Source: Barnesiella viscericola DSM 18177
GTDB taxonomy: Bacteria; Bacteroidota; Bacteroidia; Bacteroidales; Barnesiellaceae
Direction of reading: 5' to 3'
Assembly: GCF_000512915.1 (NCBI RefSeq)
Contig: NZ_CP007034.1
Span: forward strand, 372,001 to 436,000
DNA length: 64,000 bases
The notes under the pieces: model-generated
Told to the model about the DNA's origin: nothing
The model's input: only the letters and a program-made list of their open reading frames with translations
Databases searched by the model: none
In this document: piece after piece, positions 1-64,000 of the stretch
Layout of the letters: each line of letters starts with the position of its first letter
How positions within the stretch are numbered: the first letter of the stretch is position 1
Position numbers and translations under genes: made by a program

Positions 1-511
1 AGCTGCGCACCTCGGGATTACCGGGGTCGAGAAACCACTCGCCGGCCGACTGTTTGCACCACGACCGGTGACGGGCCACCATCGAGGTGCGCCCCTGCTT
101 TCTCACCTGCCGGTTAGACCCGACAGGAAAAGTGACCAACCAGGCATGGCACTCCATGGCCCGCTTGTGACACTCGTCGACGACAAAGGCCAGCGGGTCG
201 TATCCCGGATTACGGCCACCGCTCAACACTCCGGCCCACGGCTCATATTGCGAAGCGTAGAACACCTCGCCCCGAATGCGGGCCTGAAAAAAGACCGTAT
301 TGATGCCCATGGCCTGCAACCGGTCGAGGATATCGACGAGTTCGCGTTGCTGCCGGGCCACATCGGCCGGTCGACGTATCGGACGCGACGGCCAATCCAA
401 TCCCCAGTTGGTGGTGAGCCATACCGCCCTCGTCTCATATTTCGGCGACGAGGCATACAGCGAAACACAAGTCAGGCAAACGAAGATGAACAATAGCAGC
501 CGCTTTTTCAT
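1..511 (-). CDS. GHL10-family (DUF187) glycoside hydrolase-like secreted protein, partial
   Basis: The 5' part of a gene that runs off the left edge; 170 codons are visible. The start at 511 gives an N-terminal signal peptide (MKKRLLLFIFVCLTCVSLYA), so the product is exported. The mature part opens with ETRAVWLTTNWGLDWP and continues with GINTVFFQARIRGEVFY, which match the start of the glycosyl-hydrolase-like 10 fold (PF02638). In Bacteroidetes these proteins are thought to act on cell-wall or extracellular glycans, but the substrate cannot be inferred here. The catalytic C-terminal half is outside the window. A TACCTTTG -7 element lies about 20 bases upstream. Confidence 0.85.
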   Translation of the reverse strand, partial: MKKRLLLFIFVCLTCVSLYASSPKYETRAVWLTTNWGLDWPSRPIRRPADVARQQRELVDILDRLQAMGINTVFFQARIRGEVFYASQYEPWAGVLSGGRNPGYDPLAFVVDECHKRAMECHAWLVTFPVGSNRQVRKQGRTSMVARHRSWCKQSAGEWFLDPGNPEVRS

Positions 512-530
512 TCTATATAATTTGTGAAGA

Positions 531-538
531 CAAAGGTA
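531..538 (-). promoter_or_regulatory. Bacteroidetes -7 element for the GHL10 gene
   Basis: On the minus strand this reads TACCTTTG, an exact fit to the Bacteroidetes TAnnTTTG -7 consensus, 20 bases before the ATG at 511. No clear TTTG -33 box is seen at the expected distance. Confidence 0.55.
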
Positions 539-630
539 CACTTTTATTCTCATAAAAATTCGGGCTACCTCTTATTTCACACCACAAAAACATAGCGGCC
601 CCGAAAAGCACCGAATCTCACAAAAAATAG

Positions 631-638
631 TAACTTTG
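631..638 (+). promoter_or_regulatory. Bacteroidetes -7 element for the TRIC-like gene
   Basis: TAACTTTG fits the TAnnTTTG consensus. An in-frame ATG at 636 overlaps this element, so transcription must begin after it. The ATG at 666 is therefore the better start for the next gene. Confidence 0.6.
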
Positions 639-665
639 CATTCTTACTTATCGAGTAGACGTATT

Positions 666-1301
666 ATGAATACGACATTTGCCACCATACTGGAAATCGT
701 GGGAACGCTGGCGTTTGCCATCAGCGGAATCAGGCTTGCCGCCGCCAAGCGTTTCGACTGGTTCGGCGCTTATGCCGTGGGACTGGTCACCGCCATTGGC
801 GGAGGTACCACCCGCGATGTGTTGCTCAATGCCACTCCTTTCTGGATGATCAACGGCAGTTACCTCGCCGTCACGGCCGTGGCTCTCATCTTTGTCATCA
901 TATTCAAGCAATATCTGGTCAAGCTCGAAAATACGTTTTTTATCTTCGATACCATCGGATTGGCCCTGTTTGTAGTAGTAGGTGTAGAGAAGACGCTCAT
1001 GTTCGGCTTCCCCTTCTGGGTAGCCATCGTCATGGGTACGATCACCGGCTCGGTGGGCAGCATCATACGCGATATTCTCATCAACGAAGAGCCGCTCCTC
1101 TTCCGCAAAGACATCTATGCCTTGGCATGTGTAGCGGGAGGCATCATGTTCTATCTGGGACAAAAGATGGGGTTTAACAGCATTACCAACCAGTCGATTT
1201 GCGGCATATCGGTTGTGGCCGTCAGACTGTTGGCCGTGAAATTCCACTGGTCGTTACCCGCCTTGAAAGACGAGAGCGACGACAAGCCCACTCTCAAATA
1301 A
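666..1301 (+). CDS. TRIC / UPF0126-family membrane protein (YicG-like)
   Basis: A 211-residue integral membrane protein of the bacterial TRIC family (UPF0126), proposed to form trimeric monovalent cation channels. It shows the family's internal duplication of two three-helix units, each carrying a Gly-rich turn followed by Arg-Asp: AIGGGTTRDVL in the first half and GSVGSIIRDIL in the second. The start at 666 is preferred over 636 because the -7 element TAACTTTG overlaps the earlier ATG. It lies 9 bases before the GtrA-like gene, so the two are probably co-transcribed. The physiological ion is unknown. Confidence 0.88.
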   Translation: MNTTFATILEIVGTLAFAISGIRLAAAKRFDWFGAYAVGLVTAIGGGTTRDVLLNATPFWMINGSYLAVTAVALIFVIIFKQYLVKLENTFFIFDTIGLALFVVVGVEKTLMFGFPFWVAIVMGTITGSVGSIIRDILINEEPLLFRKDIYALACVAGGIMFYLGQKMGFNSITNQSICGISVVAVRLLAVKFHWSLPALKDESDDKPTLK

Positions 1302-1310
1302 CCTCGCACC

Positions 1311-1718
1311 ATGTGGGAATCACTTAAAAAATACGATAAAAATACCCTGTGGCAACTCGTGCGCTTCGGTATCGTGGGGGTCATCAACACCCTCATCACC
1401 CTCATCGTCATCTATATTTTACAGGAGTTGCTTCATGTAAAATACACCGCCGCCAATCTGGCGGGCTACATAGCCGGAGTCATCAACAGTTTCTTTTGGA
1501 GCAAACTGTGGGTATTTAAGAAATTAAATAGTAATTTTATGCGCGAAGCCGTGCTGTTTCTCGTCAGTTTCGGAATCTGTTACGGCATACAGTTCGTTGC
1601 ATTGCTTCTGCTGGTAGAGGTCCTGCACATGGCCGACACCTGGGCTCAACTGGTGAGCATGGTAGTCTATACGCTGTGCAACTTTGCCTTGAATAAATGC
1701 ATCACGTTCAAAAAATAG
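1311..1718 (+). CDS. GtrA-family membrane protein
   Basis: A 135-residue protein with about four transmembrane segments and the GtrA-like sequence QLVRFGIVGVINTLITL near the N-terminus, followed by GYIAGVINSFFWSKLWVF (PF04138). GtrA proteins are thought to help move undecaprenyl-phosphate-linked sugars across the inner membrane. It is followed 16 bases later by a family-2 glycosyltransferase that would make such a lipid-linked sugar, and then by an ArnT-like transferase that would use it. The order (flippase, donor synthase, acceptor transferase) supports one envelope-glycosylation pathway. The sugar and acceptor are not evident. Confidence 0.88.
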   Translation: MWESLKKYDKNTLWQLVRFGIVGVINTLITLIVIYILQELLHVKYTAANLAGYIAGVINSFFWSKLWVFKKLNSNFMREAVLFLVSFGICYGIQFVALLLLVEVLHMADTWAQLVSMVVYTLCNFALNKCITFKK

Positions 1719-1734
1719 AAAAAGGATATAGGCC

Positions 1735-2682
1735 ATGAAAGTATCTGTCGTCATTCCCTGCTACAACGAAGAGGAGGTTCTTCCCCTCTCTCACAAGCGC
1801 TTCTCCCAGGTCATGAGCAGTACGCCCTATGATTATGAGCTCATCTTTGTCAACGATGGCAGTAAAGACCGCACCGAAGAGCTGCTGCTCGGCTTTGCCC
1901 AGAACGACCCCCACACCAAGGTACTGTCGTTCTCGCGGAACTTCGGCCACCAGAATGCGGTGAGTGCCGGCCTGCACAACTGCACGGGAGATGTGACCGT
2001 CATCATCGATGTTGACTTGCAAGACCCACCCGAGGTTATTCCCCAAATGATCGAGACCTATTTGAGGGAGGGCAGCAACGTGGTCTATGCCGTGCGGAAC
2101 AAGCGCAAGGGCGAAACCTTTATGAAAAAATTCACGGCCAAACTCTACTACCGCATGCTCAACTCGCTGTCGGACTATACCTTCCCTGTCGATACCGGCG
2201 ACTTCCGGCTCATCGACCGCAAGGTACTCGAAGCCTTCAAACAGTTCCCCGAAAAACACAAATACCTGCGGGGACTTTTCAGCTGGATGGGATTCAAGCA
2301 GACTCCATTCTACTACGACCGCAACGAGCGAGCCGCCGGAAAGACCAAGTACTCGGTGCGCAAAATGTTTTCGCTCGCCTCGGCCGGGATTTTCGGCTTC
2401 TCCAAAAAACCGCTCAAACTGGCCATCTCGCTGGGTACCCTGTCGATTTTCATCGCCCTGGCCTTTGCCATCTGGGTATTCGTCATGTACCTCTCGGGCA
2501 AAGAGTCGATTGTCCCCGGCTGGTCCTCAACCATCATCACCATCGTCTTCCTGGGTGGCGTACAACTGTTTACCATCGGTATTCTGGGCGAATACATCGG
2601 CAACATCTTCGACGAGACCAAGAACCGCCCCGAATACATCATCGACAAAAAAATCAATTTCGACAACCCTCATCAATCCTAA
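1735..2682 (+). CDS. Family 2 glycosyltransferase, polyprenyl-phosphate sugar synthase type
   Basis: A 315-residue enzyme of the dolichol-phosphate-mannose synthase / ArnC / GtrB type. The N-terminal GT2 domain has VVIPCYNEEEVLP at the start, SFSRNFGHQNAVSAG in the middle and the metal/nucleotide-binding acidic motif in VDLQDPPEV. Two C-terminal transmembrane segments (about residues 230-255 and 270-292) anchor it in the inner membrane. It should transfer a sugar from a nucleotide donor to undecaprenyl phosphate on the cytoplasmic face. The GtrA gene precedes it and the ArnT-like gene follows 21 bases later, so the three form a plausible pathway. The sugar donor is unknown. Confidence 0.9.
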   Translation: MKVSVVIPCYNEEEVLPLSHKRFSQVMSSTPYDYELIFVNDGSKDRTEELLLGFAQNDPHTKVLSFSRNFGHQNAVSAGLHNCTGDVTVIIDVDLQDPPEVIPQMIETYLREGSNVVYAVRNKRKGETFMKKFTAKLYYRMLNSLSDYTFPVDTGDFRLIDRKVLEAFKQFPEKHKYLRGLFSWMGFKQTPFYYDRNERAAGKTKYSVRKMFSLASAGIFGFSKKPLKLAISLGTLSIFIALAFAIWVFVMYLSGKESIVPGWSSTIITIVFLGGVQLFTIGILGEYIGNIFDETKNRPEYIIDKKINFDNPHQS

Positions 2683-2703
2683 TCGCTTTAAGACTGCTCG
2701 ATC

Positions 2704-4428
2704 ATGAACATGCCTAAAATAAGTTCCAGATTCTCGCTGTTTCTACTGCTGCTCATCATCAGTACCCTCACCATCATACCCTATCTGGGGCTAACCAATT
2801 TCCACACCAAAGGCGAGCCGCGCGAAGCCATCGTCACCGTGAGCATGCTGCAAAACGACAACTGGATTCTGCCCGTCAACAACGGGAGCGACATAGCTTA
2901 CAAACCACCCTTCTTCCACTGGTGCATCGCCGCCCTTTCGCTCCCCACGGGCGAGGTTACCGAATTTACCTCGCGCCTGCCGTCGGCTCTGGCCGTCATC
3001 ATCATGTCGGCCATGTGTTTCCTGTTCTTCGCCAAGCGAAGCCGCAACGACATAGCCTTCCTGTCGGCGCTCCTGTTGTTGTCGGGGTTTGAGGTACACC
3101 GAGCCGCCATGGCCTCGCGAGTCGACATGGTGCTCACCTGTTTCATCGTACTGGCCCTGCTGCAACTGTACCGTTGGTGGGAACATCACCTGCGGGGTAT
3201 CCCCGTGTGGGCCATTCTCTTTATGAGCATCGCCACCCTCACCAAAGGGCCCGTAGGTATTATTCTGCCTTGTACCGTCATCGGAGTGTTCCTGCTCCTG
3301 CAAAAGGTATCGCTCTGGAAAACCATTTATAAAGTCCTGCCCCTAGCCCTGCTCGCCTGCATTTTGCCCTTGGCCTGGTACTACGCAGCCTACCTGCAAG
3401 GAGGCGACACCTTCCTGCAACTGGTGATGGAAGAGAATTTCGGCCGATTCCTGGGCAAAATGACCTACGAGTCGCACGAGCAACCCGTCATCTACTATTT
3501 CTACATCACGCTGGCGGGTTGGTTGCCCTGGTCGCTGCTGGTAATCATGTCGCTCTTTGTCTTGAAATACAAGAGACCGAAAGGCACGGTGAGACAGTAC
3601 TGGAACCGATTCAAGGAGTATATCGCTCACATGGACCGCATGAGGCTGTTCAGCCTGCTGGCCATTGTCATTATCTTTGTGTTCTATTGCATACCCAAAA
3701 GCAAACGGTCGGTATATATTCTCCCCATCTATCCTTTCATCGCCTATTTCCTGGCCGAATACATGCTCTATCTGCTTAAACAGAAGCCTCAGGTATGGCG
3801 AGTATTCTCGATTTTCATCGCCTCGGTAGGAACGCTGCTGCTGGTCATTCTACTGCTGGTCAAGAGCGGGATCGCCGACCGCTATCACGAAATCCTGCCC
3901 GACGACATGGCCTACTACATGACGGCACTGGCCGAATCGTGGAATATCGTGTCGATTATCTCAGGTATCTGTATTGTATTCCTCATCTACGACATCTACA
4001 AAAGCAAGCGTTACCTCACCTACAACAACCGATATATCTATTCGGTCGTAGCCCTCTTCTTTGGCATACAGCTCATGCTCGACGCTTCGACGCTGCCGGT
4101 CATACTCAATGCCAAGTCGATGAAACCGTTTGCCGACAAAGTCGTTGCCGAGGTGCCCGAAGGGAAAATATATTCGTATGTCTCGACACCCATGCTACAC
4201 TTTTTCATCATCAACTTCTACACCCAGGACCGGGTGGTCGAATTTGAGAGAGAAACTCCCCAAGCGGGTTATCTGCTGGTGGGCGAACACGATTTCAACT
4301 ATATCCGCGAGAAGTACGGTGAAGAATATACCTTCACCCCCACCCTGCGCAGCGACCGCAAAGGCAACGACGTGAAAGATTTCGTCCTGCTCCTCGACTT
4401 CCAAAAACGGGATTCTGCCGAAGATTGA
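2704..4428 (+). CDS. ArnT/PMT-like glycosyltransferase family 39/83 protein
   Basis: A 574-residue polytopic membrane protein with about 11-13 hydrophobic segments and a C-terminal soluble tail, the layout of ArnT and protein-O-mannosyltransferase relatives. The first periplasmic loop carries TKGEPREAIV, the place where these GT-C enzymes hold their acidic catalytic motif. MASRVDMVL and FMSIATLTKGPVGIILP are also typical of the ArnT branch. The enzyme would take a lipid-linked sugar on the periplasmic side and place it on lipid A or another envelope acceptor. It lies downstream of the GtrA and GT2 genes and just before a two-component system. The lipid A role is inference. Confidence 0.82.
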   Translation: MNMPKISSRFSLFLLLLIISTLTIIPYLGLTNFHTKGEPREAIVTVSMLQNDNWILPVNNGSDIAYKPPFFHWCIAALSLPTGEVTEFTSRLPSALAVIIMSAMCFLFFAKRSRNDIAFLSALLLLSGFEVHRAAMASRVDMVLTCFIVLALLQLYRWWEHHLRGIPVWAILFMSIATLTKGPVGIILPCTVIGVFLLLQKVSLWKTIYKVLPLALLACILPLAWYYAAYLQGGDTFLQLVMEENFGRFLGKMTYESHEQPVIYYFYITLAGWLPWSLLVIMSLFVLKYKRPKGTVRQYWNRFKEYIAHMDRMRLFSLLAIVIIFVFYCIPKSKRSVYILPIYPFIAYFLAEYMLYLLKQKPQVWRVFSIFIASVGTLLLVILLLVKSGIADRYHEILPDDMAYYMTALAESWNIVSIISGICIVFLIYDIYKSKRYLTYNNRYIYSVVALFFGIQLMLDASTLPVILNAKSMKPFADKVVAEVPEGKIYSYVSTPMLHFFIINFYTQDRVVEFERETPQAGYLLVGEHDFNYIREKYGEEYTFTPTLRSDRKGNDVKDFVLLLDFQKRDSAED

Positions 4429-4501
4429 AAATAAGGAGCGATTGTCACACCGTTGAAATATCTATTTCTCAATTTTGCAGCACCAATAAAACACGAAAGC
4501 T

Positions 4502-5182
4502 ATGGCCAATTACAAGATTTTAGTTGTAGACGACGAAGAAGATTTGTGCGAAATTCTGAAATTCAACCTCGAAGTAGAGGGTTATGAGGTCGACACGGCC
4601 AATTCGGCCGAAGAGGCCCTGCAAATGCATTTGGCCGATTACAACCTGTTGTTGCTCGATGTGATGATGGGCGAAATGAACGGGTTCAAGATGGCCTCGC
4701 TGCTGCGCAAAAACGAAAAATTGAAACACATTCCCATCATATTCCTCACGGCCAAAGATACCGAGGACGACAAACTCATGGGATTCAACATCGGGGCCGA
4801 CGACTACATCTCGAAACCCTTCTCCATACGCGAGGTCATCGCACGGGTCAAAGCCGTGCTGCGACGGAGTGCCGAGAAGGTGACTCCCGAAGTCCTGCAA
4901 TTCGAACGCCTCTATATCGACCCGGTAAAGAAGAGAGCCTTCATCGACCAGGAAGAGTTGCCGCTCACCAAAAAAGAGTTTGAAATACTTTCGCTCCTGC
5001 TCTCCCACCCGGGGCAAGTATTCTCGCGGGAGGAGATTCTGTCGAAGATATGGACCGACGAGGTCTATGTCCTAGACCGAACCATCGACGTAAACATCAC
5101 CCGCCTGCGGAAAAAGATAGGCGAATACGGCAAACACATCGTTACCCGCCTCGGATACGGGTATTGTTTTGAGACCCATTGA
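4502..5182 (+). CDS. OmpR/PhoB-family response regulator
   Basis: A 226-residue regulator. The receiver domain (about 1-120) has the acidic pocket VVDDEED, the phospho-acceptor Asp53 in LLLDVMMGEMNG, Thr in FLTAKD and Lys in ISKPFS. A winged-helix DNA-binding domain follows (about 130-225), ending in the recognition-helix region TIDVNITRLRKKIGEYG. The cognate kinase starts 4 bases after the stop, so the two are one operon. The gene follows the glycosyltransferase set with a 73-base gap, which may hold its own promoter, although no strong -7/-33 pair is visible. Its targets are unknown. Confidence 0.93.
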   Translation: MANYKILVVDDEEDLCEILKFNLEVEGYEVDTANSAEEALQMHLADYNLLLLDVMMGEMNGFKMASLLRKNEKLKHIPIIFLTAKDTEDDKLMGFNIGADDYISKPFSIREVIARVKAVLRRSAEKVTPEVLQFERLYIDPVKKRAFIDQEELPLTKKEFEILSLLLSHPGQVFSREEILSKIWTDEVYVLDRTIDVNITRLRKKIGEYGKHIVTRLGYGYCFETH

Positions 5183-5185
5183 CGT

Positions 5186-6949
5186 ATGACAATCGAAAAG
5201 CGTAACCAGTTTATGACTTTCGATAGAAAACTGTTCTTTTCTATCGCCTCTCTCTTCATAGTCTTTATTGCTATTATCCTCCTTTTTGAGTACCGGCTCG
5301 AAAAAGAGAATCGGCAACAGTCGCTCAACGCGCTCCTGCAAGACTACAACGAACTCATCTACTCCCAAGTCAAAGACCAGAATCTCGAACAGGTCTCCAT
5401 CGACTCGGTTATCCGCAACATCACCAGCAAGACTTTGAGGGTGACCATCATCTCGGCACAAAACGGCGAGGTGATACTCGAAAGCCAATACGACTCCATA
5501 CCCGACAATCACCTGAACCGTCCCGAGATTCAGCAGGCCCTGCGCGGGAAAGAGGGTTACGCCATTCGTTACTCACAAACTCACAAAAAGAACTATTTCT
5601 ACTCGGCCAAGCGGTGTGGCGACTGGGTGGTGCGCTCCTCGATTCCCTTCGAGCGGGAGAACCTCTCCATTCTCAACCCCAACAAAGAGTTTATCTACTT
5701 CATGGTGGGTATCTCTATCTTTGCCATACTGCTACTTTACTATTTTTGTCGCAGCCTGGGCAAATCGATTGCCGCCCTCAGCCAGCTGGCTCAACAGGCC
5801 GAAGCCGAGAAACCGATACACATCACCATCAAATCGGGGGTCGACGACATCGGCAACATCACCCAGAGCCTCACCCACATCTACGACAACCTGCTGCGCA
5901 CCAAAGAGAAGCTCTCCATCGAACAGGAGAAGCTGTTCAAGCACCTGCAATTCTCCAAAGAGGGATTGGCTTTCTTCTCCAAAGAGAAAAGGATAATCAT
6001 GGCCAACAACCTCTTTATCCAATACCTCAGCCTCATCACCGACAACACGCTGTCACCGGCCGACTATCTGTTCAAGGAGGAGAATCTGAAAAAGATCAAC
6101 GACTTTATCTCTCAAAAACTGTATGACCCCAATGTGAAGGAAGAGTTCATCTCCGAGACGATGACTCTCGACAAGGGCAGCCGCACGTTCCTCATCGAAT
6201 GTATCATCTTCCAGGACCACACCTTCGAAATTGCCATCAACGACATCACCCAACAGGAACAGGAGAGCCGCGTGAAACGGCAGTTGACCCAAAACATCGC
6301 TCACGAACTTAAAACGCCCGTGAGCAGTATCAGGGGATACATGGAGACCATACTCACCACCCAAATGGACGAGGAGCGCAAAAAAATGTTCATGGAGCGG
6401 TGCTACGCCCAGTCGAAACGATTGACCGACCTGCTGCGCGACATTTCGATGCTCAACCGGCTCGACGAATCGAAAGACCTCTACGACACCGACAAGGTCG
6501 ACTTGCAGAAGATTATAACCGAAGTCATCGGTGAGTCGCAGGCCGCCCTGACCGAAAAAGAGATGACGGTTGAGACCCGCAACCTGCACGACCAGATGCT
6601 ACTCAACGGTAACTATTCGTTGCTCTACTCGATTTTCAGAAACCTCACCGACAATGCCATCGCCTATGCCGGGCAGGGCACTCACATCACAATCGACTGT
6701 TATCTCGAAGACGAGCAATACTACTATTTCTCCTTCTCAGACAACGGTGTGGGTGTTCCCGAGGAACACTTGAATCGTTTGTTCGAGCGATTCTACCGGG
6801 TAGACAAAGGGCGTTCTCGCAAGCTCGGCGGCACCGGTTTGGGACTTGCCATCGTTAAAAACGCCGTACTCTTCCACAAAGGTGAAATATGGGTTAAAAA
6901 TGTTCCGTCGGGCGGACTCAATATTCTTTTCTCTCTGAAAAAAAACTAA
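5186..6949 (+). CDS. Membrane sensor histidine kinase
   Basis: A 587-residue kinase. One transmembrane segment near residues 15-35 and a second near 169-190 enclose a periplasmic sensor domain of about 130 residues. A HAMP-like linker and a PAS-like domain follow. The H-box is NIAHELKTPVSS with the phosphorylated His at residue 373. The ATPase domain has the N-box RNLTDNAIAYA and the G-boxes DNGVGVP and GGTGLGLAIV. It pairs with the response regulator directly upstream. The last 100 or so bases and the following 60 bases occur a second time, decayed, at about 11318-11550. The signal sensed is unknown. Confidence 0.93.
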   Translation: MTIEKRNQFMTFDRKLFFSIASLFIVFIAIILLFEYRLEKENRQQSLNALLQDYNELIYSQVKDQNLEQVSIDSVIRNITSKTLRVTIISAQNGEVILESQYDSIPDNHLNRPEIQQALRGKEGYAIRYSQTHKKNYFYSAKRCGDWVVRSSIPFERENLSILNPNKEFIYFMVGISIFAILLLYYFCRSLGKSIAALSQLAQQAEAEKPIHITIKSGVDDIGNITQSLTHIYDNLLRTKEKLSIEQEKLFKHLQFSKEGLAFFSKEKRIIMANNLFIQYLSLITDNTLSPADYLFKEENLKKINDFISQKLYDPNVKEEFISETMTLDKGSRTFLIECIIFQDHTFEIAINDITQQEQESRVKRQLTQNIAHELKTPVSSIRGYMETILTTQMDEERKKMFMERCYAQSKRLTDLLRDISMLNRLDESKDLYDTDKVDLQKIITEVIGESQAALTEKEMTVETRNLHDQMLLNGNYSLLYSIFRNLTDNAIAYAGQGTHITIDCYLEDEQYYYFSFSDNGVGVPEEHLNRLFERFYRVDKGRSRKLGGTGLGLAIVKNAVLFHKGEIWVKNVPSGGLNILFSLKKN

Positions 6950-7010
6950 TCGAGTCCATACAATACGGCTGAAACAAAACGGGGTAATTAGGTTCTATCG
7001 CTGAATCTTG
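6836..7010 (+). repeat. Left copy of a kinase-3'-end direct repeat flanking the polysaccharide island
   Basis: The coding end of the kinase (from GTGLGLAIV on) plus about 60 bases after its stop match 11378-11550 in the same orientation, at roughly 80-85 percent identity counted by eye. Similarity ends after GAATCTTG in both copies. The right copy continues into the promoter of the acyl-CoA synthetase gene, while the left copy continues into AT-rich island sequence. This marks the boundary of inserted DNA. Confidence 0.8.
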
Positions 7011-7152
7011 CAATAACTTACAATTAAAGATATACTACAACAAGAACCTATCCTACCCTCCTACTATCAATAACAACATCTCTATCTATATATGTATGTT
7101 TTCCACATTTAAACCTGCAGAGTTCAAAAGAATCTTTTCATACTAGAAACTA

Positions 7153-8259
7153 TCATTTTATCTGTGAAAGGAAACGATTTGATATATCCCTCATTTTAGA
7201 TAAATTCTCCTCAACTTTAACCCAATCTATCCTTGGAATATCTGACAAGTTTGTATTTTCAGATATGATACACTGTTCAAGGCCCAAAAGTTTTGCCAAA
7301 GAATAAAACCGTTCTGCTCCACGCTCCTTATTTATATACACATAAAATGGCTTTCTAAATATTATAGCGAAAGCACATCCATGAAAAGAGTCTGTAAAGA
7401 CACAATCAGATGAAAAAAATGAATCAAGCCACTCCTCTATACTCGGGGCTATACGCTTTTCCAAAGGGGCTTCTTCATTTTCATTTTCACTGGCAGCAAA
7501 AAAATAATCCTTATGTAATGACTTCGACAAATTATCAAGCACGCTCATTTTATCAGAAGAACGATCTAATATGTATGCACATATTTTATGTTCTTTGGCC
7601 TGGTCATGCTCTTTTACATAAGACATGTAGAAATCGCCATCAAATAACAAGGTCGGATCTAAAACTAAAATAGAATCAACATTCAAATGCTGTTTACATA
7701 AATCCACACCCGACTTCTCCCGGACACTTATTGCCGAAAAATTCTTAGCGGCATTTTTACATCGCTTTGTCTGTTTATTTGTATATATCCATGTACTAAC
7801 TCCAAACGAAGCGGCATAGGCATATCTTTTTATCCGATTATCAATGCCGTACAAAAAATAATCTTCAACCTTATCCATAAAACCCGGACGCCAAACTTGA
7901 TCGCTACCGACAACAATTGCATCAAAACCAAGCGAATTAATATTCTTAAACTCCGAAGATGTTAAATATGTCGGTGAAAAAGGTTTTAAATAATTGTCTA
8001 TAAAAGGTTGTATATTCTTTGTCACTATGGGATATTCAATTTCATTTTTCCTATCGATAAATATTATCGTATCCTTTTTCCCAAAAACATATTTTTTTAT
8101 TGTTCGCCTGATTATACGTTTCAATTTATGCTTCTTTCTTATACGACGAATTACAATCACTTCATGCCCTAACCGTGTTAAGACTGTCTTTAATGCAAAT
8201 GCTTGCATAATTCCGCCGTAGCCAATCCCTACTGGCAATGTTAAAAGTCCTATTTTCAT
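7153..8259 (-). CDS. Polysaccharide pyruvyl transferase family protein
   Basis: A 368-residue protein of the CsaB/WcaK-like polysaccharide pyruvyl transferase family (PF04230). It starts KIGLLTLPVGIGYGGIMQAFALKTVL, and has DAIVVGSDQVWRPG, YAYAASFGVS and, near the C-terminus, CVFTDSFHGCAFAIIFRKPF, all typical of the family. It would add a pyruvyl ketal or related group to a surface polysaccharide. The gene is clearly more AT-rich than its neighbours outside the island and is the last gene of a minus-strand set. Downstream on its strand there is no clear terminator. Acquisition by transfer is likely. Confidence 0.87.
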   Translation of the reverse strand: MKIGLLTLPVGIGYGGIMQAFALKTVLTRLGHEVIVIRRIRKKHKLKRIIRRTIKKYVFGKKDTIIFIDRKNEIEYPIVTKNIQPFIDNYLKPFSPTYLTSSEFKNINSLGFDAIVVGSDQVWRPGFMDKVEDYFLYGIDNRIKRYAYAASFGVSTWIYTNKQTKRCKNAAKNFSAISVREKSGVDLCKQHLNVDSILVLDPTLLFDGDFYMSYVKEHDQAKEHKICAYILDRSSDKMSVLDNLSKSLHKDYFFAASENENEEAPLEKRIAPSIEEWLDSFFSSDCVFTDSFHGCAFAIIFRKPFYVYINKERGAERFYSLAKLLGLEQCIISENTNLSDIPRIDWVKVEENLSKMRDISNRFLSQIK

Positions 8260-8333
8260 TATTTTATAAATGTATATAAATAGTACTAATCTTTCCCCCT
8301 CTAATGTAATAAAATAAGAGAAAATAATAACTA

Positions 8334-9296
8334 TTATCGCTTGAATTTTATCATTTTCTGATTAAGATAATTGATTTTATTCCGCAATCTAATTTTAAAG
8401 GTTGGTTTTGAATTATCTTCAATTAATTTAATCACACTGCTGCACTTATCAAACTGTTCAAAAAATTTCTTTCTTTTAGGATGTGAGACCGTCTTCTCCT
8501 TAAACGCTCCATTCATTGTTTTTGCCACAACAAGAGAAGATTCATATACATCAACATCTAATGAATATAATAACGACTTACCTTTTTCTGAACTAACTAT
8601 GATTAGGCTAACCCCTTTATCATCATAAACATCTGGCGAAATTACGTCTATCCCCCAAAAATCAGCCAATGTCAAATCACTGTGACTGGCTCCATTCTTG
8701 CTTTTACAGGAATAACAACTTGGTCGTAAATATAAATTAGAAAGAAATCCCCGCATATAGGCATTCTTGCCATGAGTCTCTGAATACAATACTTTATTTT
8801 CATCATTTGTTTTACCTGTGATTAGGAAACTAAAATTTTTCCAACCTCCCAAGTATTTGTTTCTGAATTCTATTCCTGTTATTTGGTCTTTATAATCAGC
8901 TCCACCAACAGCCTCATGCAGATAACGCCTCCAAATGCCAGGGCTCGGTACGCCATGACACAAACAATCTACAGAAAATACCGCACCAAAAACAACACCA
9001 CCTCTTTCAATTACCTTCTTTGCAAGGAGAATAAATACACCGCCAGAAGAACTTGCCATTCGCTCCTCATCATTCCGGTTCTTTACAGCAAGGACTTCCA
9101 AGGGCTGTTGTTTATCTGGACGATCTATCCATGGACATACCTTCTCGCAAAGATGACAGTCAATACATTCTTCAATATTGACATCTGGATACAGGAAGCC
9201 TTCTTCATCTTCCCTCAGAGATATACATCGCTTGGGACAACATTGGACACAGGCAGCACATCCACAACAATCACGCTTGTCAGTTATCTTTATCAT
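8334..9296 (-). CDS. F420-hydrogenase beta-subunit-like Fe-S protein with internal deletion
   Basis: A 320-residue member of the coenzyme F420 hydrogenase/dehydrogenase beta-subunit family that is common in Bacteroidetes capsule loci. The N-terminus holds two [4Fe-4S] motifs (CCGCAACVQCCPK and CIDCHLCEKVCPW), and a serine-rich SSSGGVF follows. From my knowledge of the family, about 65-75 residues are normally found between the GGVVFGAVF segment and the VxCHGVPSP segment, including a GTPCQ motif. Here they are joined directly at about residue 108 (near 8972), and the reading frame is kept. The protein may therefore be inactive or altered. It overlaps the flippase gene by 4 bases. Confidence 0.82.
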   Translation of the reverse strand: MIKITDKRDCCGCAACVQCCPKRCISLREDEEGFLYPDVNIEECIDCHLCEKVCPWIDRPDKQQPLEVLAVKNRNDEERMASSSGGVFILLAKKVIERGGVVFGAVFSVDCLCHGVPSPGIWRRYLHEAVGGADYKDQITGIEFRNKYLGGWKNFSFLITGKTNDENKVLYSETHGKNAYMRGFLSNLYLRPSCYSCKSKNGASHSDLTLADFWGIDVISPDVYDDKGVSLIIVSSEKGKSLLYSLDVDVYESSLVVAKTMNGAFKEKTVSHPKRKKFFEQFDKCSSVIKLIEDNSKPTFKIRLRNKINYLNQKMIKFKR

Positions 9297-10831
9297 CGGT
9301 GTAAAAATTTATTATATACAGTACTTATCTTGGAACGGACAAAAGCCCTTTCCGTTCTTGACAATCCCACAGAATATGATACAAAAGCAACAGATAATAC
9401 ACATATAACAGAAATCAGGAAAAAGCGCAGAACGGTATCGTCCATAATTCTATATACTAGAAGTGGAGCTATGACTGCCAATAATGCAACCACACCAACC
9501 TTTGCATATATATTTATAAAATAGTCCTTTATGCTAATACCAATCAAAGGACGGAGCATAACCATGCGCGCAAGTTGGGTCAATAACTCCATAACAAAAT
9601 GGACAATGAACACGGAGTAAGCCGGACACCCAAGTCGTAAACAGACATAAGAGACAGGTAGTATCATCAGAAGTATCGTGCCACATACAGCCTGGTATTT
9701 CTTGACTTTACCAGTTGCCTGATTGGCTACAATCAAAGGATTGGCCAATGTATAAATCAAAGATGTGCAAATCATTATACGCAGAAAGTCTACCGTATTC
9801 TCCGGGACAGTCTTCAACCAGACGGTAAGTATAAAATCGGTTTCGAAAAGGACCGGCAACGACAACAGGAAAAGGAGGTAGAACGAAAATCTTGCACTGC
9901 GGAACATAAGCCTGTGCATCTCATCTTTTTCACCTCTTGCATAAGTCTTGGTTATTTGCGGATTTAACGCCATCTGAAAATTACCTACGAACTGCTGTAT
10001 GGCATTCTGAACCTGCACGGCAACGGCTTGGGCTGCATTGACAACAGGCCCGAAAAAGACGTTAAGCAACATATTGAGACCCTGACCAAACAGTACTGCC
10101 GACAGATTTCCAAACATACTCCACCCTGCAAATCCTGTCATTTCCTTAAACAGGGACTTATCCCACACGTGACGATACTTTGATTCTGGGAAATGCTTAT
10201 TGCAATAATGGCTGTAACAGAAACGAATAAATATCTGCACGACCAAAATAAGAAATCCGTAAAGGATCAACTTGTCAAAAGAAGAAACGACGAGAGCATA
10301 AGCTACGGCAAGTTTTAATACAGCTTCAAGAATGGAAATGTAGGCAAAAACGGACATCTTCTCGTGTGCTATTATATCAGCATTATACGGCACACTGACA
10401 ATCATCACAACGGTAGATACTATCGAACATTGAAGTACCCAGAAGGCAGCATTCATACGGTCGGCTGGTATCTGCATCTTTTCATACATAAACCACAGAC
10501 CAACCGTTTCTCCAAGAATTACAATCAATACTGAAATCAATACATGAATCTGCAACGCCGTACTGAATACTTTATGCAGATTTTCCCGATCTCCTTTACC
10601 CAAGGCAAAAGTGATGTATCGCTGGGTAGCAGATGACATGGAACTATTAATAAATCCGAACATTGCTACGACCCCACCCACCACATTGTAAACACCATAG
10701 TCCGAAACACCAAGAGCGTTAAGAACAACCCGGCTTGTATATAGCGTAACAAGCATGATAAAAAGCGTACGCACATACAAAAACAACGTGTTCTTCGCAA
10801 TTCGTTTATTATTCTCTGATGTTTGAGACAT
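9293..10831 (-). CDS. Polysaccharide (Wzx-like) flippase, MATE/MOP superfamily
   Basis: A 512-residue polytopic membrane protein with about 12-14 transmembrane segments, of the MOP exporter superfamily. The N-terminal part includes TLYTSRVVLNALGVSDYGVYNVVGGVVAMFGF split over the first two helices, a pattern typical of Bacteroidetes O-antigen/capsule flippases. It would move a lipid-linked repeat unit across the inner membrane. It is the first gene of the three-gene island and overlaps the Fe-S gene (ATGA). No initiating sugar transferase, Wzy polymerase or glycosyltransferase accompanies it, so it must serve a pathway encoded elsewhere or be a relic. Confidence 0.88.
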   Translation of the reverse strand: MSQTSENNKRIAKNTLFLYVRTLFIMLVTLYTSRVVLNALGVSDYGVYNVVGGVVAMFGFINSSMSSATQRYITFALGKGDRENLHKVFSTALQIHVLISVLIVILGETVGLWFMYEKMQIPADRMNAAFWVLQCSIVSTVVMIVSVPYNADIIAHEKMSVFAYISILEAVLKLAVAYALVVSSFDKLILYGFLILVVQIFIRFCYSHYCNKHFPESKYRHVWDKSLFKEMTGFAGWSMFGNLSAVLFGQGLNMLLNVFFGPVVNAAQAVAVQVQNAIQQFVGNFQMALNPQITKTYARGEKDEMHRLMFRSARFSFYLLFLLSLPVLFETDFILTVWLKTVPENTVDFLRIMICTSLIYTLANPLIVANQATGKVKKYQAVCGTILLMILPVSYVCLRLGCPAYSVFIVHFVMELLTQLARMVMLRPLIGISIKDYFINIYAKVGVVALLAVIAPLLVYRIMDDTVLRFFLISVICVLSVAFVSYSVGLSRTERAFVRSKISTVYNKFLHR

Positions 10832-11317
10832 AAATTAGAACAATGTTATGAGAATAATCGATTGGCCTAAATTAAATAATAAAAACAATTCGTATTAACA
10901 TAGAATAAATTATCTAAGACAAAAAAAAGCCTAGCAACACATATTCTCTGTTATTGTGTGATAAAATGGACAAAGCAATATTCACTCCATCAATTCAACC
11001 CATATTACAAAGTTTTATTATTCAATCAATTATAACTATCTTAGGCTTCTGATTTTATATTACTGTATAAATATGAAACATCTTTGTTTGGTTACAAATA
11101 TACGAAAAAGTACGGATATAGGATATTTAAAACTGTTTTTCTAAAAAAACTTTTTTATCAAATTAAGAAGAAAAATCCTACTATATAAAATGTATCTATA
11201 TGCTAAAATAAAAATCTGTTACATAGATTATTAAACAATATACTTATTTCATGTTTAGAATCTATCCAATCATAGTAGAGGTCACCTTTCCTACGTAGCT
11301 ATCTTTTCCCAATATTA
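10832..11317. other. AT-rich non-coding stretch upstream of the island
   Basis: No supported gene. The stretch is strongly AT-rich. On the minus strand TATATTTG at 11095-11102 fits the -7 consensus and could start the island transcript with a leader of about 250 bases, but no -33 box accompanies it. No UpxY/UpxZ-type capsule regulator is present. Confidence 0.5.
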
Positions 11318-11492
11318 GTCGATGGAACCCTGTATCCGCTCTCGTGAGTTCAGAAAATTCATGACGGTAGCAGCACCTGTCCGGGACTGGCTATCGTCAA
11401 AAACGCCGTGCTTTGCCATATAGGTGAGATATGGGTTAAAAATGTTTTGTCAATCGGGCTCAATATCCTTTTCTCTCTGAAAAAAACTAAAT
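11318..11492 (+). pseudogene. Decayed 3' fragment of the sensor histidine kinase
   Basis: Read in one frame from about 11376, this stretch gives PGLAIVKNAVLCHIGEIW and then VKNVLSIGLNILFSLKK. That is a degraded copy of the kinase C-terminus (LGLAIVKNAVLFHKGEIW, VKNVPSGGLNILFSLKK). Weaker similarity reaches back to about 11318. There is no start codon context and no upstream part of the kinase. It is the right-hand member of the direct repeat around the polysaccharide island. It shows that the island separated a kinase end from the acyl-CoA synthetase gene or arrived with a second, diverged copy of that junction. Confidence 0.8.
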
Positions 11493-11550
11493 CAACCCTT
11501 ACAGAAGCTCGAAACAGAACGATGGGATTAGGTTTTCCCGCCGAATCTTG

Positions 11551-11558
11551 TATCTTTG
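11551..11558 (+). promoter_or_regulatory. Bacteroidetes -7 element for the acyl-CoA synthetase gene
   Basis: TATCTTTG fits TAnnTTTG, 31 bases before the ATG at 11589. It follows immediately after the end of the similarity shared with the left repeat copy, so only the right copy has a promoter. Confidence 0.6.
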
Positions 11559-11588
11559 TAAAATCATGACCCAAAAATTTTTGATTTT

Positions 11589-13247
11589 ATGAATAACAAG
11601 AGTTTTAACAAATACATCGAACGAGCCATCAAAGAGAATTGGGAACGCATCGCACTGAGCGATTTCGACGGCGTATCCTACCACTATAAAGACATAGCCC
11701 GCAAAATTGCCAAGATACATCTGCTGCTCGAAAGCGCAGGTATCGAAAAGGGCGACAAGGTTGCCATTTGCGGCAAAAACTCGGCCCACTGGGCAGTGGC
11801 CTTCTTTGCAGCGATTACCTACGGAGCCGTGCCCGTGCCCATTCTACATGAGTTCAAAGCAGACAACATTCACCACATTGTCAATCACTCCGAAGCCAAA
11901 CTCCTTTTCGTGGGCGACGGCGTGTGGGAAAACCTCAACGGGAGCCTGATGAAAAACCTGAGAGGAATTTTCCTGCTTAACGACTTCTCCCTGCTGCAAT
12001 CGGAAAGCGAACGGCTTATCAATACGCGCAACCGGCTGAACGAATATTTCGGCCGCAAATATCCCTCACGCTTTACCCCCGAAGCGGTCAGCTATTACGA
12101 GGATTCGCCCGAAGAACTGGCGGTCATCAACTACACCTCGGGCTCGACCGGATTTTCCAAAGGGGTGATGCTCCCCTACCGCAGCCTGTGGTCGAATGTC
12201 GAGTTCTGCCTCGAACACCTGCCCTTTCTGAAAGCCAGTGACGGCATCGTGTGCATGCTGCCGATGGCCCATATGTACGGCATGGTCATCGAAATGATAC
12301 ACCCCTTTGCCAAAGGGTGCCACCTGCATTTCCTCACCCGGGTACCCTCGCCCAAAATTATCATGGACGCCTTTGCCGCCGTAAAACCCAAGTTGATTAT
12401 CGCCGTCCCCCTCATCATCGAGAAGATTATCAAGACCAAGGTCTTCCCGCTGCTGGACAAACCCTTGATGAAACTGATGTTGAAAGTTCCCTTCCTCGAC
12501 AACCAGTTGTTGACCAAAATCAACGACCGGCTTTCCGAGACCTTCGGCGGGAACCTCGTGCAGATGATTATCGGCGGAGCCGCCCTCAATCGCGAGGTCG
12601 AGCTGTTCCTGCGTCGCATCGGGTTTCCCCTGACCGTGGGCTACGGCATGACCGAGTGCGGGCCTCTTATCTCCTATGCCCCTTGGGACGAAACCCGCAT
12701 AGGCTCATGCGGACGAATCGTCGACCGCATGGAGGGACGCGTCGACTCGCCCGACCCCGCACATATCGTGGGCGAATTACAGGTAAAAGGAGCCAATACC
12801 ATGCTGGGATACTACAAGAACGACGAGGCCACCCAGGCCATCTTCACCCCCGACGGGTGGATGAAAACCGGCGACCTCTGTACCATCGACGAAGACGGAT
12901 TCGTCTACCTGAGAGGCCGCAACAAGAATATGATTCTGGGCCCCTCGGGGCAAAACATATACCCCGAGGAGATTGAAGACCGGCTGAACAACATGCCCTA
13001 TGTGTGCGAATCGCTCATCGTCGAGCAGGAGGGCAAACTGGTGGCGCTCGTCTATCCCGACATCGAGAATGCCCAGCGCTCCAACCTGGCCGGTCATGCT
13101 CTCGAAACCCAAATGGAAGAGGACATCGCCACCCTCAATAAAGAGCTGCCCGCTTACAGTCAGATAAGCCGGTTGAAAATCTACTACGAGGAGTTTGAGA
13201 AGACCCCCAAGCGGAGCATCAAACGATACCTCTATCAAAACAACTGA
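11589..13247 (+). CDS. AMP-binding long-chain acyl-CoA synthetase family protein
   Basis: A 552-residue adenylate-forming enzyme, expected to activate a fatty acid with ATP and load it on CoA. The ATP-binding P-loop is YTSGSTGFSKGVML (about residues 183-196), the adenine-binding motif is YGMTECGPLIS, and the hinge region is GWMKTGDLCTIDEDGFVYLRGRNKNMI. The catalytic Lys is in the C-terminal FEKTPKRSIKRYLY. The length is close to the shorter FadD-like enzymes of Bacteroidetes. It has its own -7 element and is followed by a separately promoted porin-like gene. Acyl-ACP synthetase activity is an alternative that sequence alone cannot exclude. Confidence 0.9.
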   Translation: MNNKSFNKYIERAIKENWERIALSDFDGVSYHYKDIARKIAKIHLLLESAGIEKGDKVAICGKNSAHWAVAFFAAITYGAVPVPILHEFKADNIHHIVNHSEAKLLFVGDGVWENLNGSLMKNLRGIFLLNDFSLLQSESERLINTRNRLNEYFGRKYPSRFTPEAVSYYEDSPEELAVINYTSGSTGFSKGVMLPYRSLWSNVEFCLEHLPFLKASDGIVCMLPMAHMYGMVIEMIHPFAKGCHLHFLTRVPSPKIIMDAFAAVKPKLIIAVPLIIEKIIKTKVFPLLDKPLMKLMLKVPFLDNQLLTKINDRLSETFGGNLVQMIIGGAALNREVELFLRRIGFPLTVGYGMTECGPLISYAPWDETRIGSCGRIVDRMEGRVDSPDPAHIVGELQVKGANTMLGYYKNDEATQAIFTPDGWMKTGDLCTIDEDGFVYLRGRNKNMILGPSGQNIYPEEIEDRLNNMPYVCESLIVEQEGKLVALVYPDIENAQRSNLAGHALETQMEEDIATLNKELPAYSQISRLKIYYEEFEKTPKRSIKRYLYQNN

Positions 13248-13383
13248 CCTGCTACCCCACGGAAAGAACCAGAAAAACAGCCGACACGCCCAGGCACGAC
13301 CTTTGTGGCGGTCGGCTCTCTCCGGTTTTGACAGAGTATCCAAGACGCTTCGACCCGATTGCCTCAAAAAACTACGTTTTTCT

Positions 13384-13415
13384 TTTGTCTCTGCGCGCTC
13401 CTTTTGGTATCTTTG
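13384..13415 (+). promoter_or_regulatory. Complete Bacteroidetes promoter for the putative porin gene
   Basis: TTTG at 13384-13387 and TATCTTTG at 13408-13415 are 20 bases apart, which is the Bacteroidetes -33/-7 arrangement. The ATG at 13423 follows by 7 bases, so the leader is very short. Confidence 0.7.
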
Positions 13416-13422
13416 CACACTC

Positions 13423-15381
13423 ATGAAAAAGGTTGGCATTATCATATTACTCGCGTTTTTCTGTGTTCTCTCGTCCGAGGCCAAGAAAAAACAAGACATA
13501 CCAGCACCTTATGCGTGGAGCCTCACTCAGCCGTTAGGGTTGCGCTACGACGTTCCGATGGATACGCTCATGCACAACTTTTACAGTACCGACATTCCAT
13601 CGAGTTACTCGACGGCTTACGGAACAACGGGCAATCTGGGCGGTGCCGCCTTCTCCAAGATTTTCTTCGACCGCGAGCTGCCCTCGGAGTTCATCTTCAA
13701 AGACCCGTTCAGCCATTGGATACAGACCGCCTCGACCTGGAAATTCTACAACACCCACATACCTTACACCCAGTTGTCTTACCTCACCGGTGGCTCGAAG
13801 CAGACGGCTCAGGACGACTTGAAGGCCCTCTTCTCGGGTAACATCAACCAAAGGCTGGCCTTCGGGGGTAGCGTGAACTACATTCTGTCGCGGGGACACT
13901 ACCAGCACCAGGCCACCAAAGATCTGGCATACAGCATATTTGGTAGCTATCTAGGCGACCGGTACGACATACAATTCTTCCTCAACACCTACAACTTTGT
14001 CAATCAGGAGAACGGCGGTATCAGCGACGATACCTACATACTCAATCCCGAGGAGGTGCAGGGCGGACAATCGAGTGTGGACACGCGTACCATTCCCACC
14101 TATCTGACCGATGCCTACAACCGCGTTCGGGGACAGGAGTACTATGCGACCCAACGCTATAAATTCGGCTTTTATCAGGAGGAGCAGCAAGACACGACCG
14201 TCATTCGCACCTTTATCCCGGTGACCAGCATTATCCACACCATCGAATACAATGCCAACAAGCACCGCTTCGTCAACCAGTCGGCCACCGAAGATTCCAC
14301 CTATTTTACCAACACCTACATGAGTCTGGGCGGCACCAACGAAGAGACCACCTACCACTCCATACGCAACACGGTAGGCATCTCGCTGCTCGAAGGGTTC
14401 AACAAATATGCCAAGATGGGTCTGGCCGCCTATGCCACCTATGAATACCGCCACTACACCTTCCCGCGCGACACCCTATCGTCCGGGAGCGTTATCGAAG
14501 GTCTCACCCCGCGACCCAATATTTCCAATCCTCGCAGCCACGGCGAAAGCCTGTTGTGGGTAGGCGGCGAGTTGTCGAAACAGAAAGGCGAACTGCTCAC
14601 TTATAACGTAAACGGCAAATTCGGTCTGGCCGGTTCGGTCATCGGCGACATCGATGTCACAGCCGACGTACGCAGCCGGTTCCGTCTGTGGAAAGATACC
14701 GTACAACTGAAAGCCTACGGTTTCTTCAAGAATCTCGAACCCTCCTATTTTTACAAGCGCTACACCTCGAACCACTTCATGTGGAACAACAACTTCGGGA
14801 AGACCCGTCGCATGCGCGTGGGGGGTGAGTTCAGCATCAAGCGATGGGGCACCAAACTGAATGTAGGAATCGAAAACATACAGAACTACATCTATTTCAA
14901 CAACAACTGCCTGCCCCAACAGGAGGGCTCTATCATACAGGTATTCCACGCCCGGCTCAACCAGAATTTCAGGCTCGGTATTCTCAACTGGCAAAACGAA
15001 GTGGTCTACCAGAAATCGAGCAAGCCCTCGATTATTCCCCTGCCCGAGTTGAGCGTGTACAGCAACCTCTATCTGCTCTTCCGCATTGCCAAGGTGCTGC
15101 ATGTGCAACTGGGAGCCGACTGCCGCTACTATACCAAATACAAGAGCGAAGCCTTCCAGCCGGCCACCCTCACCTTCCACACCCAGGACCAGATCGAGGT
15201 GGGCAACTACCCCTTCATGAACGTCTACATCAACATGAAACTGAAACAGACCCGCTTCTTCGTGATGATGTCGCACGTGAACCAGGGTGTATTCGGCGGC
15301 AACAACTACTTCTCGCTACCGCACTATCCGTTGAACCCGAGAATGTTCCAAATGGGACTCTCCATCGATTTCTCCAACTAA
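13423..15381 (+). CDS. Putative outer-membrane porin-like beta-barrel protein
   Basis: A 652-residue exported protein with signal peptide MKKVGIIILLAFFCVLSSEA. After a short Lys-rich linker come many alternating Tyr/aromatic strands (for example YNVNGKFGLAG, VGGEFSIKRWGTKLNVGIEN, NVYINMKLKQTRFFVMMSHVNQG), typical of a Bacteroidetes outer-membrane barrel of the putative-porin type (PF14121 is the likely family). The start at 13423 is chosen because the promoter at 13384-13415 would lie inside any longer product. The next gene starts 6 bases after the stop, suggesting that the solute-binding protein works with this barrel. No TonB box or plug domain was noticed. Confidence 0.8.
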   Translation: MKKVGIIILLAFFCVLSSEAKKKQDIPAPYAWSLTQPLGLRYDVPMDTLMHNFYSTDIPSSYSTAYGTTGNLGGAAFSKIFFDRELPSEFIFKDPFSHWIQTASTWKFYNTHIPYTQLSYLTGGSKQTAQDDLKALFSGNINQRLAFGGSVNYILSRGHYQHQATKDLAYSIFGSYLGDRYDIQFFLNTYNFVNQENGGISDDTYILNPEEVQGGQSSVDTRTIPTYLTDAYNRVRGQEYYATQRYKFGFYQEEQQDTTVIRTFIPVTSIIHTIEYNANKHRFVNQSATEDSTYFTNTYMSLGGTNEETTYHSIRNTVGISLLEGFNKYAKMGLAAYATYEYRHYTFPRDTLSSGSVIEGLTPRPNISNPRSHGESLLWVGGELSKQKGELLTYNVNGKFGLAGSVIGDIDVTADVRSRFRLWKDTVQLKAYGFFKNLEPSYFYKRYTSNHFMWNNNFGKTRRMRVGGEFSIKRWGTKLNVGIENIQNYIYFNNNCLPQQEGSIIQVFHARLNQNFRLGILNWQNEVVYQKSSKPSIIPLPELSVYSNLYLLFRIAKVLHVQLGADCRYYTKYKSEAFQPATLTFHTQDQIEVGNYPFMNVYINMKLKQTRFFVMMSHVNQGVFGGNNYFSLPHYPLNPRMFQMGLSIDFSN

Positions 15382-15387
15382 GCGCCT

Positions 15388-16194
15388 ATGAAAGTCAAGC
15401 GTCATCTATATATCTACATCGGACTGCTGGTCGTCGTGGTTGGAATCATGGCATGGCTGCGCCCCAAGAGCGAGTATCACCCCCGCAGTTTCGAGGAGAT
15501 AGAGGCCGACGGAGTGCTGCGCATCGTTACCGACTATACCCCCCTCTCCTATTACCTGCAAGGCGACAGCCTCACGGGATTTGACTACGAACTGGCCCGC
15601 ATGGTAGGCCAACGCAGCGGACTGGCCATCGAGATTACCCCCGAGGTCAATCTGAGCAAGAGCATCGAGGGGTTGGAGCGCGGGCAGTACGACATCATCG
15701 CCCGGCAGCTGCCCGTCACCTCCGAAATCAAGGAAGAGCTTGCCTTTACCGTTCCCATTCAGCTGAACAGACAAGTTCTGGTACAGCGCAAAGACAACCC
15801 GTCGCACAAGAAACTCATCAGAAACCAGCTCGACCTGGCCCGCGAAACCCTCTATATCGTGAGCGACGCCCCCACCCGGTTGCGCATCAACAACCTGGCC
15901 CGCGAGATTGGCGACACCATCTACATTCAGGAGGAAGAGACCTACGGGGCCGAGCAACTGATCATGATGGTGGCCACCGGCGAAATCGAATTTGCCGTGT
16001 GCGACAAAGCCATCGCACAACAAATGAGCAAAGACTATCCTCAACTCGACTGCAATACCGATATCAGTTTTACCCAATTCCAGTCCTGGGCATTGCGTAA
16101 AAACGACTCGATATTGCTCGACAGCCTGAATAAATGGATTACCGACATTCAGCAAGAAGATAGATACAAGAAACTGTACGACTCCTATTTCTGA
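15388..16194 (+). CDS. Membrane-anchored family-3 solute-binding-like protein (MltF N-domain type)
   Basis: A 268-residue protein. A single N-terminal hydrophobic segment (YIYIGLLVVVVGIMAWL) anchors a periplasmic domain with bacterial solute-binding family 3 features: GVLRIVTDYTPLSYYLQGD, LTGFDYELARMVG, IEGLERGQYDIIARQLP and GEIEFAVCDKAIA. There is no lipobox and no lytic transglycosylase domain, unlike full MltF. There is also no transporter permease nearby. It is probably co-transcribed with the porin-like gene just upstream. Possible roles are peptidoglycan-fragment or amino-acid sensing, but the ligand is unknown. Confidence 0.78.
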   Translation: MKVKRHLYIYIGLLVVVVGIMAWLRPKSEYHPRSFEEIEADGVLRIVTDYTPLSYYLQGDSLTGFDYELARMVGQRSGLAIEITPEVNLSKSIEGLERGQYDIIARQLPVTSEIKEELAFTVPIQLNRQVLVQRKDNPSHKKLIRNQLDLARETLYIVSDAPTRLRINNLAREIGDTIYIQEEETYGAEQLIMMVATGEIEFAVCDKAIAQQMSKDYPQLDCNTDISFTQFQSWALRKNDSILLDSLNKWITDIQQEDRYKKLYDSYF

Positions 16195-16318
16195 CGAAAT
16201 ACCGCAGCCGCAAGAAAGAGGCCCCTGCTCCCGGCCAATCGGCCCGCGATTGCAGCCGCCCCGTGAAAAACAAGAAACGAGTGGATTGAGAGATCACACA
16301 CATAAAAGTCGTTATGGC

Positions 16319-16744
16319 ATGAAACGACCCGATATAGAACACGAAGGTATTGTAACGGGAATCACCCCATCGCACATCTTGGTGCGCATTCTGCAACAGT
16401 CGGCCTGTGCCGGTTGCCATGCTGCCTCGTTGTGTGCCACTGCCGAACAGAAAGAGAAAATCATCGAGGTAAAGAACGATGGCACTCCCGTGCGGACAGG
16501 CGACAAGGTGGTGGTCACGCTTGCCGCCAAGTCGGGCTACAAAGCCTTGTGGCTCACAGCCGTTCTACCGCTTTTGCTCATCGTGCTCTCGCTCGTGGTC
16601 ACCACCTGGGTCGGTGCGAGCGAACTCGTCACAGGCCTCTGCGCCCTGCTGGTGCCTGTGATTTACTATATCCTGCTCTACTTCTACCGCGACCGGTTGA
16701 AAAAGCAATTTACATTCTTCCTGAAAAAAACATTTGTCTCATAA
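16319..16744 (+). CDS. rseC: RseC/MucC-family protein at the head of the rnf operon
   Basis: A 141-residue protein of the RseC/MucC family. The cytoplasmic N-terminal part has the Cys-rich segment CAGCHAASLCATAEQKE, and two transmembrane helices follow (about residues 78-98 and 103-123). RseC-like proteins usually accompany Rnf/Rsx genes, where they are thought to help in maturation or reduction of the complex or of SoxR. The stop is 3 bases before rnfB. The start at 16319 (MKRPDIEHEG) is preferred because upstream in-frame codons lack family similarity. It is the first gene of an apparent rseC-rnfBCDGEA operon. Confidence 0.85.
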   Translation: MKRPDIEHEGIVTGITPSHILVRILQQSACAGCHAASLCATAEQKEKIIEVKNDGTPVRTGDKVVVTLAAKSGYKALWLTAVLPLLLIVLSLVVTTWVGASELVTGLCALLVPVIYYILLYFYRDRLKKQFTFFLKKTFVS

Positions 16745-16747
16745 CTT

Positions 16748-17590
16748 ATGGTAACATCGATCATCATATTAAGTATTATCGGATTGGTCAGTGCGACCCT
16801 GCTCTACGTCATCTCCCGCAAATTCCACGTGGAAGAAGACCCGCGCATCGACGAAATCGAAGCGGTGCTCCCGGGAGCCAACTGCGGCGGTTGCGGCTTT
16901 GCCGGCTGTCGCAATTTTGCGGAACAATGTGCAAAAGCTACCTCGCTCGACAATCTGTTGTGCCCCGTGGGTGGCAACGCAGTCATGCAGAAGATTGCCC
17001 CCATCGTGGGAATGGAGGCCGTGGAACAGGCACCCCGCATTGCGGTGGTACGTTGCAACGGCTCGTGTGAAAACCGGCCCCAGACCAGCCACTACGAAGG
17101 GGCCCACAGCTGTGCGGTAGAAGCCGCCCTCTACTCGGGCGAGAGCAACTGCAACTACGGCTGTCTGGGCGAAGGCGACTGTGCGGCAGCCTGCGACTTC
17201 GGGGGAATCACCATGGACCCGGTCACCCGTCTGCCCATCGTCGACCCCGACATCTGCATAGCCTGCGGCTCGTGCGTAAAGGCCTGCCCCCGCAACATCA
17301 TCGAGTTGCGCAAGCGGCAGGAGCCCCGCGTCTATGTGGCCTGCAACAACCGCGACAAGGGTATCATTGCTCGCAAGGTCTGCTCGGCAGCCTGCATCGG
17401 GTGCGGCAAATGTGCCAAGAGCTGCCCCAACGGCGCCATTACCCTCGCCGACAACCTGGCCTACATCGACGACAGCCTCTGCCTCTCGTGCCAGGCCTGT
17501 GTCGAAGGGTGCCCCACCCACGCCATTCACGTGGTCGGCATAGCTGAAAAGAATAGTACAATCAACGAAAAGGAATCTGCCCTATGCTAA
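16748..17590 (+). CDS. rnfB: Rnf electron transport complex subunit B
   Basis: A 280-residue iron-sulfur subunit, the entry point for electrons from ferredoxin. A hydrophobic N-terminal anchor is followed by the RnfB-specific cluster motif with Cys46, Cys49 and Cys54 (GANCGGCGFAGC). Three further ferredoxin-type motifs are visible: CIACGSCVKACP, CIGCGKCAKSCP and CLSCQACVEGCP. A fourth Cys-rich stretch, CNYGCLGEGDCAAAC, lies between. The gene overlaps rnfC by 7 bases. The complex sits in the inner membrane and couples ferredoxin oxidation with NAD reduction to Na+ or H+ export. Confidence 0.95.
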   Translation: MVTSIIILSIIGLVSATLLYVISRKFHVEEDPRIDEIEAVLPGANCGGCGFAGCRNFAEQCAKATSLDNLLCPVGGNAVMQKIAPIVGMEAVEQAPRIAVVRCNGSCENRPQTSHYEGAHSCAVEAALYSGESNCNYGCLGEGDCAAACDFGGITMDPVTRLPIVDPDICIACGSCVKACPRNIIELRKRQEPRVYVACNNRDKGIIARKVCSAACIGCGKCAKSCPNGAITLADNLAYIDDSLCLSCQACVEGCPTHAIHVVGIAEKNSTINEKESALC

Positions 17591-18918
17591 AAACATTTCG
17601 TATCGGGGGCATACACCCGAATGAACATAAACTGACGGCCCACTGCCCCGTGACGCAGGTCGCCATACCCCGGCAAGTCTCGATCATGCTCAACCAGCAC
17701 ATCGGTGCTCCGGCAAACTGTATTGTCAAGAAGGGCGATACGGTCAAGGTGGGTACACTCATAGCCGAAGCCAGCGGATTCGTTTCGGCCAACATTCACT
17801 CGCCCGTATCGGGCACCGTATCGAAGGTCGACAAAACGGCCAACGCCTTCGGCCAATACGCCACGACAATCATCATCGACACCGAGGGCGACGAGTGGGA
17901 AGAGAGCATCGACCGCTCGCCCGAACTGAAAGAGGAGATTACCCTCTCGCCCCAGGAGATTATCCAAAAGATAGCCCAGGCCGGTATCGTAGGTCTGGGT
18001 GGCGCCACCTTCCCCACACATGTGAAACTGACACCGCCCAAGGAGTTCAAACCCACGGTGCTCATCATCAACGCCACCGAGTGCGAACCCTATCTGACCG
18101 ACGACCATGCCCTCATGCTCGAATCGCCCGACCAGATTCTCGTCGGGTGCCGCATTCTCATGAAGGCCATCGGTGTGGAACACACCTGTATCGGTATCGA
18201 GAACAACAAACCCGACGCCATCGCCCTGCTCCGGGAACATGCCGCCCGCTATCCCGGCATCACCATCGTGCCGTTGCGCACCCGGTATCCGCAGGGTGGC
18301 GAGAAGCAGCTCATCGACGCCATTCTGCACAAGCAGGTGGCCAACGGGGCCCTGCCCGTCTCGACCGGAGCCATCGTGCAGAACGTGGGAACAGCCTTTG
18401 CCGTCTACGAAGCCGTACAGAAGAACAAACCGCTGGTCGACCGTGTGGTGACCGTCACCGGTGATCACTTGGCCAAACCGGGTAACTACCGGGTGCGGCT
18501 GGGCATGTCGATGCACGAACTGATCGACGTAGCCGGCGGCCTGCCTGCCGACTGTGCCAAAGTGATACTGGGCGGCCCGATGATGGGCAAGGCCGTGTCG
18601 AATATCGACGCCCCCGTATCGAAAGGGTGTTCGGGTATCGTGATACTGGACGAGCAACATGCTCACCGCGGAGCCATAGAGCCCTGCATACGGTGCGGTA
18701 AATGCGTATCGGCCTGCCCCATGGGACTCGAACCTTTCCTGCTGGCCAAGCTGTCGCAGAACCATCTGTACGACCGGGCCGAACGGGAGCTCATCACCTC
18801 GTGTCTCGAATGTGGCTGCTGTTCGTACAGTTGCCCGTCGAACCGCCCGATTCTCGACTATATCCGCATCGGTAAAAATGCCGTAAACCGAATCATACGA
18901 TCCAGAAAACAATCATAA
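17584..18918 (+). CDS. rnfC: Rnf electron transport complex subunit C
   Basis: A 444-residue peripheral subunit that carries the NADH/FMN site. The N-terminal biotinyl-like fold includes GDTVKVGTLIAEASGFVSANIH across a conserved turn. The nucleotide-binding part has GLGGATFPTHVKL and INATECEPYLTDDH. The C-terminus has two [4Fe-4S] motifs, CIRCGKCVSACPMGLEP and CLECGCCSYSCPS. The length is that of the short RnfC form without the long Ala/Lys-rich tail of some proteobacteria. It lies in the rnf operon between rnfB (overlapping) and rnfD (14 bases). Confidence 0.95.
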   Translation: MLKTFRIGGIHPNEHKLTAHCPVTQVAIPRQVSIMLNQHIGAPANCIVKKGDTVKVGTLIAEASGFVSANIHSPVSGTVSKVDKTANAFGQYATTIIIDTEGDEWEESIDRSPELKEEITLSPQEIIQKIAQAGIVGLGGATFPTHVKLTPPKEFKPTVLIINATECEPYLTDDHALMLESPDQILVGCRILMKAIGVEHTCIGIENNKPDAIALLREHAARYPGITIVPLRTRYPQGGEKQLIDAILHKQVANGALPVSTGAIVQNVGTAFAVYEAVQKNKPLVDRVVTVTGDHLAKPGNYRVRLGMSMHELIDVAGGLPADCAKVILGGPMMGKAVSNIDAPVSKGCSGIVILDEQHAHRGAIEPCIRCGKCVSACPMGLEPFLLAKLSQNHLYDRAERELITSCLECGCCSYSCPSNRPILDYIRIGKNAVNRIIRSRKQS

Positions 18919-18932
18919 CCTACTTTCTCGAA

Positions 18933-19928
18933 ATGGAACTAACCGTATCACCTGCTCCTCACATACACGGCCGACTGTCGGCCTCGCAGTGTATGTACAG
19001 CGTCATCATCGCCCTGTTGCCGGCGTTCGCTGTATCGCTCTATTTCTTTGGAGTCGGAGCCTTAATCGTCACACTCACCTCGATACTCTCGTGTATCGTT
19101 ATCGAATATCTCATACAAAAATTTCTGCTGAAAGAGAAACCCACCATCGGCGACGGCTCGGCCATACTCACCGGTCTGCTGCTGGGTTTCAACCTGCCCT
19201 CCAACCTGCCGATATGGATTGTCATCATCGGCTCGGTGGTAGCGATAGGCATCACCAAGATGGCTTTCGGCGGACTGGGCAACAACCTCTTCAACCCCGC
19301 CCTGGCCGGCCGGGTATTCCTGCTCATCTCCTTCCCCACCTACATGACGCAATGGCCGTTGCCCGTCTCCTCGCGATGGAGCTATACCGATGCCGAGACG
19401 GGTGCCACCCTCCTTTCCAAGTTGAAGGAAGAAGGCAGCCAGTGGATTGGTCAGGTCAACATCTCGGACCTGTGGATTGGCAACCAGGGCGGAAGCCTGG
19501 GCGAGGTGGGTGCCATCGCCCTGCTCATCGGGTTTGCCTTCCTGCTGTACCGACGCATCATCAGCTGGCATATCCCCGTGTCGATACTGGCCACGGTATT
19601 CGTGTTCAGTTTTGCCCTGGGACTGGGCGAAGAGCTGAGTGCCACGCAACCGGCGGGAGCCTGGCAACACGCCTTTGACTTTGCCCTGATCCAACTGCTC
19701 TCGGGCGGACTGCTGCTGGGAGCCATCTACATGGCAACCGACTACGTCACCTCGCCCATGACCTCGCGGGGTATGGTCATCTACGGGATAGGCATCGGGC
19801 TTCTCACCGTCATTATCCGTCAATGGGGAGGCTATCCCGAAGGGGTATCGTTTGCGATTCTTATCATGAACGCCTTCACCCCGCTTATCAATAATTATAT
19901 CAAACCTAAACGTTACGGGAGGGCTTAA
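18933..19928 (+). CDS. rnfD: Rnf electron transport complex subunit D
   Basis: A 331-residue polytopic membrane subunit related to NqrB, with about 9-10 hydrophobic segments. The conserved N-terminal SPAPHIHGRLSASQCMYSVI is present. TDAETGATLL contains the TGAT sequence that in this family accepts covalently bound FMN on Thr. MATDYVTSPMTSRGM and GVSFAILIMNAFTPLIN near the C-terminus are also typical. It should form part of the ion-translocating core with RnfE and RnfA. The rnfG start is 2 bases after the stop. Confidence 0.95.
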   Translation: MELTVSPAPHIHGRLSASQCMYSVIIALLPAFAVSLYFFGVGALIVTLTSILSCIVIEYLIQKFLLKEKPTIGDGSAILTGLLLGFNLPSNLPIWIVIIGSVVAIGITKMAFGGLGNNLFNPALAGRVFLLISFPTYMTQWPLPVSSRWSYTDAETGATLLSKLKEEGSQWIGQVNISDLWIGNQGGSLGEVGAIALLIGFAFLLYRRIISWHIPVSILATVFVFSFALGLGEELSATQPAGAWQHAFDFALIQLLSGGLLLGAIYMATDYVTSPMTSRGMVIYGIGIGLLTVIIRQWGGYPEGVSFAILIMNAFTPLINNYIKPKRYGRA

Positions 19929-19930
19929 CG

Positions 19931-20539
19931 ATGAAGAAAAAAGAGTCTACATTCTGGAATATGCTTTGGTCGCTCACCCTCATCACGGCCGTGGCCGGCG
20001 GACTGTTGGGCTATACCTACCAACTTACCGAAGAGCCCATAGCCCGGGCCACCAAAGCCAGTCGGGAGAAAGCCATTCAACAGGTAATCCCCGCCTATGA
20101 CAACTCGCCCATCGACGAGCAACTGACCTACACCGTACACAACGAATACGGCGAAACGACCGCTACCATCTATCCCGCCAAGAAAGGGGGTGAACTGGCC
20201 GGTGCTGCCGTCGAGTGCAGCAACAATACCGGTTACGGCGGCGAGATTCGCATCATCGTCGGGTTTGAGGCCGACGGTACCATCAAGGACTTCCGGGTGC
20301 TGAAACATCAGGAGACTCCCGGACTCGGAGCCAAGATGGGCGACTGGTTCCGCACCGACAAAAACAAACAGAACATCATCGGGAAATCTCCCGAAACCAC
20401 CAATTTCCACGTAACAAAAGATTCGGGCGACATCGACGCCATTACCGCCGCCACCATCACCTCGCGAGCCTTCCTGGCCGCCGTGCGCACGGCATACGCT
20501 GCCTACACCGAATCGCTGAAAGGAGGGAATCATGAATAA
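19931..20539 (+). CDS. rnfG: Rnf electron transport complex subunit G
   Basis: A 202-residue subunit with one N-terminal transmembrane helix and a periplasmic FMN-binding domain. The covalent flavinylation motif is in DAITAATITSRAF, where the Thr of the ATIT sequence is the expected FMN acceptor. LKHQETPGLGAKMGDWF is the usual flavin-domain signature. Flavin attachment would need an ApbE-type transferase, which is not in this window. It overlaps rnfE by 8 bases. Confidence 0.94.
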   Translation: MKKKESTFWNMLWSLTLITAVAGGLLGYTYQLTEEPIARATKASREKAIQQVIPAYDNSPIDEQLTYTVHNEYGETTATIYPAKKGGELAGAAVECSNNTGYGGEIRIIVGFEADGTIKDFRVLKHQETPGLGAKMGDWFRTDKNKQNIIGKSPETTNFHVTKDSGDIDAITAATITSRAFLAAVRTAYAAYTESLKGGNHE

Positions 20540-21116
20540 GACAAAAATCCTTTTGAACGGGCTCATCAAAGAGAACCCCACCTTTGTCCTGCTGCTGGGC
20601 ATGTGCCCCACGCTGGGTACCACCACCTCGGCCATGGGAGGCCTGGGCATGGGACTCTCCACCCTGTTCGTACTCATCTGCTCGAATGTCGTGATATCGA
20701 TGGTCAAGAACCTGATTCCCGACAAGGTGAGAATACCGGCCTACATCGTCATCATCGCCACCTTTGTGACCATCTTGCAACTCTGCATGCAGGCCTACCT
20801 GCCCGACCTCTACGCCACGCTGGGACTCTTCATTCCGCTGATTGTCGTCAACTGCATCTTGCTGGGACGGGCCGAGGCATTTGCCGCCAAGCATACCCCC
20901 GGCGAGTCGTTCTTCGACGGACTGGGTATCGGTCTGGGCTTCACCGTAGCCCTCACCCTGCTGGGTTGCGTGCGCGAGTTCCTGGGTACCGGCCACATCT
21001 TCGGGTTCCCGATCTACCCCGAAGAGTATGGCTCGCTCATCTTCATTCTCGCCCCCGGTGCCTTCATCGCCCTGGGATTCTTAATTGCCATTATCCATAC
21101 CTTTAAAACCCGGTAA
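20532..21116 (+). CDS. rnfE: Rnf electron transport complex subunit E
   Basis: A 194-residue membrane protein of the NqrD/RnfE type with about six helices. The N-terminal part, LINGLIKENP-like with LLLGMCPTLGTTTSAMGGLGMG, carries the conserved Cys that in this family helps bind an iron-sulfur centre within the membrane. RIPAYIVIIATFVTILQL and GLGFTVALTLLGCVREFLG are typical. It pairs with the homologous RnfA encoded 2 bases downstream, and the two form an antiparallel pair in the ion channel. Confidence 0.94.
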   Translation: MNKTKILLNGLIKENPTFVLLLGMCPTLGTTTSAMGGLGMGLSTLFVLICSNVVISMVKNLIPDKVRIPAYIVIIATFVTILQLCMQAYLPDLYATLGLFIPLIVVNCILLGRAEAFAAKHTPGESFFDGLGIGLGFTVALTLLGCVREFLGTGHIFGFPIYPEEYGSLIFILAPGAFIALGFLIAIIHTFKTR

Positions 21117-21118
21117 TC

Positions 21119-21700
21119 ATGCTCACCTACGTATCTATATTTATCACCGCCATATTCGTCAACAACATCGTCCTCTCCCAGTTCCTGGGCATCTGTCCCT
21201 TCCTGGGCGTATCCAAGCGCATCGACTCGGCACTGGGCATGGGGGCAGCCGTCACCTTTGTCATGACCCTGTCGACCATCGTGACTTACCTGTTGCAGAC
21301 CTATCTGCTCATGCCGCTGGGACTCGACTACATGCAGACCATCGTCTTCATTCTGGTCATCGCCGCGCTGGTGCAACTGCTCGAAATCATCATCAAGAAG
21401 ATAGCCCCTGCGCTCTATCAGGCACTGGGGGTATTCCTGCCGCTCATCACCACCAACTGTACAATTCTGGGAGTTGCCCTCATCGTCATTCAAAAGGACA
21501 TGAGTCTGCTCGAAGCCACGGTATACGCCATCTCGACCGCCCTCGGCTTCACGCTGGCATTGGTACTCTTTGCCGGCATGCGCGAACAGATGGCTCTCTC
21601 ACGCATTCCCAAAGCCATGCAAGGCACCCCCATCGCCCTGGTAGCCGCCGGATTGCTGGCCATGGCCTTTATGGGTTTTTCGGGAATAAAGATAGGATAA
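21119..21700 (+). CDS. rnfA: Rnf electron transport complex subunit A
   Basis: A 193-residue membrane protein of the NqrE/RnfA type with six helices. VNNIVLSQFLGICPFLGVSK near the start contains the conserved Cys for the intramembrane iron-sulfur site, and ITTNCTILGVALI carries the second conserved Cys in the middle of the protein. It is the last gene of the rseC-rnfBCDGEA operon. A strong hairpin with AT-rich loop follows at 21832-21862. Confidence 0.94.
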   Translation: MLTYVSIFITAIFVNNIVLSQFLGICPFLGVSKRIDSALGMGAAVTFVMTLSTIVTYLLQTYLLMPLGLDYMQTIVFILVIAALVQLLEIIIKKIAPALYQALGVFLPLITTNCTILGVALIVIQKDMSLLEATVYAISTALGFTLALVLFAGMREQMALSRIPKAMQGTPIALVAAGLLAMAFMGFSGIKIG

Positions 21701-21831
21701 CTATCAATTTGTAAGCAAATGAAGAGTTATTCTTATGTTATAAAACATATTTAGCCAAAAATAGAACGATTTCTCACATTTCGCAATATTTTTAGCAGTC
21801 CTTATACAACTGAGAAACAACCACTTATCTG

Positions 21832-21868
21832 AATAGGCAGTTTTATAAAAAAACTGCCTATTTTACTA
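21832..21868 (+). terminator. Intrinsic terminator after the rnf operon
   Basis: A perfect 13-bp inverted repeat, AATAGGCAGTTTT and AAAACTGCCTATT, with a 5-base loop, followed by TTACT. It separates rnf from the oxidoreductase genes, so the two blocks are probably transcribed separately. Confidence 0.75.
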
Positions 21869-21889
21869 TCAGTTTAAAAATTTATTCTT

Positions 21890-21897
21890 TATATTTG
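21890..21897 (+). promoter_or_regulatory. Bacteroidetes -7 element for the 2-oxoacid oxidoreductase operon
   Basis: TATATTTG fits the consensus, 22 bases before the start of the ferredoxin subunit gene and just after the terminator hairpin. No clear -33 TTTG box is present. Confidence 0.65.
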
Positions 21898-21918
21898 TGG
21901 AACTAAAAACAAGATCTT

Positions 21919-22146
21919 ATGGCTAAAATAAAAGGCGCTGTTGTCGTTAACAAAGAACGTTGCAAAGGCTGCGAACTATGTGTGGTCGCCTGTCCCAGTC
22001 AGGTTCTCGCATTACAGCCTACCGAAGTTAATGACAGAGGTTATCATTATGCTTTCATGCAAAATCCCGATGCCTGTATCGGGTGTGCAAGTTGTGGGCT
22101 CGTATGCCCCGACGGGTGTATCACCGTATATAAAGTAAAATTGTAA
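21919..22146 (+). CDS. korD: 2-oxoacid:ferredoxin oxidoreductase delta (ferredoxin-like) subunit
   Basis: A 75-residue protein with two [4Fe-4S] motifs, CKGCELCVVACP and CIGCASCGLVCP. It passes electrons from the catalytic core to free ferredoxin. The order delta-alpha-beta-gamma in this operon is common for 2-oxoglutarate or branched-chain 2-oxoacid (Vor) enzymes in Bacteroidetes. Which 2-oxoacid is used cannot be decided from the sequence. The enzyme would supply reduced ferredoxin to the adjacent Rnf complex. Confidence 0.9.
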   Translation: MAKIKGAVVVNKERCKGCELCVVACPSQVLALQPTEVNDRGYHYAFMQNPDACIGCASCGLVCPDGCITVYKVKL

Positions 22147-22175
22147 CCCGGTTCATTCCGATAAATCCGTTAATT

Positions 22176-23255
22176 ATGAAAGAAGAGATAAAACTGATGA
22201 AGGGTAACGAAGCCATTGCCCATGCCGCTATACGTTATGGAGCCGATGGTTACTTCGGATACCCCATTACCCCGCAGTCGGAGGTGATGGAAACACTCAT
22301 GGAAGAGCAACCGTGGGAAACGACCGGTATGGTTGTATTGCAGGCCGAGAGCGAAGTCGCTGCCATCAACATGGTGTATGGCGGTGCCAGCTGCGGCAAG
22401 GCGGTCATGACGACCTCGTCGAGCCCCGGTGTAAGTTTGATGCAGGAGGGTGTCTCCTATCTGGCAGGAGCCGAGTTGCCCTGCTTGATTGTCAACGTGA
22501 TGCGGGGAGGCCCGGGTCTCGGAACCATACAACCGAGTCAAGCCGACTACTTCCAGGCTACCAAAGGCGGTGGTCACGGCGACTACCACCTGATTACGCT
22601 GGCTCCCGCTTCGGTACAGGAGATGGCCGATTTCGTTGCATTAGGCTTCGACCTCGCCTTCAAATATCGCAACCCCGCCATTATCCTGGCCGACGGTGTT
22701 ATCGGACAGATGATGGAGAAGGTGGTTCTGCCCCCCTTCCGCAAACGTCGTACCGACGATGAGATACGCCAACAGAACCCGTGGGCCACGCTGGGAAAAC
22801 CCAAGGATCGCAAACGGAACGTAGTTACCTCGCTCGAACTCGACCCGGCCATCATGGAGCAGAATAACATTCGCTTCCAGGCTACCTACAAACGCATCAG
22901 CGAAAACGAGGTGCGCTTTGAAGAGATCAACTGCGAAGACGCCGATTACCTGATTGTCGCCTTCGGATCGATGTCCCGAATCTGCCAGAAGACCATCGAA
23001 CTGGCTGCCGAAGAGGGTATCAAGATAGGTCTGTTGCGCCCCATCACGCTGTGGCCCTTCCCCACGGAAGCCATCGCCCGGCAGGCCGCTCACGTGAAAG
23101 GCATACTCTCGGCCGAACTCAATGCCGGCCAGATGGTAGAAGATGTTCGCCTGGCCGTCAACGGGAAAGTGAAGGTAGAGCACTTCGGTCGCCTGGGAGG
23201 TATCGTTCCCACGCCCGATGAAGTTCTGGCCGCCTTGAAAGAGAAATTAATGTAA
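22176..23255 (+). CDS. korA: 2-oxoacid:ferredoxin oxidoreductase alpha subunit (KorA/VorB-like)
   Basis: A 359-residue subunit holding the pyrimidine-binding TPP fold and the transketolase C-terminal-like domain. It opens with LMKGNEAIAHAAIRYGADGYFGYPITPQSEV and has TTSSSPGVSLMQEGVSYLAGAELP, both family hallmarks shown here in pieces. FGRLGGIVPTPDEVL closes the protein. The enzyme decarboxylates a 2-oxoacid in the presence of CoA to give an acyl-CoA, CO2 and reduced ferredoxin. VorB (3-methyl-2-oxobutanoate) and KorA (2-oxoglutarate) annotations are both possible, so the symbol is tentative. Confidence 0.9.
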   Translation: MKEEIKLMKGNEAIAHAAIRYGADGYFGYPITPQSEVMETLMEEQPWETTGMVVLQAESEVAAINMVYGGASCGKAVMTTSSSPGVSLMQEGVSYLAGAELPCLIVNVMRGGPGLGTIQPSQADYFQATKGGGHGDYHLITLAPASVQEMADFVALGFDLAFKYRNPAIILADGVIGQMMEKVVLPPFRKRRTDDEIRQQNPWATLGKPKDRKRNVVTSLELDPAIMEQNNIRFQATYKRISENEVRFEEINCEDADYLIVAFGSMSRICQKTIELAAEEGIKIGLLRPITLWPFPTEAIARQAAHVKGILSAELNAGQMVEDVRLAVNGKVKVEHFGRLGGIVPTPDEVLAALKEKLM

Positions 23256-23273
23256 ATACCCGAATCTAAATAA

Positions 23274-24041
23274 ATGCATATGGATATCAACGAAATTATA
23301 AAGCCCGAAAACCTGGTTTACACGAAACCTCGGCTCATGAACGATAATCCCATGCACTACTGCCCGGGTTGCAGCCACGGCGTAGTACATAAACTGATTG
23401 CCGAAGTCATAGAAGAAATGGGTATTGAAGAAGAGACGATAGGTATCGCACCGGTGGGTTGCGCCGTATTTGCCTACAACTATATCGACGTCGACTGGAT
23501 CGAGGCCGCCCACGGACGGGCACCCGCCATCGCCACAGCCGTGAAACGACTCAACCCCAAGAAGATGGTATTCACCTATCAGGGCGACGGCGACTTGGCA
23601 GCCATCGGTACCGCCGAGACGATTCACGCCTGCAACCGGGGAGAGAACATTGCCATCATATTCATCAACAACGGTATCTATGGAATGACCGGCGGTCAAA
23701 TGGCCCCCACGACACTCGAAGGCATGAAGACCTCGACCTGCCCCTACGGCCGTAACGTAGCCTTGAACGGATACCCCTTGCGCATCGCCGAACTGGTAGA
23801 ACGTGTCGACGGTACCTGCTACGTAACCCGTCAGAGCGTACACACCCCCGCCTCGATACGTAAAGCCAAGAAAGCCATTCGGCTGGCCTTTGAAAACTCG
23901 ATGGCCGGCAAAGGTACATCGCTGGTCGAAATCGTATCGACCTGTAACTCGGGTTGGAAGATGACTCCTGTAAAAGCCAACCAATGGATGGAGGAGCACA
24001 TGTTTGCCAAATACCCGATGGGAGACCTCAAAAACGTATAA
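23274..24041 (+). CDS. korB: 2-oxoacid:ferredoxin oxidoreductase beta (TPP-binding) subunit
   Basis: A 255-residue subunit with the thiamine pyrophosphate site. The Cys-containing HYCPGCSHGVVHKL near the start matches the cluster-binding or active-site region of the family. GDGDLAAIGTAETIHACNRGENI followed by FINNGIYGMTGGQ gives the GDG...NN TPP/Mg2+ motif. An ATG at 23280 is an equally good start and shortens the product by two residues. It lies between alpha and gamma subunits with short spacers. Confidence 0.92.
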   Translation: MHMDINEIIKPENLVYTKPRLMNDNPMHYCPGCSHGVVHKLIAEVIEEMGIEEETIGIAPVGCAVFAYNYIDVDWIEAAHGRAPAIATAVKRLNPKKMVFTYQGDGDLAAIGTAETIHACNRGENIAIIFINNGIYGMTGGQMAPTTLEGMKTSTCPYGRNVALNGYPLRIAELVERVDGTCYVTRQSVHTPASIRKAKKAIRLAFENSMAGKGTSLVEIVSTCNSGWKMTPVKANQWMEEHMFAKYPMGDLKNV

Positions 24042-24058
24042 TTCAAAATTTGACAGAG

Positions 24059-24601
24059 ATGAAAGAAGAAATTATCATAGCCGGATTCGGCGGACAAGGC
24101 GTACTCTCGATGGGTAAGATATTGGCCTACTCCGGACTGATGGAAGGCAAGGAGGTTACCTGGATGCCTTCATACGGACCCGAACAACGCGGCGGTACGG
24201 CCAACGTGACCGTAATCCTCAGCGACGAGCGCATCAGCTCACCGGTATTGAACTCGTTCGACGTAGCGGTGATTCTCAATCAACCCTCGCTCGAAAAATT
24301 CGAGAGCAAGGTGAAACCGGGCGGTATCCTCATTTACGACGGATACGGAATACACCACCCCCCCACGCGTACCGACATCAACGTGTACCGCATCAACGCC
24401 ATGGAGGCTGCCATTGAGATGAACAACACCAAGGCATTGAACATGATTGTATTGGGAGGTCTGTTGAAACTGAAACCGATGGTGAGCATGGAGAATGTGC
24501 TGAAAGGACTTAAAAAGTCGCTGCCCGAGCGTCACCACAACCTCATTCCCCTGAATGAGAAAGCCATCATGAAAGGCATGGAGATTATTCAAAAGGCGTA
24601 A
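24059..24601 (+). CDS. korC: 2-oxoacid:ferredoxin oxidoreductase gamma subunit
   Basis: A 180-residue subunit that begins KEEIIIAGFGGQGVLSMGKI and continues with MPSYGPEQRGGTANVTVILSD, the hallmark sequences of the gamma (KorC/PorC-type) family. It binds near the CoA site and completes the delta-alpha-beta-gamma enzyme. An upstream in-frame ATG exists inside the beta gene, but the family N-terminus fits the start at 24059. A strong terminator follows 28 bases after the stop, so this is the end of the operon. Confidence 0.92.
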   Translation: MKEEIIIAGFGGQGVLSMGKILAYSGLMEGKEVTWMPSYGPEQRGGTANVTVILSDERISSPVLNSFDVAVILNQPSLEKFESKVKPGGILIYDGYGIHHPPTRTDINVYRINAMEAAIEMNNTKALNMIVLGGLLKLKPMVSMENVLKGLKKSLPERHHNLIPLNEKAIMKGMEIIQKA

Positions 24602-24628
24602 TCGGCCCCAAGAATCTGAAAATAGTTG

Positions 24629-24670
24629 AAACGAGAGAAAAGATGCGGATCTTTTCTCTCGTTTTTTTTT
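24629..24670 (+). terminator. Intrinsic terminator after korC
   Basis: A perfect stem of at least 14 bp (ACGAGAGAAAAGAT and its complement) with a 4-base loop GCGG, followed by a run of nine or more T. Confidence 0.9.
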
Positions 24671-24776
24671 ATTTTCTTTGTAACAAAATTGTCGATTGTT
24701 CGTCCTCTATATGAAAACCGGTTAAAATAGCGCTATACACCAGATTTCATATTGCGAACACGAAAAAACGATTGAT

Positions 24777-25232
24777 ATGAAAACAAAAATCTTACTTGCC
24801 GCTTTGGTCCTGCTCGGCAGCACCTCTACCCTGCTGGCCGGGAACTGCATCGACAAGCTGTCCCGTTCAATCACCCGTCTGCCTAATGTCGAAAAAGTAA
24901 CTCTCACCCCGCTGGTACTGAACCTCATCAAACCCTTCTCGCCCGAAATGAAGGGAATCAATTCGATGAACATTCTCAACGCCGAAGAGCTTGCGGCCAC
25001 CGACTACAACCAACTGAAAAAACTATTGAACCAATGCAACGACAACGGCTATGAAACGCTCGTATCCACAAACGAAGAGGACGAGATGGCCCGTATCCTG
25101 ATGAAAATCGAAAAAGAGAAAATCAGAGAGATCGTCATCATCTCACTCGAGAAGGACGAGGTCAGTTTCATTCGCATCAAGGGTGCGATAGACCCCGAGC
25201 AATTGAACGCAATCATTGAAAACAACAAGTAA
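24777..25232 (+). CDS. DUF4252 secreted protein 1
   Basis: A 151-residue protein with a signal peptide ending about ...STSTLLA, so it acts outside the inner membrane. The rest matches the DUF4252 pattern: a short N-terminal helix region (IDKLSRSITRLPNVEKVTL), a middle part, and a C-terminal IVIISLEKDEVSFIRIKGAI segment. No function is established for the family. It is the first gene of a five-gene run (DUF4252, DUF4252, ECF sigma, anti-sigma candidate, DUF4252) with small gaps, bounded by terminators on both sides, so it is probably tied to the sigma/anti-sigma pair. Confidence 0.82.
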   Translation: MKTKILLAALVLLGSTSTLLAGNCIDKLSRSITRLPNVEKVTLTPLVLNLIKPFSPEMKGINSMNILNAEELAATDYNQLKKLLNQCNDNGYETLVSTNEEDEMARILMKIEKEKIREIVIISLEKDEVSFIRIKGAIDPEQLNAIIENNK

Positions 25233-25245
25233 CCCCAAACGAACC

Positions 25246-25677
25246 ATGAAATTCCGGATATTCACATTGTTCCTGACTGTTATGCTGGCCTCGTTCCTGC
25301 ACACAGCCTTGGCCGACACGCCCATAGACGCCCTGTTCACACGAATCAAGAATCTGCCCGATGCCGAATACAGCGAGGAGAAACTGAACAAATCGGGTCT
25401 CAAAGGTGCCTTTGAAGGGGTCAAGAGCATCGAGGTGACCGAAGCCTCTCTCGATGAGACAACCTATCAAACACTGAGAAAGGAGATTGTAAAGGAAGAT
25501 TACACCCCCCATGAACTATTGCTCGACACCCAGGACGGAGACGAACTGGTCAAGATTTTCATGCTGAAATCGAAGAAAAAGGTGTCCGAGGTTGTTATCC
25601 TCGAACTTGACAAGGAGGGAATCAACCTGGTGCGATTCAAAGGGAATCTGAAATCGGAGATTCTTAAAAACAAATAA
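25246..25677 (+). CDS. DUF4252 secreted protein 2
   Basis: A 143-residue protein with signal peptide MKFRIFTLFLTVMLASFLHTALA cut into an exported domain. The C-terminal VVILELDKEGINLVRFKGNL parallels IIISLEKDEVSFIRIKGAI in the first DUF4252 protein, so the two are paralogues despite low overall identity. The start at 25246 is chosen because it gives the signal peptide. An in-frame ATG at 25216 lies inside the preceding gene. The sigma factor gene begins 7 bases after the stop. Confidence 0.82.
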   Translation: MKFRIFTLFLTVMLASFLHTALADTPIDALFTRIKNLPDAEYSEEKLNKSGLKGAFEGVKSIEVTEASLDETTYQTLRKEIVKEDYTPHELLLDTQDGDELVKIFMLKSKKKVSEVVILELDKEGINLVRFKGNLKSEILKNK

Positions 25678-25684
25678 CACACCC

Positions 25685-26182
25685 ATGACTCACCAAGAGT
25701 TTAAGACCAGATTCCTGCCCTACTATCAAAAGCTCTATCGCCTGGCCTTCCGCTACCTGGGAAACGAATGCGATGCCGAGGATATGGTACAGAATGCCTA
25801 CCTGAAACTGTGGGAGAAACAGGAGTTTCTCGACGGACTCGATAGCGACGAGGCCTATGCCGTGACCCTGTTGAAGCACCTCTGCCTCGACAAACTGCGC
25901 AGTTCGACGCCCCCGACCGACAACGAGTCGACACTGGCCAACGAGATAGAACCGGCCCCACCACCCGACAGGGCCATGGAGCAGCGAGAGGATATGAAAC
26001 GCTTGCTTCGCCTCATAGCCGAACTCCCCGAGAACCAGCGACAGGTCTTGCTACTGAGACATTTCGAGGAGAAGAGCAACGCCGAGATTGAACAGGAGAC
26101 GGGATTGAGCAACGCCAACATACGGGTACTGCTCTCCCGGGCCAGAAAAACGATTAAAGAACTATTTACCCCAAAGATATGA
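25685..26182 (+). CDS. ECF-type RNA polymerase sigma factor
   Basis: A 165-residue sigma-70 family factor of the extracytoplasmic-function type. Region 2 (about residues 8-75) has LAFRYLGNECDAEDMVQNAYLKLW, the core polymerase and -10-binding helix area. Region 4 (about 105-160) has LPENQRQVLLLRHFEEKSNAEIEQETGLSN with a helix-turn-helix. It overlaps the next gene by 4 bases (ATGA), the usual arrangement for a sigma factor and its anti-sigma partner. It would direct polymerase to a special promoter, perhaps that of its own operon. Confidence 0.92.
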   Translation: MTHQEFKTRFLPYYQKLYRLAFRYLGNECDAEDMVQNAYLKLWEKQEFLDGLDSDEAYAVTLLKHLCLDKLRSSTPPTDNESTLANEIEPAPPPDRAMEQREDMKRLLRLIAELPENQRQVLLLRHFEEKSNAEIEQETGLSNANIRVLLSRARKTIKELFTPKI

Positions 26183-26670
26183 CTACACAAGAGTTACGAA
26201 AACAGATAGACCGTTTCTTTGAAGGCCAGCTGTCGGAAGCCGACGAACAGGCATTGCGAGACTATTTGGCCGCTCACGAAGTACCCCGGGAGTTCCTCGA
26301 AGAGAAGCGTATCGTCCTTGCGCTCGTCCCCCGCACGCCCGAGATTCCCGACGGGCTGGAAGAGCGACTGTCGGCCTTTATCGACCGCCTGCCCGCCCGC
26401 AAGCGGGCGACCCGCATCGCTCCGGTATGGCGATGGGTCAGCGGTGTGGCAGCCGCCCTGATACTGGCTTCGGCCGCCGGGCTCTACTTTACCCGCCAAC
26501 CGGCTGCTCCCAAGCTCAGCGACCAGGAGATGTATGCCTGCGCCGAAGCCCAACGGGCCCTGATACTCGTCTCGCAGAAACTCAACAAGGGAGCCCGGCA
26601 ATGGCAGGGGGCTCAACAAGAGATTGTAAAAACCAACCAGATTATCAACAAGCACTTAAAATTCAAATAA
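26179..26670 (+). CDS. Probable membrane anti-sigma factor
   Basis: A 163-residue protein, not assigned to a family by recognisable motif. Its N-terminal cytoplasmic part (about 1-80) has an acidic helical segment, IDRFFEGQLSEADEQALRDYL, resembling the anti-sigma start seen in Bacteroidetes. One transmembrane helix follows near residues 83-102 (VWRWVSGVAAALILASAAGLYF), with a small periplasmic part of about 55 residues. Translational coupling to the ECF factor and this topology support an anti-sigma role. It lacks a FecR-like domain. The periplasmic part could contact the DUF4252 proteins, but this is inference. Confidence 0.7.
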   Translation: MTTQELRKQIDRFFEGQLSEADEQALRDYLAAHEVPREFLEEKRIVLALVPRTPEIPDGLEERLSAFIDRLPARKRATRIAPVWRWVSGVAAALILASAAGLYFTRQPAAPKLSDQEMYACAEAQRALILVSQKLNKGARQWQGAQQEIVKTNQIINKHLKFK

Positions 26671-26672
26671 TC

Positions 26673-27149
26673 ATGAAACGACTCATCTATATCCTGTTAA
26701 GCGCAGTTGTCGGTATCCTGTCCGGCCAGGCTCAAAATACGATTTTCGACCAGTTCTCGGGCGAAAAGAATGTAACCTATGTCAACATCTCCAAAACCCT
26801 GCTGAACATGATGCCCGAGGGGCAGCTGGAAATAGATGCCCTCGACTTGAAAAGTGTACTCAACGAACTCGACCGCATTCAGATTCTCACCTGCGAAGAT
26901 GATGCCAACCTCATCGCCCGTATCCGAAAAGCGTCGGACTCCATCTTCAAGAAGGCTCCCTACGAAGAGCTGATGAAGGTAAAGGACGACGGAGAAGAGG
27001 TCACCATCTACATCTATCCCCAGGCACAAAAGAAAATCAAAGAGCTGGTCATGCTGGTCAACGAGGAGAAGACCGAGTTTGTCATCATACAACTCACCGG
27101 GAACATATCAATCAGCCACCTTCAAAGTTTGACGAAAAACATGCAGTAA
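26673..27149 (+). CDS. DUF4252 secreted protein 3
   Basis: A 158-residue protein with signal peptide MKRLIYILLSAVVGILSGQA and a DUF4252-like mature domain. FDQFSGEKNVTYVNISKTLLNMMP and the terminal ELVMLVNEEKTEFVIIQLTGNI match the pattern of the two DUF4252 proteins upstream. The start at 26673 follows the anti-sigma stop by 2 bases. It is the last gene of the module and is followed by a strong terminator. Three copies around one sigma/anti-sigma pair suggest dedicated signalling or effector roles. Confidence 0.8.
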   Translation: MKRLIYILLSAVVGILSGQAQNTIFDQFSGEKNVTYVNISKTLLNMMPEGQLEIDALDLKSVLNELDRIQILTCEDDANLIARIRKASDSIFKKAPYEELMKVKDDGEEVTIYIYPQAQKKIKELVMLVNEEKTEFVIIQLTGNISISHLQSLTKNMQ

Positions 27150-27176
27150 AAAAATGTAGCTCATATTTCTCATACG

Positions 27177-27223
27177 AACGAAGCGGCTATCGAGGGAATC
27201 CCGATAGCCGCTTCGTTTTTTCA
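27177..27223 (+). terminator. Intrinsic terminator after the DUF4252/sigma module
   Basis: A perfect 16-bp stem (AACGAAGCGGCTATCG and its complement) with a 9-base loop and a T6 run. It closes the five-gene module. The stem is symmetric enough to serve the convergent Yip1 gene as well. Confidence 0.9.
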
Positions 27224-27246
27224 GGCCCGGAGCATCTGCCCCGGTA

Positions 27247-27834
27247 TCAATAGCAGAGGCCTATCAGATAACGACACAGAACATCTCCGCCAAAAGCACC
27301 GATAATAAAGACAATCCACAGATTGCGCCCCTTCAAGTTACAGGCGACCGATGTGGCCCGGAAGAGCCAATAGAGCCCCCAAATGGAAAGTAGCAAACTC
27401 ACTGCCCCTATCCACACCAGCATGAGAAGCCAAGTGGTATCGGTGAGTAAGGCATCGACAGCCTGCGCCGACTGTATCGTAGCCACCTCGCTCATCGGCG
27501 GCAAAGCCATGAAGAGCGAGAGCACCACAAAGGGCAGTTGGGCAAAGGCGACGGTTCCCAACACATCGACGGGACGCACATGCGAACGGCTGCAAAACAA
27601 CGCCGCAATATAAATCACCACGGCAGGCACCAGCCACACCACCAAATGTTCGACCACAAAACACCACCACGCTCCATTGGGTGCACCACCGTAGTGCAGC
27701 AGTCCATGAAAATGAACTCCACCCACAAAGGCTATCGCCGTCGCAACGACTATACCACCCACCCCCCATGCCAGCGAGGTGTAACCGGCCACCCGATAAA
27801 ACGGGTTCTTCAAAAATTCAAAAAGCGTCTTCAT
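27247..27834 (-). CDS. Yip1-family-like membrane protein
   Basis: A 195-residue protein with about five transmembrane segments. NPFYRVAGYTSLAWGVGGIVVA opens the protein, and the layout of a short polar N-terminus with clustered C-terminal helices fits the bacterial Yip1/DUF1282-like family. No enzymatic motif is seen. The start overlaps the stop of the DUF2089 gene by 4 bases. It is the last gene of a three-gene minus-strand operon with a hydrolase and a regulator. The function is unknown. Confidence 0.7.
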   Translation of the reverse strand: MKTLFEFLKNPFYRVAGYTSLAWGVGGIVVATAIAFVGGVHFHGLLHYGGAPNGAWWCFVVEHLVVWLVPAVVIYIAALFCSRSHVRPVDVLGTVAFAQLPFVVLSLFMALPPMSEVATIQSAQAVDALLTDTTWLLMLVWIGAVSLLLSIWGLYWLFRATSVACNLKGRNLWIVFIIGAFGGDVLCRYLIGLCY

Positions 27835-28121
27835 GACTCCTCCATGTTATTCAGTTTCTCAATCAAATCGTCCAGATAGTTCCGCACCGTGGGATAGCTC
27901 ACCCCCATCTGCTTGGCCATATCTTTGAGACTGCCACTCGCCTTCACAAATTCGAGCATAAAGCGTTGCTCCTCTTCGCTCAACCGCGTCAGGGCCGGCA
28001 AGTCGAATAACCCCGACACCTCGGTACCGCATTGGTCGCACACCAGTTTCGACACTTTGAGCTGAGCCTCGCAGGCGGGGCACCGCAACGGCAACCGTTT
28101 TTTTGTTTCACTCGTACTCAT
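27831..28121 (-). CDS. DUF2089-type zinc-ribbon / HTH regulator
   Basis: A 96-residue protein. The N-terminus has a zinc ribbon with paired CxxC motifs (CPACEAQLKVSKLVCDQCG), and the C-terminus has a helix-turn-helix (LKDMAKQMGVSYPTVRNYLDDL). This is the DUF2089 layout, thought to be a small DNA-binding regulator. It overlaps both neighbours by 4 bases, so hydrolase, regulator and membrane protein are translated together. An autoregulatory role for the operon is plausible but not shown. Confidence 0.82.
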   Translation of the reverse strand: MSTSETKKRLPLRCPACEAQLKVSKLVCDQCGTEVSGLFDLPALTRLSEEEQRFMLEFVKASGSLKDMAKQMGVSYPTVRNYLDDLIEKLNNMEES

Positions 28122-29071
28122 GGCTTGACAAATTTTACAATCACATTCAACAACTCCTCCACAACGGGCAACTCGGGATTGGTATAGGTAGCCTGCTGCT
28201 CACGAGCGTCGACCGACTCGCACCGCTTCAACACATGGTTCATGTCGGGTATCACCTGCAACGTGGCCCGAGGCTGTGCCGACTTCAACAACCGGGCATC
28301 TTCGACGGCCACCTGAATGTCCTTGTCGCCCTGCACAAGCAACACCGGCTGTGAGAGAGCGGCCACCACCTCCTGAGGATTATAGCGATACCACGAGATG
28401 AGATAGGGCTGCACCGACGGACGATACAGAGCCATCAACCCCATGGGTATATCGGCCACGGTCTTGCCGGCCCGCAACGAATCGTTGACCGTCTGCACCA
28501 ACCGACGTACCTCGGCCGGCTGACTGCTCATCTGGGCCTCGATTAGTTCATAGGCCGGACGCCCGGCACCCGCCAAAGAGACCACGCCCTTTACCTGTGT
28601 ATTGTCACGACTGGCCAACAGGCCTATCAGCGACCCTTCGCTATGCCCCAAGACAAAAACCGACGAGAAGCGGTCATCACCGCTCAACTGGTTGATCCAA
28701 CCCTGGGCGTCGGCCACATAATCGTCAAATCGCAACTCTTTCTCCTCCTTACCGGCCGCGGCACTTGATGCAATGCCCCGCTTGTCATACCGCAACGAGG
28801 CAATCCCCTGCCGGGCCAATCCCTCGGCCAGCAGTTTCAACGAGTTGTTCTTGACAGTCACGGTACCCAACCGCGAGTTGCCGTCCATATCGGTGGGTCC
28901 CGACCCGGCAATAATCAGAACCACCGGCGGCCGGTCGGTATCGGGCAACAGCACTTTGCCTTGAATTGTACCCGTAGGGGTATTCAATGTTGCCGGGAGC
29001 TCCTCGACGGCCCAACTCGCCATCGGCCACAAAAGAGCAAGAATCGTTAATTTGACAGATAATCGTTTCAT
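28118..29071 (-). CDS. Exported alpha/beta hydrolase
   Basis: A 317-residue protein with signal peptide MKRLSVKLTILALLWPMASW... and an alpha/beta-hydrolase fold. The oxyanion region is VLIIAGSGPTDMDGN, the nucleophile elbow is GHSEGS with Ser144, the acidic residue is likely in LLVQGDKDIQV and the His in IPDMNHVLK. Relatives are often annotated as serine aminopeptidase-like or peroxiredoxin-like hydrolases. The substrate is unknown. It is the first gene of the overlapping operon with DUF2089 and Yip1-like proteins. Confidence 0.85.
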   Translation of the reverse strand: MKRLSVKLTILALLWPMASWAVEELPATLNTPTGTIQGKVLLPDTDRPPVVLIIAGSGPTDMDGNSRLGTVTVKNNSLKLLAEGLARQGIASLRYDKRGIASSAAAGKEEKELRFDDYVADAQGWINQLSGDDRFSSVFVLGHSEGSLIGLLASRDNTQVKGVVSLAGAGRPAYELIEAQMSSQPAEVRRLVQTVNDSLRAGKTVADIPMGLMALYRPSVQPYLISWYRYNPQEVVAALSQPVLLVQGDKDIQVAVEDARLLKSAQPRATLQVIPDMNHVLKRCESVDAREQQATYTNPELPVVEELLNVIVKFVKP

Positions 29072-29308
29072 AGTTTTTTCTATTTTACATGAGCAAATAT
29101 AGCACCAATATTTAATAAATCAAATATTCTATTTAATTTTATTCATTATACAATGAATTTTATTGATTCCAAAAACAAAAAAAGATAATTATGCGACAAT
29201 GATTTTTTCGTACTTTTATCTGAAAAAGAAGCAGAAGCGACTTCGCGATGAAGCCTGTTTTTTCTTCTGCCACCAGGCACGATGATACACAACCAAAAAC
29301 AAACTCAT

Positions 29309-30427
29309 ATGGACAAGTCTAAGGTTTTTTTCACCAATCTGCACACCACCCCATCGAGCAACCTGCTCGACAAGATGGAGCGGTTAATCAAACGGGCCGG
29401 TATCGAGACCATCGATTTCAAAGACCAGTTCGTTGCCATCAAGATACACTTCGGCGAACCGGGTAACCTGGCCTACCTGCGCCCCAACTATGCGGCCCGA
29501 CTCGCCAACCTGCTCCGCTCATGGGGAGCCAAGCCCTTCCTCACCGACTGTAATACCCTCTACTCGGGTCGCCGCGCCAATGCCGTGGATCACCTGCAAA
29601 GCGCCATGGAGAATGGCTACAACCCTATCTCGGCCCAATGCCAGGTAATCATTGCCGACGGCTTGAAAGGTACTGAATACCGCGAGATACCTCTGAACGG
29701 AGAGTATTGCAAGGCTCCCAAAATTGGCTCGGCTCTGGCCGATGCCGACATCGTTATCTCGATGACTCACTTCAAGGGACACGAGCAAGCCGGATTCGGC
29801 GGCACGCTGAAAAACCTGGGTATGGGTGGCGCCAGCGTAGGCGGCAAACTGGAACTGCACTGTAACTCGCAACCCAAAATCGAGACAGAGAATTGCAAGG
29901 GCTGCAACGTCTGCGTGAAACATTGCGCCCACGATGCCATTCACCTCAATGCCGACCACAAAGCGGTCATCGACTATGACAAGTGCGTGGGTTGCGGACA
30001 GTGTGTAGCCTTGTGCCAGCACGATGCCGCCGTTATGGGCGAGAGCGATACCTCGGAACGGCTGAACTACAAGATTACCGAATATACCCAGGCCGTACTG
30101 AAAGACAAACCCAACTTCCACATCAGTTTCATCATGAACGTGTCGCCCGAGTGCGACTGCTGGAACCACAACGACGCCGCCATCGTGCCCGACCTGGGTA
30201 TCCTGGCCTCGTTCGACCCTGTGGCCTTGGATCAAGCCTGTGCCGATCTGGTCATCGCCGCGCCGGCCATCAACGGTAGCCGCCTGGTCGAGAAGCACCC
30301 CCACGAACATCTCGAAGGGGCCGACAAGTTCCACCTGATGCACCCCGATACCAACTGGCAGGCTGGTCTCGAACATGCCGAAAAGATTGGATTGGGTACT
30401 CGCCAATACGAACTCATTACCGTATAA
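29309..30427 (+). CDS. DUF362 domain Fe-S protein
   Basis: A 372-residue cytoplasmic protein. The N-terminal DUF362 part (KSKVFFTNL, IKIHFGEPGNLAYLRP, TDCNTLYSGRR, MTHFKGHEQAGFGGTLKNLG) is followed by two [4Fe-4S] motifs, CKGCNVCVKHC and CVGCGQCVALC, near residues 195-245. Such proteins are widespread in anaerobes and are thought to be redox enzymes or carriers, but no activity is settled. The start at 29309 matches the usual MDKSKVFF beginning. An ATG at 29282 would add nine residues. It stands alone. Confidence 0.85.
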   Translation: MDKSKVFFTNLHTTPSSNLLDKMERLIKRAGIETIDFKDQFVAIKIHFGEPGNLAYLRPNYAARLANLLRSWGAKPFLTDCNTLYSGRRANAVDHLQSAMENGYNPISAQCQVIIADGLKGTEYREIPLNGEYCKAPKIGSALADADIVISMTHFKGHEQAGFGGTLKNLGMGGASVGGKLELHCNSQPKIETENCKGCNVCVKHCAHDAIHLNADHKAVIDYDKCVGCGQCVALCQHDAAVMGESDTSERLNYKITEYTQAVLKDKPNFHISFIMNVSPECDCWNHNDAAIVPDLGILASFDPVALDQACADLVIAAPAINGSRLVEKHPHEHLEGADKFHLMHPDTNWQAGLEHAEKIGLGTRQYELITV

Positions 30428-30499
30428 CGGCAACCGGCAGACTACTGATTTCCTCTTACCCCGGCTGCGCCTTACCGATGACGCCTCGGGTTCATGCCC

Positions 30500-32053
30500 T
30501 CATAGATGACAAGAGAGCATAAGCCTGAATTCAAACGTATCGGAGCGCACGTCGGGGTAATATTTATAATCCGTTTTCCGACGATACCAGGCCGTCTCGG
30601 CGGCCACCGAGAGTTGCGGAGAAATTGAGTATGAAATCCGAAAGTTCAATTTATGCAGACGGGCGTTACTCACGTCGCCCTGTGCATTCAGGTAGTTCTG
30701 ATCGATATTCTCATAGTCCTTTTGCTCATAGCCTTTCCAGGTAAAAATATGATAATTCTCGGTTGCCAGATAAAAGCCCAACCGTTGCCACAACGAAAAA
30801 TAGCCATTCGCGCGCACACTGTAACCGCTACCCAGATTATAGTCCCTATCGTGAAACTGGAAATAGTCGCTCAACGAGCCACCCAGCACAATACCCGAAA
30901 CGAACCCGTTCAAGACCAACATATCGTTGTTCCTCAGCCGGGCTCTGTACAGCACACCGGGTCCATAAGAGACCGTCTCGGCTATGCGGAAAGGCGTGTA
31001 GGACGACTCCGTGGCAAAACTCTCGCTATCGTAGTAGTTGTAGTTCTGGAAAATACCTGCAAACAAATCATTACCACTCTTGAACTCGTGTGCCCTACCC
31101 CATATCGAGGCACAGATATTGGCCTCGCCGATAGCCGGCTGCCGTGAAAAGAGATTCAGCAGCATACGGGCCGTGAAGTGCTCGAAGGGCTCATTCCCTC
31201 CGATTTCAAACGGGTCGTTATAGACCATATTGAACCCGACAAAGCCTATATGCCTGCTGCGGTCGGGCTGAGCATCGGTACAGCTGAGTACCCGATAACC
31301 GGCATCGAACTGGAAATAGAACGGGACCGTAGCCGCCCGGTCGACATATCGCGGACCTATGCGCCAAGCTTCGCCCGTAATCAACCGATTGACTCCCCGC
31401 ACGGGATTGAGCACAAACCCCACGGCTTCGTGAGCAAACCGGTTCCACCCTCGTGCCTGCCCGTTCAAAGCGAGTGACGAAAGTCGGTAACTCACCTCGC
31501 CCAAGGCCATACCCCCCAAAGTTGTCGAGATGATATCGTTGGTCGAAGGAGGTTGCAACTCCAAAAAAAGTTCCCAGATGGAACTGCCGAACAAGGCATA
31601 GGGTGCCGACTCCCAAAAGTTCAACCCGTTGGAGCGAGCGCAGTTGAAATACAACCCTCCCTGATAGGGGTGAAAGAAGAGGTTGGTATTGAATTTGTCG
31701 TTATCCCACAGAAACCCCGTCCTGAAATTATTCTTAATCGACGACCAGGTAATCTGGGCATAATCCTCGTGAATGATATAACGGGTAATCACATGAAACA
31801 GGAGATTGGTACCCACCACCTCGACCCCCGACAACCAAGGGCGTTTCTTGGGGAGACCCGCAATATCGAGTCGCAACGAGTCTACGGTCTGGGGATACAG
31901 CGGCCGGACAGAATCTACGGCTACATAATCAACCAACAAGGAGTCTCGACAGGACAGATCCAACGAATCGAGTGCTTCGGCCGAGGCTCCCCACACCCTA
32001 AAAGGGAGAGTAATCCCCAAACAAACTCTTAAAATTTTTCTTCCTATTGTCAT
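30500..32053 (-). CDS. DUF3943 outer-membrane-associated protein
   Basis: A 517-residue exported protein. The N-terminal hydrophobic segment is a likely signal. The DUF3943 core is seen in FHVITRYIIHEDYAQITW, NLFFHPYQGGLYFNCARSNGLNFWESA and TTLGGMALGEVSYRLSSLAL. The C-terminal half has alternating aromatic strands ending in FEFRLMLSCHL, which suggests a beta-barrel or membrane-associated fold. The function is unknown. It is transcribed in the same direction as the secreted protein and fucosidase upstream but is separated from them by a terminator. Confidence 0.82.
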   Translation of the reverse strand: MTIGRKILRVCLGITLPFRVWGASAEALDSLDLSCRDSLLVDYVAVDSVRPLYPQTVDSLRLDIAGLPKKRPWLSGVEVVGTNLLFHVITRYIIHEDYAQITWSSIKNNFRTGFLWDNDKFNTNLFFHPYQGGLYFNCARSNGLNFWESAPYALFGSSIWELFLELQPPSTNDIISTTLGGMALGEVSYRLSSLALNGQARGWNRFAHEAVGFVLNPVRGVNRLITGEAWRIGPRYVDRAATVPFYFQFDAGYRVLSCTDAQPDRSRHIGFVGFNMVYNDPFEIGGNEPFEHFTARMLLNLFSRQPAIGEANICASIWGRAHEFKSGNDLFAGIFQNYNYYDSESFATESSYTPFRIAETVSYGPGVLYRARLRNNDMLVLNGFVSGIVLGGSLSDYFQFHDRDYNLGSGYSVRANGYFSLWQRLGFYLATENYHIFTWKGYEQKDYENIDQNYLNAQGDVSNARLHKLNFRISYSISPQLSVAAETAWYRRKTDYKYYPDVRSDTFEFRLMLSCHL

Positions 32054-32219
32054 ACGCTTTTACGAATGAGGCGGCAAGATAGAGAATAAACCAATACAAA
32101 AATCAACGATATGAGTTATCGAAAAACCTTCCCGCATTTCAGAACAATTTATTCCCGGTTTTTCTCTCGCAGTGAGATACTATTTCCTTTTCCGCCACAA
32201 GCCGTCGCCAGTATGGACA

Positions 32220-32253
32220 AGAAGAGGCCGCCCCGCATGGGGTGGCCTCTTCT
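32220..32253 (-). terminator. Intrinsic terminator after the fucosidase/secreted-protein operon
   Basis: A 15-bp stem with one G-T pair (AGAAGAGGCC...GGCCTCTTCT arms) and a 4-base loop. It lies 27 bases after the stop of the minus-strand gene ending at 32281. The T-tract is short. Confidence 0.6.
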
Positions 32254-32280
32254 ATAATCAGGATTCGTATATTATCTCGA

Positions 32281-33948
32281 TTAGCGCACTATGCACTTTT
32301 GCCCGTTGACAAAATATACGCCAGCCGGCAAACTGATCACTTCGCGCCCGGCAAATCGCCCGGTAGCGTAGCAGGCACCGTTCACATGAACAACCGAGTA
32401 GTCAACCTCTTCGTTGCTGAGTAACTCAATCTGATTCTCGCCGGCGATTACCCGCAAGCCGTCAAACTCTTCCGTATCCTGAATACTTGTCGGCTTATTC
32501 TCGAAGAGAATCGTAATCGCCACATCACCGTCGATATATTCGGCCGGAATCGTAATCAGGCCATCTTCTTCAAGCGTCACATTATCGACCTTCCACTGAC
32601 GGTTTCCAAACACATACTCTTCACCCTCATGGTTATAGCCGTGTTTGATCTCGAGCCCCGTGATATTGTAGTCATTGTCCATGTCGATATTGAACGAGAA
32701 GGCTTCGCCAAAAGGTATCTCGGCTGGCAGATTGGATCCGTCGGCAGCCGTCACTTCGCACATTCTGGCTACTACGTTCAAAGCCACATTGTCGCGATGC
32801 ACGTTGGCCAGATAATCAACAATACCACCACCATTGGCTACAATCGAGTTGTCGGAGTTAGGATTACCGGCAGCTACCGAACTGTCCCAGTCGACCTTGC
32901 AACGGATTCGGTAGAAGCCCGGGGTCATGTCGGAAGAGAGGGTAAATGCAGGAGGATCGGAACTCGTACTATTTAAAGCCGACGCACCGGTACTGTTATA
33001 TCCCGATAAATAAGAATAGGCTACCAAATCACTGCTGGCTGTGGGAACATTGTTCTGTACATCGACATCGAAACGTCCGTCATTGCCTTTGTCGAGGTAG
33101 ACATACCGGTGCATCCAACTACCCGTGTAACCGAATGAAACAGTAACAGACTCTCCCACTTTCAGCAAGATGGGATCGGCCGAAGTCTTATCGGCATACA
33201 CCGTACTTACATCAGCCAAGTTCGATCTGTACATGGCTCCCATATTGCCCGAGACAGAAATACTGTCCAAATTACGTTCTTCTGTTGGACGGGTTTTCTC
33301 TTGCGTAGCCTCGAAATTCAAGGGATAGGGATCAAACGTAAAACGCTGTTGCGAATCGTCGTTAATCACAATTTCATCGAAATAGGCTACATAATCGGTC
33401 TCGGTAGCCAGGTGAGAATCTACATCGGGAACGATTACGAGGCTGTGCAACTCGGCAGCATCGTTGCCATACACACTGAATACGGCATCGACCCACTTGT
33501 TAGCATCGAGCTCTTTGGTCGCAGGGGTTACAAATTGCACGGTTGTAGCCGGCTGATCGGGCCAATCGTTACGTTTCCCGAGTCCCACGAGAGCTACCCG
33601 GCCCGATACCGGTTTGTACATCAACACGTGAATGTATTGCGGTGTAGGCGACAGAGCTATCGGAGTGGTCAGATCGATACGGGCTCCATACAGGTGGCTG
33701 CCATATCGCGAACGCTGGAAGGCCAGTACCTTTCCCGAACCGTTTATATCGTCGGAGTAAGGATTGTCTACAACGTCAATCTGACCGGTGAGTTTCCCCG
33801 TATTGAAGGGTGACTTGTCCCAATAATCATAGGTGGAGATGTCACTATAATCGGTTTCCTCAAACTGGCACAATGTTGTCTCGGCATATCCACCCAATGC
33901 CCAAAGCAACGCGGCTGCACCCATGAGATTCTTATATATTCTTTTCAT
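32281..33948 (-). CDS. Secreted multidomain protein with C-terminal sorting-like domain
   Basis: A 555-residue exported protein, signal peptide ending about ALGGYA. The N-terminal 200 residues (FEETDYSDISTYDYWDKSPF, and a beta-rich part ending DYVAYFDEIVI) resemble a carbohydrate-binding jelly-roll domain. A middle GEVED-like segment has YVYLDKGNDGRFDVDVQ. The last 65 residues (LRVIAGENQIELLS through LPAGVYFVNGQKCIVR) resemble a type IX secretion sorting domain or a related small beta domain. The gene begins 26 bases after the fucosidase stop, so the two are probably co-transcribed and act on the same glycans. Domain names are tentative. Confidence 0.65.
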   Translation of the reverse strand: MKRIYKNLMGAAALLWALGGYAETTLCQFEETDYSDISTYDYWDKSPFNTGKLTGQIDVVDNPYSDDINGSGKVLAFQRSRYGSHLYGARIDLTTPIALSPTPQYIHVLMYKPVSGRVALVGLGKRNDWPDQPATTVQFVTPATKELDANKWVDAVFSVYGNDAAELHSLVIVPDVDSHLATETDYVAYFDEIVINDDSQQRFTFDPYPLNFEATQEKTRPTEERNLDSISVSGNMGAMYRSNLADVSTVYADKTSADPILLKVGESVTVSFGYTGSWMHRYVYLDKGNDGRFDVDVQNNVPTASSDLVAYSYLSGYNSTGASALNSTSSDPPAFTLSSDMTPGFYRIRCKVDWDSSVAAGNPNSDNSIVANGGGIVDYLANVHRDNVALNVVARMCEVTAADGSNLPAEIPFGEAFSFNIDMDNDYNITGLEIKHGYNHEGEEYVFGNRQWKVDNVTLEEDGLITIPAEYIDGDVAITILFENKPTSIQDTEEFDGLRVIAGENQIELLSNEEVDYSVVHVNGACYATGRFAGREVISLPAGVYFVNGQKCIVR

Positions 33949-33974
33949 CTTTTTCTAGTTTAGATATGGTTTAA

Positions 33975-35474
33975 TTAATATACCGAAACGGTGCTGATAA
34001 GCGGACAGGCCTTGCTGTCGGTAATCTTCACACGGATATAACGGGCTTGCGTACCGCTGCCATAGGAGGTCGTATCGTCGTTCTTGGCCATAATACGCTT
34101 GTAACCGATGGTTGTACCGGTGGCAAACGGATCCCAAGAGCTGTTGTCACTGCTGGTTTCGATCGAGAAGCCTTTTACCCGTTGTCCCAGGGCAATATAC
34201 TCTTGCAGGGTCACATAGTGAATGGTTTTCACCTCACCCAGGTCAATGACGAAGGTTCCGGTAATCTCGTCGTCGTTGGTGGCCCAATAGGTGTTTTTGT
34301 CGCCATCAGTCATGTTGGAAGCGGCAAAGTTGCCCGGGTTACGGGTCTGCTCGGCCGTTACCGTTTTATCCAAAGCCATATCGACGCTCAACCGGGCTGT
34401 CAACAACTCGCCCAAACCGCGAAGGCTCGTACATACGTTCTCGGGCATTACGCCATCGGTATTGGGTGCGCAGTTCATGATAAGGGTAGCGTTACGCCCT
34501 ACACTTTCGAGATAGATCTGGAACAGTCTCTCGGCCGACTTGGCTTGTTCTTCTGCGGTCCAAAACCATTTGGAGGTTGTGCGTACATCGACCTCCGAAG
34601 GCATGAACAACAGGCCATCTTCGGCACCCACATTATTGGTAGTCTCGCTATTGATACTGTTTACATCGAAATTGGACCAGCAGGTCTTTCCCGAATAACC
34701 GTCCTCATTACCACACCAGCGGAATTCACGACCCCATACCACACAGTTGGGTTGCATCTCGTGAATGCGTTGCGTGAGGTTATCCCAGTCATAGTAGGTC
34801 TTCTTGTCAATCGTGCGGTTGACCAGAGAATTGCCGCCATAATAACCTTGACCGCCATTGGCCCCATCGAACCAGATTTCAAACAGTTCGCCGTAGTTGG
34901 TACAAAGTTCGGTTATCTGTTTCAAAAATACATCGGTCACATAGGTACTGGTTGCATAATGCTCATTGCTGGCGTCCCAGGGAGAGAGATAGACTCCAAA
35001 TTTCATATTGCGTTTGCGACAGGCCTCGGAAAACAGCAAGGGAATATCGACCTGCGCACTCACGCCTGCACCGTTCAATACACTAAAATCGGTACTCTCG
35101 GTGGGCCACAGACAGAAACCGTCATGGTGCTTGCAAATAACTACGGCACCCTTCATACCGGCCGAGTGCATGGCCTCGACCCATTGGTCGCAATCGGGTA
35201 TGGTTTGCGGAGCATACTCTTTCGGATTGGGTTTACGGTTATTACCCCACTCTGTTCCTACAAAGGTATTGGGGCCGTAATGTGAAAAGCCATAAAACTC
35301 CGTCTCCATCCAATTTAACTGTCGCTCGGTCGGAACCGGGAAAACAGGAGACGGGATGTTGTCGGGATTGGGAAGATTTTGCTCCGTAAAATCTTGGGAT
35401 TTTACGGGCAAAGACAAACTTGTCAGTCCTAGAACAAGTGTGACAAAGGTTAATCTTTTGCAGATATGTCTCAT
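33975..35474 (-). CDS. Secreted alpha-L-fucosidase (GH29) with F5/8-type C domain
   Basis: A 499-residue enzyme expected to release fucose from host or dietary glycans. Signal peptide: MRHICKRLTFVTLVLGLTSL onward. The GH29 domain shows FGFSHYGPNTF-like FYGFSHYGPNTFVGTEWG, VVICKHHDGFCLWPT and EIWFDGANGG, where the Asp is the likely nucleophile. The last 130 residues are a discoidin-type carbohydrate-binding domain ending at the stop. The ATG at 35474 is rebuilt from the last base of an IS element plus the target-site TG. The native promoter is on the far side of the IS, so expression is probably reduced or altered. The next gene is co-directional. Confidence 0.88.
   Translation of the reverse strand: MRHICKRLTFVTLVLGLTSLSLPVKSQDFTEQNLPNPDNIPSPVFPVPTERQLNWMETEFYGFSHYGPNTFVGTEWGNNRKPNPKEYAPQTIPDCDQWVEAMHSAGMKGAVVICKHHDGFCLWPTESTDFSVLNGAGVSAQVDIPLLFSEACRKRNMKFGVYLSPWDASNEHYATSTYVTDVFLKQITELCTNYGELFEIWFDGANGGQGYYGGNSLVNRTIDKKTYYDWDNLTQRIHEMQPNCVVWGREFRWCGNEDGYSGKTCWSNFDVNSINSETTNNVGAEDGLLFMPSEVDVRTTSKWFWTAEEQAKSAERLFQIYLESVGRNATLIMNCAPNTDGVMPENVCTSLRGLGELLTARLSVDMALDKTVTAEQTRNPGNFAASNMTDGDKNTYWATNDDEITGTFVIDLGEVKTIHYVTLQEYIALGQRVKGFSIETSSDNSSWDPFATGTTIGYKRIMAKNDDTTSYGSGTQARYIRVKITDSKACPLISTVSVY
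35467..35473. repeat. Target-site duplication, left copy
   Basis: TGTCTCA here and at 36990-36996, directly flanking the two inverted-repeat ends of the IS element. A perfect 7-base duplication indicates insertion of the whole 35474-36989 unit in one event. Confidence 0.8.
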
Positions 35475-35566
35475 CACTGCTGTCCGGAGAAGATTCTCCA
35501 AAGCAGCTATTATTAATTAATACTCAACTGGTTACGAGGATAATAAAATTTTTCGATTAGAAATCA

Positions 35567-35574
35567 TAGTTTTG
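35567..35574 (+). promoter_or_regulatory. -7 element of the truncated IS left end
   Basis: TAGTTTTG fits TAnnTTTG, 32 bases before the remnant transposase ATG at 35607. It occupies the place equivalent to TAACTTTG (35761-35768) in the complete copy. Confidence 0.5.
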
Positions 35575-35606
35575 CAAGAAGGTATAAACAGCCAATTCTG
35601 CAAACT

Positions 35607-35711
35607 ATGAACAAAGGAAAAACAATATTTGCACAGGTTATGTCTCTTATAAACACATACGAATTCACTAGTGTCCGGAGAAAAATTCTCCGACAAGGGT
35701 TTAATTATTAA
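35607..35711 (+). pseudogene. Truncated transposase 5' end
   Basis: Reads MNKGKTIFAQVMSLINTYEF, matching the first 20 residues of the complete transposase (MNKGKTIFAQIMSLINEYEF). The frame then runs into the second left inverted repeat and stops 14 codons later. DNA similarity between the two copies is clearly below identity, so this is a fragment of a diverged relative, not a recent duplicate. Confidence 0.85.
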
Positions 35712-35760
35712 ACATCAATAATGTTATAAGCATTAGAAAATTTTTCGATTAGAACATCAG

Positions 35761-35768
35761 TAACTTTG
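35761..35768 (+). promoter_or_regulatory. -7 element of the transposase gene
   Basis: TAACTTTG, exact fit to the consensus, 30 bases before the transposase ATG at 35799. Confidence 0.55.
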
Positions 35769-35798
35769 CGGTAGCCATCAAGAGGTTATCCGCAAGCC

Positions 35799-36968
35799 AT
35801 GAACAAAGGAAAAACAATCTTCGCTCAGATTATGTCTCTCATTAACGAATACGAGTTCAAGAAATGTGTCGACCGCTACAAAGGTGACCGGCATGCTATC
35901 AAATTCAATTGTCGTGACCAGTTCATGGTGATGAGTTTTGCACAGTTCACTGACAGAGCTGGTTTGAGAGATATAGAGACTACACTTAACCTCTGCGGCG
36001 ACCTCTATCGCTCCGGAATCAAGGCAATACCTCGATCCACGCTTGCGGAGGCCAATGAGAAGAAGGATTGGCGTATATATCAAGACTTTGCGATGACTTT
36101 GGTAAAGGAAGCCACGATGCTTTACAAGGATGAAAAGCTGCGAATTGGTCTTGAGGAGATGATATATGCGTTTGACAGCAGTACCATTGAACTGTGTCTT
36201 AAGTTGTGTCCATGGGCCGAGTTTCATCATGGTAAGGGCGCGTTCAAGATACATACACTGATGGATCTGCGAGGCTCGATTCCCACATTTGTCATGCTCA
36301 CGCCAGGCAAGGTTAACGATGCCAGGATGATGGACAAGATTCCTGTTGAAGCAGGTGCTTTCTACCTGATGGATAGGGGATATGTTGCCTTTGAGAAACT
36401 TTACAAGCATTTCCAGCAAAAGGGCGCCTACTTTGTTACACGCGCCAAGGACAATATGTCTTATGAGGTTATTGAGTCCAGACCTGTCAATAAAGACTCG
36501 GGCGTTCTTTCGGATGAGACTATCAGACTTGCTGGATATTACTCTACCAGAAAGTATCCAGACACATTGAGACTTGTTGTGTATGAAGACTTTGAGACTG
36601 GAAGAGTATATCGATTTCTGACCAGCAACTTTGCGATTGACGATCCGCTGACTATTGCGGAACTCTACCGTGAACGCTGGCTGATAGAACTGTTCTTCAA
36701 ATGGATCAAGCAGCATCTTCACATCAGGACTTTCTACGGCACTTCCAAGAACGCCGTGTACACGCAGATATGGATAGCCATTTGTGACTATCTGCTGCTC
36801 ATCATTGCGAAGAAGCGATACGGGTTGGATCCAAGTCTTCATTCTATCTCTAACTCAATCGGACAAGTCCTCTTCCAGAGGGCGGATATCCGTGAAATTT
36901 ATAATCAGCCGACAACTCCCGTTTGTGTTCCGGAGGCGGGTTCTGTCGAGCAACCTACTTTATGGTAA
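35799..36968 (+). CDS. IS4-family transposase, intact
   Basis: A 389-residue DDE transposase. A DUF4372-like N-terminal part is followed by the catalytic domain. Asp126 is in YAFDSSTIEL and Asp192 is in LMDRGY. The third residue, Glu297, is in YRERWLIELFFKWIK, which carries the IS4 signature Y-x2-R-x3-E-x6-K (Tyr290, Arg293, Glu297, Lys304). All three acidic residues are present and the frame is open to the stop, 3 bases before the right inverted repeat, so the protein should be active. It is transcribed opposite to the fucosidase gene. Confidence 0.93.
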   Translation: MNKGKTIFAQIMSLINEYEFKKCVDRYKGDRHAIKFNCRDQFMVMSFAQFTDRAGLRDIETTLNLCGDLYRSGIKAIPRSTLAEANEKKDWRIYQDFAMTLVKEATMLYKDEKLRIGLEEMIYAFDSSTIELCLKLCPWAEFHHGKGAFKIHTLMDLRGSIPTFVMLTPGKVNDARMMDKIPVEAGAFYLMDRGYVAFEKLYKHFQQKGAYFVTRAKDNMSYEVIESRPVNKDSGVLSDETIRLAGYYSTRKYPDTLRLVVYEDFETGRVYRFLTSNFAIDDPLTIAELYRERWLIELFFKWIKQHLHIRTFYGTSKNAVYTQIWIAICDYLLLIIAKKRYGLDPSLHSISNSIGQVLFQRADIREIYNQPTTPVCVPEAGSVEQPTLW

Positions 36969-36989
36969 AATTTCTCCGGACAGCAGTGA

Positions 36990-36996
36990 TGTCTCA
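36990..36996. repeat. Target-site duplication, right copy
   Basis: TGTCTCA, identical to 35467-35473. On the minus strand the base before it completes ATG (36997-36995), which is the original fucosidase start codon stranded on the promoter side. Confidence 0.8.
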
Positions 36997-37018
36997 TAAT
37001 ATTATAATTTTAACCCCA

Positions 37019-37050
37019 CAAATATAAAACACTCTTTTTAATAATACAAA
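37019..37050 (-). promoter_or_regulatory. Stranded native promoter of the fucosidase gene
   Basis: On the minus strand TTTG (37050-37047) and TATATTTG (37026-37019) are exactly 20 bases apart, a complete Bacteroidetes promoter. It points to the stranded ATG at 36997 with a leader of about 15 bases. The IS now separates it from the rest of the gene. Confidence 0.75.
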
Positions 37051-37141
37051 ACTTAGTTTACATTTTATTAAATGTAATACTAAAATAAAGGGAGCAGATG
37101 ATTCTGCTCCCCTTGTCTCTAAACGCCCAATACAAATCCAT

Positions 37142-39790
37142 TTACTCGCCGTTTCCATACTGTTTTTCGATGAGTTTTTCGGCCTCGTCTTTCAAGTTTT
37201 GAGCCTGCTTTTCGGCCTCTTCGACCAATTTCTTACCGGCGGCCTGGGCGGCTATCTTGGCTAACGGATTCGAGGCCTTGGCTACCAGTTTTTCACTCTC
37301 CGACTTGGCCGTTTCAATCAGTTTGTTTCCGGCATCTTCGGCCTGTTTGCGAATGGCGGCTTTCTGTGCCTCCACGTCCTCGGCATCGACACCCAATACC
37401 TTCGAGGCTACCGTGCTGGTCACCACATTCTTCACCACCTCCTCAGTATTGAGCTTAATCGAGGGTTTCGTAAACGAGCCTCCTATCGTAGCCGACACAT
37501 TGCTCAACGCTCCGGCTCCGGGAATATTGATTTTGGCCACATAATCGATTGTCTGGTCGAGACCCGTCTCACCCGAAAGGTTCATGGTGATGCTGCCCAT
37601 CTTGATGTCAAAGGGCGAGGTCTTCACCTTGCCATCGGCTATGGCAAAGGAGATTTTCAAATCCTTGGCTTCGATATTCTTCAACTTGTCGTTCTTCAAC
37701 AGGGTTGCCAGTTGGCTGAATACCTCGATATTCTGCAACCTGATATCGTTGGACTGAATCACACCCTGAGCGGTCAACGTATTCAAATCGGGCGACATCT
37801 GACTGTCGAGTGCCGATTTCAAATCGAATTTCACCGAATAGGTACCACCTGTCTTCTCAAAGATGGGGACAATCTGTTTTACCATATCGAGCTGGTCGAA
37901 GGTCTGTCCGAACGAGGCTTTCTGGATATCCAAATCGAAATTGACCTGAGGCCGCAACGCATTCTCGGCCGTGGAATAGACCCCGTTGGCCACCATCAAT
38001 CCGCCGAAGGCATTGAGGCTGAGCGGGGTCATTCGCACGGCTCCGTCGGCCACGACCAGTTTACCCTTCACGTTGTCGAGTACCATCTTCTGGAAGAGAA
38101 TCTTTTTGAACGAAGCGTTCAGGGTCATATCGATGTTCTTGGGCACCTCAATAGCCGAGAGTGCGGTGGTATCGGTTTCGGTCGCGGTCTCTTCGGTGGA
38201 CGAGCTTTCGCCCATCAACTCGTTCAAATCGAGCAGCGACGAGGTGACCGTGAGCGTACCCTTTATCGTCTCATTCTTCAAAACATAGGCCAGATAATTC
38301 GAAAGCGAACCCTGAGCCTGAACATCGCTCTGCCCTACCTTCACGTCGAGTTGCGAGAGGGTCATGGCCTTGGCCGAAATCGATGCCTTTGCCTGCTTCA
38401 CGGCCACGGCCGGCATATCCTTCATCGCCAGGTCCATATCGGCAATCGAGAAGGTTCCCTCGCCCTGTATCTTTTCGTAATTCTCTTTTTCGATGTCCGA
38501 CATGCGACCGGCCAGACGCAAATCGGCCGTGACGATACCGCTCAGTTTGATAGAATCGCCCAGCGGGTATATATCCTTGACTTTACCCAAGTGTACCGTA
38601 CCGCTGGCCGTTGCCTTGAAATTCAGGTCGGACATGGGGGTGGCGGCATAGAGCGTTGCCTTGAACGGATTGCCGGCCATGGTGAATCGGAACTCCGACA
38701 AGTCGATGACCGTCTTGTCCAGATCACCACCGGGATTGCTCACGGCAGCCGCGATGTTGATGCCGTTGACCGACGCCGGCATTCCTTCGTAATTGAAGGT
38801 AGCATCTTTCACATTCAGTGTGAGACCGAATTGCGGCATCGCGTCGCCCTCCATACGCCCTTTGGCAAAGGCGGTGAGCGACATGTTGCCGGTGGTGCGT
38901 AGTTTGTCGAAATTGTTCTGATAGATGGCCGGTACCAGCGACAACAACTCCTTGAAATTGATTTCGGTTGTGTTGAGTTTCAAATCCATCTCCATGGCCC
39001 CGTTGTCGAGCAAGGCCAGCCACCCGTCGAGATTCAACACAATTGCATTGAGGCTCAACGAGTTTTCCTTCAAGGTAAACTTATTGTTCTTCAAATCGGC
39101 CGACACGGTCAACTTCGCCTCGGCCCTGGCCTGTTTCAAATACGAAACGCCACCCATGGCCAGGTAGATATTCTCGCACGACAGCCGGCTGTCTATATCG
39201 GTCACATCGGCACTCATGTCGCCCGACAGTTTCAAATTGAGCTTGTCGGTATAGAACTGCATCTGGGTCGAGTCGTCCATATAGACGAGCGTGGCATCGG
39301 CGATTTTGAAATGTTTCAGTTTCAGCCGGAACGACGAAGCGATCTCCACCTCGGTCGTATCCTCCTCGACGGCCAGAGTATCGGGCTTCATGATGTCCCA
39401 GTTCACCCGGCCATCGGCCAGTTTCACCGCCTTGACCGACGGCCGGTCGAGCACAATGTAGTTCACATCGAACCCTTCGTCGCCAAACAGGCTCATCACA
39501 TTCACGGCTACATCGATCGACCGTGCCGACACCAGCGTATCGCCCTCGAAATCGCCCACGCCCGAGAGCGACAGGCCGTTCAACTCGATAGAGGCACTCG
39601 GGAAGTGTGAGAAGAGGCTGATGTGGAGCGACTCGAAATCGAGCCGGGCATTCAACATCTCGTTGGCCTCCTTCTTCACGATGTTCATCACCTTGTCTTG
39701 GAACATAAAGGGCAAGACAAGCATCAATACCAAGATAACCGCTACGGTTATGCCGGTAATCTTCAATCCTTTTTTCAGATTTTTGTTCAT
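37142..39790 (-). CDS. AsmA-family protein
   Basis: An 882-residue protein with an N-terminal transmembrane helix (GLKITGITVAVILVLMLVLPF) and a long periplasmic part rich in repeating beta segments, as in AsmA/TamB-type proteins thought to help lipid transport or outer-membrane assembly. An AsmA-like C-terminal domain is suggested by ALSAIEVPKNIDMTLNASFKKI through GETGLDQTIDYVAKINIPGAG. The tail is Lys/Glu/Ala-rich and probably a helical coiled coil (about residues 810-880). It lies 8 bases after the helicase gene, so both are in one operon. Confidence 0.85.
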   Translation of the reverse strand: MNKNLKKGLKITGITVAVILVLMLVLPFMFQDKVMNIVKKEANEMLNARLDFESLHISLFSHFPSASIELNGLSLSGVGDFEGDTLVSARSIDVAVNVMSLFGDEGFDVNYIVLDRPSVKAVKLADGRVNWDIMKPDTLAVEEDTTEVEIASSFRLKLKHFKIADATLVYMDDSTQMQFYTDKLNLKLSGDMSADVTDIDSRLSCENIYLAMGGVSYLKQARAEAKLTVSADLKNNKFTLKENSLSLNAIVLNLDGWLALLDNGAMEMDLKLNTTEINFKELLSLVPAIYQNNFDKLRTTGNMSLTAFAKGRMEGDAMPQFGLTLNVKDATFNYEGMPASVNGINIAAAVSNPGGDLDKTVIDLSEFRFTMAGNPFKATLYAATPMSDLNFKATASGTVHLGKVKDIYPLGDSIKLSGIVTADLRLAGRMSDIEKENYEKIQGEGTFSIADMDLAMKDMPAVAVKQAKASISAKAMTLSQLDVKVGQSDVQAQGSLSNYLAYVLKNETIKGTLTVTSSLLDLNELMGESSSTEETATETDTTALSAIEVPKNIDMTLNASFKKILFQKMVLDNVKGKLVVADGAVRMTPLSLNAFGGLMVANGVYSTAENALRPQVNFDLDIQKASFGQTFDQLDMVKQIVPIFEKTGGTYSVKFDLKSALDSQMSPDLNTLTAQGVIQSNDIRLQNIEVFSQLATLLKNDKLKNIEAKDLKISFAIADGKVKTSPFDIKMGSITMNLSGETGLDQTIDYVAKINIPGAGALSNVSATIGGSFTKPSIKLNTEEVVKNVVTSTVASKVLGVDAEDVEAQKAAIRKQAEDAGNKLIETAKSESEKLVAKASNPLAKIAAQAAGKKLVEEAEKQAQNLKDEAEKLIEKQYGNGE

Positions 39791-39798
39791 CAGGGTCT

Positions 39799-41820
39799 CT
39801 ATTTTTGGTTATTCTGTTGTCTCTCTTCCCGCAGCTCCTCGGCAATGGCCCAATGGCGGGCGGCCATGTCGGGCATGTCGAGCTTGATGAAGGTATCGCC
39901 CAGCCGGTCGTGTGCCGTGGCATGCCCGGGCTTCTGCTTGACGGCCTTGGCAAAATCGGAAAGCGCCGCCTCGTAATCGCCCTGCTTGTAGCGCAAACGG
40001 CCCCGGTTGTAAAGGGCCTTGAAGTTCAACGGGCTCAACCGAACGGCCTCGTTGTAACACCTCATGGCCTCGTGTTCGTCGCCACCATCTTCGAGCGTAA
40101 TACCTTTTCGCACCCAGGCATCGACCATCGTGGGGTCGAGCGCCAGCGCCTTGTCGAAATTGGCCAGTGCAGCCCGCACATCCTTGGCCTTGGTGATGCA
40201 CTCGTTACCCAACAGATAATACTCGCGGGCATACTTGCGCAACACGGTATCCTTGTCGGCCAGCGACTGGCGCAGCTCCCGGTTCTTCTCGCGCAGCTGA
40301 TTGATTACATTCAGCTTGCGCCGAATATACCGTTGAATCACCGGTTTCTCAATATCATAACGCGTGTGAATGGCCTTGAAAAACGATTGCAGCATACGGT
40401 CGAAATCACCCTCGTCGAAGGCCTTGACCGTATCGGCATAAAGCCGGTCGGCCTGCGCCAGCTTCAACGACTGCTCGATGAGAGCCGGATTGTTGAACTC
40501 CCGGCTGAATCGCACAATATCGGGATTGACAAAAATATCGCGGTGCATGATGGGCTTTTTCAGCACAATCCCCTCCAACGACTTGCACCGGCTCAACGCC
40601 ACGTAGGTCTGCCCACCGGCAAAGGCTCCGCCGGTAAAGTCGATGACCACCTTGTTGAAGGTAAGCCCCTGACTCTTGTGAACGGTGATGGCCCAAGCCA
40701 GCCGAATGGGAAACTGCACAAAGGTGCCCAGCACATTCTCCTCGATGCTCTTCTCTTTCTCGTTATAGGTGTATTTGATATTCTCCCACACACAACGCTC
40801 CAACTCGTACAACTCGCCCGATTCGAGCACGACCTCAATCTTCTCGTCGTCGGTAATGTCGGAGACGATGCCTATCGTACCGTTCACCCACCGGCGGTCG
40901 GGATCGTTCTTGATAAACATGACCTGCGCACCCGGTTTGATGACCAGTTCGAGCGAGGTGGGTAAACTGCCCTCGGGAAAGTCGCCCTTGATTTCGCCCC
41001 GGAAGGTGTGCTCCTCGCCCGGCAGACGGGCCAACCGGTTCTCGTTGATAAAGTCGACCTGGTCGCGACGGGTGGCCAGCGTAATCGAGAAATCGTTGTT
41101 GTCGCACTCATAATCCCTGATATAGCGGCTGTTGAGCAAATCGAGCTCCTCGCGCGTAGCGGTATTGTTGCGTATCTTGTCCAAGAGTTGCACAAAACGT
41201 TCGTCCTGCTGACGATAGACCGTCTGCAATTCGATGGGGACCAAAGCCATCTCGCGGAACACCCGGGCCGAGAAGAAATAGGCATTGGGATAAAAGCGGC
41301 CAAGTATGTCGCGCATGTCGGCCGTCACGACCGGTTCCAACTGATACACATCGCCCACCAGCAGCAACTGCTTGCCCCCGAACGGCAGACGCATATTGCC
41401 CGAATAGACCCGCAACACCCGGTCGATGAAATCAATCATGTCGGCCCGCACCATCGAAATCTCGTCGATAATAATCAACTCGACCTCACGCAAGAGTTGG
41501 CGCTGTTTCTTGTTGTATTTGAGCAGGTCGTAGATGCGGCCTCCTGTCAGACTCAAATCAGGGTCGTCGGGCAGCATGGGCCGGAAGGGCATCTTGAAAA
41601 ACGAGTGTATCGTACTGCCCCCCACATGAATGGCGGCCACCCCGGTGGGGGCCAACACCACGTGTTTCTTTTTGACATGCTCGCACACATATTTCAGGAA
41701 GGTCGATTTACCCGTACCCGCCTTCCCGGTGAGGAAGACCGACTGGTGGGTATATCGAATGAGGCTCAACGCATCTTGGAACTCCTTGTTCCCAGTATCT
41801 ATTGTCAAGTTATCGTCCAT
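39799..41820 (-). CDS. Pif1/RecD-like helicase fused to TPR repeats
   Basis: A 673-residue protein. The N-terminal 450 residues form a superfamily-1 helicase: Walker A in FLTGKAGTGKSTFL, Walker B in LIIIDEISMV, a UvrD-like C-terminal part with AWAITVHKSQGLTFNKVVIDF and FAGGQTYVALSRC. The last 130 residues hold three tetratricopeptide repeats (for example AALANFDKALALDPTMVDAW, AMRCYNEAVRLSPLNFKALY and AALSDFAKAVKQKPGHATAH). The fusion suggests that the helicase acts with a protein partner. It precedes the AsmA gene by 8 bases. The biological role is not clear. Confidence 0.9.
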   Translation of the reverse strand: MDDNLTIDTGNKEFQDALSLIRYTHQSVFLTGKAGTGKSTFLKYVCEHVKKKHVVLAPTGVAAIHVGGSTIHSFFKMPFRPMLPDDPDLSLTGGRIYDLLKYNKKQRQLLREVELIIIDEISMVRADMIDFIDRVLRVYSGNMRLPFGGKQLLLVGDVYQLEPVVTADMRDILGRFYPNAYFFSARVFREMALVPIELQTVYRQQDERFVQLLDKIRNNTATREELDLLNSRYIRDYECDNNDFSITLATRRDQVDFINENRLARLPGEEHTFRGEIKGDFPEGSLPTSLELVIKPGAQVMFIKNDPDRRWVNGTIGIVSDITDDEKIEVVLESGELYELERCVWENIKYTYNEKEKSIEENVLGTFVQFPIRLAWAITVHKSQGLTFNKVVIDFTGGAFAGGQTYVALSRCKSLEGIVLKKPIMHRDIFVNPDIVRFSREFNNPALIEQSLKLAQADRLYADTVKAFDEGDFDRMLQSFFKAIHTRYDIEKPVIQRYIRRKLNVINQLREKNRELRQSLADKDTVLRKYAREYYLLGNECITKAKDVRAALANFDKALALDPTMVDAWVRKGITLEDGGDEHEAMRCYNEAVRLSPLNFKALYNRGRLRYKQGDYEAALSDFAKAVKQKPGHATAHDRLGDTFIKLDMPDMAARHWAIAEELREERQQNNQK

Positions 41821-41871
41821 TCAATCTCAGCTTTTCGGCTTTTTCAAAGGTAATGATTTCTTTTTAAAAAA

Positions 41872-41903
41872 GAAAGAGCGGCTCTCAATCGAGTCGCTCT
41901 TCC
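41872..41903 (-). terminator. Intrinsic terminator after the FadL-like gene
   Basis: A stem of about 12 bp (minus strand GAAGAGCGACTC pairing with GAGCCGCTCTTTC, one mismatch) followed on the minus strand by CTTTTTT, 24 bases after the stop at 41927. Confidence 0.7.
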
Positions 41904-41926
41904 CTAAAAATATAAACTTTATAGAA

Positions 41927-43564
41927 TCAAAATTTCACACCCATCGTCAACACAAACGAGTTGTTGTGGTCGGTAAGGGTCGAAATCTGCGGAGTAATGG
42001 CCAACGATGGTTCCACTTCGTCGGGATTAAAGGGATTCTCCCCGGTCGAAGGTATCGGCGAGAAAGGGAAAAGTTCGCTACGACGATAGCGGTGCATGTA
42101 GGCGAGATCGACATAGACGTTGGAGAAGCGATACCCCAACCCTACGGTAAAGTAGTTGGTCGCCCGGTCGAGTGTAAACTGGGTCAACGTCCCGGCCGTG
42201 GGAATCTCATGCCCCGAACGATATTCCGACTTAACGGGAGAGGTCTGATAGGCATATCCCAAACGGGCACTGAATTGCGGCGTGATACGGAACTCGCCCC
42301 CCACCTTGAAGGTGTGCGTGGGCGAAACCATCTCGGAAATCTCCTGATTGGTATTGTAGAACATATCAATCGTATAAGGGTCGTCGAACGACATGCCGTT
42401 GCTGGCCGTATACTCGTAGTCGAAGCTCAAAATTCCACCTTGCCCGAACACATAGGCGGCACTGGCTATCATGCGCCACGGCGCCTGAAACTCATAGCTG
42501 TAACTGCCGCTGGGGGTCTCGGCCAAATCGTTATAGGAAGTACTTCCCTGCGTAAAATCATATTTTACCGATGCCGAATAGGTATCGGTCATCTTATAGT
42601 AGTTGGGCGTGTGGAAAGCAAACCCCAGGCGGAAGTTATTGGTAGCCCGCAAAATGACACCCAGATTGGCCTTGAAGCCCGAGCCATTGGTGTGCAACAT
42701 ATTCTGCATCAGGTACCAGCCGTTGGCGTTGGGCGAACCCATGATTCCATTTGCGTCGGGCAGATAACCGTTGGTAAGGTTCTCGCCATATCCGCTCTGT
42801 ACATCATACGAAAAGTCGGTAACAGTAAGACCTATACCCCAATAAAAGACATTGTATATGTTCCCGCCGATATTGAAGTTATACTCGTCGATAGAGCCCT
42901 TTTCGCGCACATAGAGATCGCCGGTTGCCGTGGAACCATTCCCCACGATACTACCCCACGTATTGCTGGCCGTACTCTTGGGATTAATCAGATAAGACTG
43001 ATAGCCCAACACGTTCAACCAGGGATTTTGATCATAGGGGTCGTAGCTCGAATTGTCGGAGTAGCCCAGGTTGTCGGCCGTATATCCTTCGGAGAGTTTG
43101 GCGATATAGCCCGAGAGCGAACTGGCCCCCGTGATACCCGAATAGGCGGTCTTGTAGGTGCGGTCGAACGATTTCTGCTTGTTGTAGGCAAACCCGAAAT
43201 TCAGATTCTTCAAGGCCTCCTGGTTGAATCGCACGGTCCACACGAATCCGAAGTTGTTGCACGAGAAATTGAATTTATTGTCTGTCGACTTCACGCCGGC
43301 CGTATTGACCGAACTCACCTGATTGGAGAGGTCGATGGTGGCTGCAATGTCGGAGTTGCGATAGACCCCGATGCCGGCCGGGTTCTGACTCAGGGTGGTA
43401 ATATCACCGCCCAAGGCGCCAAAGGCTCCGGCCATACCCATGTAACGAGCCGTTCCCCGTATATCCTGTTGAGAATATTTCAAGGCATCGACAACGCCTT
43501 GGCCGAAGAGCATCGGGCTGCTACAAAGAGCAGCCCAAGCCAAAACATATTTTACACTTTTCAT
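41927..43564 (-). CDS. Outer-membrane protein transport (OmpP1/FadL-like) protein
   Basis: A 545-residue beta-barrel. After the signal peptide (VLAWAALCSSPMLFGQG) comes RYMGMAGAFGALGGDITTLSQNPAGIGVY, the hallmark N-terminal hatch region of OmpP1/FadL/TodX proteins. FRLGFAFHTPNYYKM, RMIASAAYVFGQGGILSFDYEY and FTVGLGYRFSNVYVDLAYMHRYRR are typical strands. In other bacteria the family imports hydrophobic compounds. An ATG at 43573 is also possible and adds three residues. It ends before the terminator at 41872-41903. Substrate unknown. Confidence 0.88.
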   Translation of the reverse strand: MKSVKYVLAWAALCSSPMLFGQGVVDALKYSQQDIRGTARYMGMAGAFGALGGDITTLSQNPAGIGVYRNSDIAATIDLSNQVSSVNTAGVKSTDNKFNFSCNNFGFVWTVRFNQEALKNLNFGFAYNKQKSFDRTYKTAYSGITGASSLSGYIAKLSEGYTADNLGYSDNSSYDPYDQNPWLNVLGYQSYLINPKSTASNTWGSIVGNGSTATGDLYVREKGSIDEYNFNIGGNIYNVFYWGIGLTVTDFSYDVQSGYGENLTNGYLPDANGIMGSPNANGWYLMQNMLHTNGSGFKANLGVILRATNNFRLGFAFHTPNYYKMTDTYSASVKYDFTQGSTSYNDLAETPSGSYSYEFQAPWRMIASAAYVFGQGGILSFDYEYTASNGMSFDDPYTIDMFYNTNQEISEMVSPTHTFKVGGEFRITPQFSARLGYAYQTSPVKSEYRSGHEIPTAGTLTQFTLDRATNYFTVGLGYRFSNVYVDLAYMHRYRRSELFPFSPIPSTGENPFNPDEVEPSLAITPQISTLTDHNNSFVLTMGVKF

Positions 43565-43602
43565 ATCGTTCACACTTGAAGATTCACATACTGTTTATCG
43601 AC

Positions 43603-45009
43603 TTATCGACGTCCGCCACGACCTCCGCCGCTGGACCCGCGAGAAATCGATCCGCTGCTGCCTCGTGAAGAAGACGAGGGAGCCGAATAGCTGCTGGACG
43701 AACGACGACTCGACGAACTACCTCTCGAGAAACCCGACGAACGGCCCGACGAGGTGGTTCCCCGGTTATATGACGAACTGCCTCTTCTGCCACTAGTACC
43801 CACGCTGTTGTTGTAACTGTTGCGCGAAGGAGTAGTCGTCCGGTTGATTGTGGTTTGTCGACGGCTTTGCGAACTCGACGGAAGCGATACCGAACCCGAC
43901 GAGGTGGTTCCCCTACGTGAGGTGTTGGCACTACCAAAACTGTATCCCCGGTTGCTGTTCGAGTTGGTGCTGTTGCTGATTACCGTTCCCCGATTGGTGC
44001 GTACACCGCTTACCGTACTGCTACCATTCGAAGACGAAACAGCACTGCTTCCTACCCGGCGGCCGCTTACATTCGAAGCGGAAGTAGTCCCTATGGTGGC
44101 ACGACGACCGTTGACCGACGAAGAGGAACCCGACGAGACTACACTTCCGCCGTAGCGGTTGGGCCGACGACCATTGGGTGTATATTGCGGACGATTCCAG
44201 CTGTAATAGGGCCGATGGTAATACGGCGAATAAAAATGGTGATGGAAATAGGGTCGATGCCATGCACTCCAACCCCAATAGCCTCCCCAATAGCCACCCC
44301 AGTAACCGCCCCAGTAACCGCCCCAGCGGTAAAGCGGGTCATAGCCAAACGAGAAGCCCCACGGGCCCAGGTTCCAGCGCCACGACCAACTGGTGTAGGA
44401 ATAGGGCGACCACATGTAGTCCCAGTACCAGGGATTGGTCCAGGTAGGTGTTACCCAAGCATAATCGTCGGAGATGTAGACATTCCAGTCGTTGTTATCG
44501 AGAAAATAGATATCGGAATAGAACGGGTCGCCTATCGAGATGGCAAACTTGGGGTTGTGGAACCGACGAATGCGCAAGGCATACTCATAGTCCCACTGAG
44601 AACCGTTGAATCCATTCAGATAATAACCGTCATCACCGTTTTCATCGACAATGTTATACTCTACATTCGGTTCGGTCTGGTTGGCAGCCACCTCTTCAAT
44701 AGTCATTCCCGACGACGAACTGCCCCGACGATTGTATTCATCGACATCAAAAAAGTTCTTATCGGTCGTCATCACCAACGTCTTTTGGACTGGTGCTTGC
44801 TGAGCCACCGACAGCGTGTCTTGCGAAACAGTCGGCCGAACTTGTCGGGCTTGTTGCTCGGCAGCCTTCTCTTTTTCCTTTTGCTCCACGATAGGATTCT
44901 TGGCATCAGGATTATAATATATATCGTCTTCGATTACATACGAGCCCGCCCTGGCAAAGCTCACCAGCATCGGCAATATCATCAACAGGGCAAATTTTTT
45001 TCCTTTCAT
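43603..45009 (-). CDS. Secreted Tyr/Trp/Gly-repeat and Ser/Arg-rich protein
   Basis: A 468-residue exported protein with signal peptide KKFALLMILPMLVSFARA. No family is recognised with confidence. A short ordered part (residues about 140-230: YDYMWSPYSYTSWSWRW style sequence, very rich in Trp and Tyr) is followed by four tandem GGYW units encoded by a 12-base DNA repeat at about 44271-44330. A low-complexity tail of about 190 residues is almost all Ser, Arg, Gly, Asn and Thr. The sequence suggests a structural or adhesive surface protein. An ATG at 45015 would add two residues. Confidence 0.75.
   Translation of the reverse strand: MKGKKFALLMILPMLVSFARAGSYVIEDDIYYNPDAKNPIVEQKEKEKAAEQQARQVRPTVSQDTLSVAQQAPVQKTLVMTTDKNFFDVDEYNRRGSSSSGMTIEEVAANQTEPNVEYNIVDENGDDGYYLNGFNGSQWDYEYALRIRRFHNPKFAISIGDPFYSDIYFLDNNDWNVYISDDYAWVTPTWTNPWYWDYMWSPYSYTSWSWRWNLGPWGFSFGYDPLYRWGGYWGGYWGGYWGGYWGWSAWHRPYFHHHFYSPYYHRPYYSWNRPQYTPNGRRPNRYGGSVVSSGSSSSVNGRRATIGTTSASNVSGRRVGSSAVSSSNGSSTVSGVRTNRGTVISNSTNSNSNRGYSFGSANTSRRGTTSSGSVSLPSSSQSRRQTTINRTTTPSRNSYNNSVGTSGRRGSSSYNRGTTSSGRSSGFSRGSSSSRRSSSSYSAPSSSSRGSSGSISRGSSGGGRGGRR
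44271..44330 (-). repeat. 12-base tandem repeat encoding GGYW units
   Basis: About four imperfect 12-base units (CCCAGTAACCGC on the plus strand), each encoding Gly-Gly-Tyr-Trp. Its unit length is a multiple of three, so slippage would change copy number without breaking the frame. Confidence 0.8.
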
Positions 45010-45218
45010 AACCATTTCTCCTTTGTTTGTATTACTCTATTGATCAAATTCATATTTACCTATTAGACTCTCCTTTGAAGGAATAGTTTAATAGTCTTTC
45101 TTATAAAGAAAACTAAAAAGCCGGCAAATACTGCATACCCGTTTCTTAATTTTCTACAAATATACTCTTTTCCTGCTTATACAAAATACTTGCCAAAGGT
45201 TTTAACGCACTTAAACAA

Positions 45219-45248
45219 AAAGCGCTTTCCCTTGCAAGAAAGCGCTTT
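45219..45248 (-). terminator. Intrinsic terminator after the HdeD-like gene
   Basis: A perfect 11-bp stem (AAAGCGCTTTC and its complement) with an 8-base loop. On the minus strand it is followed by TTGTTT, 27 bases after the stop at 45275. Confidence 0.8.
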
Positions 45249-45274
45249 GGCACATCAAACAGGCTTCAAAAATA

Positions 45275-45829
45275 TTACTGAGCCCCAGGACGCAACGAGT
45301 ATCCGAAAAGTATGAGCGTTATGCCCCAGTAAATGAAGGCGGCAGCACACAAAAAGACAATCGAAAAGGTGGCCATGAAGGGCATCGCCAGAAACAGGAA
45401 ACCAAGCACGAGCAACAGCACGGCATTGATGAGATAGACCCACCAATACTTGTGCGTTGAAAACAGATAGAATGCCGATGTCAGGTTCGAGATACCCTTG
45501 TACAGGAAAATAAAGGCGAAGAAGAAGGGCAATATCGTTTCGCTGAACGAGAGATTCCCCACCAGAATAAAGCCGATGAGTATGTCGATGATCCCTCCGG
45601 CGAGCCACCAGCCCCACCCTTTCACCTTCTGTTTCACGTTACTCGAAACGATGAGTTGCACGATGCCGAAAAGAATCAGCAGCCACCCCAGCAGCATGGA
45701 GAGGACTTCGTAGCCCAGTGCCGGTTGCGTCCAAAGCCACAAACCGCAGGGAATCATGAGTAACCCAACGACAATCAGGGTCCACCAATACTTGGTCTTC
45801 CCCCAGAAATACATGGTTGAAATATCCAT
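45275..45829 (-). CDS. HdeD/DUF308-family membrane protein
   Basis: A 184-residue protein with six predicted helices arranged as paired hydrophobic segments (LIVVGLLMIPCGLWLWTQPA, ILFGIVQLIV, FILVGNLSFSETILPFFFAF), the DUF308/HdeD layout. HdeD proteins have been linked to acid resistance in enterobacteria, but in Bacteroidetes no role is shown. It is a single gene with its own terminator. The function is best left open. Confidence 0.82.
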   Translation of the reverse strand: MDISTMYFWGKTKYWWTLIVVGLLMIPCGLWLWTQPALGYEVLSMLLGWLLILFGIVQLIVSSNVKQKVKGWGWWLAGGIIDILIGFILVGNLSFSETILPFFFAFIFLYKGISNLTSAFYLFSTHKYWWVYLINAVLLLVLGFLFLAMPFMATFSIVFLCAAAFIYWGITLILFGYSLRPGAQ

Positions 45830-45905
45830 AATGAGTTGTAATTAAGTTTATATGTTCACATCAATTACAACTATAACACTCGGGAGAGTGCATTTGTTCC
45901 GGGAA

Positions 45906-46619
45906 TTACATCTTCAAATAGAAATCGCGGGTAAGCGCCACATATTCGGGAGTATAGCCTTCGCCCCGTCGCTCTACGGCCAGCGCATCGGTCTCCAAAG
46001 GCAGGCGCTCCCTGCCCCACTCGCTCAACAGCCGCTTGGGCGCCCGGCCGGCAATGCCCGACACATAGGTGTAGCGCACCGGATAGAAGCCATGCAACAG
46101 GGCCACAAAAGCGAGATGCTCTTCCAGATCGGCCGGAGCGATGAGCGACAAACGTCCGCCCGGGCGCAGCAATACCGCCGCCCCCTCAAACAGGGCTTCG
46201 TAATCGAGCGAACCGGTGTGACGGGCATGCTCCCGCCTGCGGTCGGGTGGCAGAAGCGATTGCACAAAATAGGGCGGATTGGAGAGTATATGGTCATACA
46301 ACGGCCGGGTGTACGGGCCGTAACTTTGCACGAAATCGGCGGCATAGACCGTGATGCGGTCGCTCCAAGGCGAAAGCCCGGCATTCTGAGCCGCATCGCA
46401 GGCAGCCCCGAAATCCAGCTCCACGGCATCGATTCGGGCCGTCGAACGCTGAGCCGCCATGATGGCAATCAGCCCGGTACCGGTACCCACATCGAGCACC
46501 CGTTCGGCTCCGTCCAGCCGGCACCAGGCCCCCAGCAGCACCCCGTCGGTACCTACCCGCATGGCGGCACGCTCCTGATAGATGGTAAATTGCTTGAATT
46601 TGAAATAAGAGTTTGCCAT
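45906..46619 (-). CDS. trmN6: tRNA1(Val) (adenine37-N6)-methyltransferase
   Basis: A 237-residue SAM-dependent methyltransferase that would modify A37 of tRNA1(Val). It begins MANSYFKFKQFTIYQERAAMRVGTDGVLLGAWC, shown here in two parts as MANSYFKFKQFTIY and MRVGTDGVLLGAW. SAM-binding motif I is VLDVGTGTGLIAIMAAQR, and the amino-methyltransferase catalytic motif NPPY is in HILSNPPYFVQS. The start at 46619 fits the family. An ATG at 46652 adds eleven residues without similarity. It is divergent from lon. Confidence 0.9.
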   Translation of the reverse strand: MANSYFKFKQFTIYQERAAMRVGTDGVLLGAWCRLDGAERVLDVGTGTGLIAIMAAQRSTARIDAVELDFGAACDAAQNAGLSPWSDRITVYAADFVQSYGPYTRPLYDHILSNPPYFVQSLLPPDRRREHARHTGSLDYEALFEGAAVLLRPGGRLSLIAPADLEEHLAFVALLHGFYPVRYTYVSGIAGRAPKRLLSEWGRERLPLETDALAVERRGEGYTPEYVALTRDFYLKM

Positions 46620-46690
46620 ATCGCTCCATCGTTTGCGCTGCAAAATAAACAAAAAAACATAATAATTTCGACAATGCCCCCTTATTTGCG

Positions 46691-46698
46691 TAACTTTG
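46691..46698 (+). promoter_or_regulatory. Bacteroidetes -7 element upstream of lon
   Basis: TAACTTTG fits TAnnTTTG and is 122 bases before the lon start, leaving a leader of about 115 bases. No structured element was recognised in that leader. Confidence 0.5.
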
Positions 46699-46819
46699 GC
46701 ACGCCTGTTGTAAGATTATAGGGAACAAGACAGTTTGGTAGGTCATATTGACCGGAAAGGGGTACCAGCCTGCCAAAATGTCCATACGGAATTAAACACC
46801 AAGAATAAGAAGAATTTTT

Positions 46820-49252
46820 ATGATCTGCGAAAACGACGAAAATACACCTTCGATTATGCCACTGTTTACCGAAATATCCGGGCAAAACGACTCGGAATGC
46901 AAGACGTTAGACACCAAAGGGTTGCCTATACTCGCCTTGCGCAACATGGTATTGTTCCCGGGCGTAGCAATCCCGGTGAACGTAGGCCGGACCAAGTCGC
47001 TGCAACTGGTCAAGGACGCACAGAACAACCACACCCCCATCGGCGTGGTATGCCAGCGCGACGCCTCGGTCGAGGACCCGGGCCGCGACGACCTCTACGA
47101 GGTGGGTGTCGTGGGCGAAATCATCAAGATACTCGAAATGCCCGACGACAGCACTACGGTGATTCTGCAAGGGAAAATGAAACGGTTCAGAATCGACGAG
47201 GTGACCGAGACTTTCCCCTACATGCGCGCCAATGTGTCGCTCGAAAACGAAATCATGCCCGAGTCCGACGACAAGGAGTTCGAGGCTTTGGTATCGGCCT
47301 TGAAGGACCTTACCTTCGAGCTGTTGAAGAATATAGGCGAACAGGCCAAAGAGCTCATCTTTGCCATTCGCAACATCGACAATGCCCACTACCTGATTAA
47401 TTTCCTGGGGGCCAACGTACCTCTGTCGGCCGCCCAGAAACAGGAACTGCTCAATATCGACCACATCAAGGACCGCCTCTACAAGCTCTACGAGATGCTT
47501 ACCCAGGAAGCTCAGTTGCTGCAAATCAAGGCCGACATTCAGTCCAAGACGCGCGAAGACCTCAACCAGCAGCAACGGGAACATTTCCTGCAACAGCAAA
47601 TCCGCACCATTCAGGAGGAGTTGGGCGGCAACATGCAAGACCAGGATATTCAGGAACTGCGCGAACGGGCCGAGAAAAAGAAATGGGACGCCAAGACGGC
47701 CGAAATCTTTGAGAAAGAGATGCGAAAACTCGAACGGTTGCACCCGCAATCGCCCGACTTTTCGGTACAATATACCTATCTCGACACGTTGCTCGAACTG
47801 CCGTGGAACGAGTACACGCAAGACAACTTCAACCTGAACCACGTGCAGAAGCAGCTCGACAAGGACCACTACGGTCTCGAAAAAGTGAAGGAGCGTATCA
47901 TCGAGCATCTGGCCGTACTGAAACTGCGGGGCGACATGAAATCGCCCATCATCTGCCTCTACGGACCTCCGGGCGTGGGTAAAACCTCGCTGGGCAAGTC
48001 TATCGCCGAGGCGCTGAACCGCAAGTACATACGTATCTCGCTGGGTGGTCTGCACGACGAGGCCGAAATTCGGGGGCACCGCCGCACCTATATCGGCGCC
48101 ATGCCGGGACGTATCATTCAAGGGCTCATCAAGGCGAAGAGCTCCAACCCAGTATTTGTGCTCGACGAAATCGACAAGATAGGCAACGACTTCAAGGGCG
48201 ACCCGGCTTCGGCGCTGCTCGAAGTGCTCGACCCCGAACAGAACAACGCCTTTCACGACAACTACATCGACATCGACTACGACCTGTCGAAGATTCTGTT
48301 CATTGCCACGGCCAACAACCTCAACACCATATCGCAACCCCTGCTCGACCGTATGGAGCTGATTGACATCAGCGGCTACATCATCGAGGAGAAGGTAGAG
48401 ATAGGTCGTCGCCACCTGGTGCCCAAACAACTCGAAAACCACGGGTTGAAGGAGGGCGACGTGGTGATACCCAAGAAAGTGATGGCAGCTATCGTCGACC
48501 GCTACACCCGCGAGTCGGGCGTGCGCGAACTCGATAAGAAGATTGCCCGCATCATGCGGAAGATTGCCCGCATGAAAGCCTCGGGCAAGGAGTACAACCA
48601 CACCCTCTCGATCGACGACCTGCACGAGTATCTGGGGGCTCAGGAGTACACCCGCGACAAGTACGAGAACAACGACTACGCCGGTGTCGTCACCGGGCTG
48701 GCCTGGACAGCCGTGGGCGGCGAGATACTCTTTGTGGAGTCGAGCCTGAGCAAATCGAAGGGCGAAAAACTTACTCTCACGGGTAACCTGGGCGACGTGA
48801 TGAAGGAGTCGGCCGTCATCGCCCTGCAATACATCAAGTCGCACGCCTCGCTGCTGGGTATCAACGAAGATGTGTTCGACAAGTGGGCCGTGCATATCCA
48901 CGTACCCGAAGGGGCCATACCCAAAGACGGTCCCTCGGCCGGTATCACGATGGTCACTTCGCTAGCCTCGACCTTCACCCAACGCAAGGTCAAGGACCAC
49001 CTGGCCATGACCGGCGAGATTACCCTGCGGGGCAAAGTGCTCCCCGTGGGCGGTATCAAGGAGAAGATACTGGCTGCCAAGCGGGCCGGCATACGCGAAA
49101 TCATTCTCTCGGAAGAGAACCGCAAGGACATCGAAGAGATTAAGGATACCTACTTGAAGGGGCTCACCTTCCACTACGTGAAGAATATCGAAGACGTGTT
49201 GAAGATTGCGCTGACCGACGAGAAGGTAAAAAATGCCATCGAAATCAAATAA
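46820..49252 (+). CDS. lon: ATP-dependent protease Lon
   Basis: An 810-residue cytoplasmic protease for misfolded and regulatory proteins. The N-terminal substrate-binding domain begins near [21 protein letters not shown]. The AAA+ module has Walker [14 protein letters not shown] (about residues 382-394), Walker B in [11 protein letters not shown] and a sensor region in [10 protein letters not shown]. The C-terminal protease has the Ser-Lys dyad: Ser706 in [10 protein letters not shown] and the Lys in [14 protein letters not shown]. The length is typical. It is followed 10 bases later by a 2-hydroxyacid dehydrogenase gene. Confidence 0.96.
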
Positions 49253-49262
49253 GGATACGGTT

Positions 49263-50327
49263 ATGAAAGAGTGGAAAATCACCGAAGGATATAAAGTGAA
49301 AGAGGACGAAGTGTCGTGGGAGGAGATGAAAGGCACGACCGAAAAGACAACCGAAGCACACCGGCACGCCCACCGCATCGTGGCGCTCGACGGTTACGGG
49401 CTGAATCCCGGCGACCTGTCGTGGGAACAGATCGAGTCGCTGGGCGAGTTTACCGTCTACGACCGCACGGCCGTCGACGAGATTGTCGAACGGGCCGCCC
49501 AAGCCGACATCGTGCTCACCAATAAGACACCGCTCAACGCAGCAACCTTGGACAAGTTGCCCCGGTTGCGTTACATCGGGGTATTGGCTACGGGCTACAA
49601 CATCGTCGACATCGAGGCCGCCAAGGAGCGGGGTATCGTTGTGACCAACATACCGGCTTACAGCACCGACTCGGTGGCTCAGATGGTATTTGCCCACCTG
49701 CTCCACATCGCCAACGACGTGGCTGCCTATGCCCAGAGCGTAAAGGCAGGCGACTGGGCCAACTGCAAGGATTTCTGTTACCTGAAAAGTCCCATATTCG
49801 AGTTGGCCGGCAAGACAATCGGTATCGTAGGCTTCGGCCATATCGGCAGTGCCGTGGCTCGCATCGCCCATGCCTTTGGCATGAAGGTGCTGGCCAAGAC
49901 CTCCAAGAGCCGTGAAGCGCTGCCCGACTATGTGTCACCCGTTTCGTGGGGGACGCTACTGGCCGATAGCGATGTCATCACGCTGCACTGTCCTCTCACC
50001 GACTCGACCCGCAACCTCATCAACGCCGACTCCATCGCCCGCATGAAACCGACCGCCATCGTTATCAACACGGGGCGCGGCCCACTCGTCAATGAGCACG
50101 ACCTGGCCGAGGCGCTGAACAGCGGCCGCATCAAGGCTGCCGGAGTCGATGTGCTGTCACAGGAACCGCCACGGGCAGACAATCCGCTTATCGCCGCCCG
50201 CCACTGCTACATCACCCCCCACATTGCCTGGGCCACCTTCGAAGCCCGCGAACGGTTGATGCAGATTGCCGCCGACAACATACGTCAATACATCGACGGT
50301 CACACCGTCAACCAGGTGAATCGATAA
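49263..50327 (+). CDS. D-2-hydroxyacid dehydrogenase (NAD-dependent)
   Basis: A 354-residue oxidoreductase. The NAD-binding motif GFGHIGSAVARIAHAFG sits in the second domain. The catalytic Arg is likely in INTGRGPLV, the Glu in DVLSQEPP and the His in YITPHIAWATFEARERL. Relatives are often called glycerate or hydroxypyruvate dehydrogenase, but the substrate is not certain. The usual family start (IVALDGYGLNPGDLSW) is here preceded by about 37 extra residues, KEWKITEGYKVKEDEVSWEE and on. A shorter start at 49326 is possible. It is probably co-transcribed with lon. Confidence 0.87.
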   Translation: MKEWKITEGYKVKEDEVSWEEMKGTTEKTTEAHRHAHRIVALDGYGLNPGDLSWEQIESLGEFTVYDRTAVDEIVERAAQADIVLTNKTPLNAATLDKLPRLRYIGVLATGYNIVDIEAAKERGIVVTNIPAYSTDSVAQMVFAHLLHIANDVAAYAQSVKAGDWANCKDFCYLKSPIFELAGKTIGIVGFGHIGSAVARIAHAFGMKVLAKTSKSREALPDYVSPVSWGTLLADSDVITLHCPLTDSTRNLINADSIARMKPTAIVINTGRGPLVNEHDLAEALNSGRIKAAGVDVLSQEPPRADNPLIAARHCYITPHIAWATFEARERLMQIAADNIRQYIDGHTVNQVNR

Positions 50328-50375
50328 TCACCCCATCATACGCCGTCCCCATCGAGGGACGGATCCCATTTGAAA

Positions 50376-50416
50376 CCCCGCCGACCCTTTTGAAAAAAAG
50401 AGTCGGCGGAGTTTTT
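50376..50416 (+). terminator. Intrinsic terminator after the dehydrogenase gene
   Basis: The arms CCGCCGAC and GTCGGCGG enclose an A-rich loop and are followed by a T7 run. It separates lon and the dehydrogenase gene from the lipoate/glycine cleavage cluster. Confidence 0.85.
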
Positions 50417-50592
50417 TTATCCGATTTCATCGAAAAAACTCGAATCGGCAACTCCTCGAAAAACATCACTCCCGCAGTGCCCCCGCAAACCACAACAGTT
50501 CTTCCCGTTCAATTTGTAAGCGCCCCAAGTCACGAGGAAATAAAAATCGCGAAAATTTCAGTGCAAATCATCGTCCTTTACAAAAGAATAGC

Positions 50593-50600
50593 TAAATTTG
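50593..50600 (+). promoter_or_regulatory. -7 element upstream of lplA and the gcv genes
   Basis: TAAATTTG fits TAnnTTTG, 31 bases before the lplA ATG at 50632. No -33 TTTG box is seen. Confidence 0.55.
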
Positions 50601-50631
50601 TAAGGTACTATTTACTGTTGACCTGATACCT

Positions 50632-51609
50632 ATGAGATATATCGCCCTGCCGGATCAAACCGTTCGCCGTCTATCGTTCTATCTGGCTATGGAAGAATAC
50701 ATTGCCCGCACGCGTACCGGCGAAGACTGTTTCTTCATGTGGCAGGTGAATCCCACCGTTATCTTTGGCAGAAACCAGTTGATGGAAAACGAAATCAACA
50801 TGGACTACGTGCGTTCGCACGGCATCGAATACTACCGCCGCAAATCGGGCGGAGGGTGTGTCTATGCCGATTTCAGCAACATCATGTTCTCCTACATCAC
50901 CGACGATTTCAACGTCAGTTTCACCTTCGACCGCTACCTGCAACTCATTGCCCACACGTTGAACAAGCTGGGTGTCAAGGCTCAGGCCTCGGGGCGAAAC
51001 GACATCACGGTCGAGGGGAAAAAGGTATCGGGCAACGCCTTTTACCGGGTGGGCGGCCGCAGCATCGTGCACGGCACCATGCTCTTCGATACCAATCTCG
51101 AAAACCTGGTTCTCTCCATCACCCCCAGCAACGAGAAACTCATCACCAAAGGGGTAGAATCGGTGCGGAAACGGGTGACCAATCTCAAAGAGTATCTCGA
51201 CATCGACATCGAGGAGTTCAAGCAATTCATGCGTTCGTCGCTCTGCGACAGCGAGGAGTGCCTCCCCCCCGACGACATTGCACGTATCGGTGAAATCGAA
51301 CAGGAATATCTCAAAGAGGAGTGGATCCTGGGCAACAACCCGCGCTACACGCTGGTGCGCCGGGGATACGGCTCGGCCGGTGAGATAGAGGCCCGCATCG
51401 AAATCAAGAACGGTATCGTCAAGGCGTTGAATCTCATGGGCGACTATTTCCCCGTGGGCGAAATCGACGCATTCCTCCACCGCTTCCGCGAAGTGCCCTT
51501 CACCCGCGAAGCCTTTGACCGGGTGCTCGACGAGGCACCTATCGAGAACTACATACACCGGCTCGACCGGGAGGCATTCACCCGCATCTTATTCAACGAC
51601 CCAACATAG
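50632..51609 (+). CDS. lplA: Lipoate-protein ligase A
   Basis: A 325-residue enzyme that attaches lipoate to a protein lysine using ATP. The lipoyl-AMP site motif is RRKSGGGCVYADFSN (about residues 71-85), and ASGRNDITVEGKKVSGNAFY gives the second conserved block in two parts. A C-terminal accessory domain follows. It heads a cluster with gcvT and gcvH, whose H protein is a lipoylated substrate, and lpd, so its target is most likely GcvH of this operon. The spacing to gcvT is 26 bases. Confidence 0.93.
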   Translation: MRYIALPDQTVRRLSFYLAMEEYIARTRTGEDCFFMWQVNPTVIFGRNQLMENEINMDYVRSHGIEYYRRKSGGGCVYADFSNIMFSYITDDFNVSFTFDRYLQLIAHTLNKLGVKAQASGRNDITVEGKKVSGNAFYRVGGRSIVHGTMLFDTNLENLVLSITPSNEKLITKGVESVRKRVTNLKEYLDIDIEEFKQFMRSSLCDSEECLPPDDIARIGEIEQEYLKEEWILGNNPRYTLVRRGYGSAGEIEARIEIKNGIVKALNLMGDYFPVGEIDAFLHRFREVPFTREAFDRVLDEAPIENYIHRLDREAFTRILFNDPT

Positions 51610-51635
51610 AATGATCATAAAAACACCTGTTGACT

Positions 51636-52730
51636 ATGGAAGATATCTTAAAAACGTGCCTGCATCAGAAACACCTCGACCTGGGTGCCAAGATGATGCC
51701 TTTCGGCGGATTTGACATGCCTATTGAATACACCTCGATTATCGAGGAGCACAATGCCGTGCGCCATGCCGCCGGCATATTCGACGTGTCGCACATGGGC
51801 GAAATACTCATCACCGGCCCCGACAGCGAGCGCTACATCAACTACATTTTCACCAATAACATACGGGGTGCCGAGCCGGGGAAAATATTCTACGGCATGC
51901 TGCTCTACCCCGATGGCGGCACCGTCGACGACCTGCTGGTCTACAAGATGGCCGACGAGCGTTTCTTCCTGGTGGTGAATGCCTCGAACATCGAGAAAGA
52001 CTACCAATGGATTGTCGAGCACAGTGCCGGATACAACCTGAATATCGAAAACCAGTCGGACTACTACGGCGAGGTGGCCGTGCAGGGTCCACAGGCCGAA
52101 GCCTGCATCGAAGAGCTGCTGCACCTCGACGTGAAGGAGCTGCAATTCTACACCTGCAAGGAGATTGCGTGCGAAGGCGAGACCATCATCGTATCGCGCA
52201 CGGGATATACCGGCGAAGACGGTTTTGAGATTTACGGCAGCCATGCCTTCATCAACCGGGTGTGGGACGTGCTGGTGGGCTCGAAACGGGTAACTCCCTG
52301 CGGACTGGGTTGTCGCGACACCCTTCGCTTCGAAGTGGGATTACCCCTCTATGGACACGAACTCGAAAAGGATATCACCCCCATCGAAGCCGGCTTGGGC
52401 ATGTTTGTCAAACTCGACAAGGACGATTTCATCGGTAAAGAGGCTATCGCCCGCCAGAAGGCCGAAGGAGCCAAACGTAAAATCGTAGGCATCGAACTGG
52501 CCGACAAGGCTATCCCCCGCAGCGGTTACGAAGTTTATGCCGACGGCAAGGTCATCGGCCACGTCACCACAGGCTACAACTCCATATCGACGGGCAAGAG
52601 TGTGTGCATGGCTCTCATCGACAGCGCCTACGCCACTCTGGGTACCGAGGTAGAGATACACATTCGCAAGAAATTTTTCAAGGGAACGGTCGTCAAGAAA
52701 CGCTTCTACGAAAAGAACTATAAAAAATGA
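51636..52730 (+). CDS. gcvT: Glycine cleavage system T protein (aminomethyltransferase)
   Basis: A 364-residue folate-dependent enzyme that moves the methylene group from aminomethyl-lipoyl-GcvH to tetrahydrofolate and releases ammonia. GGFDMPIEYTSIIEEHNAVR and IFDVSHMGEI near the start are family hallmarks, and GLGCRDTLRFEVGLPLYGHE lies at the folate site. The C-terminal barrel ends FKGTVVKKRFYEK. The ATG at 51636 is chosen over a TTG codon at 51630. The gene precedes gcvH by 30 bases. Confidence 0.95.
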   Translation: MEDILKTCLHQKHLDLGAKMMPFGGFDMPIEYTSIIEEHNAVRHAAGIFDVSHMGEILITGPDSERYINYIFTNNIRGAEPGKIFYGMLLYPDGGTVDDLLVYKMADERFFLVVNASNIEKDYQWIVEHSAGYNLNIENQSDYYGEVAVQGPQAEACIEELLHLDVKELQFYTCKEIACEGETIIVSRTGYTGEDGFEIYGSHAFINRVWDVLVGSKRVTPCGLGCRDTLRFEVGLPLYGHELEKDITPIEAGLGMFVKLDKDDFIGKEAIARQKAEGAKRKIVGIELADKAIPRSGYEVYADGKVIGHVTTGYNSISTGKSVCMALIDSAYATLGTEVEIHIRKKFFKGTVVKKRFYEKNYKK

Positions 52731-52760
52731 TTTATTGATAAACCTAAAAATAGCAAGATT

Positions 52761-53138
52761 ATGAGTACAGTATTGGACGGACTTTATTATTCCGAATCAC
52801 ACGAGTGGTTAAAAGTTAAAGGCGAATTCGGTTACATCGGCATCACCGACTATGCCCAACACCAACTGGGCAACGTGGTATATGTCGACCTGCCCGAGGT
52901 AGACGATGAGCTGAACCAAGGCGAAGAGTTCGGAGCCGTCGAGAGCGTGAAAGCCGCCAGTGACCTGCTGTCGCCCATCAGCGGAACCGTCGTAGAGATA
53001 AACGAAGCCCTGGAAGACAAACCCGAACTGTTGAACGAGGACGCTTTCAACAACTGGATTTGCAAAGTGAAGATCAACGACACGGCCGAGTTGAGCAACC
53101 TGATGGACGCCGAGGCTTACAAAGCTATTTGCGAATAA
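52761..53138 (+). CDS. gcvH: Glycine cleavage system H protein
   Basis: A 125-residue lipoyl carrier that shuttles the aminomethyl group between the P, T and L proteins. The lipoylation site is Lys64 in FGAVESVKAASDLLSP. The N-terminal SESHEWLKVKGEFGYIGITDYAQ is typical. The length is usual for H proteins. The gene sits between gcvT and the split P-protein genes, and LplA encoded upstream probably attaches its lipoate. Confidence 0.96.
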   Translation: MSTVLDGLYYSESHEWLKVKGEFGYIGITDYAQHQLGNVVYVDLPEVDDELNQGEEFGAVESVKAASDLLSPISGTVVEINEALEDKPELLNEDAFNNWICKVKINDTAELSNLMDAEAYKAICE

Positions 53139-53156
53139 TCGACGAAGGAGGAACTC

Positions 53157-54485
53157 ATGTACAAATATTTTCCGCATACCGAATCGGATATTGCCGAAAT
53201 GCTGGAACGGATAGGCGTATCGTCGCTCGACGACCTCTATGCCGAGATTCCCGAAAGCATTCGCTTCGACAAAGATTACAACCTGCACCAATCGATGTCG
53301 GAAGACGAGGTACGAAGCTATTTCAAGGAGTTGGGCAACCTGAACCACCCGCTCATCTCCTTTGCCGGCGGTGGAGCCTATGACCACTACTCTCCCTCGG
53401 TCATTGCCCAGCTCATCGCCCGCTCGGAGTACCTCACGGCCTATACCCCCTACCAGCCCGAGATTTCGCAAGGCACGCTGCAATACATCTTTGAATTCCA
53501 AAGCATGATCTGCGAGCTCACCGGCATGGAGTGCTGCAACGCCTCGATGTACGACGGTGCCACGGCCACGGCCGAGGCCATGCTCATGGCCATCGCCCAC
53601 GCCAAGAAACGCAACAAGGTGATTATCTCGCGTACCGTGAGCGAACGGGTAATTGCCGTCGTAGAGACCTACGCTCGTTTTCACGGTGTGGTACTCGACT
53701 ACATTCCCGAGAAGGAGGGTGTGACCGACAAGGCCGCCATGGAACAGATGCTGGCTGCCGACGACGTGGCCGGCGTGATTGTAAGTACTCCCAACCGCTA
53801 TGGTATCATCGAGGACTTCACCGGCTTTGCCGAAAGCACGCACGCCCACAAGACGCTCTTCATCGTCAACGCCGACCCCTCGGCCATGGCCGTACTGAAA
53901 ACGCCCGGCGAATGGGGTGCCGATATTGCCTGCGGCGACGGTCAGTCGCTGGGTATGCCGTTGAACTTCGGCGGTCCCTACGTAGGCTATCTGGCCGCTA
54001 CCCGCGACCTGGTGCGCAAGCTGCCGGGCCGTATCGTTGGCGCCACGAAAGATGTCGACGGCAAACGGGCCTTCGTGCTGACGCTGCAAGCCCGCGAGCA
54101 ACACATACGCCGCCAGAAGGCCAACAGCAACATCTGCTCCAACCAGTCGCTCATGGCCCTGTATGTGACCATCTACATGGCACTCATGGGCAAACGCGGT
54201 TTGCAGGAGGTCAACGAGAAATCCTACGCCGGAGCCCACTACCTGTGCGACAAGCTGCTGGCCACGGGCAAATTCTCGCTCTGCTTCGACAAACCCTTCC
54301 TCAAAGAGTTTGCCGTGCGCACCACCCTCAATCGGGAGAAACTGCTGAAACATCTCGAAGAGAAAGGCTTCCTGGCCGGTATTCCCGTCGAGGGAACCGA
54401 CGATGCTCTCCTATTCTGCGTGACCGAGAAACGCACTCGCGAAGAGATTGACAATTTGGTTTCACTAATCGAACAGGAGGGATAA
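53157..54485 (+). CDS. gcvPA: Glycine dehydrogenase (decarboxylating) subunit 1
   Basis: A 442-residue N-terminal half of the split glycine decarboxylase (P protein), a PLP enzyme that takes glycine, releases CO2 and loads aminomethyl on GcvH. It starts KYFPHTESDIAEMLERIGV and has AYTPYQPEISQGTLQYIFEFQS and FGGPYVGYLAATRDLVRKLPG, both standard for this subunit. It lacks the PLP-lysine, which is on subunit 2 encoded 3 bases downstream. The two chains form the active unit. Confidence 0.95.
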   Translation: MYKYFPHTESDIAEMLERIGVSSLDDLYAEIPESIRFDKDYNLHQSMSEDEVRSYFKELGNLNHPLISFAGGGAYDHYSPSVIAQLIARSEYLTAYTPYQPEISQGTLQYIFEFQSMICELTGMECCNASMYDGATATAEAMLMAIAHAKKRNKVIISRTVSERVIAVVETYARFHGVVLDYIPEKEGVTDKAAMEQMLAADDVAGVIVSTPNRYGIIEDFTGFAESTHAHKTLFIVNADPSAMAVLKTPGEWGADIACGDGQSLGMPLNFGGPYVGYLAATRDLVRKLPGRIVGATKDVDGKRAFVLTLQAREQHIRRQKANSNICSNQSLMALYVTIYMALMGKRGLQEVNEKSYAGAHYLCDKLLATGKFSLCFDKPFLKEFAVRTTLNREKLLKHLEEKGFLAGIPVEGTDDALLFCVTEKRTREEIDNLVSLIEQEG

Positions 54486-54488
54486 GCC

Positions 54489-55946
54489 ATGAAATATTAC
54501 AACAAACTTATTTTTGAGATTTCAAAGCCGGGACGCGTAGGCTACTCCCTACCCCAATCGGACTTTGGCAACTATTCGCTGGCCGACCTGCCCCAATCGC
54601 TCAGAAGAACGGCTCCGGCCGAGCTGCCCGAGGTGAGCGAACTCGACGTGGTGCGCCACTATACCAACGTATCGAACAAGAATTTCGGCGTTGAGACCGG
54701 CTTCTATCCGCTGGGCTCCTGCACCATGAAATACAACCCCAAGATCAACGAAGAGATGGCGGCCCTGCCGGCCTTCACCTCGCTGCACCCGCGGCAGAGC
54801 GAAGAGTCGGTACAAGGGGCCCTGCGGCTCTATTATGAACTGGCACACGCTCTGGCCGAAATTTCGGGTCTGGCCGAGTTCACCCTCAACCCCTTTGCCG
54901 GAGCTCACGGCGAGTTGACGGGCCTCATGCTCATGCGCCAGTATCACATCAAACGGGGCGACCTGAAACGAACCAAAGTGATTGTCCCCGACAGTGCCCA
55001 CGGTACCAACCCGGCCAGCGCCGCCGTGTGCGGACTGGAAATCGTCGAGGTTCCCTCTACGCCCGAAGGTACCATCGATGTGGCTAAACTCGAACCGCTG
55101 CTCGACGACACGATTGCCGGTATCATGATGACCAACCCCAATACGCTGGGTATCTTCGAGAAAGAGATTCCCCAGATTGCCAAACTGGTACACGGTTGCG
55201 GCGGTCTGCTCTACTACGACGGAGCCAACCTCAACCCGCTGTTGGGCCGTTGCCGCCCCGGCGACATGGGTTTCGACATCATGCACATCAACCTGCACAA
55301 GACCTTCTCGACCCCGCACGGCGGCGGTGGTCCCGGTAGCGGCCCCGTAGGTGTGGCTGCCGCACTGGTCGACTATCTGCCCCGTCCCCGCGTGGTGAAA
55401 CACGGCGACCGCTACGCCGTCGAGGGTAGTGCCGACAGCCTGGGCAGCGTATCGGGATTCTTTGGCAACTTCGGGGTGATGATGCGGGCATACGCCTACA
55501 TTCTCTCACTCGGCAAGGAGAACCTCAAACATGCCGGTGAGCTGGCTACGCTGAATGCCAACTACGTGAAAGAGTCGTTGAAAGATTGCTACTACCTGCC
55601 CATCGAGGGCATCTGTAAGCACGAGTTCGTCTTCGACGGCCTGCTCGACAAATCGACCGGCGTGACGACTCTCGACGTGGCCAAACGTCTGCTCGACTAC
55701 GGATACCATGCACCGACCATCTACTTCCCGCTGCTGTTCCATCAGTCGATTATGATCGAGCCCACCGAGACCGAGTCGAAAGAGACGCTCGACGAGTTTA
55801 TCGAAGCCATGCGCACCGTGGCCCGCGAAGCCATCGACGACCCCGAAATGGTCAAGAGCGCTCCACACGTAACACCCGTACGCCGGCTCGACGAAACTAC
55901 TGCGGCCAAGAATCCTATCTTGCGCTTCAAAGATTTGAATTATTAA
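54489..55946 (+). CDS. gcvPB: Glycine dehydrogenase (decarboxylating) subunit 2
   Basis: A 485-residue C-terminal half of the split P protein. The PLP-binding lysine is in HINLHKTFSTPHGGGGPGSG, and GSCTMKYNPKINE and DSAHGTNPASAAV are further family landmarks. VVDYLPRP-like sequence follows at the cofactor-side loop. It ends shortly before a hairpin with a T-run, which may reduce transcription into lpd. The gene starts 3 bases after gcvPA, so the two subunits are made together. Confidence 0.95.
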   Translation: MKYYNKLIFEISKPGRVGYSLPQSDFGNYSLADLPQSLRRTAPAELPEVSELDVVRHYTNVSNKNFGVETGFYPLGSCTMKYNPKINEEMAALPAFTSLHPRQSEESVQGALRLYYELAHALAEISGLAEFTLNPFAGAHGELTGLMLMRQYHIKRGDLKRTKVIVPDSAHGTNPASAAVCGLEIVEVPSTPEGTIDVAKLEPLLDDTIAGIMMTNPNTLGIFEKEIPQIAKLVHGCGGLLYYDGANLNPLLGRCRPGDMGFDIMHINLHKTFSTPHGGGGPGSGPVGVAAALVDYLPRPRVVKHGDRYAVEGSADSLGSVSGFFGNFGVMMRAYAYILSLGKENLKHAGELATLNANYVKESLKDCYYLPIEGICKHEFVFDGLLDKSTGVTTLDVAKRLLDYGYHAPTIYFPLLFHQSIMIEPTETESKETLDEFIEAMRTVAREAIDDPEMVKSAPHVTPVRRLDETTAAKNPILRFKDLNY

Positions 55947-55958
55947 AACCACATCTGT

Positions 55959-56004
55959 ACGGAGAGGGGGAAGGCGTCCTGCGCTTTTCCCACTCCGTTT
56001 TTTA
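55959..56004 (+). terminator. Terminator-like hairpin between gcvPB and lpd
   Basis: The left arm ACGGAGAGGGGGAA and right arm TTTTCCCACTCCGT pair with one mismatch and a bulge and are followed by a run of T to about 56004. It ends only 7 bases before the lpd ATG at 56011, so lpd has almost no leader of its own after it. Confidence 0.65.
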
Positions 56005-56010
56005 TTTCTC

Positions 56011-57366
56011 ATGCACATGAACAGCGATATTATCATCATCGGAGCCGGTCCCGGCGGATACGAGACGGCTCTATATGCTGCCAAGAAGGGATTAAGCGTC
56101 ACCCTGTTTGAAGAGCGCCGGGCGGGCGGTACCTGCCTGCAAGAGGGGTGTATCCCCACCAAATGCTTCTGCCGCAGCGCCGAGGTGGCCGACACGGTGG
56201 CCGACAGCCAGACGATGGGAATCATCACCTCGGCCCCCACGGTCGACATGGCCCGCATCGTGGCCCGCAAGAACGAGGTGGTAGACCAACTGACCGCCGG
56301 TATCGAGTTTCTGTTGAAAAACAAACTGATTACCTACGTACCCGAACGGGCCGAACTGCTCGACGCCCACTCGGTGAAGAGTGCCTCGGGCGAGACCTAC
56401 ACGGCCCGTCACATGCTCATCGCCACCGGCTCGACGGCCAAGATCCCACCCATCGAAGGGAGTGGGTTGCCCGGGGTAGTCACCTCGACCCAACTGCTCG
56501 ACATCGACCACGTTCCGGCCCGACTCTGCATCGTGGGCGCCGGGGTCATCGGGCTTGAATTTGCCTCCATCTTCCGCAGCCTGGGCAGCGCGGTCACCAT
56601 GCTCGAATTTGCCAAAGAGATTCTGCCCAACTTCGATACCGACATCAGCAAACGGCTGAAACAGGTACTCGGCAAGCGGGGCATCGAATTTTTCAACCAG
56701 GCCGGTGTGAAGAGTATCGAACCAAACGGCCCGGCTCTGACCGTACGCTACACCTGGAAAAATCAGGAGCACACCGTCGAGGCCGACACCGTGCTGATTG
56801 CTACCGGACGCGCTCCCCGCGTCGAAGGTCTGGGACTCGACCGAGTGGGCATACACTACTCGCCCAAAGGTATCGAGACCGACGACAACCTGCAAACCAA
56901 CGTGCCCGACATCTACGCCATAGGCGATGTGAACGGTCGCTGCATGCTGGCCCACGCCGCTTCGTTCCAGGGACGAAAGGTCATCGACCACCTGCTCGGC
57001 GAGAAGAGCAACATCGACCTGCATATTATCCCCTCAGCCGTATTTACACGTCCCGAAGCCGGTATGGTGGGACTCACCGAGGAGGAGTGCAAGCAACGAG
57101 GCATCGCCTTCACGGCCAAAAAATCGCTCTTCCGGGCCAACGGCAAGGCGGTGAGTATGGGCGAGCCCGACGGCTTGTGCAAACTCATTGCCGACGAGAA
57201 CGGACGAATCATAGGCGGGCATATCTTCGGAGCTCATGCCGCCGACCTGGTGCAGGAGGTATCGGCCCTGATGAACCGAGGTACCACCATCGCCCAACTG
57301 AAAGAGATGATACATGCACACCCCACCCTTTCGGAGGTGCTGCAAGAGTGTGCCCGGGAATTTTGA
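56011..57366 (+). CDS. lpd: Dihydrolipoyl dehydrogenase
   Basis: A 451-residue flavoprotein (L protein) that reoxidises dihydrolipoyl-GcvH with NAD. The FAD motif is IIGAGPGGYETALYAAKKG. The redox-active disulfide is in GGTCLQEGCIPTKCF. The NAD motif is IVGAGVIGLEFASIFRSLG. The C-terminal His-Glu pair is in HAHPTLSEVL. ATGs at 56011 and 56017 are both possible. It completes the glycine cleavage set, but a terminator-like hairpin lies just upstream, so its expression may depend on readthrough or on a promoter inside gcvPB. Confidence 0.95.
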   Translation: MHMNSDIIIIGAGPGGYETALYAAKKGLSVTLFEERRAGGTCLQEGCIPTKCFCRSAEVADTVADSQTMGIITSAPTVDMARIVARKNEVVDQLTAGIEFLLKNKLITYVPERAELLDAHSVKSASGETYTARHMLIATGSTAKIPPIEGSGLPGVVTSTQLLDIDHVPARLCIVGAGVIGLEFASIFRSLGSAVTMLEFAKEILPNFDTDISKRLKQVLGKRGIEFFNQAGVKSIEPNGPALTVRYTWKNQEHTVEADTVLIATGRAPRVEGLGLDRVGIHYSPKGIETDDNLQTNVPDIYAIGDVNGRCMLAHAASFQGRKVIDHLLGEKSNIDLHIIPSAVFTRPEAGMVGLTEEECKQRGIAFTAKKSLFRANGKAVSMGEPDGLCKLIADENGRIIGGHIFGAHAADLVQEVSALMNRGTTIAQLKEMIHAHPTLSEVLQECAREF

Positions 57367-57813
57367 CTCCCCGGCCAGCCAGTCATTTCCTCGGGAAATA
57401 CCCATTAGCTTATCGGCTCAACTCATGAGTCGCACCCCGATGCAACACATTTATCGGTGTTGTACCAGTTGTTTTTTGTCTCGTAATTATTTATCGGACA
57501 GGGATTTTACAGAGAGATACAAAGGGTTTAAAAAAGGAAAGGTTGTCTCACGACAACCAATCTTCATTAACCTTAAATCTAATACTATGAAAAACACGTG
57601 ACAAATGTATCTCTTTTTTGTGTCGCCCGCAAGAATTTATGCTACAAAAAACTGTTATACAACATTATTTAATATACCCATTGAATTTTTTAGCAAAATC
57701 CGGCCCCCAAAGAGAGAACCCAGGCAATCGTTTTTCTCCTATGAAAAAAGTAAGATACCACGAGCCATTATCGTAAAGAAATCGTTATCTTCGTGGGGCA
57801 AAAAAGAGAGTAG
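57367..57813. other. Intergenic region with small hairpin and mini-ORF
   Basis: About 450 bases. A perfect 7-bp hairpin (GGTTGTC / GACAACC, 4-base loop) lies at 57541-57558. A five-codon frame (Met-Lys-Asn-Thr-stop) follows at 57587-57601. The rest is AT-rich. An in-frame stretch at 57605-57817 is not supported as a gene. A one-mismatch -7 element, TATCTTCG (57786-57793), is 20 bases before dnaG. The hairpin could be a leader or small RNA. Confidence 0.4.
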
Positions 57814-60066
57814 ATGATAGACCAGGCAACCATCGATAAGATTATGGCCGCGACCGACATTGTCGACGTCGTCTCCGACTTCGTCAGCCTGCGCCGACGG
57901 GGAGCCAATTACTGGGGGTTGTGTCCGTTTCACGACGACAAATCGCCCTCGTTCAGCGTCTCTCCGTCGAAAGGGGTGTGCAAATGTTTCAGTTGCGGGA
58001 AAGGCGGCAGTGCCATACACTTTATCATGGAGCACGAGCAGCTCTCCTATTACGAAGCGCTGAAGTACCTGGCCAAGAAATACAACATCGAGGTTCATGA
58101 AAAGGAGCTGACCGACGAAGAGAAACAGAAGCGAACCGAACGCGAAAGCATGTTTGTGATCAACGCTTTTGCCCAGGAGTTTTTCAGCCATTCGCTGTTG
58201 GAGACCGAAGAGGGGCGCTCGGTGGGTATGGCCTATTTCAGGGAACGGGGCTTCAACGAAGATATTATCCGCAAGTTCGGGCTTGGCTATTCGCCCGAGA
58301 AGCGTGACGCACTGGCCCAGGAGGCCAAGAAACGAGGCTACAAGACAGAGTTCCTGCTCAAAACGGGACTGTGTCGCGAAGGCCAGCACGGAAGCATCTA
58401 CGACCTGTTTGCCGGCCGGGTAATGTTTCCCGTATACAGCGTGTCGGGCAAGGTGGTCGCCTTTGGCGGCAGGATACTCAAATCGGGGGTAAAAATAAGC
58501 AAATATTTCAATTCGCCCGAGTCGGACATCTACCACAAGAGCAACGAGCTCTACGGTATCTACCAGGCCAAGCGTGCCATCGAGAAGGAGCGCTGCTGCT
58601 ACCTGGTCGAGGGCTACACCGATGTACTGTCGATGCACCAGTCGGGTATCGAGAATGTCGTGGCCTCGTCGGGTACGGCCCTCACCCCTGGACAGATACG
58701 GCTTATCCATCGCTTCACCGACAACATCACGGTGCTATACGACGGCGATGCGCCGGGTATCAAGGCCTCGCTGCGAGGTATCGACCTCATTCTTCAAGAG
58801 GGGCTCAACATCAAGGTGGTGCTGCTGCCCGACGGCGAAGACCCCGACTCGTTCTCCAAGAGCCAGAGTGCCGAATCGTTCAGAAAATACATCAAGGAGC
58901 ATGAGACCGACTTTATCCGGTTCAAGACCCAGCTCCTTCTCGAAGATGCCGGCGAGGATCCCATCAAGCGGGCTGCCATCATCTCGAATATCGTCGAGAG
59001 TATTTCGCTCATACCCGACGCCATTGTCCGCTCGGTATATGTGCAGGAGTGCAGCCGATTGCTGCAAATCGACGAGCAGGTGCTCTTGTCGGAGCTGAAC
59101 AAGCGGCGGCAGAAACGGGCCGAGCAGCAGTCTACCCGCGAACGGTACCAGGCGGCCGGGCACCGACCTGCACAACCGGCCTCCACTCAGCAACCGGCCG
59201 TTGCAGGCGGGAACGAAAGTCCTGCCGAAGGAGGCGAAACTCCCCCTCCCCATGCTCTCACCGACATACCTGTCGCACCCGATGCGGCCGAAGTTGCCCC
59301 TATCGCCCACGACTCGCTGACACAACGGGTAGCCAGCCGTTCGCCTCTCGACAAATACGAGCGGGAAATCATTCGTTACATCGTCCGCTACGGGTACCGC
59401 AACCTGTTCGAAACGAGCGAAGGGTCGTGGCAAAAAGTGTGGGAATACATTACCGATGAGTTGTCTATCGACCATATCGAACTGAGCAATCCCCTCTACA
59501 AGCAAATCATGGAGCTCACGGCTGCCCAACGCGAACACGAGGCGCAGCAGGCATCGGCCCTGCGCAGCGAGTTACAGGCGAAGAGCCGCCAACGCATCGA
59601 CGAGGCTATCGAACAGATTCGCCTCGAAAGTGGCGACATTGCCGACAAGCAACGCAAAGAGAGCGAAGCGCAGGAGCGTATCCTTGGCGAAACAGACGAG
59701 GAGTTGCAGACCTTCGAGACCAATTTTCTCGAACGCTATTTCACCACCTACCCCGACACGACCATCAGCCTGCTGGCCGTCGACCTGGTGAGCGAGAAAT
59801 ACCAGCTCAGCAAGGTCCACACCAAATTTCAAAAAATCGAGTCGGAGACCGACCGCTTGTGGGAACTCATTCCCCGGGCTATCTACGAACTGAAAAATGC
59901 CATTCTCGACCAGGCTATCAAACAGATACAGGAGCAAATCAGAGAGGCCTCGCGCAACAAGGACGACAAGCGGGTCGACGAACTCATTGAACAGAATGTT
60001 GAGCTGAACCAGGTGAGAACCACCCTGGCCAAACAGATAGGAGACCGCATTGTATCGCCCAAATAA
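57814..60066 (+). CDS. dnaG: DNA primase
   Basis: A 750-residue primase that makes RNA primers at the replication fork. The N-terminal zinc-binding domain has LCPFHDDKSPSFSV and CKCFSCGKGG. The catalytic TOPRIM domain includes CCYLVEGYTDVLSMHQSGI and LYDGDAPGIKASLRGIDL. After it lies a Gln/Pro/Ala-rich linker (about residues 435-500) and a long helical C-terminal part that would bind the helicase. It is longer than the E. coli enzyme, mainly because of this linker and tail, as in other Bacteroidetes. The gene stands alone. Confidence 0.94.
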   Translation: MIDQATIDKIMAATDIVDVVSDFVSLRRRGANYWGLCPFHDDKSPSFSVSPSKGVCKCFSCGKGGSAIHFIMEHEQLSYYEALKYLAKKYNIEVHEKELTDEEKQKRTERESMFVINAFAQEFFSHSLLETEEGRSVGMAYFRERGFNEDIIRKFGLGYSPEKRDALAQEAKKRGYKTEFLLKTGLCREGQHGSIYDLFAGRVMFPVYSVSGKVVAFGGRILKSGVKISKYFNSPESDIYHKSNELYGIYQAKRAIEKERCCYLVEGYTDVLSMHQSGIENVVASSGTALTPGQIRLIHRFTDNITVLYDGDAPGIKASLRGIDLILQEGLNIKVVLLPDGEDPDSFSKSQSAESFRKYIKEHETDFIRFKTQLLLEDAGEDPIKRAAIISNIVESISLIPDAIVRSVYVQECSRLLQIDEQVLLSELNKRRQKRAEQQSTRERYQAAGHRPAQPASTQQPAVAGGNESPAEGGETPPPHALTDIPVAPDAAEVAPIAHDSLTQRVASRSPLDKYEREIIRYIVRYGYRNLFETSEGSWQKVWEYITDELSIDHIELSNPLYKQIMELTAAQREHEAQQASALRSELQAKSRQRIDEAIEQIRLESGDIADKQRKESEAQERILGETDEELQTFETNFLERYFTTYPDTTISLLAVDLVSEKYQLSKVHTKFQKIESETDRLWELIPRAIYELKNAILDQAIKQIQEQIREASRNKDDKRVDELIEQNVELNQVRTTLAKQIGDRIVSPK

Positions 60067-60178
60067 GGTCTATTCAATATTTATTTATCGAAAAACAATA
60101 AAATTTTATCATTTTACTTGTCCATTTCAAATTTTATACCGTTATTTGTCCTATCAATATACCTATTAACGAAATACT

Positions 60179-61105
60179 ATGTATTACCTCGAAGCGAACC
60201 ACATCGTCAAGCAATATGCCTCTCACCGGGCCCTCGACGATGTCACCGTGCACGTACCCCGCAACGGCATTTACGGACTGCTGGGGCCCAACGGTGCCGG
60301 TAAAACGACCCTGATCCGCATCATCAACCAGATAACCGCTCCCGACGAAGGCGAAGTGCACATCGACGGGCGTCCGCTGCACCCCTCTGACGTCGAGCAC
60401 ATCGGCTACCTGCCCGAGGAGCGCGGTCTCTATAAAAAGATGAAGGTGGGCGAACAGATTCTCTACCTGGCCCAGCTCAAAGGCTTGTCGCGCAAAGCGG
60501 CCAAAGAGAGCATGGACTACTGGCTCAACAAATTTGACATCAAAGGTTGGGAAAAGAAGAAAATCGAGGAGCTTTCCAAAGGTATGCAACAGAAGATACA
60601 GTTCATCACCACAGTGATGCACAACCCGCAGCTGCTCATCTTCGACGAGCCGTTCAGCGGCTTCGACCCGGTAAATGCCAACCTGCTCAAACGCGAGATT
60701 CTCGAAATGCGCGACAAGGGTGCCACCATCATCTTCTCGACCCACAACATGGGTTCGGTAGAGGAGTTGTGCGACGAGATTACCCTCATCAACCGCTCAC
60801 ACGCCGTATTGCAAGGCAAGGTGGACGACATTCGCCAGCAGCACAAGAAACACCTCTTCCAGGTCGAGGTACAGCAGGGCGAATTGCAAAGCAACGACCT
60901 CTACGAGATAACCGATTCGCGCGCCATCTCGCGAGGTCACGCCTACACCCTGCGCAAACGCGACCCGCACATGAGCAACAACGAACTCATCGGGCTGCTC
61001 ACCCAACAGTGCCAGATTGCTGGGTTCGAGGAGATACTCCCCACCATGAACGAAATTTTTATCGAAACCGTGGGCGAATCGGCTCTCGAAGAGAAACAAA
61101 ACTAA
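60179..61105 (+). CDS. ABC transporter ATP-binding protein
   Basis: A 308-residue ATPase. Walker A is GPNGAGKTTLIRI, the signature motif is LSKGMQQKIQF, Walker B is LLIFDEPFSGFD and the switch His is in STHNMGSVEELC. A C-terminal DUF4162-like extension (about residues 225-305) is common in NatA-type drug or sodium exporters. The permease gene begins 18 bases downstream. Substrate unknown. Confidence 0.93.
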   Translation: MYYLEANHIVKQYASHRALDDVTVHVPRNGIYGLLGPNGAGKTTLIRIINQITAPDEGEVHIDGRPLHPSDVEHIGYLPEERGLYKKMKVGEQILYLAQLKGLSRKAAKESMDYWLNKFDIKGWEKKKIEELSKGMQQKIQFITTVMHNPQLLIFDEPFSGFDPVNANLLKREILEMRDKGATIIFSTHNMGSVEELCDEITLINRSHAVLQGKVDDIRQQHKKHLFQVEVQQGELQSNDLYEITDSRAISRGHAYTLRKRDPHMSNNELIGLLTQQCQIAGFEEILPTMNEIFIETVGESALEEKQN

Positions 61106-61123
61106 GCTAAAAACACCTGTATC

Positions 61124-62473
61124 ATGAGTAAAATATCGCTGATTATAGAACGCGAGTACCTCACCCGAGTTCAAAAGAAGTCGTTCATCTTGATGACGAT
61201 TCTATCGCCCATCATCATGGTGGCCCTCGTCTTTGCCCCCATCTGGCTGTCGAGTCTGTCGAGCGATGAGACGCGGCTCATTGCCGTCATCGACCAGACC
61301 GGACTCTATAAAGATGTCTACCACAGCTCCGACGAATATCGCTTTACCTATACGCAAGGGAGTCTCTCGCCCGAACAGATGCGTATCGACGGCGACGAAA
61401 GCACCACCCCCTACGCCTACGTCATCATCAAGGACAACCTGCTCGACAATCCCCAGGGCATGACCATCTATTCGCAGAAACAGATTACGGCCAGTTGCGA
61501 ATTGGAAATCATTTCGCAGATGGAGGATTATCTCAAAGACGAGAAACTACTCTCTTACAATATCCCCGACATCAAGCGCATCATCGACGAGTCGAACATC
61601 AGCCTCCGGGTCGATACCATTCGGCTCGAAGAGGACGGGGCCGAGACCCAGACCTCGACCGAGGTAGTGACCATCATCGGCATGGCCATGACCCTGATTA
61701 TCTATATGTTCCTCATGCTCTATGGCGGGCAGGTCATGTCGAGCGTGATGCAGGAGAAGACCAATCGCATTGTCGAGGTGATGGTCTCGTCGGTCAAACC
61801 GTTTGAACTGATGATCGGCAAAATCACCAGCATCGGACTGGTGGGCCTCACCCAACTGGGCATCTGGATTATCTTCCTGGTCGGCATCTTCCTCTCGGCC
61901 GGAGCCTACTTTTCGATGAGCGGAGGCGTAGACCCCTCGCAGATTAACGACATGGCTGCCATGACCAGCGGTATGAGCACAATCGACACAGCTCAACTCA
62001 CCGGCGAAATGGGTGCCATGGCAGAGATACAGCAGATGCTGGGCAGCATCAACATCACGCAGTTGCTCATCTGCTTCGTACTCTTCTTCATCGGGGGATA
62101 TATCCTCTACGCTTCGCTGTTTGCCGCCATCGGTTCGGCCGTCGACAACGAGTCGGACACGCAGCAATTCATGGTGCCCATTACCTTTATTATCATCTTT
62201 GCCCTCTATGCCGGCATTTTCAGCGCCGAGAACCCCGATGGACCGCTGGCCCTGTGGTGCTCGATGATACCCTTTACCTCGCCTATCGTGATGATGGTGC
62301 GCATTCCCTTCGGGGTATCGACCTGGGAGTTGGTTCTCTCGATGGTTATCCTCTACGGCTCGGCCATCGGGTTAGCCTGGGTAGCTGGACGCATCTACCG
62401 CGTGGGCATACTCATGTATGGCAAGAAACCCAGCTACAAGGAGATGATCAAGTGGATACGCTACAAAGCCTGA
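61124..62473 (+). CDS. ABC-2 type permease (NatB-like)
   Basis: A 449-residue membrane protein. The first helix is near residues 20-43, followed by a large extracytoplasmic domain of about 150 residues. A cluster of about five C-terminal helices starts with VVTIIGMAMTLIIYMFLMLYGGQ. MQEKTNRIVEVMVSSVKPFELMIGKI is the conserved cytoplasmic loop of ABC-2 exporters of the NatB/YhaP group. It pairs with the ATPase encoded just upstream. The exported substrate cannot be told. Confidence 0.92.
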   Translation: MSKISLIIEREYLTRVQKKSFILMTILSPIIMVALVFAPIWLSSLSSDETRLIAVIDQTGLYKDVYHSSDEYRFTYTQGSLSPEQMRIDGDESTTPYAYVIIKDNLLDNPQGMTIYSQKQITASCELEIISQMEDYLKDEKLLSYNIPDIKRIIDESNISLRVDTIRLEEDGAETQTSTEVVTIIGMAMTLIIYMFLMLYGGQVMSSVMQEKTNRIVEVMVSSVKPFELMIGKITSIGLVGLTQLGIWIIFLVGIFLSAGAYFSMSGGVDPSQINDMAAMTSGMSTIDTAQLTGEMGAMAEIQQMLGSINITQLLICFVLFFIGGYILYASLFAAIGSAVDNESDTQQFMVPITFIIIFALYAGIFSAENPDGPLALWCSMIPFTSPIVMMVRIPFGVSTWELVLSMVILYGSAIGLAWVAGRIYRVGILMYGKKPSYKEMIKWIRYKA

Positions 62474-62487
62474 AAAACGATCTTCAT

Positions 62488-62898
62488 ATGAAAACGATAC
62501 GTAACCTCATCGCCCTGCTCTGCGGCGGAATGCTGCTGCTTTCGTGTGGCAGCAGCCGATATGTAGTAGAGAAGAATCCCGCCCGGCACAACCCCGTCGA
62601 CGAAATCGCCTGGTTGAAGGAGCAGAAAAAGAGTCTCTCGCAAACCGAGTGCCGCATCACGCTCTATGAAAAAGCAGGCGAACTCTACTACGCCATCTAC
62701 ATGCCTACACCTGGAGCATTTGACAAGAATATCACCACCGTCTATGACAGCCAGGGTGAGATATGTCTCAAATACGGGGGCCTCATGCCTCCGGCCCGTC
62801 GCAAAGCGGTCGAACAGTTTTTCGAGGGGGCAACCGACAAGGGTATCATCTGGGAATGCCGGTTGCGTGAGACGGAGAAATCACAACCTCAACCCTGA
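62488..62898 (+). CDS. Small predicted lipoprotein of unknown function
   Basis: A 136-residue protein with a type II signal peptide: MKTIRNLIALLCGGMLLLSCGSS, where Cys20 is the likely lipidated residue. The mature part (EIAWLKEQKKSLSQTECRI, ELYYAIYMPTPGAFDKNITTVYDSQG) is not recognised. It begins 14 bases after the permease gene, so it is probably co-transcribed with the ABC exporter and may sit on the periplasmic side as its partner. The start at 62488 is chosen because it gives the lipobox. Confidence 0.75.
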   Translation: MKTIRNLIALLCGGMLLLSCGSSRYVVEKNPARHNPVDEIAWLKEQKKSLSQTECRITLYEKAGELYYAIYMPTPGAFDKNITTVYDSQGEICLKYGGLMPPARRKAVEQFFEGATDKGIIWECRLRETEKSQPQP

Positions 62899-62937
62899 AA
62901 CCGATACGATTTTTACACATTATACACAATAACCACA

Positions 62938-62974
62938 CATGGCAGAGGCTCGGGAGGGTCGCTGCCATTTTCTT
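62938..62974 (+). terminator. Possible terminator after the lipoprotein gene
   Basis: The arms ATGGCAG and CTGCCAT enclose a 16-base GC-rich loop and are followed by TTTTCTTTT, 40 bases after the stop at 62898. Confidence 0.45.
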
Positions 62975-63087
62975 TTCGGTCTCTCGGCGTACCTGACACA
63001 ATATACCAAAGACACCCCCAGCTTCCACAGGATAGCGGGGAAACGGATTATCATGAATCTTCGGGGAGGGACAACAAGAGTGGGCGA

Positions 63088-63879
63088 TTACTCCAACGAA
63101 AAATTATCGGCATCTTTCCACACCGGGAATTTCTCTCTGAAACGGCGTACCTTCGACAGGTCCAGCTCGACCTCGACCACCTGCTCGGTAAAGGGTTCGG
63201 CCTCAGCCAAGATTTCGCCCTTTACCCCCACGGCCATCGTGTCGCCCCGATAAACCATTGAGGTGGAATCTTTCCCGGTACGGTTCACCCCACACACATA
63301 AGCCGCATTCTCGATAGCTCGGGCTATGAGCAGGCTGCGCCACGCATAGCCCCGCGACTGGGGCCAGTTGGCCACGACCAGCAACAGGTCGTACTCGTTG
63401 TTCACGTTGCGGCACCACACCGGGAAACGCAGGTCGTAGCACACCTGCAAGGCGATGTTCCACCCCCGGTAATTGACTACCAAGTGACGGTTACCCGCCG
63501 TGAAATGGCGCCCCTCCTCGCCCATGCGGAAGAGGTGACGCTTGTCGTAGTAATGCGCTTCGCCATCGGGTGTGACGATAAACCCTCGGTTGTAACACCG
63601 CTCACCCTCCCGGGCCATGAAGCTACCCGCCAAGGCCATGCGATACTGCCGGGCCCACACGACAAGAGCCTCGACCGTAGGCCCCGATACCGGCTCGGAC
63701 AACTCTTCGGCCCGCATCGAGAATCCGGTTGTAAACATCTCGGGGAGCACTGCCAGGTCGCAACGGCCCGAAAGCCGCTCCAACACTTGGGCACAACGCT
63801 CCCGGTTACGCGACTTGTCTTCCCACACGATATCGGTCTGCACCAGTGCGACCCTCAGCAAATCGTCCATCTCGCTCAA
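63088..63879 (-). CDS. Nitrilase-superfamily omega-amidase
   Basis: A 263-residue carbon-nitrogen hydrolase. The catalytic triad is Glu47 (AVLPEMFTTGFS), Lys114 (YYDKRHLF) and Cys148 (LQVCYDLRFPVW). The sequence resembles the YafV/Nit2 group, which hydrolyses 2-oxoglutaramate and similar amides in methionine salvage and metabolite repair. It probably starts at 63879, and an internal Met at codon 4 is an alternative. It is separated from the next minus-strand gene by a terminator. Confidence 0.9.
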   Translation of the reverse strand: MSEMDDLLRVALVQTDIVWEDKSRNRERCAQVLERLSGRCDLAVLPEMFTTGFSMRAEELSEPVSGPTVEALVVWARQYRMALAGSFMAREGERCYNRGFIVTPDGEAHYYDKRHLFRMGEEGRHFTAGNRHLVVNYRGWNIALQVCYDLRFPVWCRNVNNEYDLLLVVANWPQSRGYAWRSLLIARAIENAAYVCGVNRTGKDSTSMVYRGDTMAVGVKGEILAEAEPFTEQVVEVELDLSKVRRFREKFPVWKDADNFSLE

Positions 63880-63894
63880 TTTTACATACTGAAA

Positions 63895-63922
63895 AAGCCG
63901 AACGGGTTGTACCCCGTTCGGC
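63895..63922 (-). terminator. Intrinsic terminator after the right-edge gene
   Basis: On the minus strand AGCCGAACGGG pairs with CCCGTTCGGCT around a short loop, followed by TTTTTC. It lies 16 bases after the stop of the partial gene at 63938. Confidence 0.85.
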
Positions 63923-63937
63923 TCACAAAAAGAACAG

Positions 63938-64000
63938 TTATAATCCGGTTACAAAATTCTCGGGCCTGCGGGCATGAAAATCCTTGTAATAGGTCTTGAT
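63938..64000 (-). CDS. C-terminal end of an unidentified protein, partial
   Basis: Twenty codons and a stop are visible, reading IKTYYKDFHARRPENFVTGL. The frame is open to the right edge and is followed by a clear terminator, so it is likely a real gene end. The piece is too short to assign. Confidence 0.6.
   Translation of the reverse strand: MKTYYKDFHARRPENFVTGL

Follow-up and report, generated by a model that had tools for sequence, protein, structure and literature searches.

An IS4-family insertion at the start codon of an intact GH29 fucosidase gene in Barnesiella viscericola

The window analysed here is a 64-kb stretch of the 3.08-Mb, one-contig genome of Barnesiella viscericola DSM 18177. 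In it, an insertion sequence (IS) of the IS4 family has landed on the start codon of a GH29 fucosidase gene, which is still intact; the element parts the body of this gene from its native start and promoter. The fucosidase gene, on the minus strand, lies directly past the left end of the 1.5-kb element, and the promoter and one start codon lie beyond its far (right) end. This arrangement raises two questions, namely how the coding sequence came to remain whole, and whether the gene is still expressed. Taking the sequence comparisons below together, we consider it highly probable that an IS4Sa-type element duplicated the start codon upon insertion, and that expression of the gene is strongly lost.

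The target duplication and the uninterrupted allele

The gene at 33975-35474 (minus strand) encodes an alpha-L-fucosidase of 499 amino acids. Its Alpha_L_fucos domain (PF01120) scores 119.9 bits, relative to a curated cut-off of 25.2, and its F5/8 type C domain (PF00754) is also above the cut-off. Like other GH29 alpha-L-fucosidases with an F5/8-type domain, the protein can be aligned to solved alpha-1,3/4-fucosidases, e.g., 3mo4 and 3ues, and compared with these enzymes it shows no unusual feature. Two further PF01120 genes are found elsewhere in the genome. As an earlier note on this DNA had claimed, the coding sequence is whole after the insertion: read from the ATG at 35474, it is complete and free of stops.

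The element occupies positions 35475-36988, i.e., 1514 bp, and is flanked by a 9-bp direct repeat, ATGTCTCAT, at 35466-35474 and 36989-36997. On the minus strand the left copy reads ATGAGACAT and provides the start codon from which the fucosidase frame is now read, while the right copy contains the stranded native start codon, a minus-strand ATG at 36997-36995. The earlier note had instead placed the element at 35474-36989, between flanks of TGTCTCA, such that the last base of the IS would supply the A of a rebuilt ATG. At the fucosidase site alone, repeat lengths of 7, 8 and 9 bp are indeed all compatible with the sequence, since the bases on either side of the 7-mer happen to match, and this single site does not by itself speak against the shorter reading. 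The same IS is however found elsewhere in the genome with exact 9-bp duplications around a 1514-bp body (CACTG...CAGTG). Five of the six identical copies have such a duplication and the sixth has none; the other four repeats are gtattgatt, cacgcacat, ggtttgtaa and ccaattata. The known range for IS4Sa elements, 8-10 bp (PMC2266710), also speaks against a 7-bp repeat. Because the other copies show 9-bp repeats around the same body, we take the duplication at the fucosidase gene to be the 9-bp ATGTCTCAT, with the IS starting at CACTG. On the evidence of these flanks we rejected the 7-bp duplication and the ATG rebuilt by the IS, which we now regard as an alignment ambiguity and hardly credible as an account of the event. 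Since the 9-bp duplication includes the whole ATG, both copies of the start codon derive from the target, and the IS supplies none of their bases. A lesson of this locus is that the length of a target duplication is best read from several copies rather than from one. A search of the open-access literature by title or abstract found no precedent for a duplicated start codon.

The nearest named relatives belong to Barnesiella, namely Candidatus B. excrementavium (97% fucosidase identity), An22 and An55. An uninterrupted allele is present in three other Barnesiella genomes (L045, L046 and L051), and An22 and An55 are among its carriers; each species is represented by a single genome in the collections searched, and these comparisons are between species. 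When the flanks in the window are joined with a single copy of the repeat, they read ...TTATAATATT-ATGAGACATATCTGC..., and the three relatives agree. Their alleles read ...TATAATATT-ATGAGACATATCTGC..., with the TAnnTTTG box conserved and the adenines at -3 and -6 kept. The start codon is thus joined directly to the fucosidase codons in all three, as the earlier note had predicted for relatives without the IS. Because three genomes carry the uninterrupted allele, the insertion is the derived state. Six identical copies are able to confuse short-read assembly, and an IS misplaced at this site by the assembler would be an artefact. We regard this as extremely improbable, as the genome is a single contig, and an exact 9-bp duplication at both ends, together with joined flanks that match those of relatives exactly, is the mark of a real insertion. 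We conclude that the event is a real, recent and well-resolved IS insertion of an ordinary and very probably gene-silencing kind.

The element and its copies in the genome

The element carries on its plus strand an intact transposase of 389 amino acids (35799-36968), with DUF4372 and DDE_Tnp_1 domains, which matches the IS4 family transposase model NF033592 over its cut-off (E = 4e-75). The IS4Sa subgroup has been described as having ends of the form CA------T, direct repeats of 8-10 bp, sizes of 1150-1750 bp and a Y(2)R(3)E(6)K motif (IS4 family goes genomic, 2008; PMC2266710). The ends CACTGCTGT and CACTAGTGT show the terminal pattern CA------T (Table 1 of PMC2266710), the repeats are of 9 bp in five of the six long copies, and the long and short forms, of 1514 bp and 1322-1323 bp, are both within the size range. 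The catalytic residues D126, D192 and E297 have spacings of 65 and 104, as in the IS4Sa pattern D(60-110)D(100-150)E, and the YREK motif is YRERWLIELFFKWIK. The element therefore fits IS4Sa, an assignment made by ends, repeat length, size and YREK motif and not by a tree.

The long form in the window, whose ends are CACTGCTGTCCGGAGAA and TTCTCCGGACAGCAGTG, differs from the IS4Sa elements described in PMC2266710 in bearing an extra, diverged left end. This outer left end (35475-35665, plus strand) is 191 bp long and repeats, in diverged form, the left end and the first 21 transposase codons, with 74-83% identity to the inner left end. It is followed by a complete short-form IS (35666-36988, plus strand; 1323 bp, CACTAGTGTCCGG...CAGCAGTG). 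The long form is thus a hybrid with two tandem left ends, in which 191 bp of a diverged, related IS are fused to a complete 1323-bp IS. A truncated transposase N-terminus of 34 codons (35607-35711, plus strand) begins in the outer left end and runs a few codons into the inner IS. The outer left end resembles the right end (CACTGCTGTCCGGAGAA on both sides) more than the inner left end (CACTAGTG...) does. From this structure, the hybrid probably arose when a short IS inserted into a related IS and transposition then took place from the outer left end. In a search for the parent of the outer 191 bp among 393 genomes of the order, the only match, of 73%, was to the ordinary short element, and a search of plasmids gave only short matches of 72-79%. 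Among the genomes searched, the long hybrid form was found only in this one. On its own, the short form is found in this genome (L007 and L008), at contig ends of An55, and in G197. Barnesiella An55 also contains a 178-bp mini-element made of IS ends (L038, 1464-1641), whose left end is a perfect 37-bp palindrome, CACTAGTGTCCGGAGAAAAATTCTCCGGACACTAGTG.

The identity of all six long copies suggests a recent spread of the IS. Target duplications are absent from one long copy (L004) and from both short copies. This is as expected from recombination between copies or from rearrangements caused by them; a comparison of the copies seen gave no matching half-sites. A start codon is covered by one of the five duplicated sites; another is near codon 20 of a small open reading frame (ORF), a third is in a type I specificity gene, and the remaining two are outside known genes, barring short or antisense ORFs. 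We therefore rejected a target preference for start codons, as none is visible in these five sites; the exact overlap with the fucosidase start codon looks like a positional coincidence. The copy in the type I restriction specificity gene (Methylase_S), which it interrupts, is L005. Another (L003) is located upstream of a cas9 gene (PADLOC Cas9, E = 1e-24), at a distance of a few hundred bases, and could influence the cas9 leader or neighbouring RNA genes.

The stranded promoter, the new leader and the expected expression

The native promoter consists of the -33 box TTTG (37047-37050), a 20-nt spacer and the -7 box TATATTTG (37019-37026), all on the minus strand, and matches the Bacteroidetes consensus with zero mismatches. 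Across the whole 64 kb, such matches number only three on the minus strand and one on the plus strand. The -7 box reads TATATTTG, TATCTTTG and TACCTTTG in the three relatives, i.e., TAnnTTTG is kept in each. Between the promoter and the stranded start codon lies a native leader of about 15 nt. The separation of the fucosidase body from its native start and promoter, as originally proposed, is thus confirmed.

We read the course of events as follows. A recently amplified IS4Sa-type element transposed into the fucosidase gene at its first nine bases, ATGAGACAT, which became duplicated, so that both sides keep a complete ATG. The promoter side retains the promoter, the leader and an ATG that opens a dead-end ORF of 30 codons running into the IS (36905-36997, minus strand). 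The gene side retains an ATG and the whole coding sequence, with no recognisable promoter and with the structured, A-poor end of the IS as its leader. Because transcription is parted by 1.5 kb and the region of translation initiation is destroyed, the result would be a strong loss of fucosidase expression. This loss probably extends to a 555-amino-acid gene (32281-33948, minus strand) located 26 bp downstream, a probable operon partner. In each of the five relatives examined, this gene adjoins the fucosidase gene. The pair is therefore probably transcribed as a single unit, and the two genes would lose the promoter together.

The change in the leader is extensive. The earlier note had described a hairpin, GGAGAA-TC-TTCTCC, about 14 bases before the new ATG; this palindrome at the end of the IS is real (35486-35499), but it is 11 nt from the moved ATG. 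It is contained in a larger, strong minus-strand fold of -23.3 kcal/mol (z = -3.6), and the IS-end leader folds better than all of 200 shuffled sequences. At positions -3, -6, -12 and -13 the native A, A, A and A are replaced by G, G, C and C. According to the folding model, opening the region from -18 to +18 costs 3.8-4.9 kcal/mol with the native leader and 19-21 kcal/mol with the IS end. In Flavobacterium johnsoniae, initiation is helped by those leader adenines and by low structure, and reporter output drops when the adenines are replaced (PMC6847099). The promoter consensus and the initiation rules that we apply here come from other Bacteroidetes genera than Barnesiella. Because the IS-end leader is A-poor and heavily structured, any readthrough transcripts are predicted to be poorly translated.

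The native promoter, still intact, points toward the IS, and we found no terminator-like site on the minus strand inside the element. Transcription might thus proceed for 1.5 kb through the IS, giving useful fucosidase expression as well as an antisense RNA against the transposase. Past the 30-codon ORF, however, this transcript would be mostly untranslated, and largely untranslated RNA is usually prone to Rho-dependent termination. In addition, the leader at the second ATG requires about 20 kcal/mol to be opened. We therefore consider useful readthrough unlikely.

IS insertions in promoter or leader regions are known to alter downstream expression, e.g., of cfiA or cepA in Bacteroides fragilis, and in Bacteroides, resistance genes with an IS-borne promoter upstream have been documented (review, PMC9330008). 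By analogy with the IS1186-type elements at cfiA, an outward or fusion promoter of the IS end might drive the fucosidase gene, possibly more strongly than before. As in those cases, the IS in the window is directly upstream of an intact coding sequence. Unlike them, it has no recognisable outward promoter, the start codon is duplicated, leaving an ATG on either side, and expression is predicted to be lost rather than gained. Specifically, a minus-strand scan with the Bacteroides consensus TTTG-N18-22-TAnnTTTG found no match with up to two mismatches less than about 400 nt from the moved ATG, neither an outward promoter nor a -33 element being seen in the IS end. A sigma-70 consensus scan of the minus strand of the IS likewise found no site, and on the basis of the two scans we rejected an outward IS promoter near the fucosidase gene. 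As the new leader is also unfavourable for translation, activation by the IS is somewhat less probable still than readthrough.

The earlier note had left silencing and antisense readthrough side by side; the lack of a promoter-like site in the IS end and the destroyed initiation region favour silencing. Judging from the sequence and the folding model, the insertion very probably acts at two levels, promoter and initiation, to silence the fucosidase gene along with its downstream partner. The gene itself has 6 nonsynonymous and 15 synonymous derived codon changes in the window lineage, versus 5 and 20 in the sister lineage, and no relaxed selection is seen in this comparison. The missing gene decay fits a recent insertion; for an insertion of this age it is uninformative, and no proof of silence. 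If the IS were lost precisely between the 9-bp repeats, the allele of the relatives would be restored. It is conceivable, though very unlikely, that such gain and loss constitutes a natural on/off allele of the fucosidase operon, in which antisense RNA from the captured promoter dampens the transposase copy and renders the inserted state self-stabilising.

The strain should not be annotated as fucosidase-positive by way of the GH29 gene in the window. The locus is also a natural experiment, in that the same intact enzyme gene has its native promoter and leader in the relatives and an IS end here, a contrast that would allow the weight of transcription versus initiation-site loss to be measured in Bacteroidales.

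Upstream of the promoter, a terminator-like hairpin (37087-37114, minus strand) parts the fucosidase unit from the preceding gene, of 882 amino acids. In Candidatus B. excrementavium (L045, 3955-5634), the gene upstream of the fucosidase differs from the 882-amino-acid gene found in the window, An22 and An55. The fucosidase promoter region is kept in this relative, and the end of a rearrangement lies between it and the differing upstream gene.
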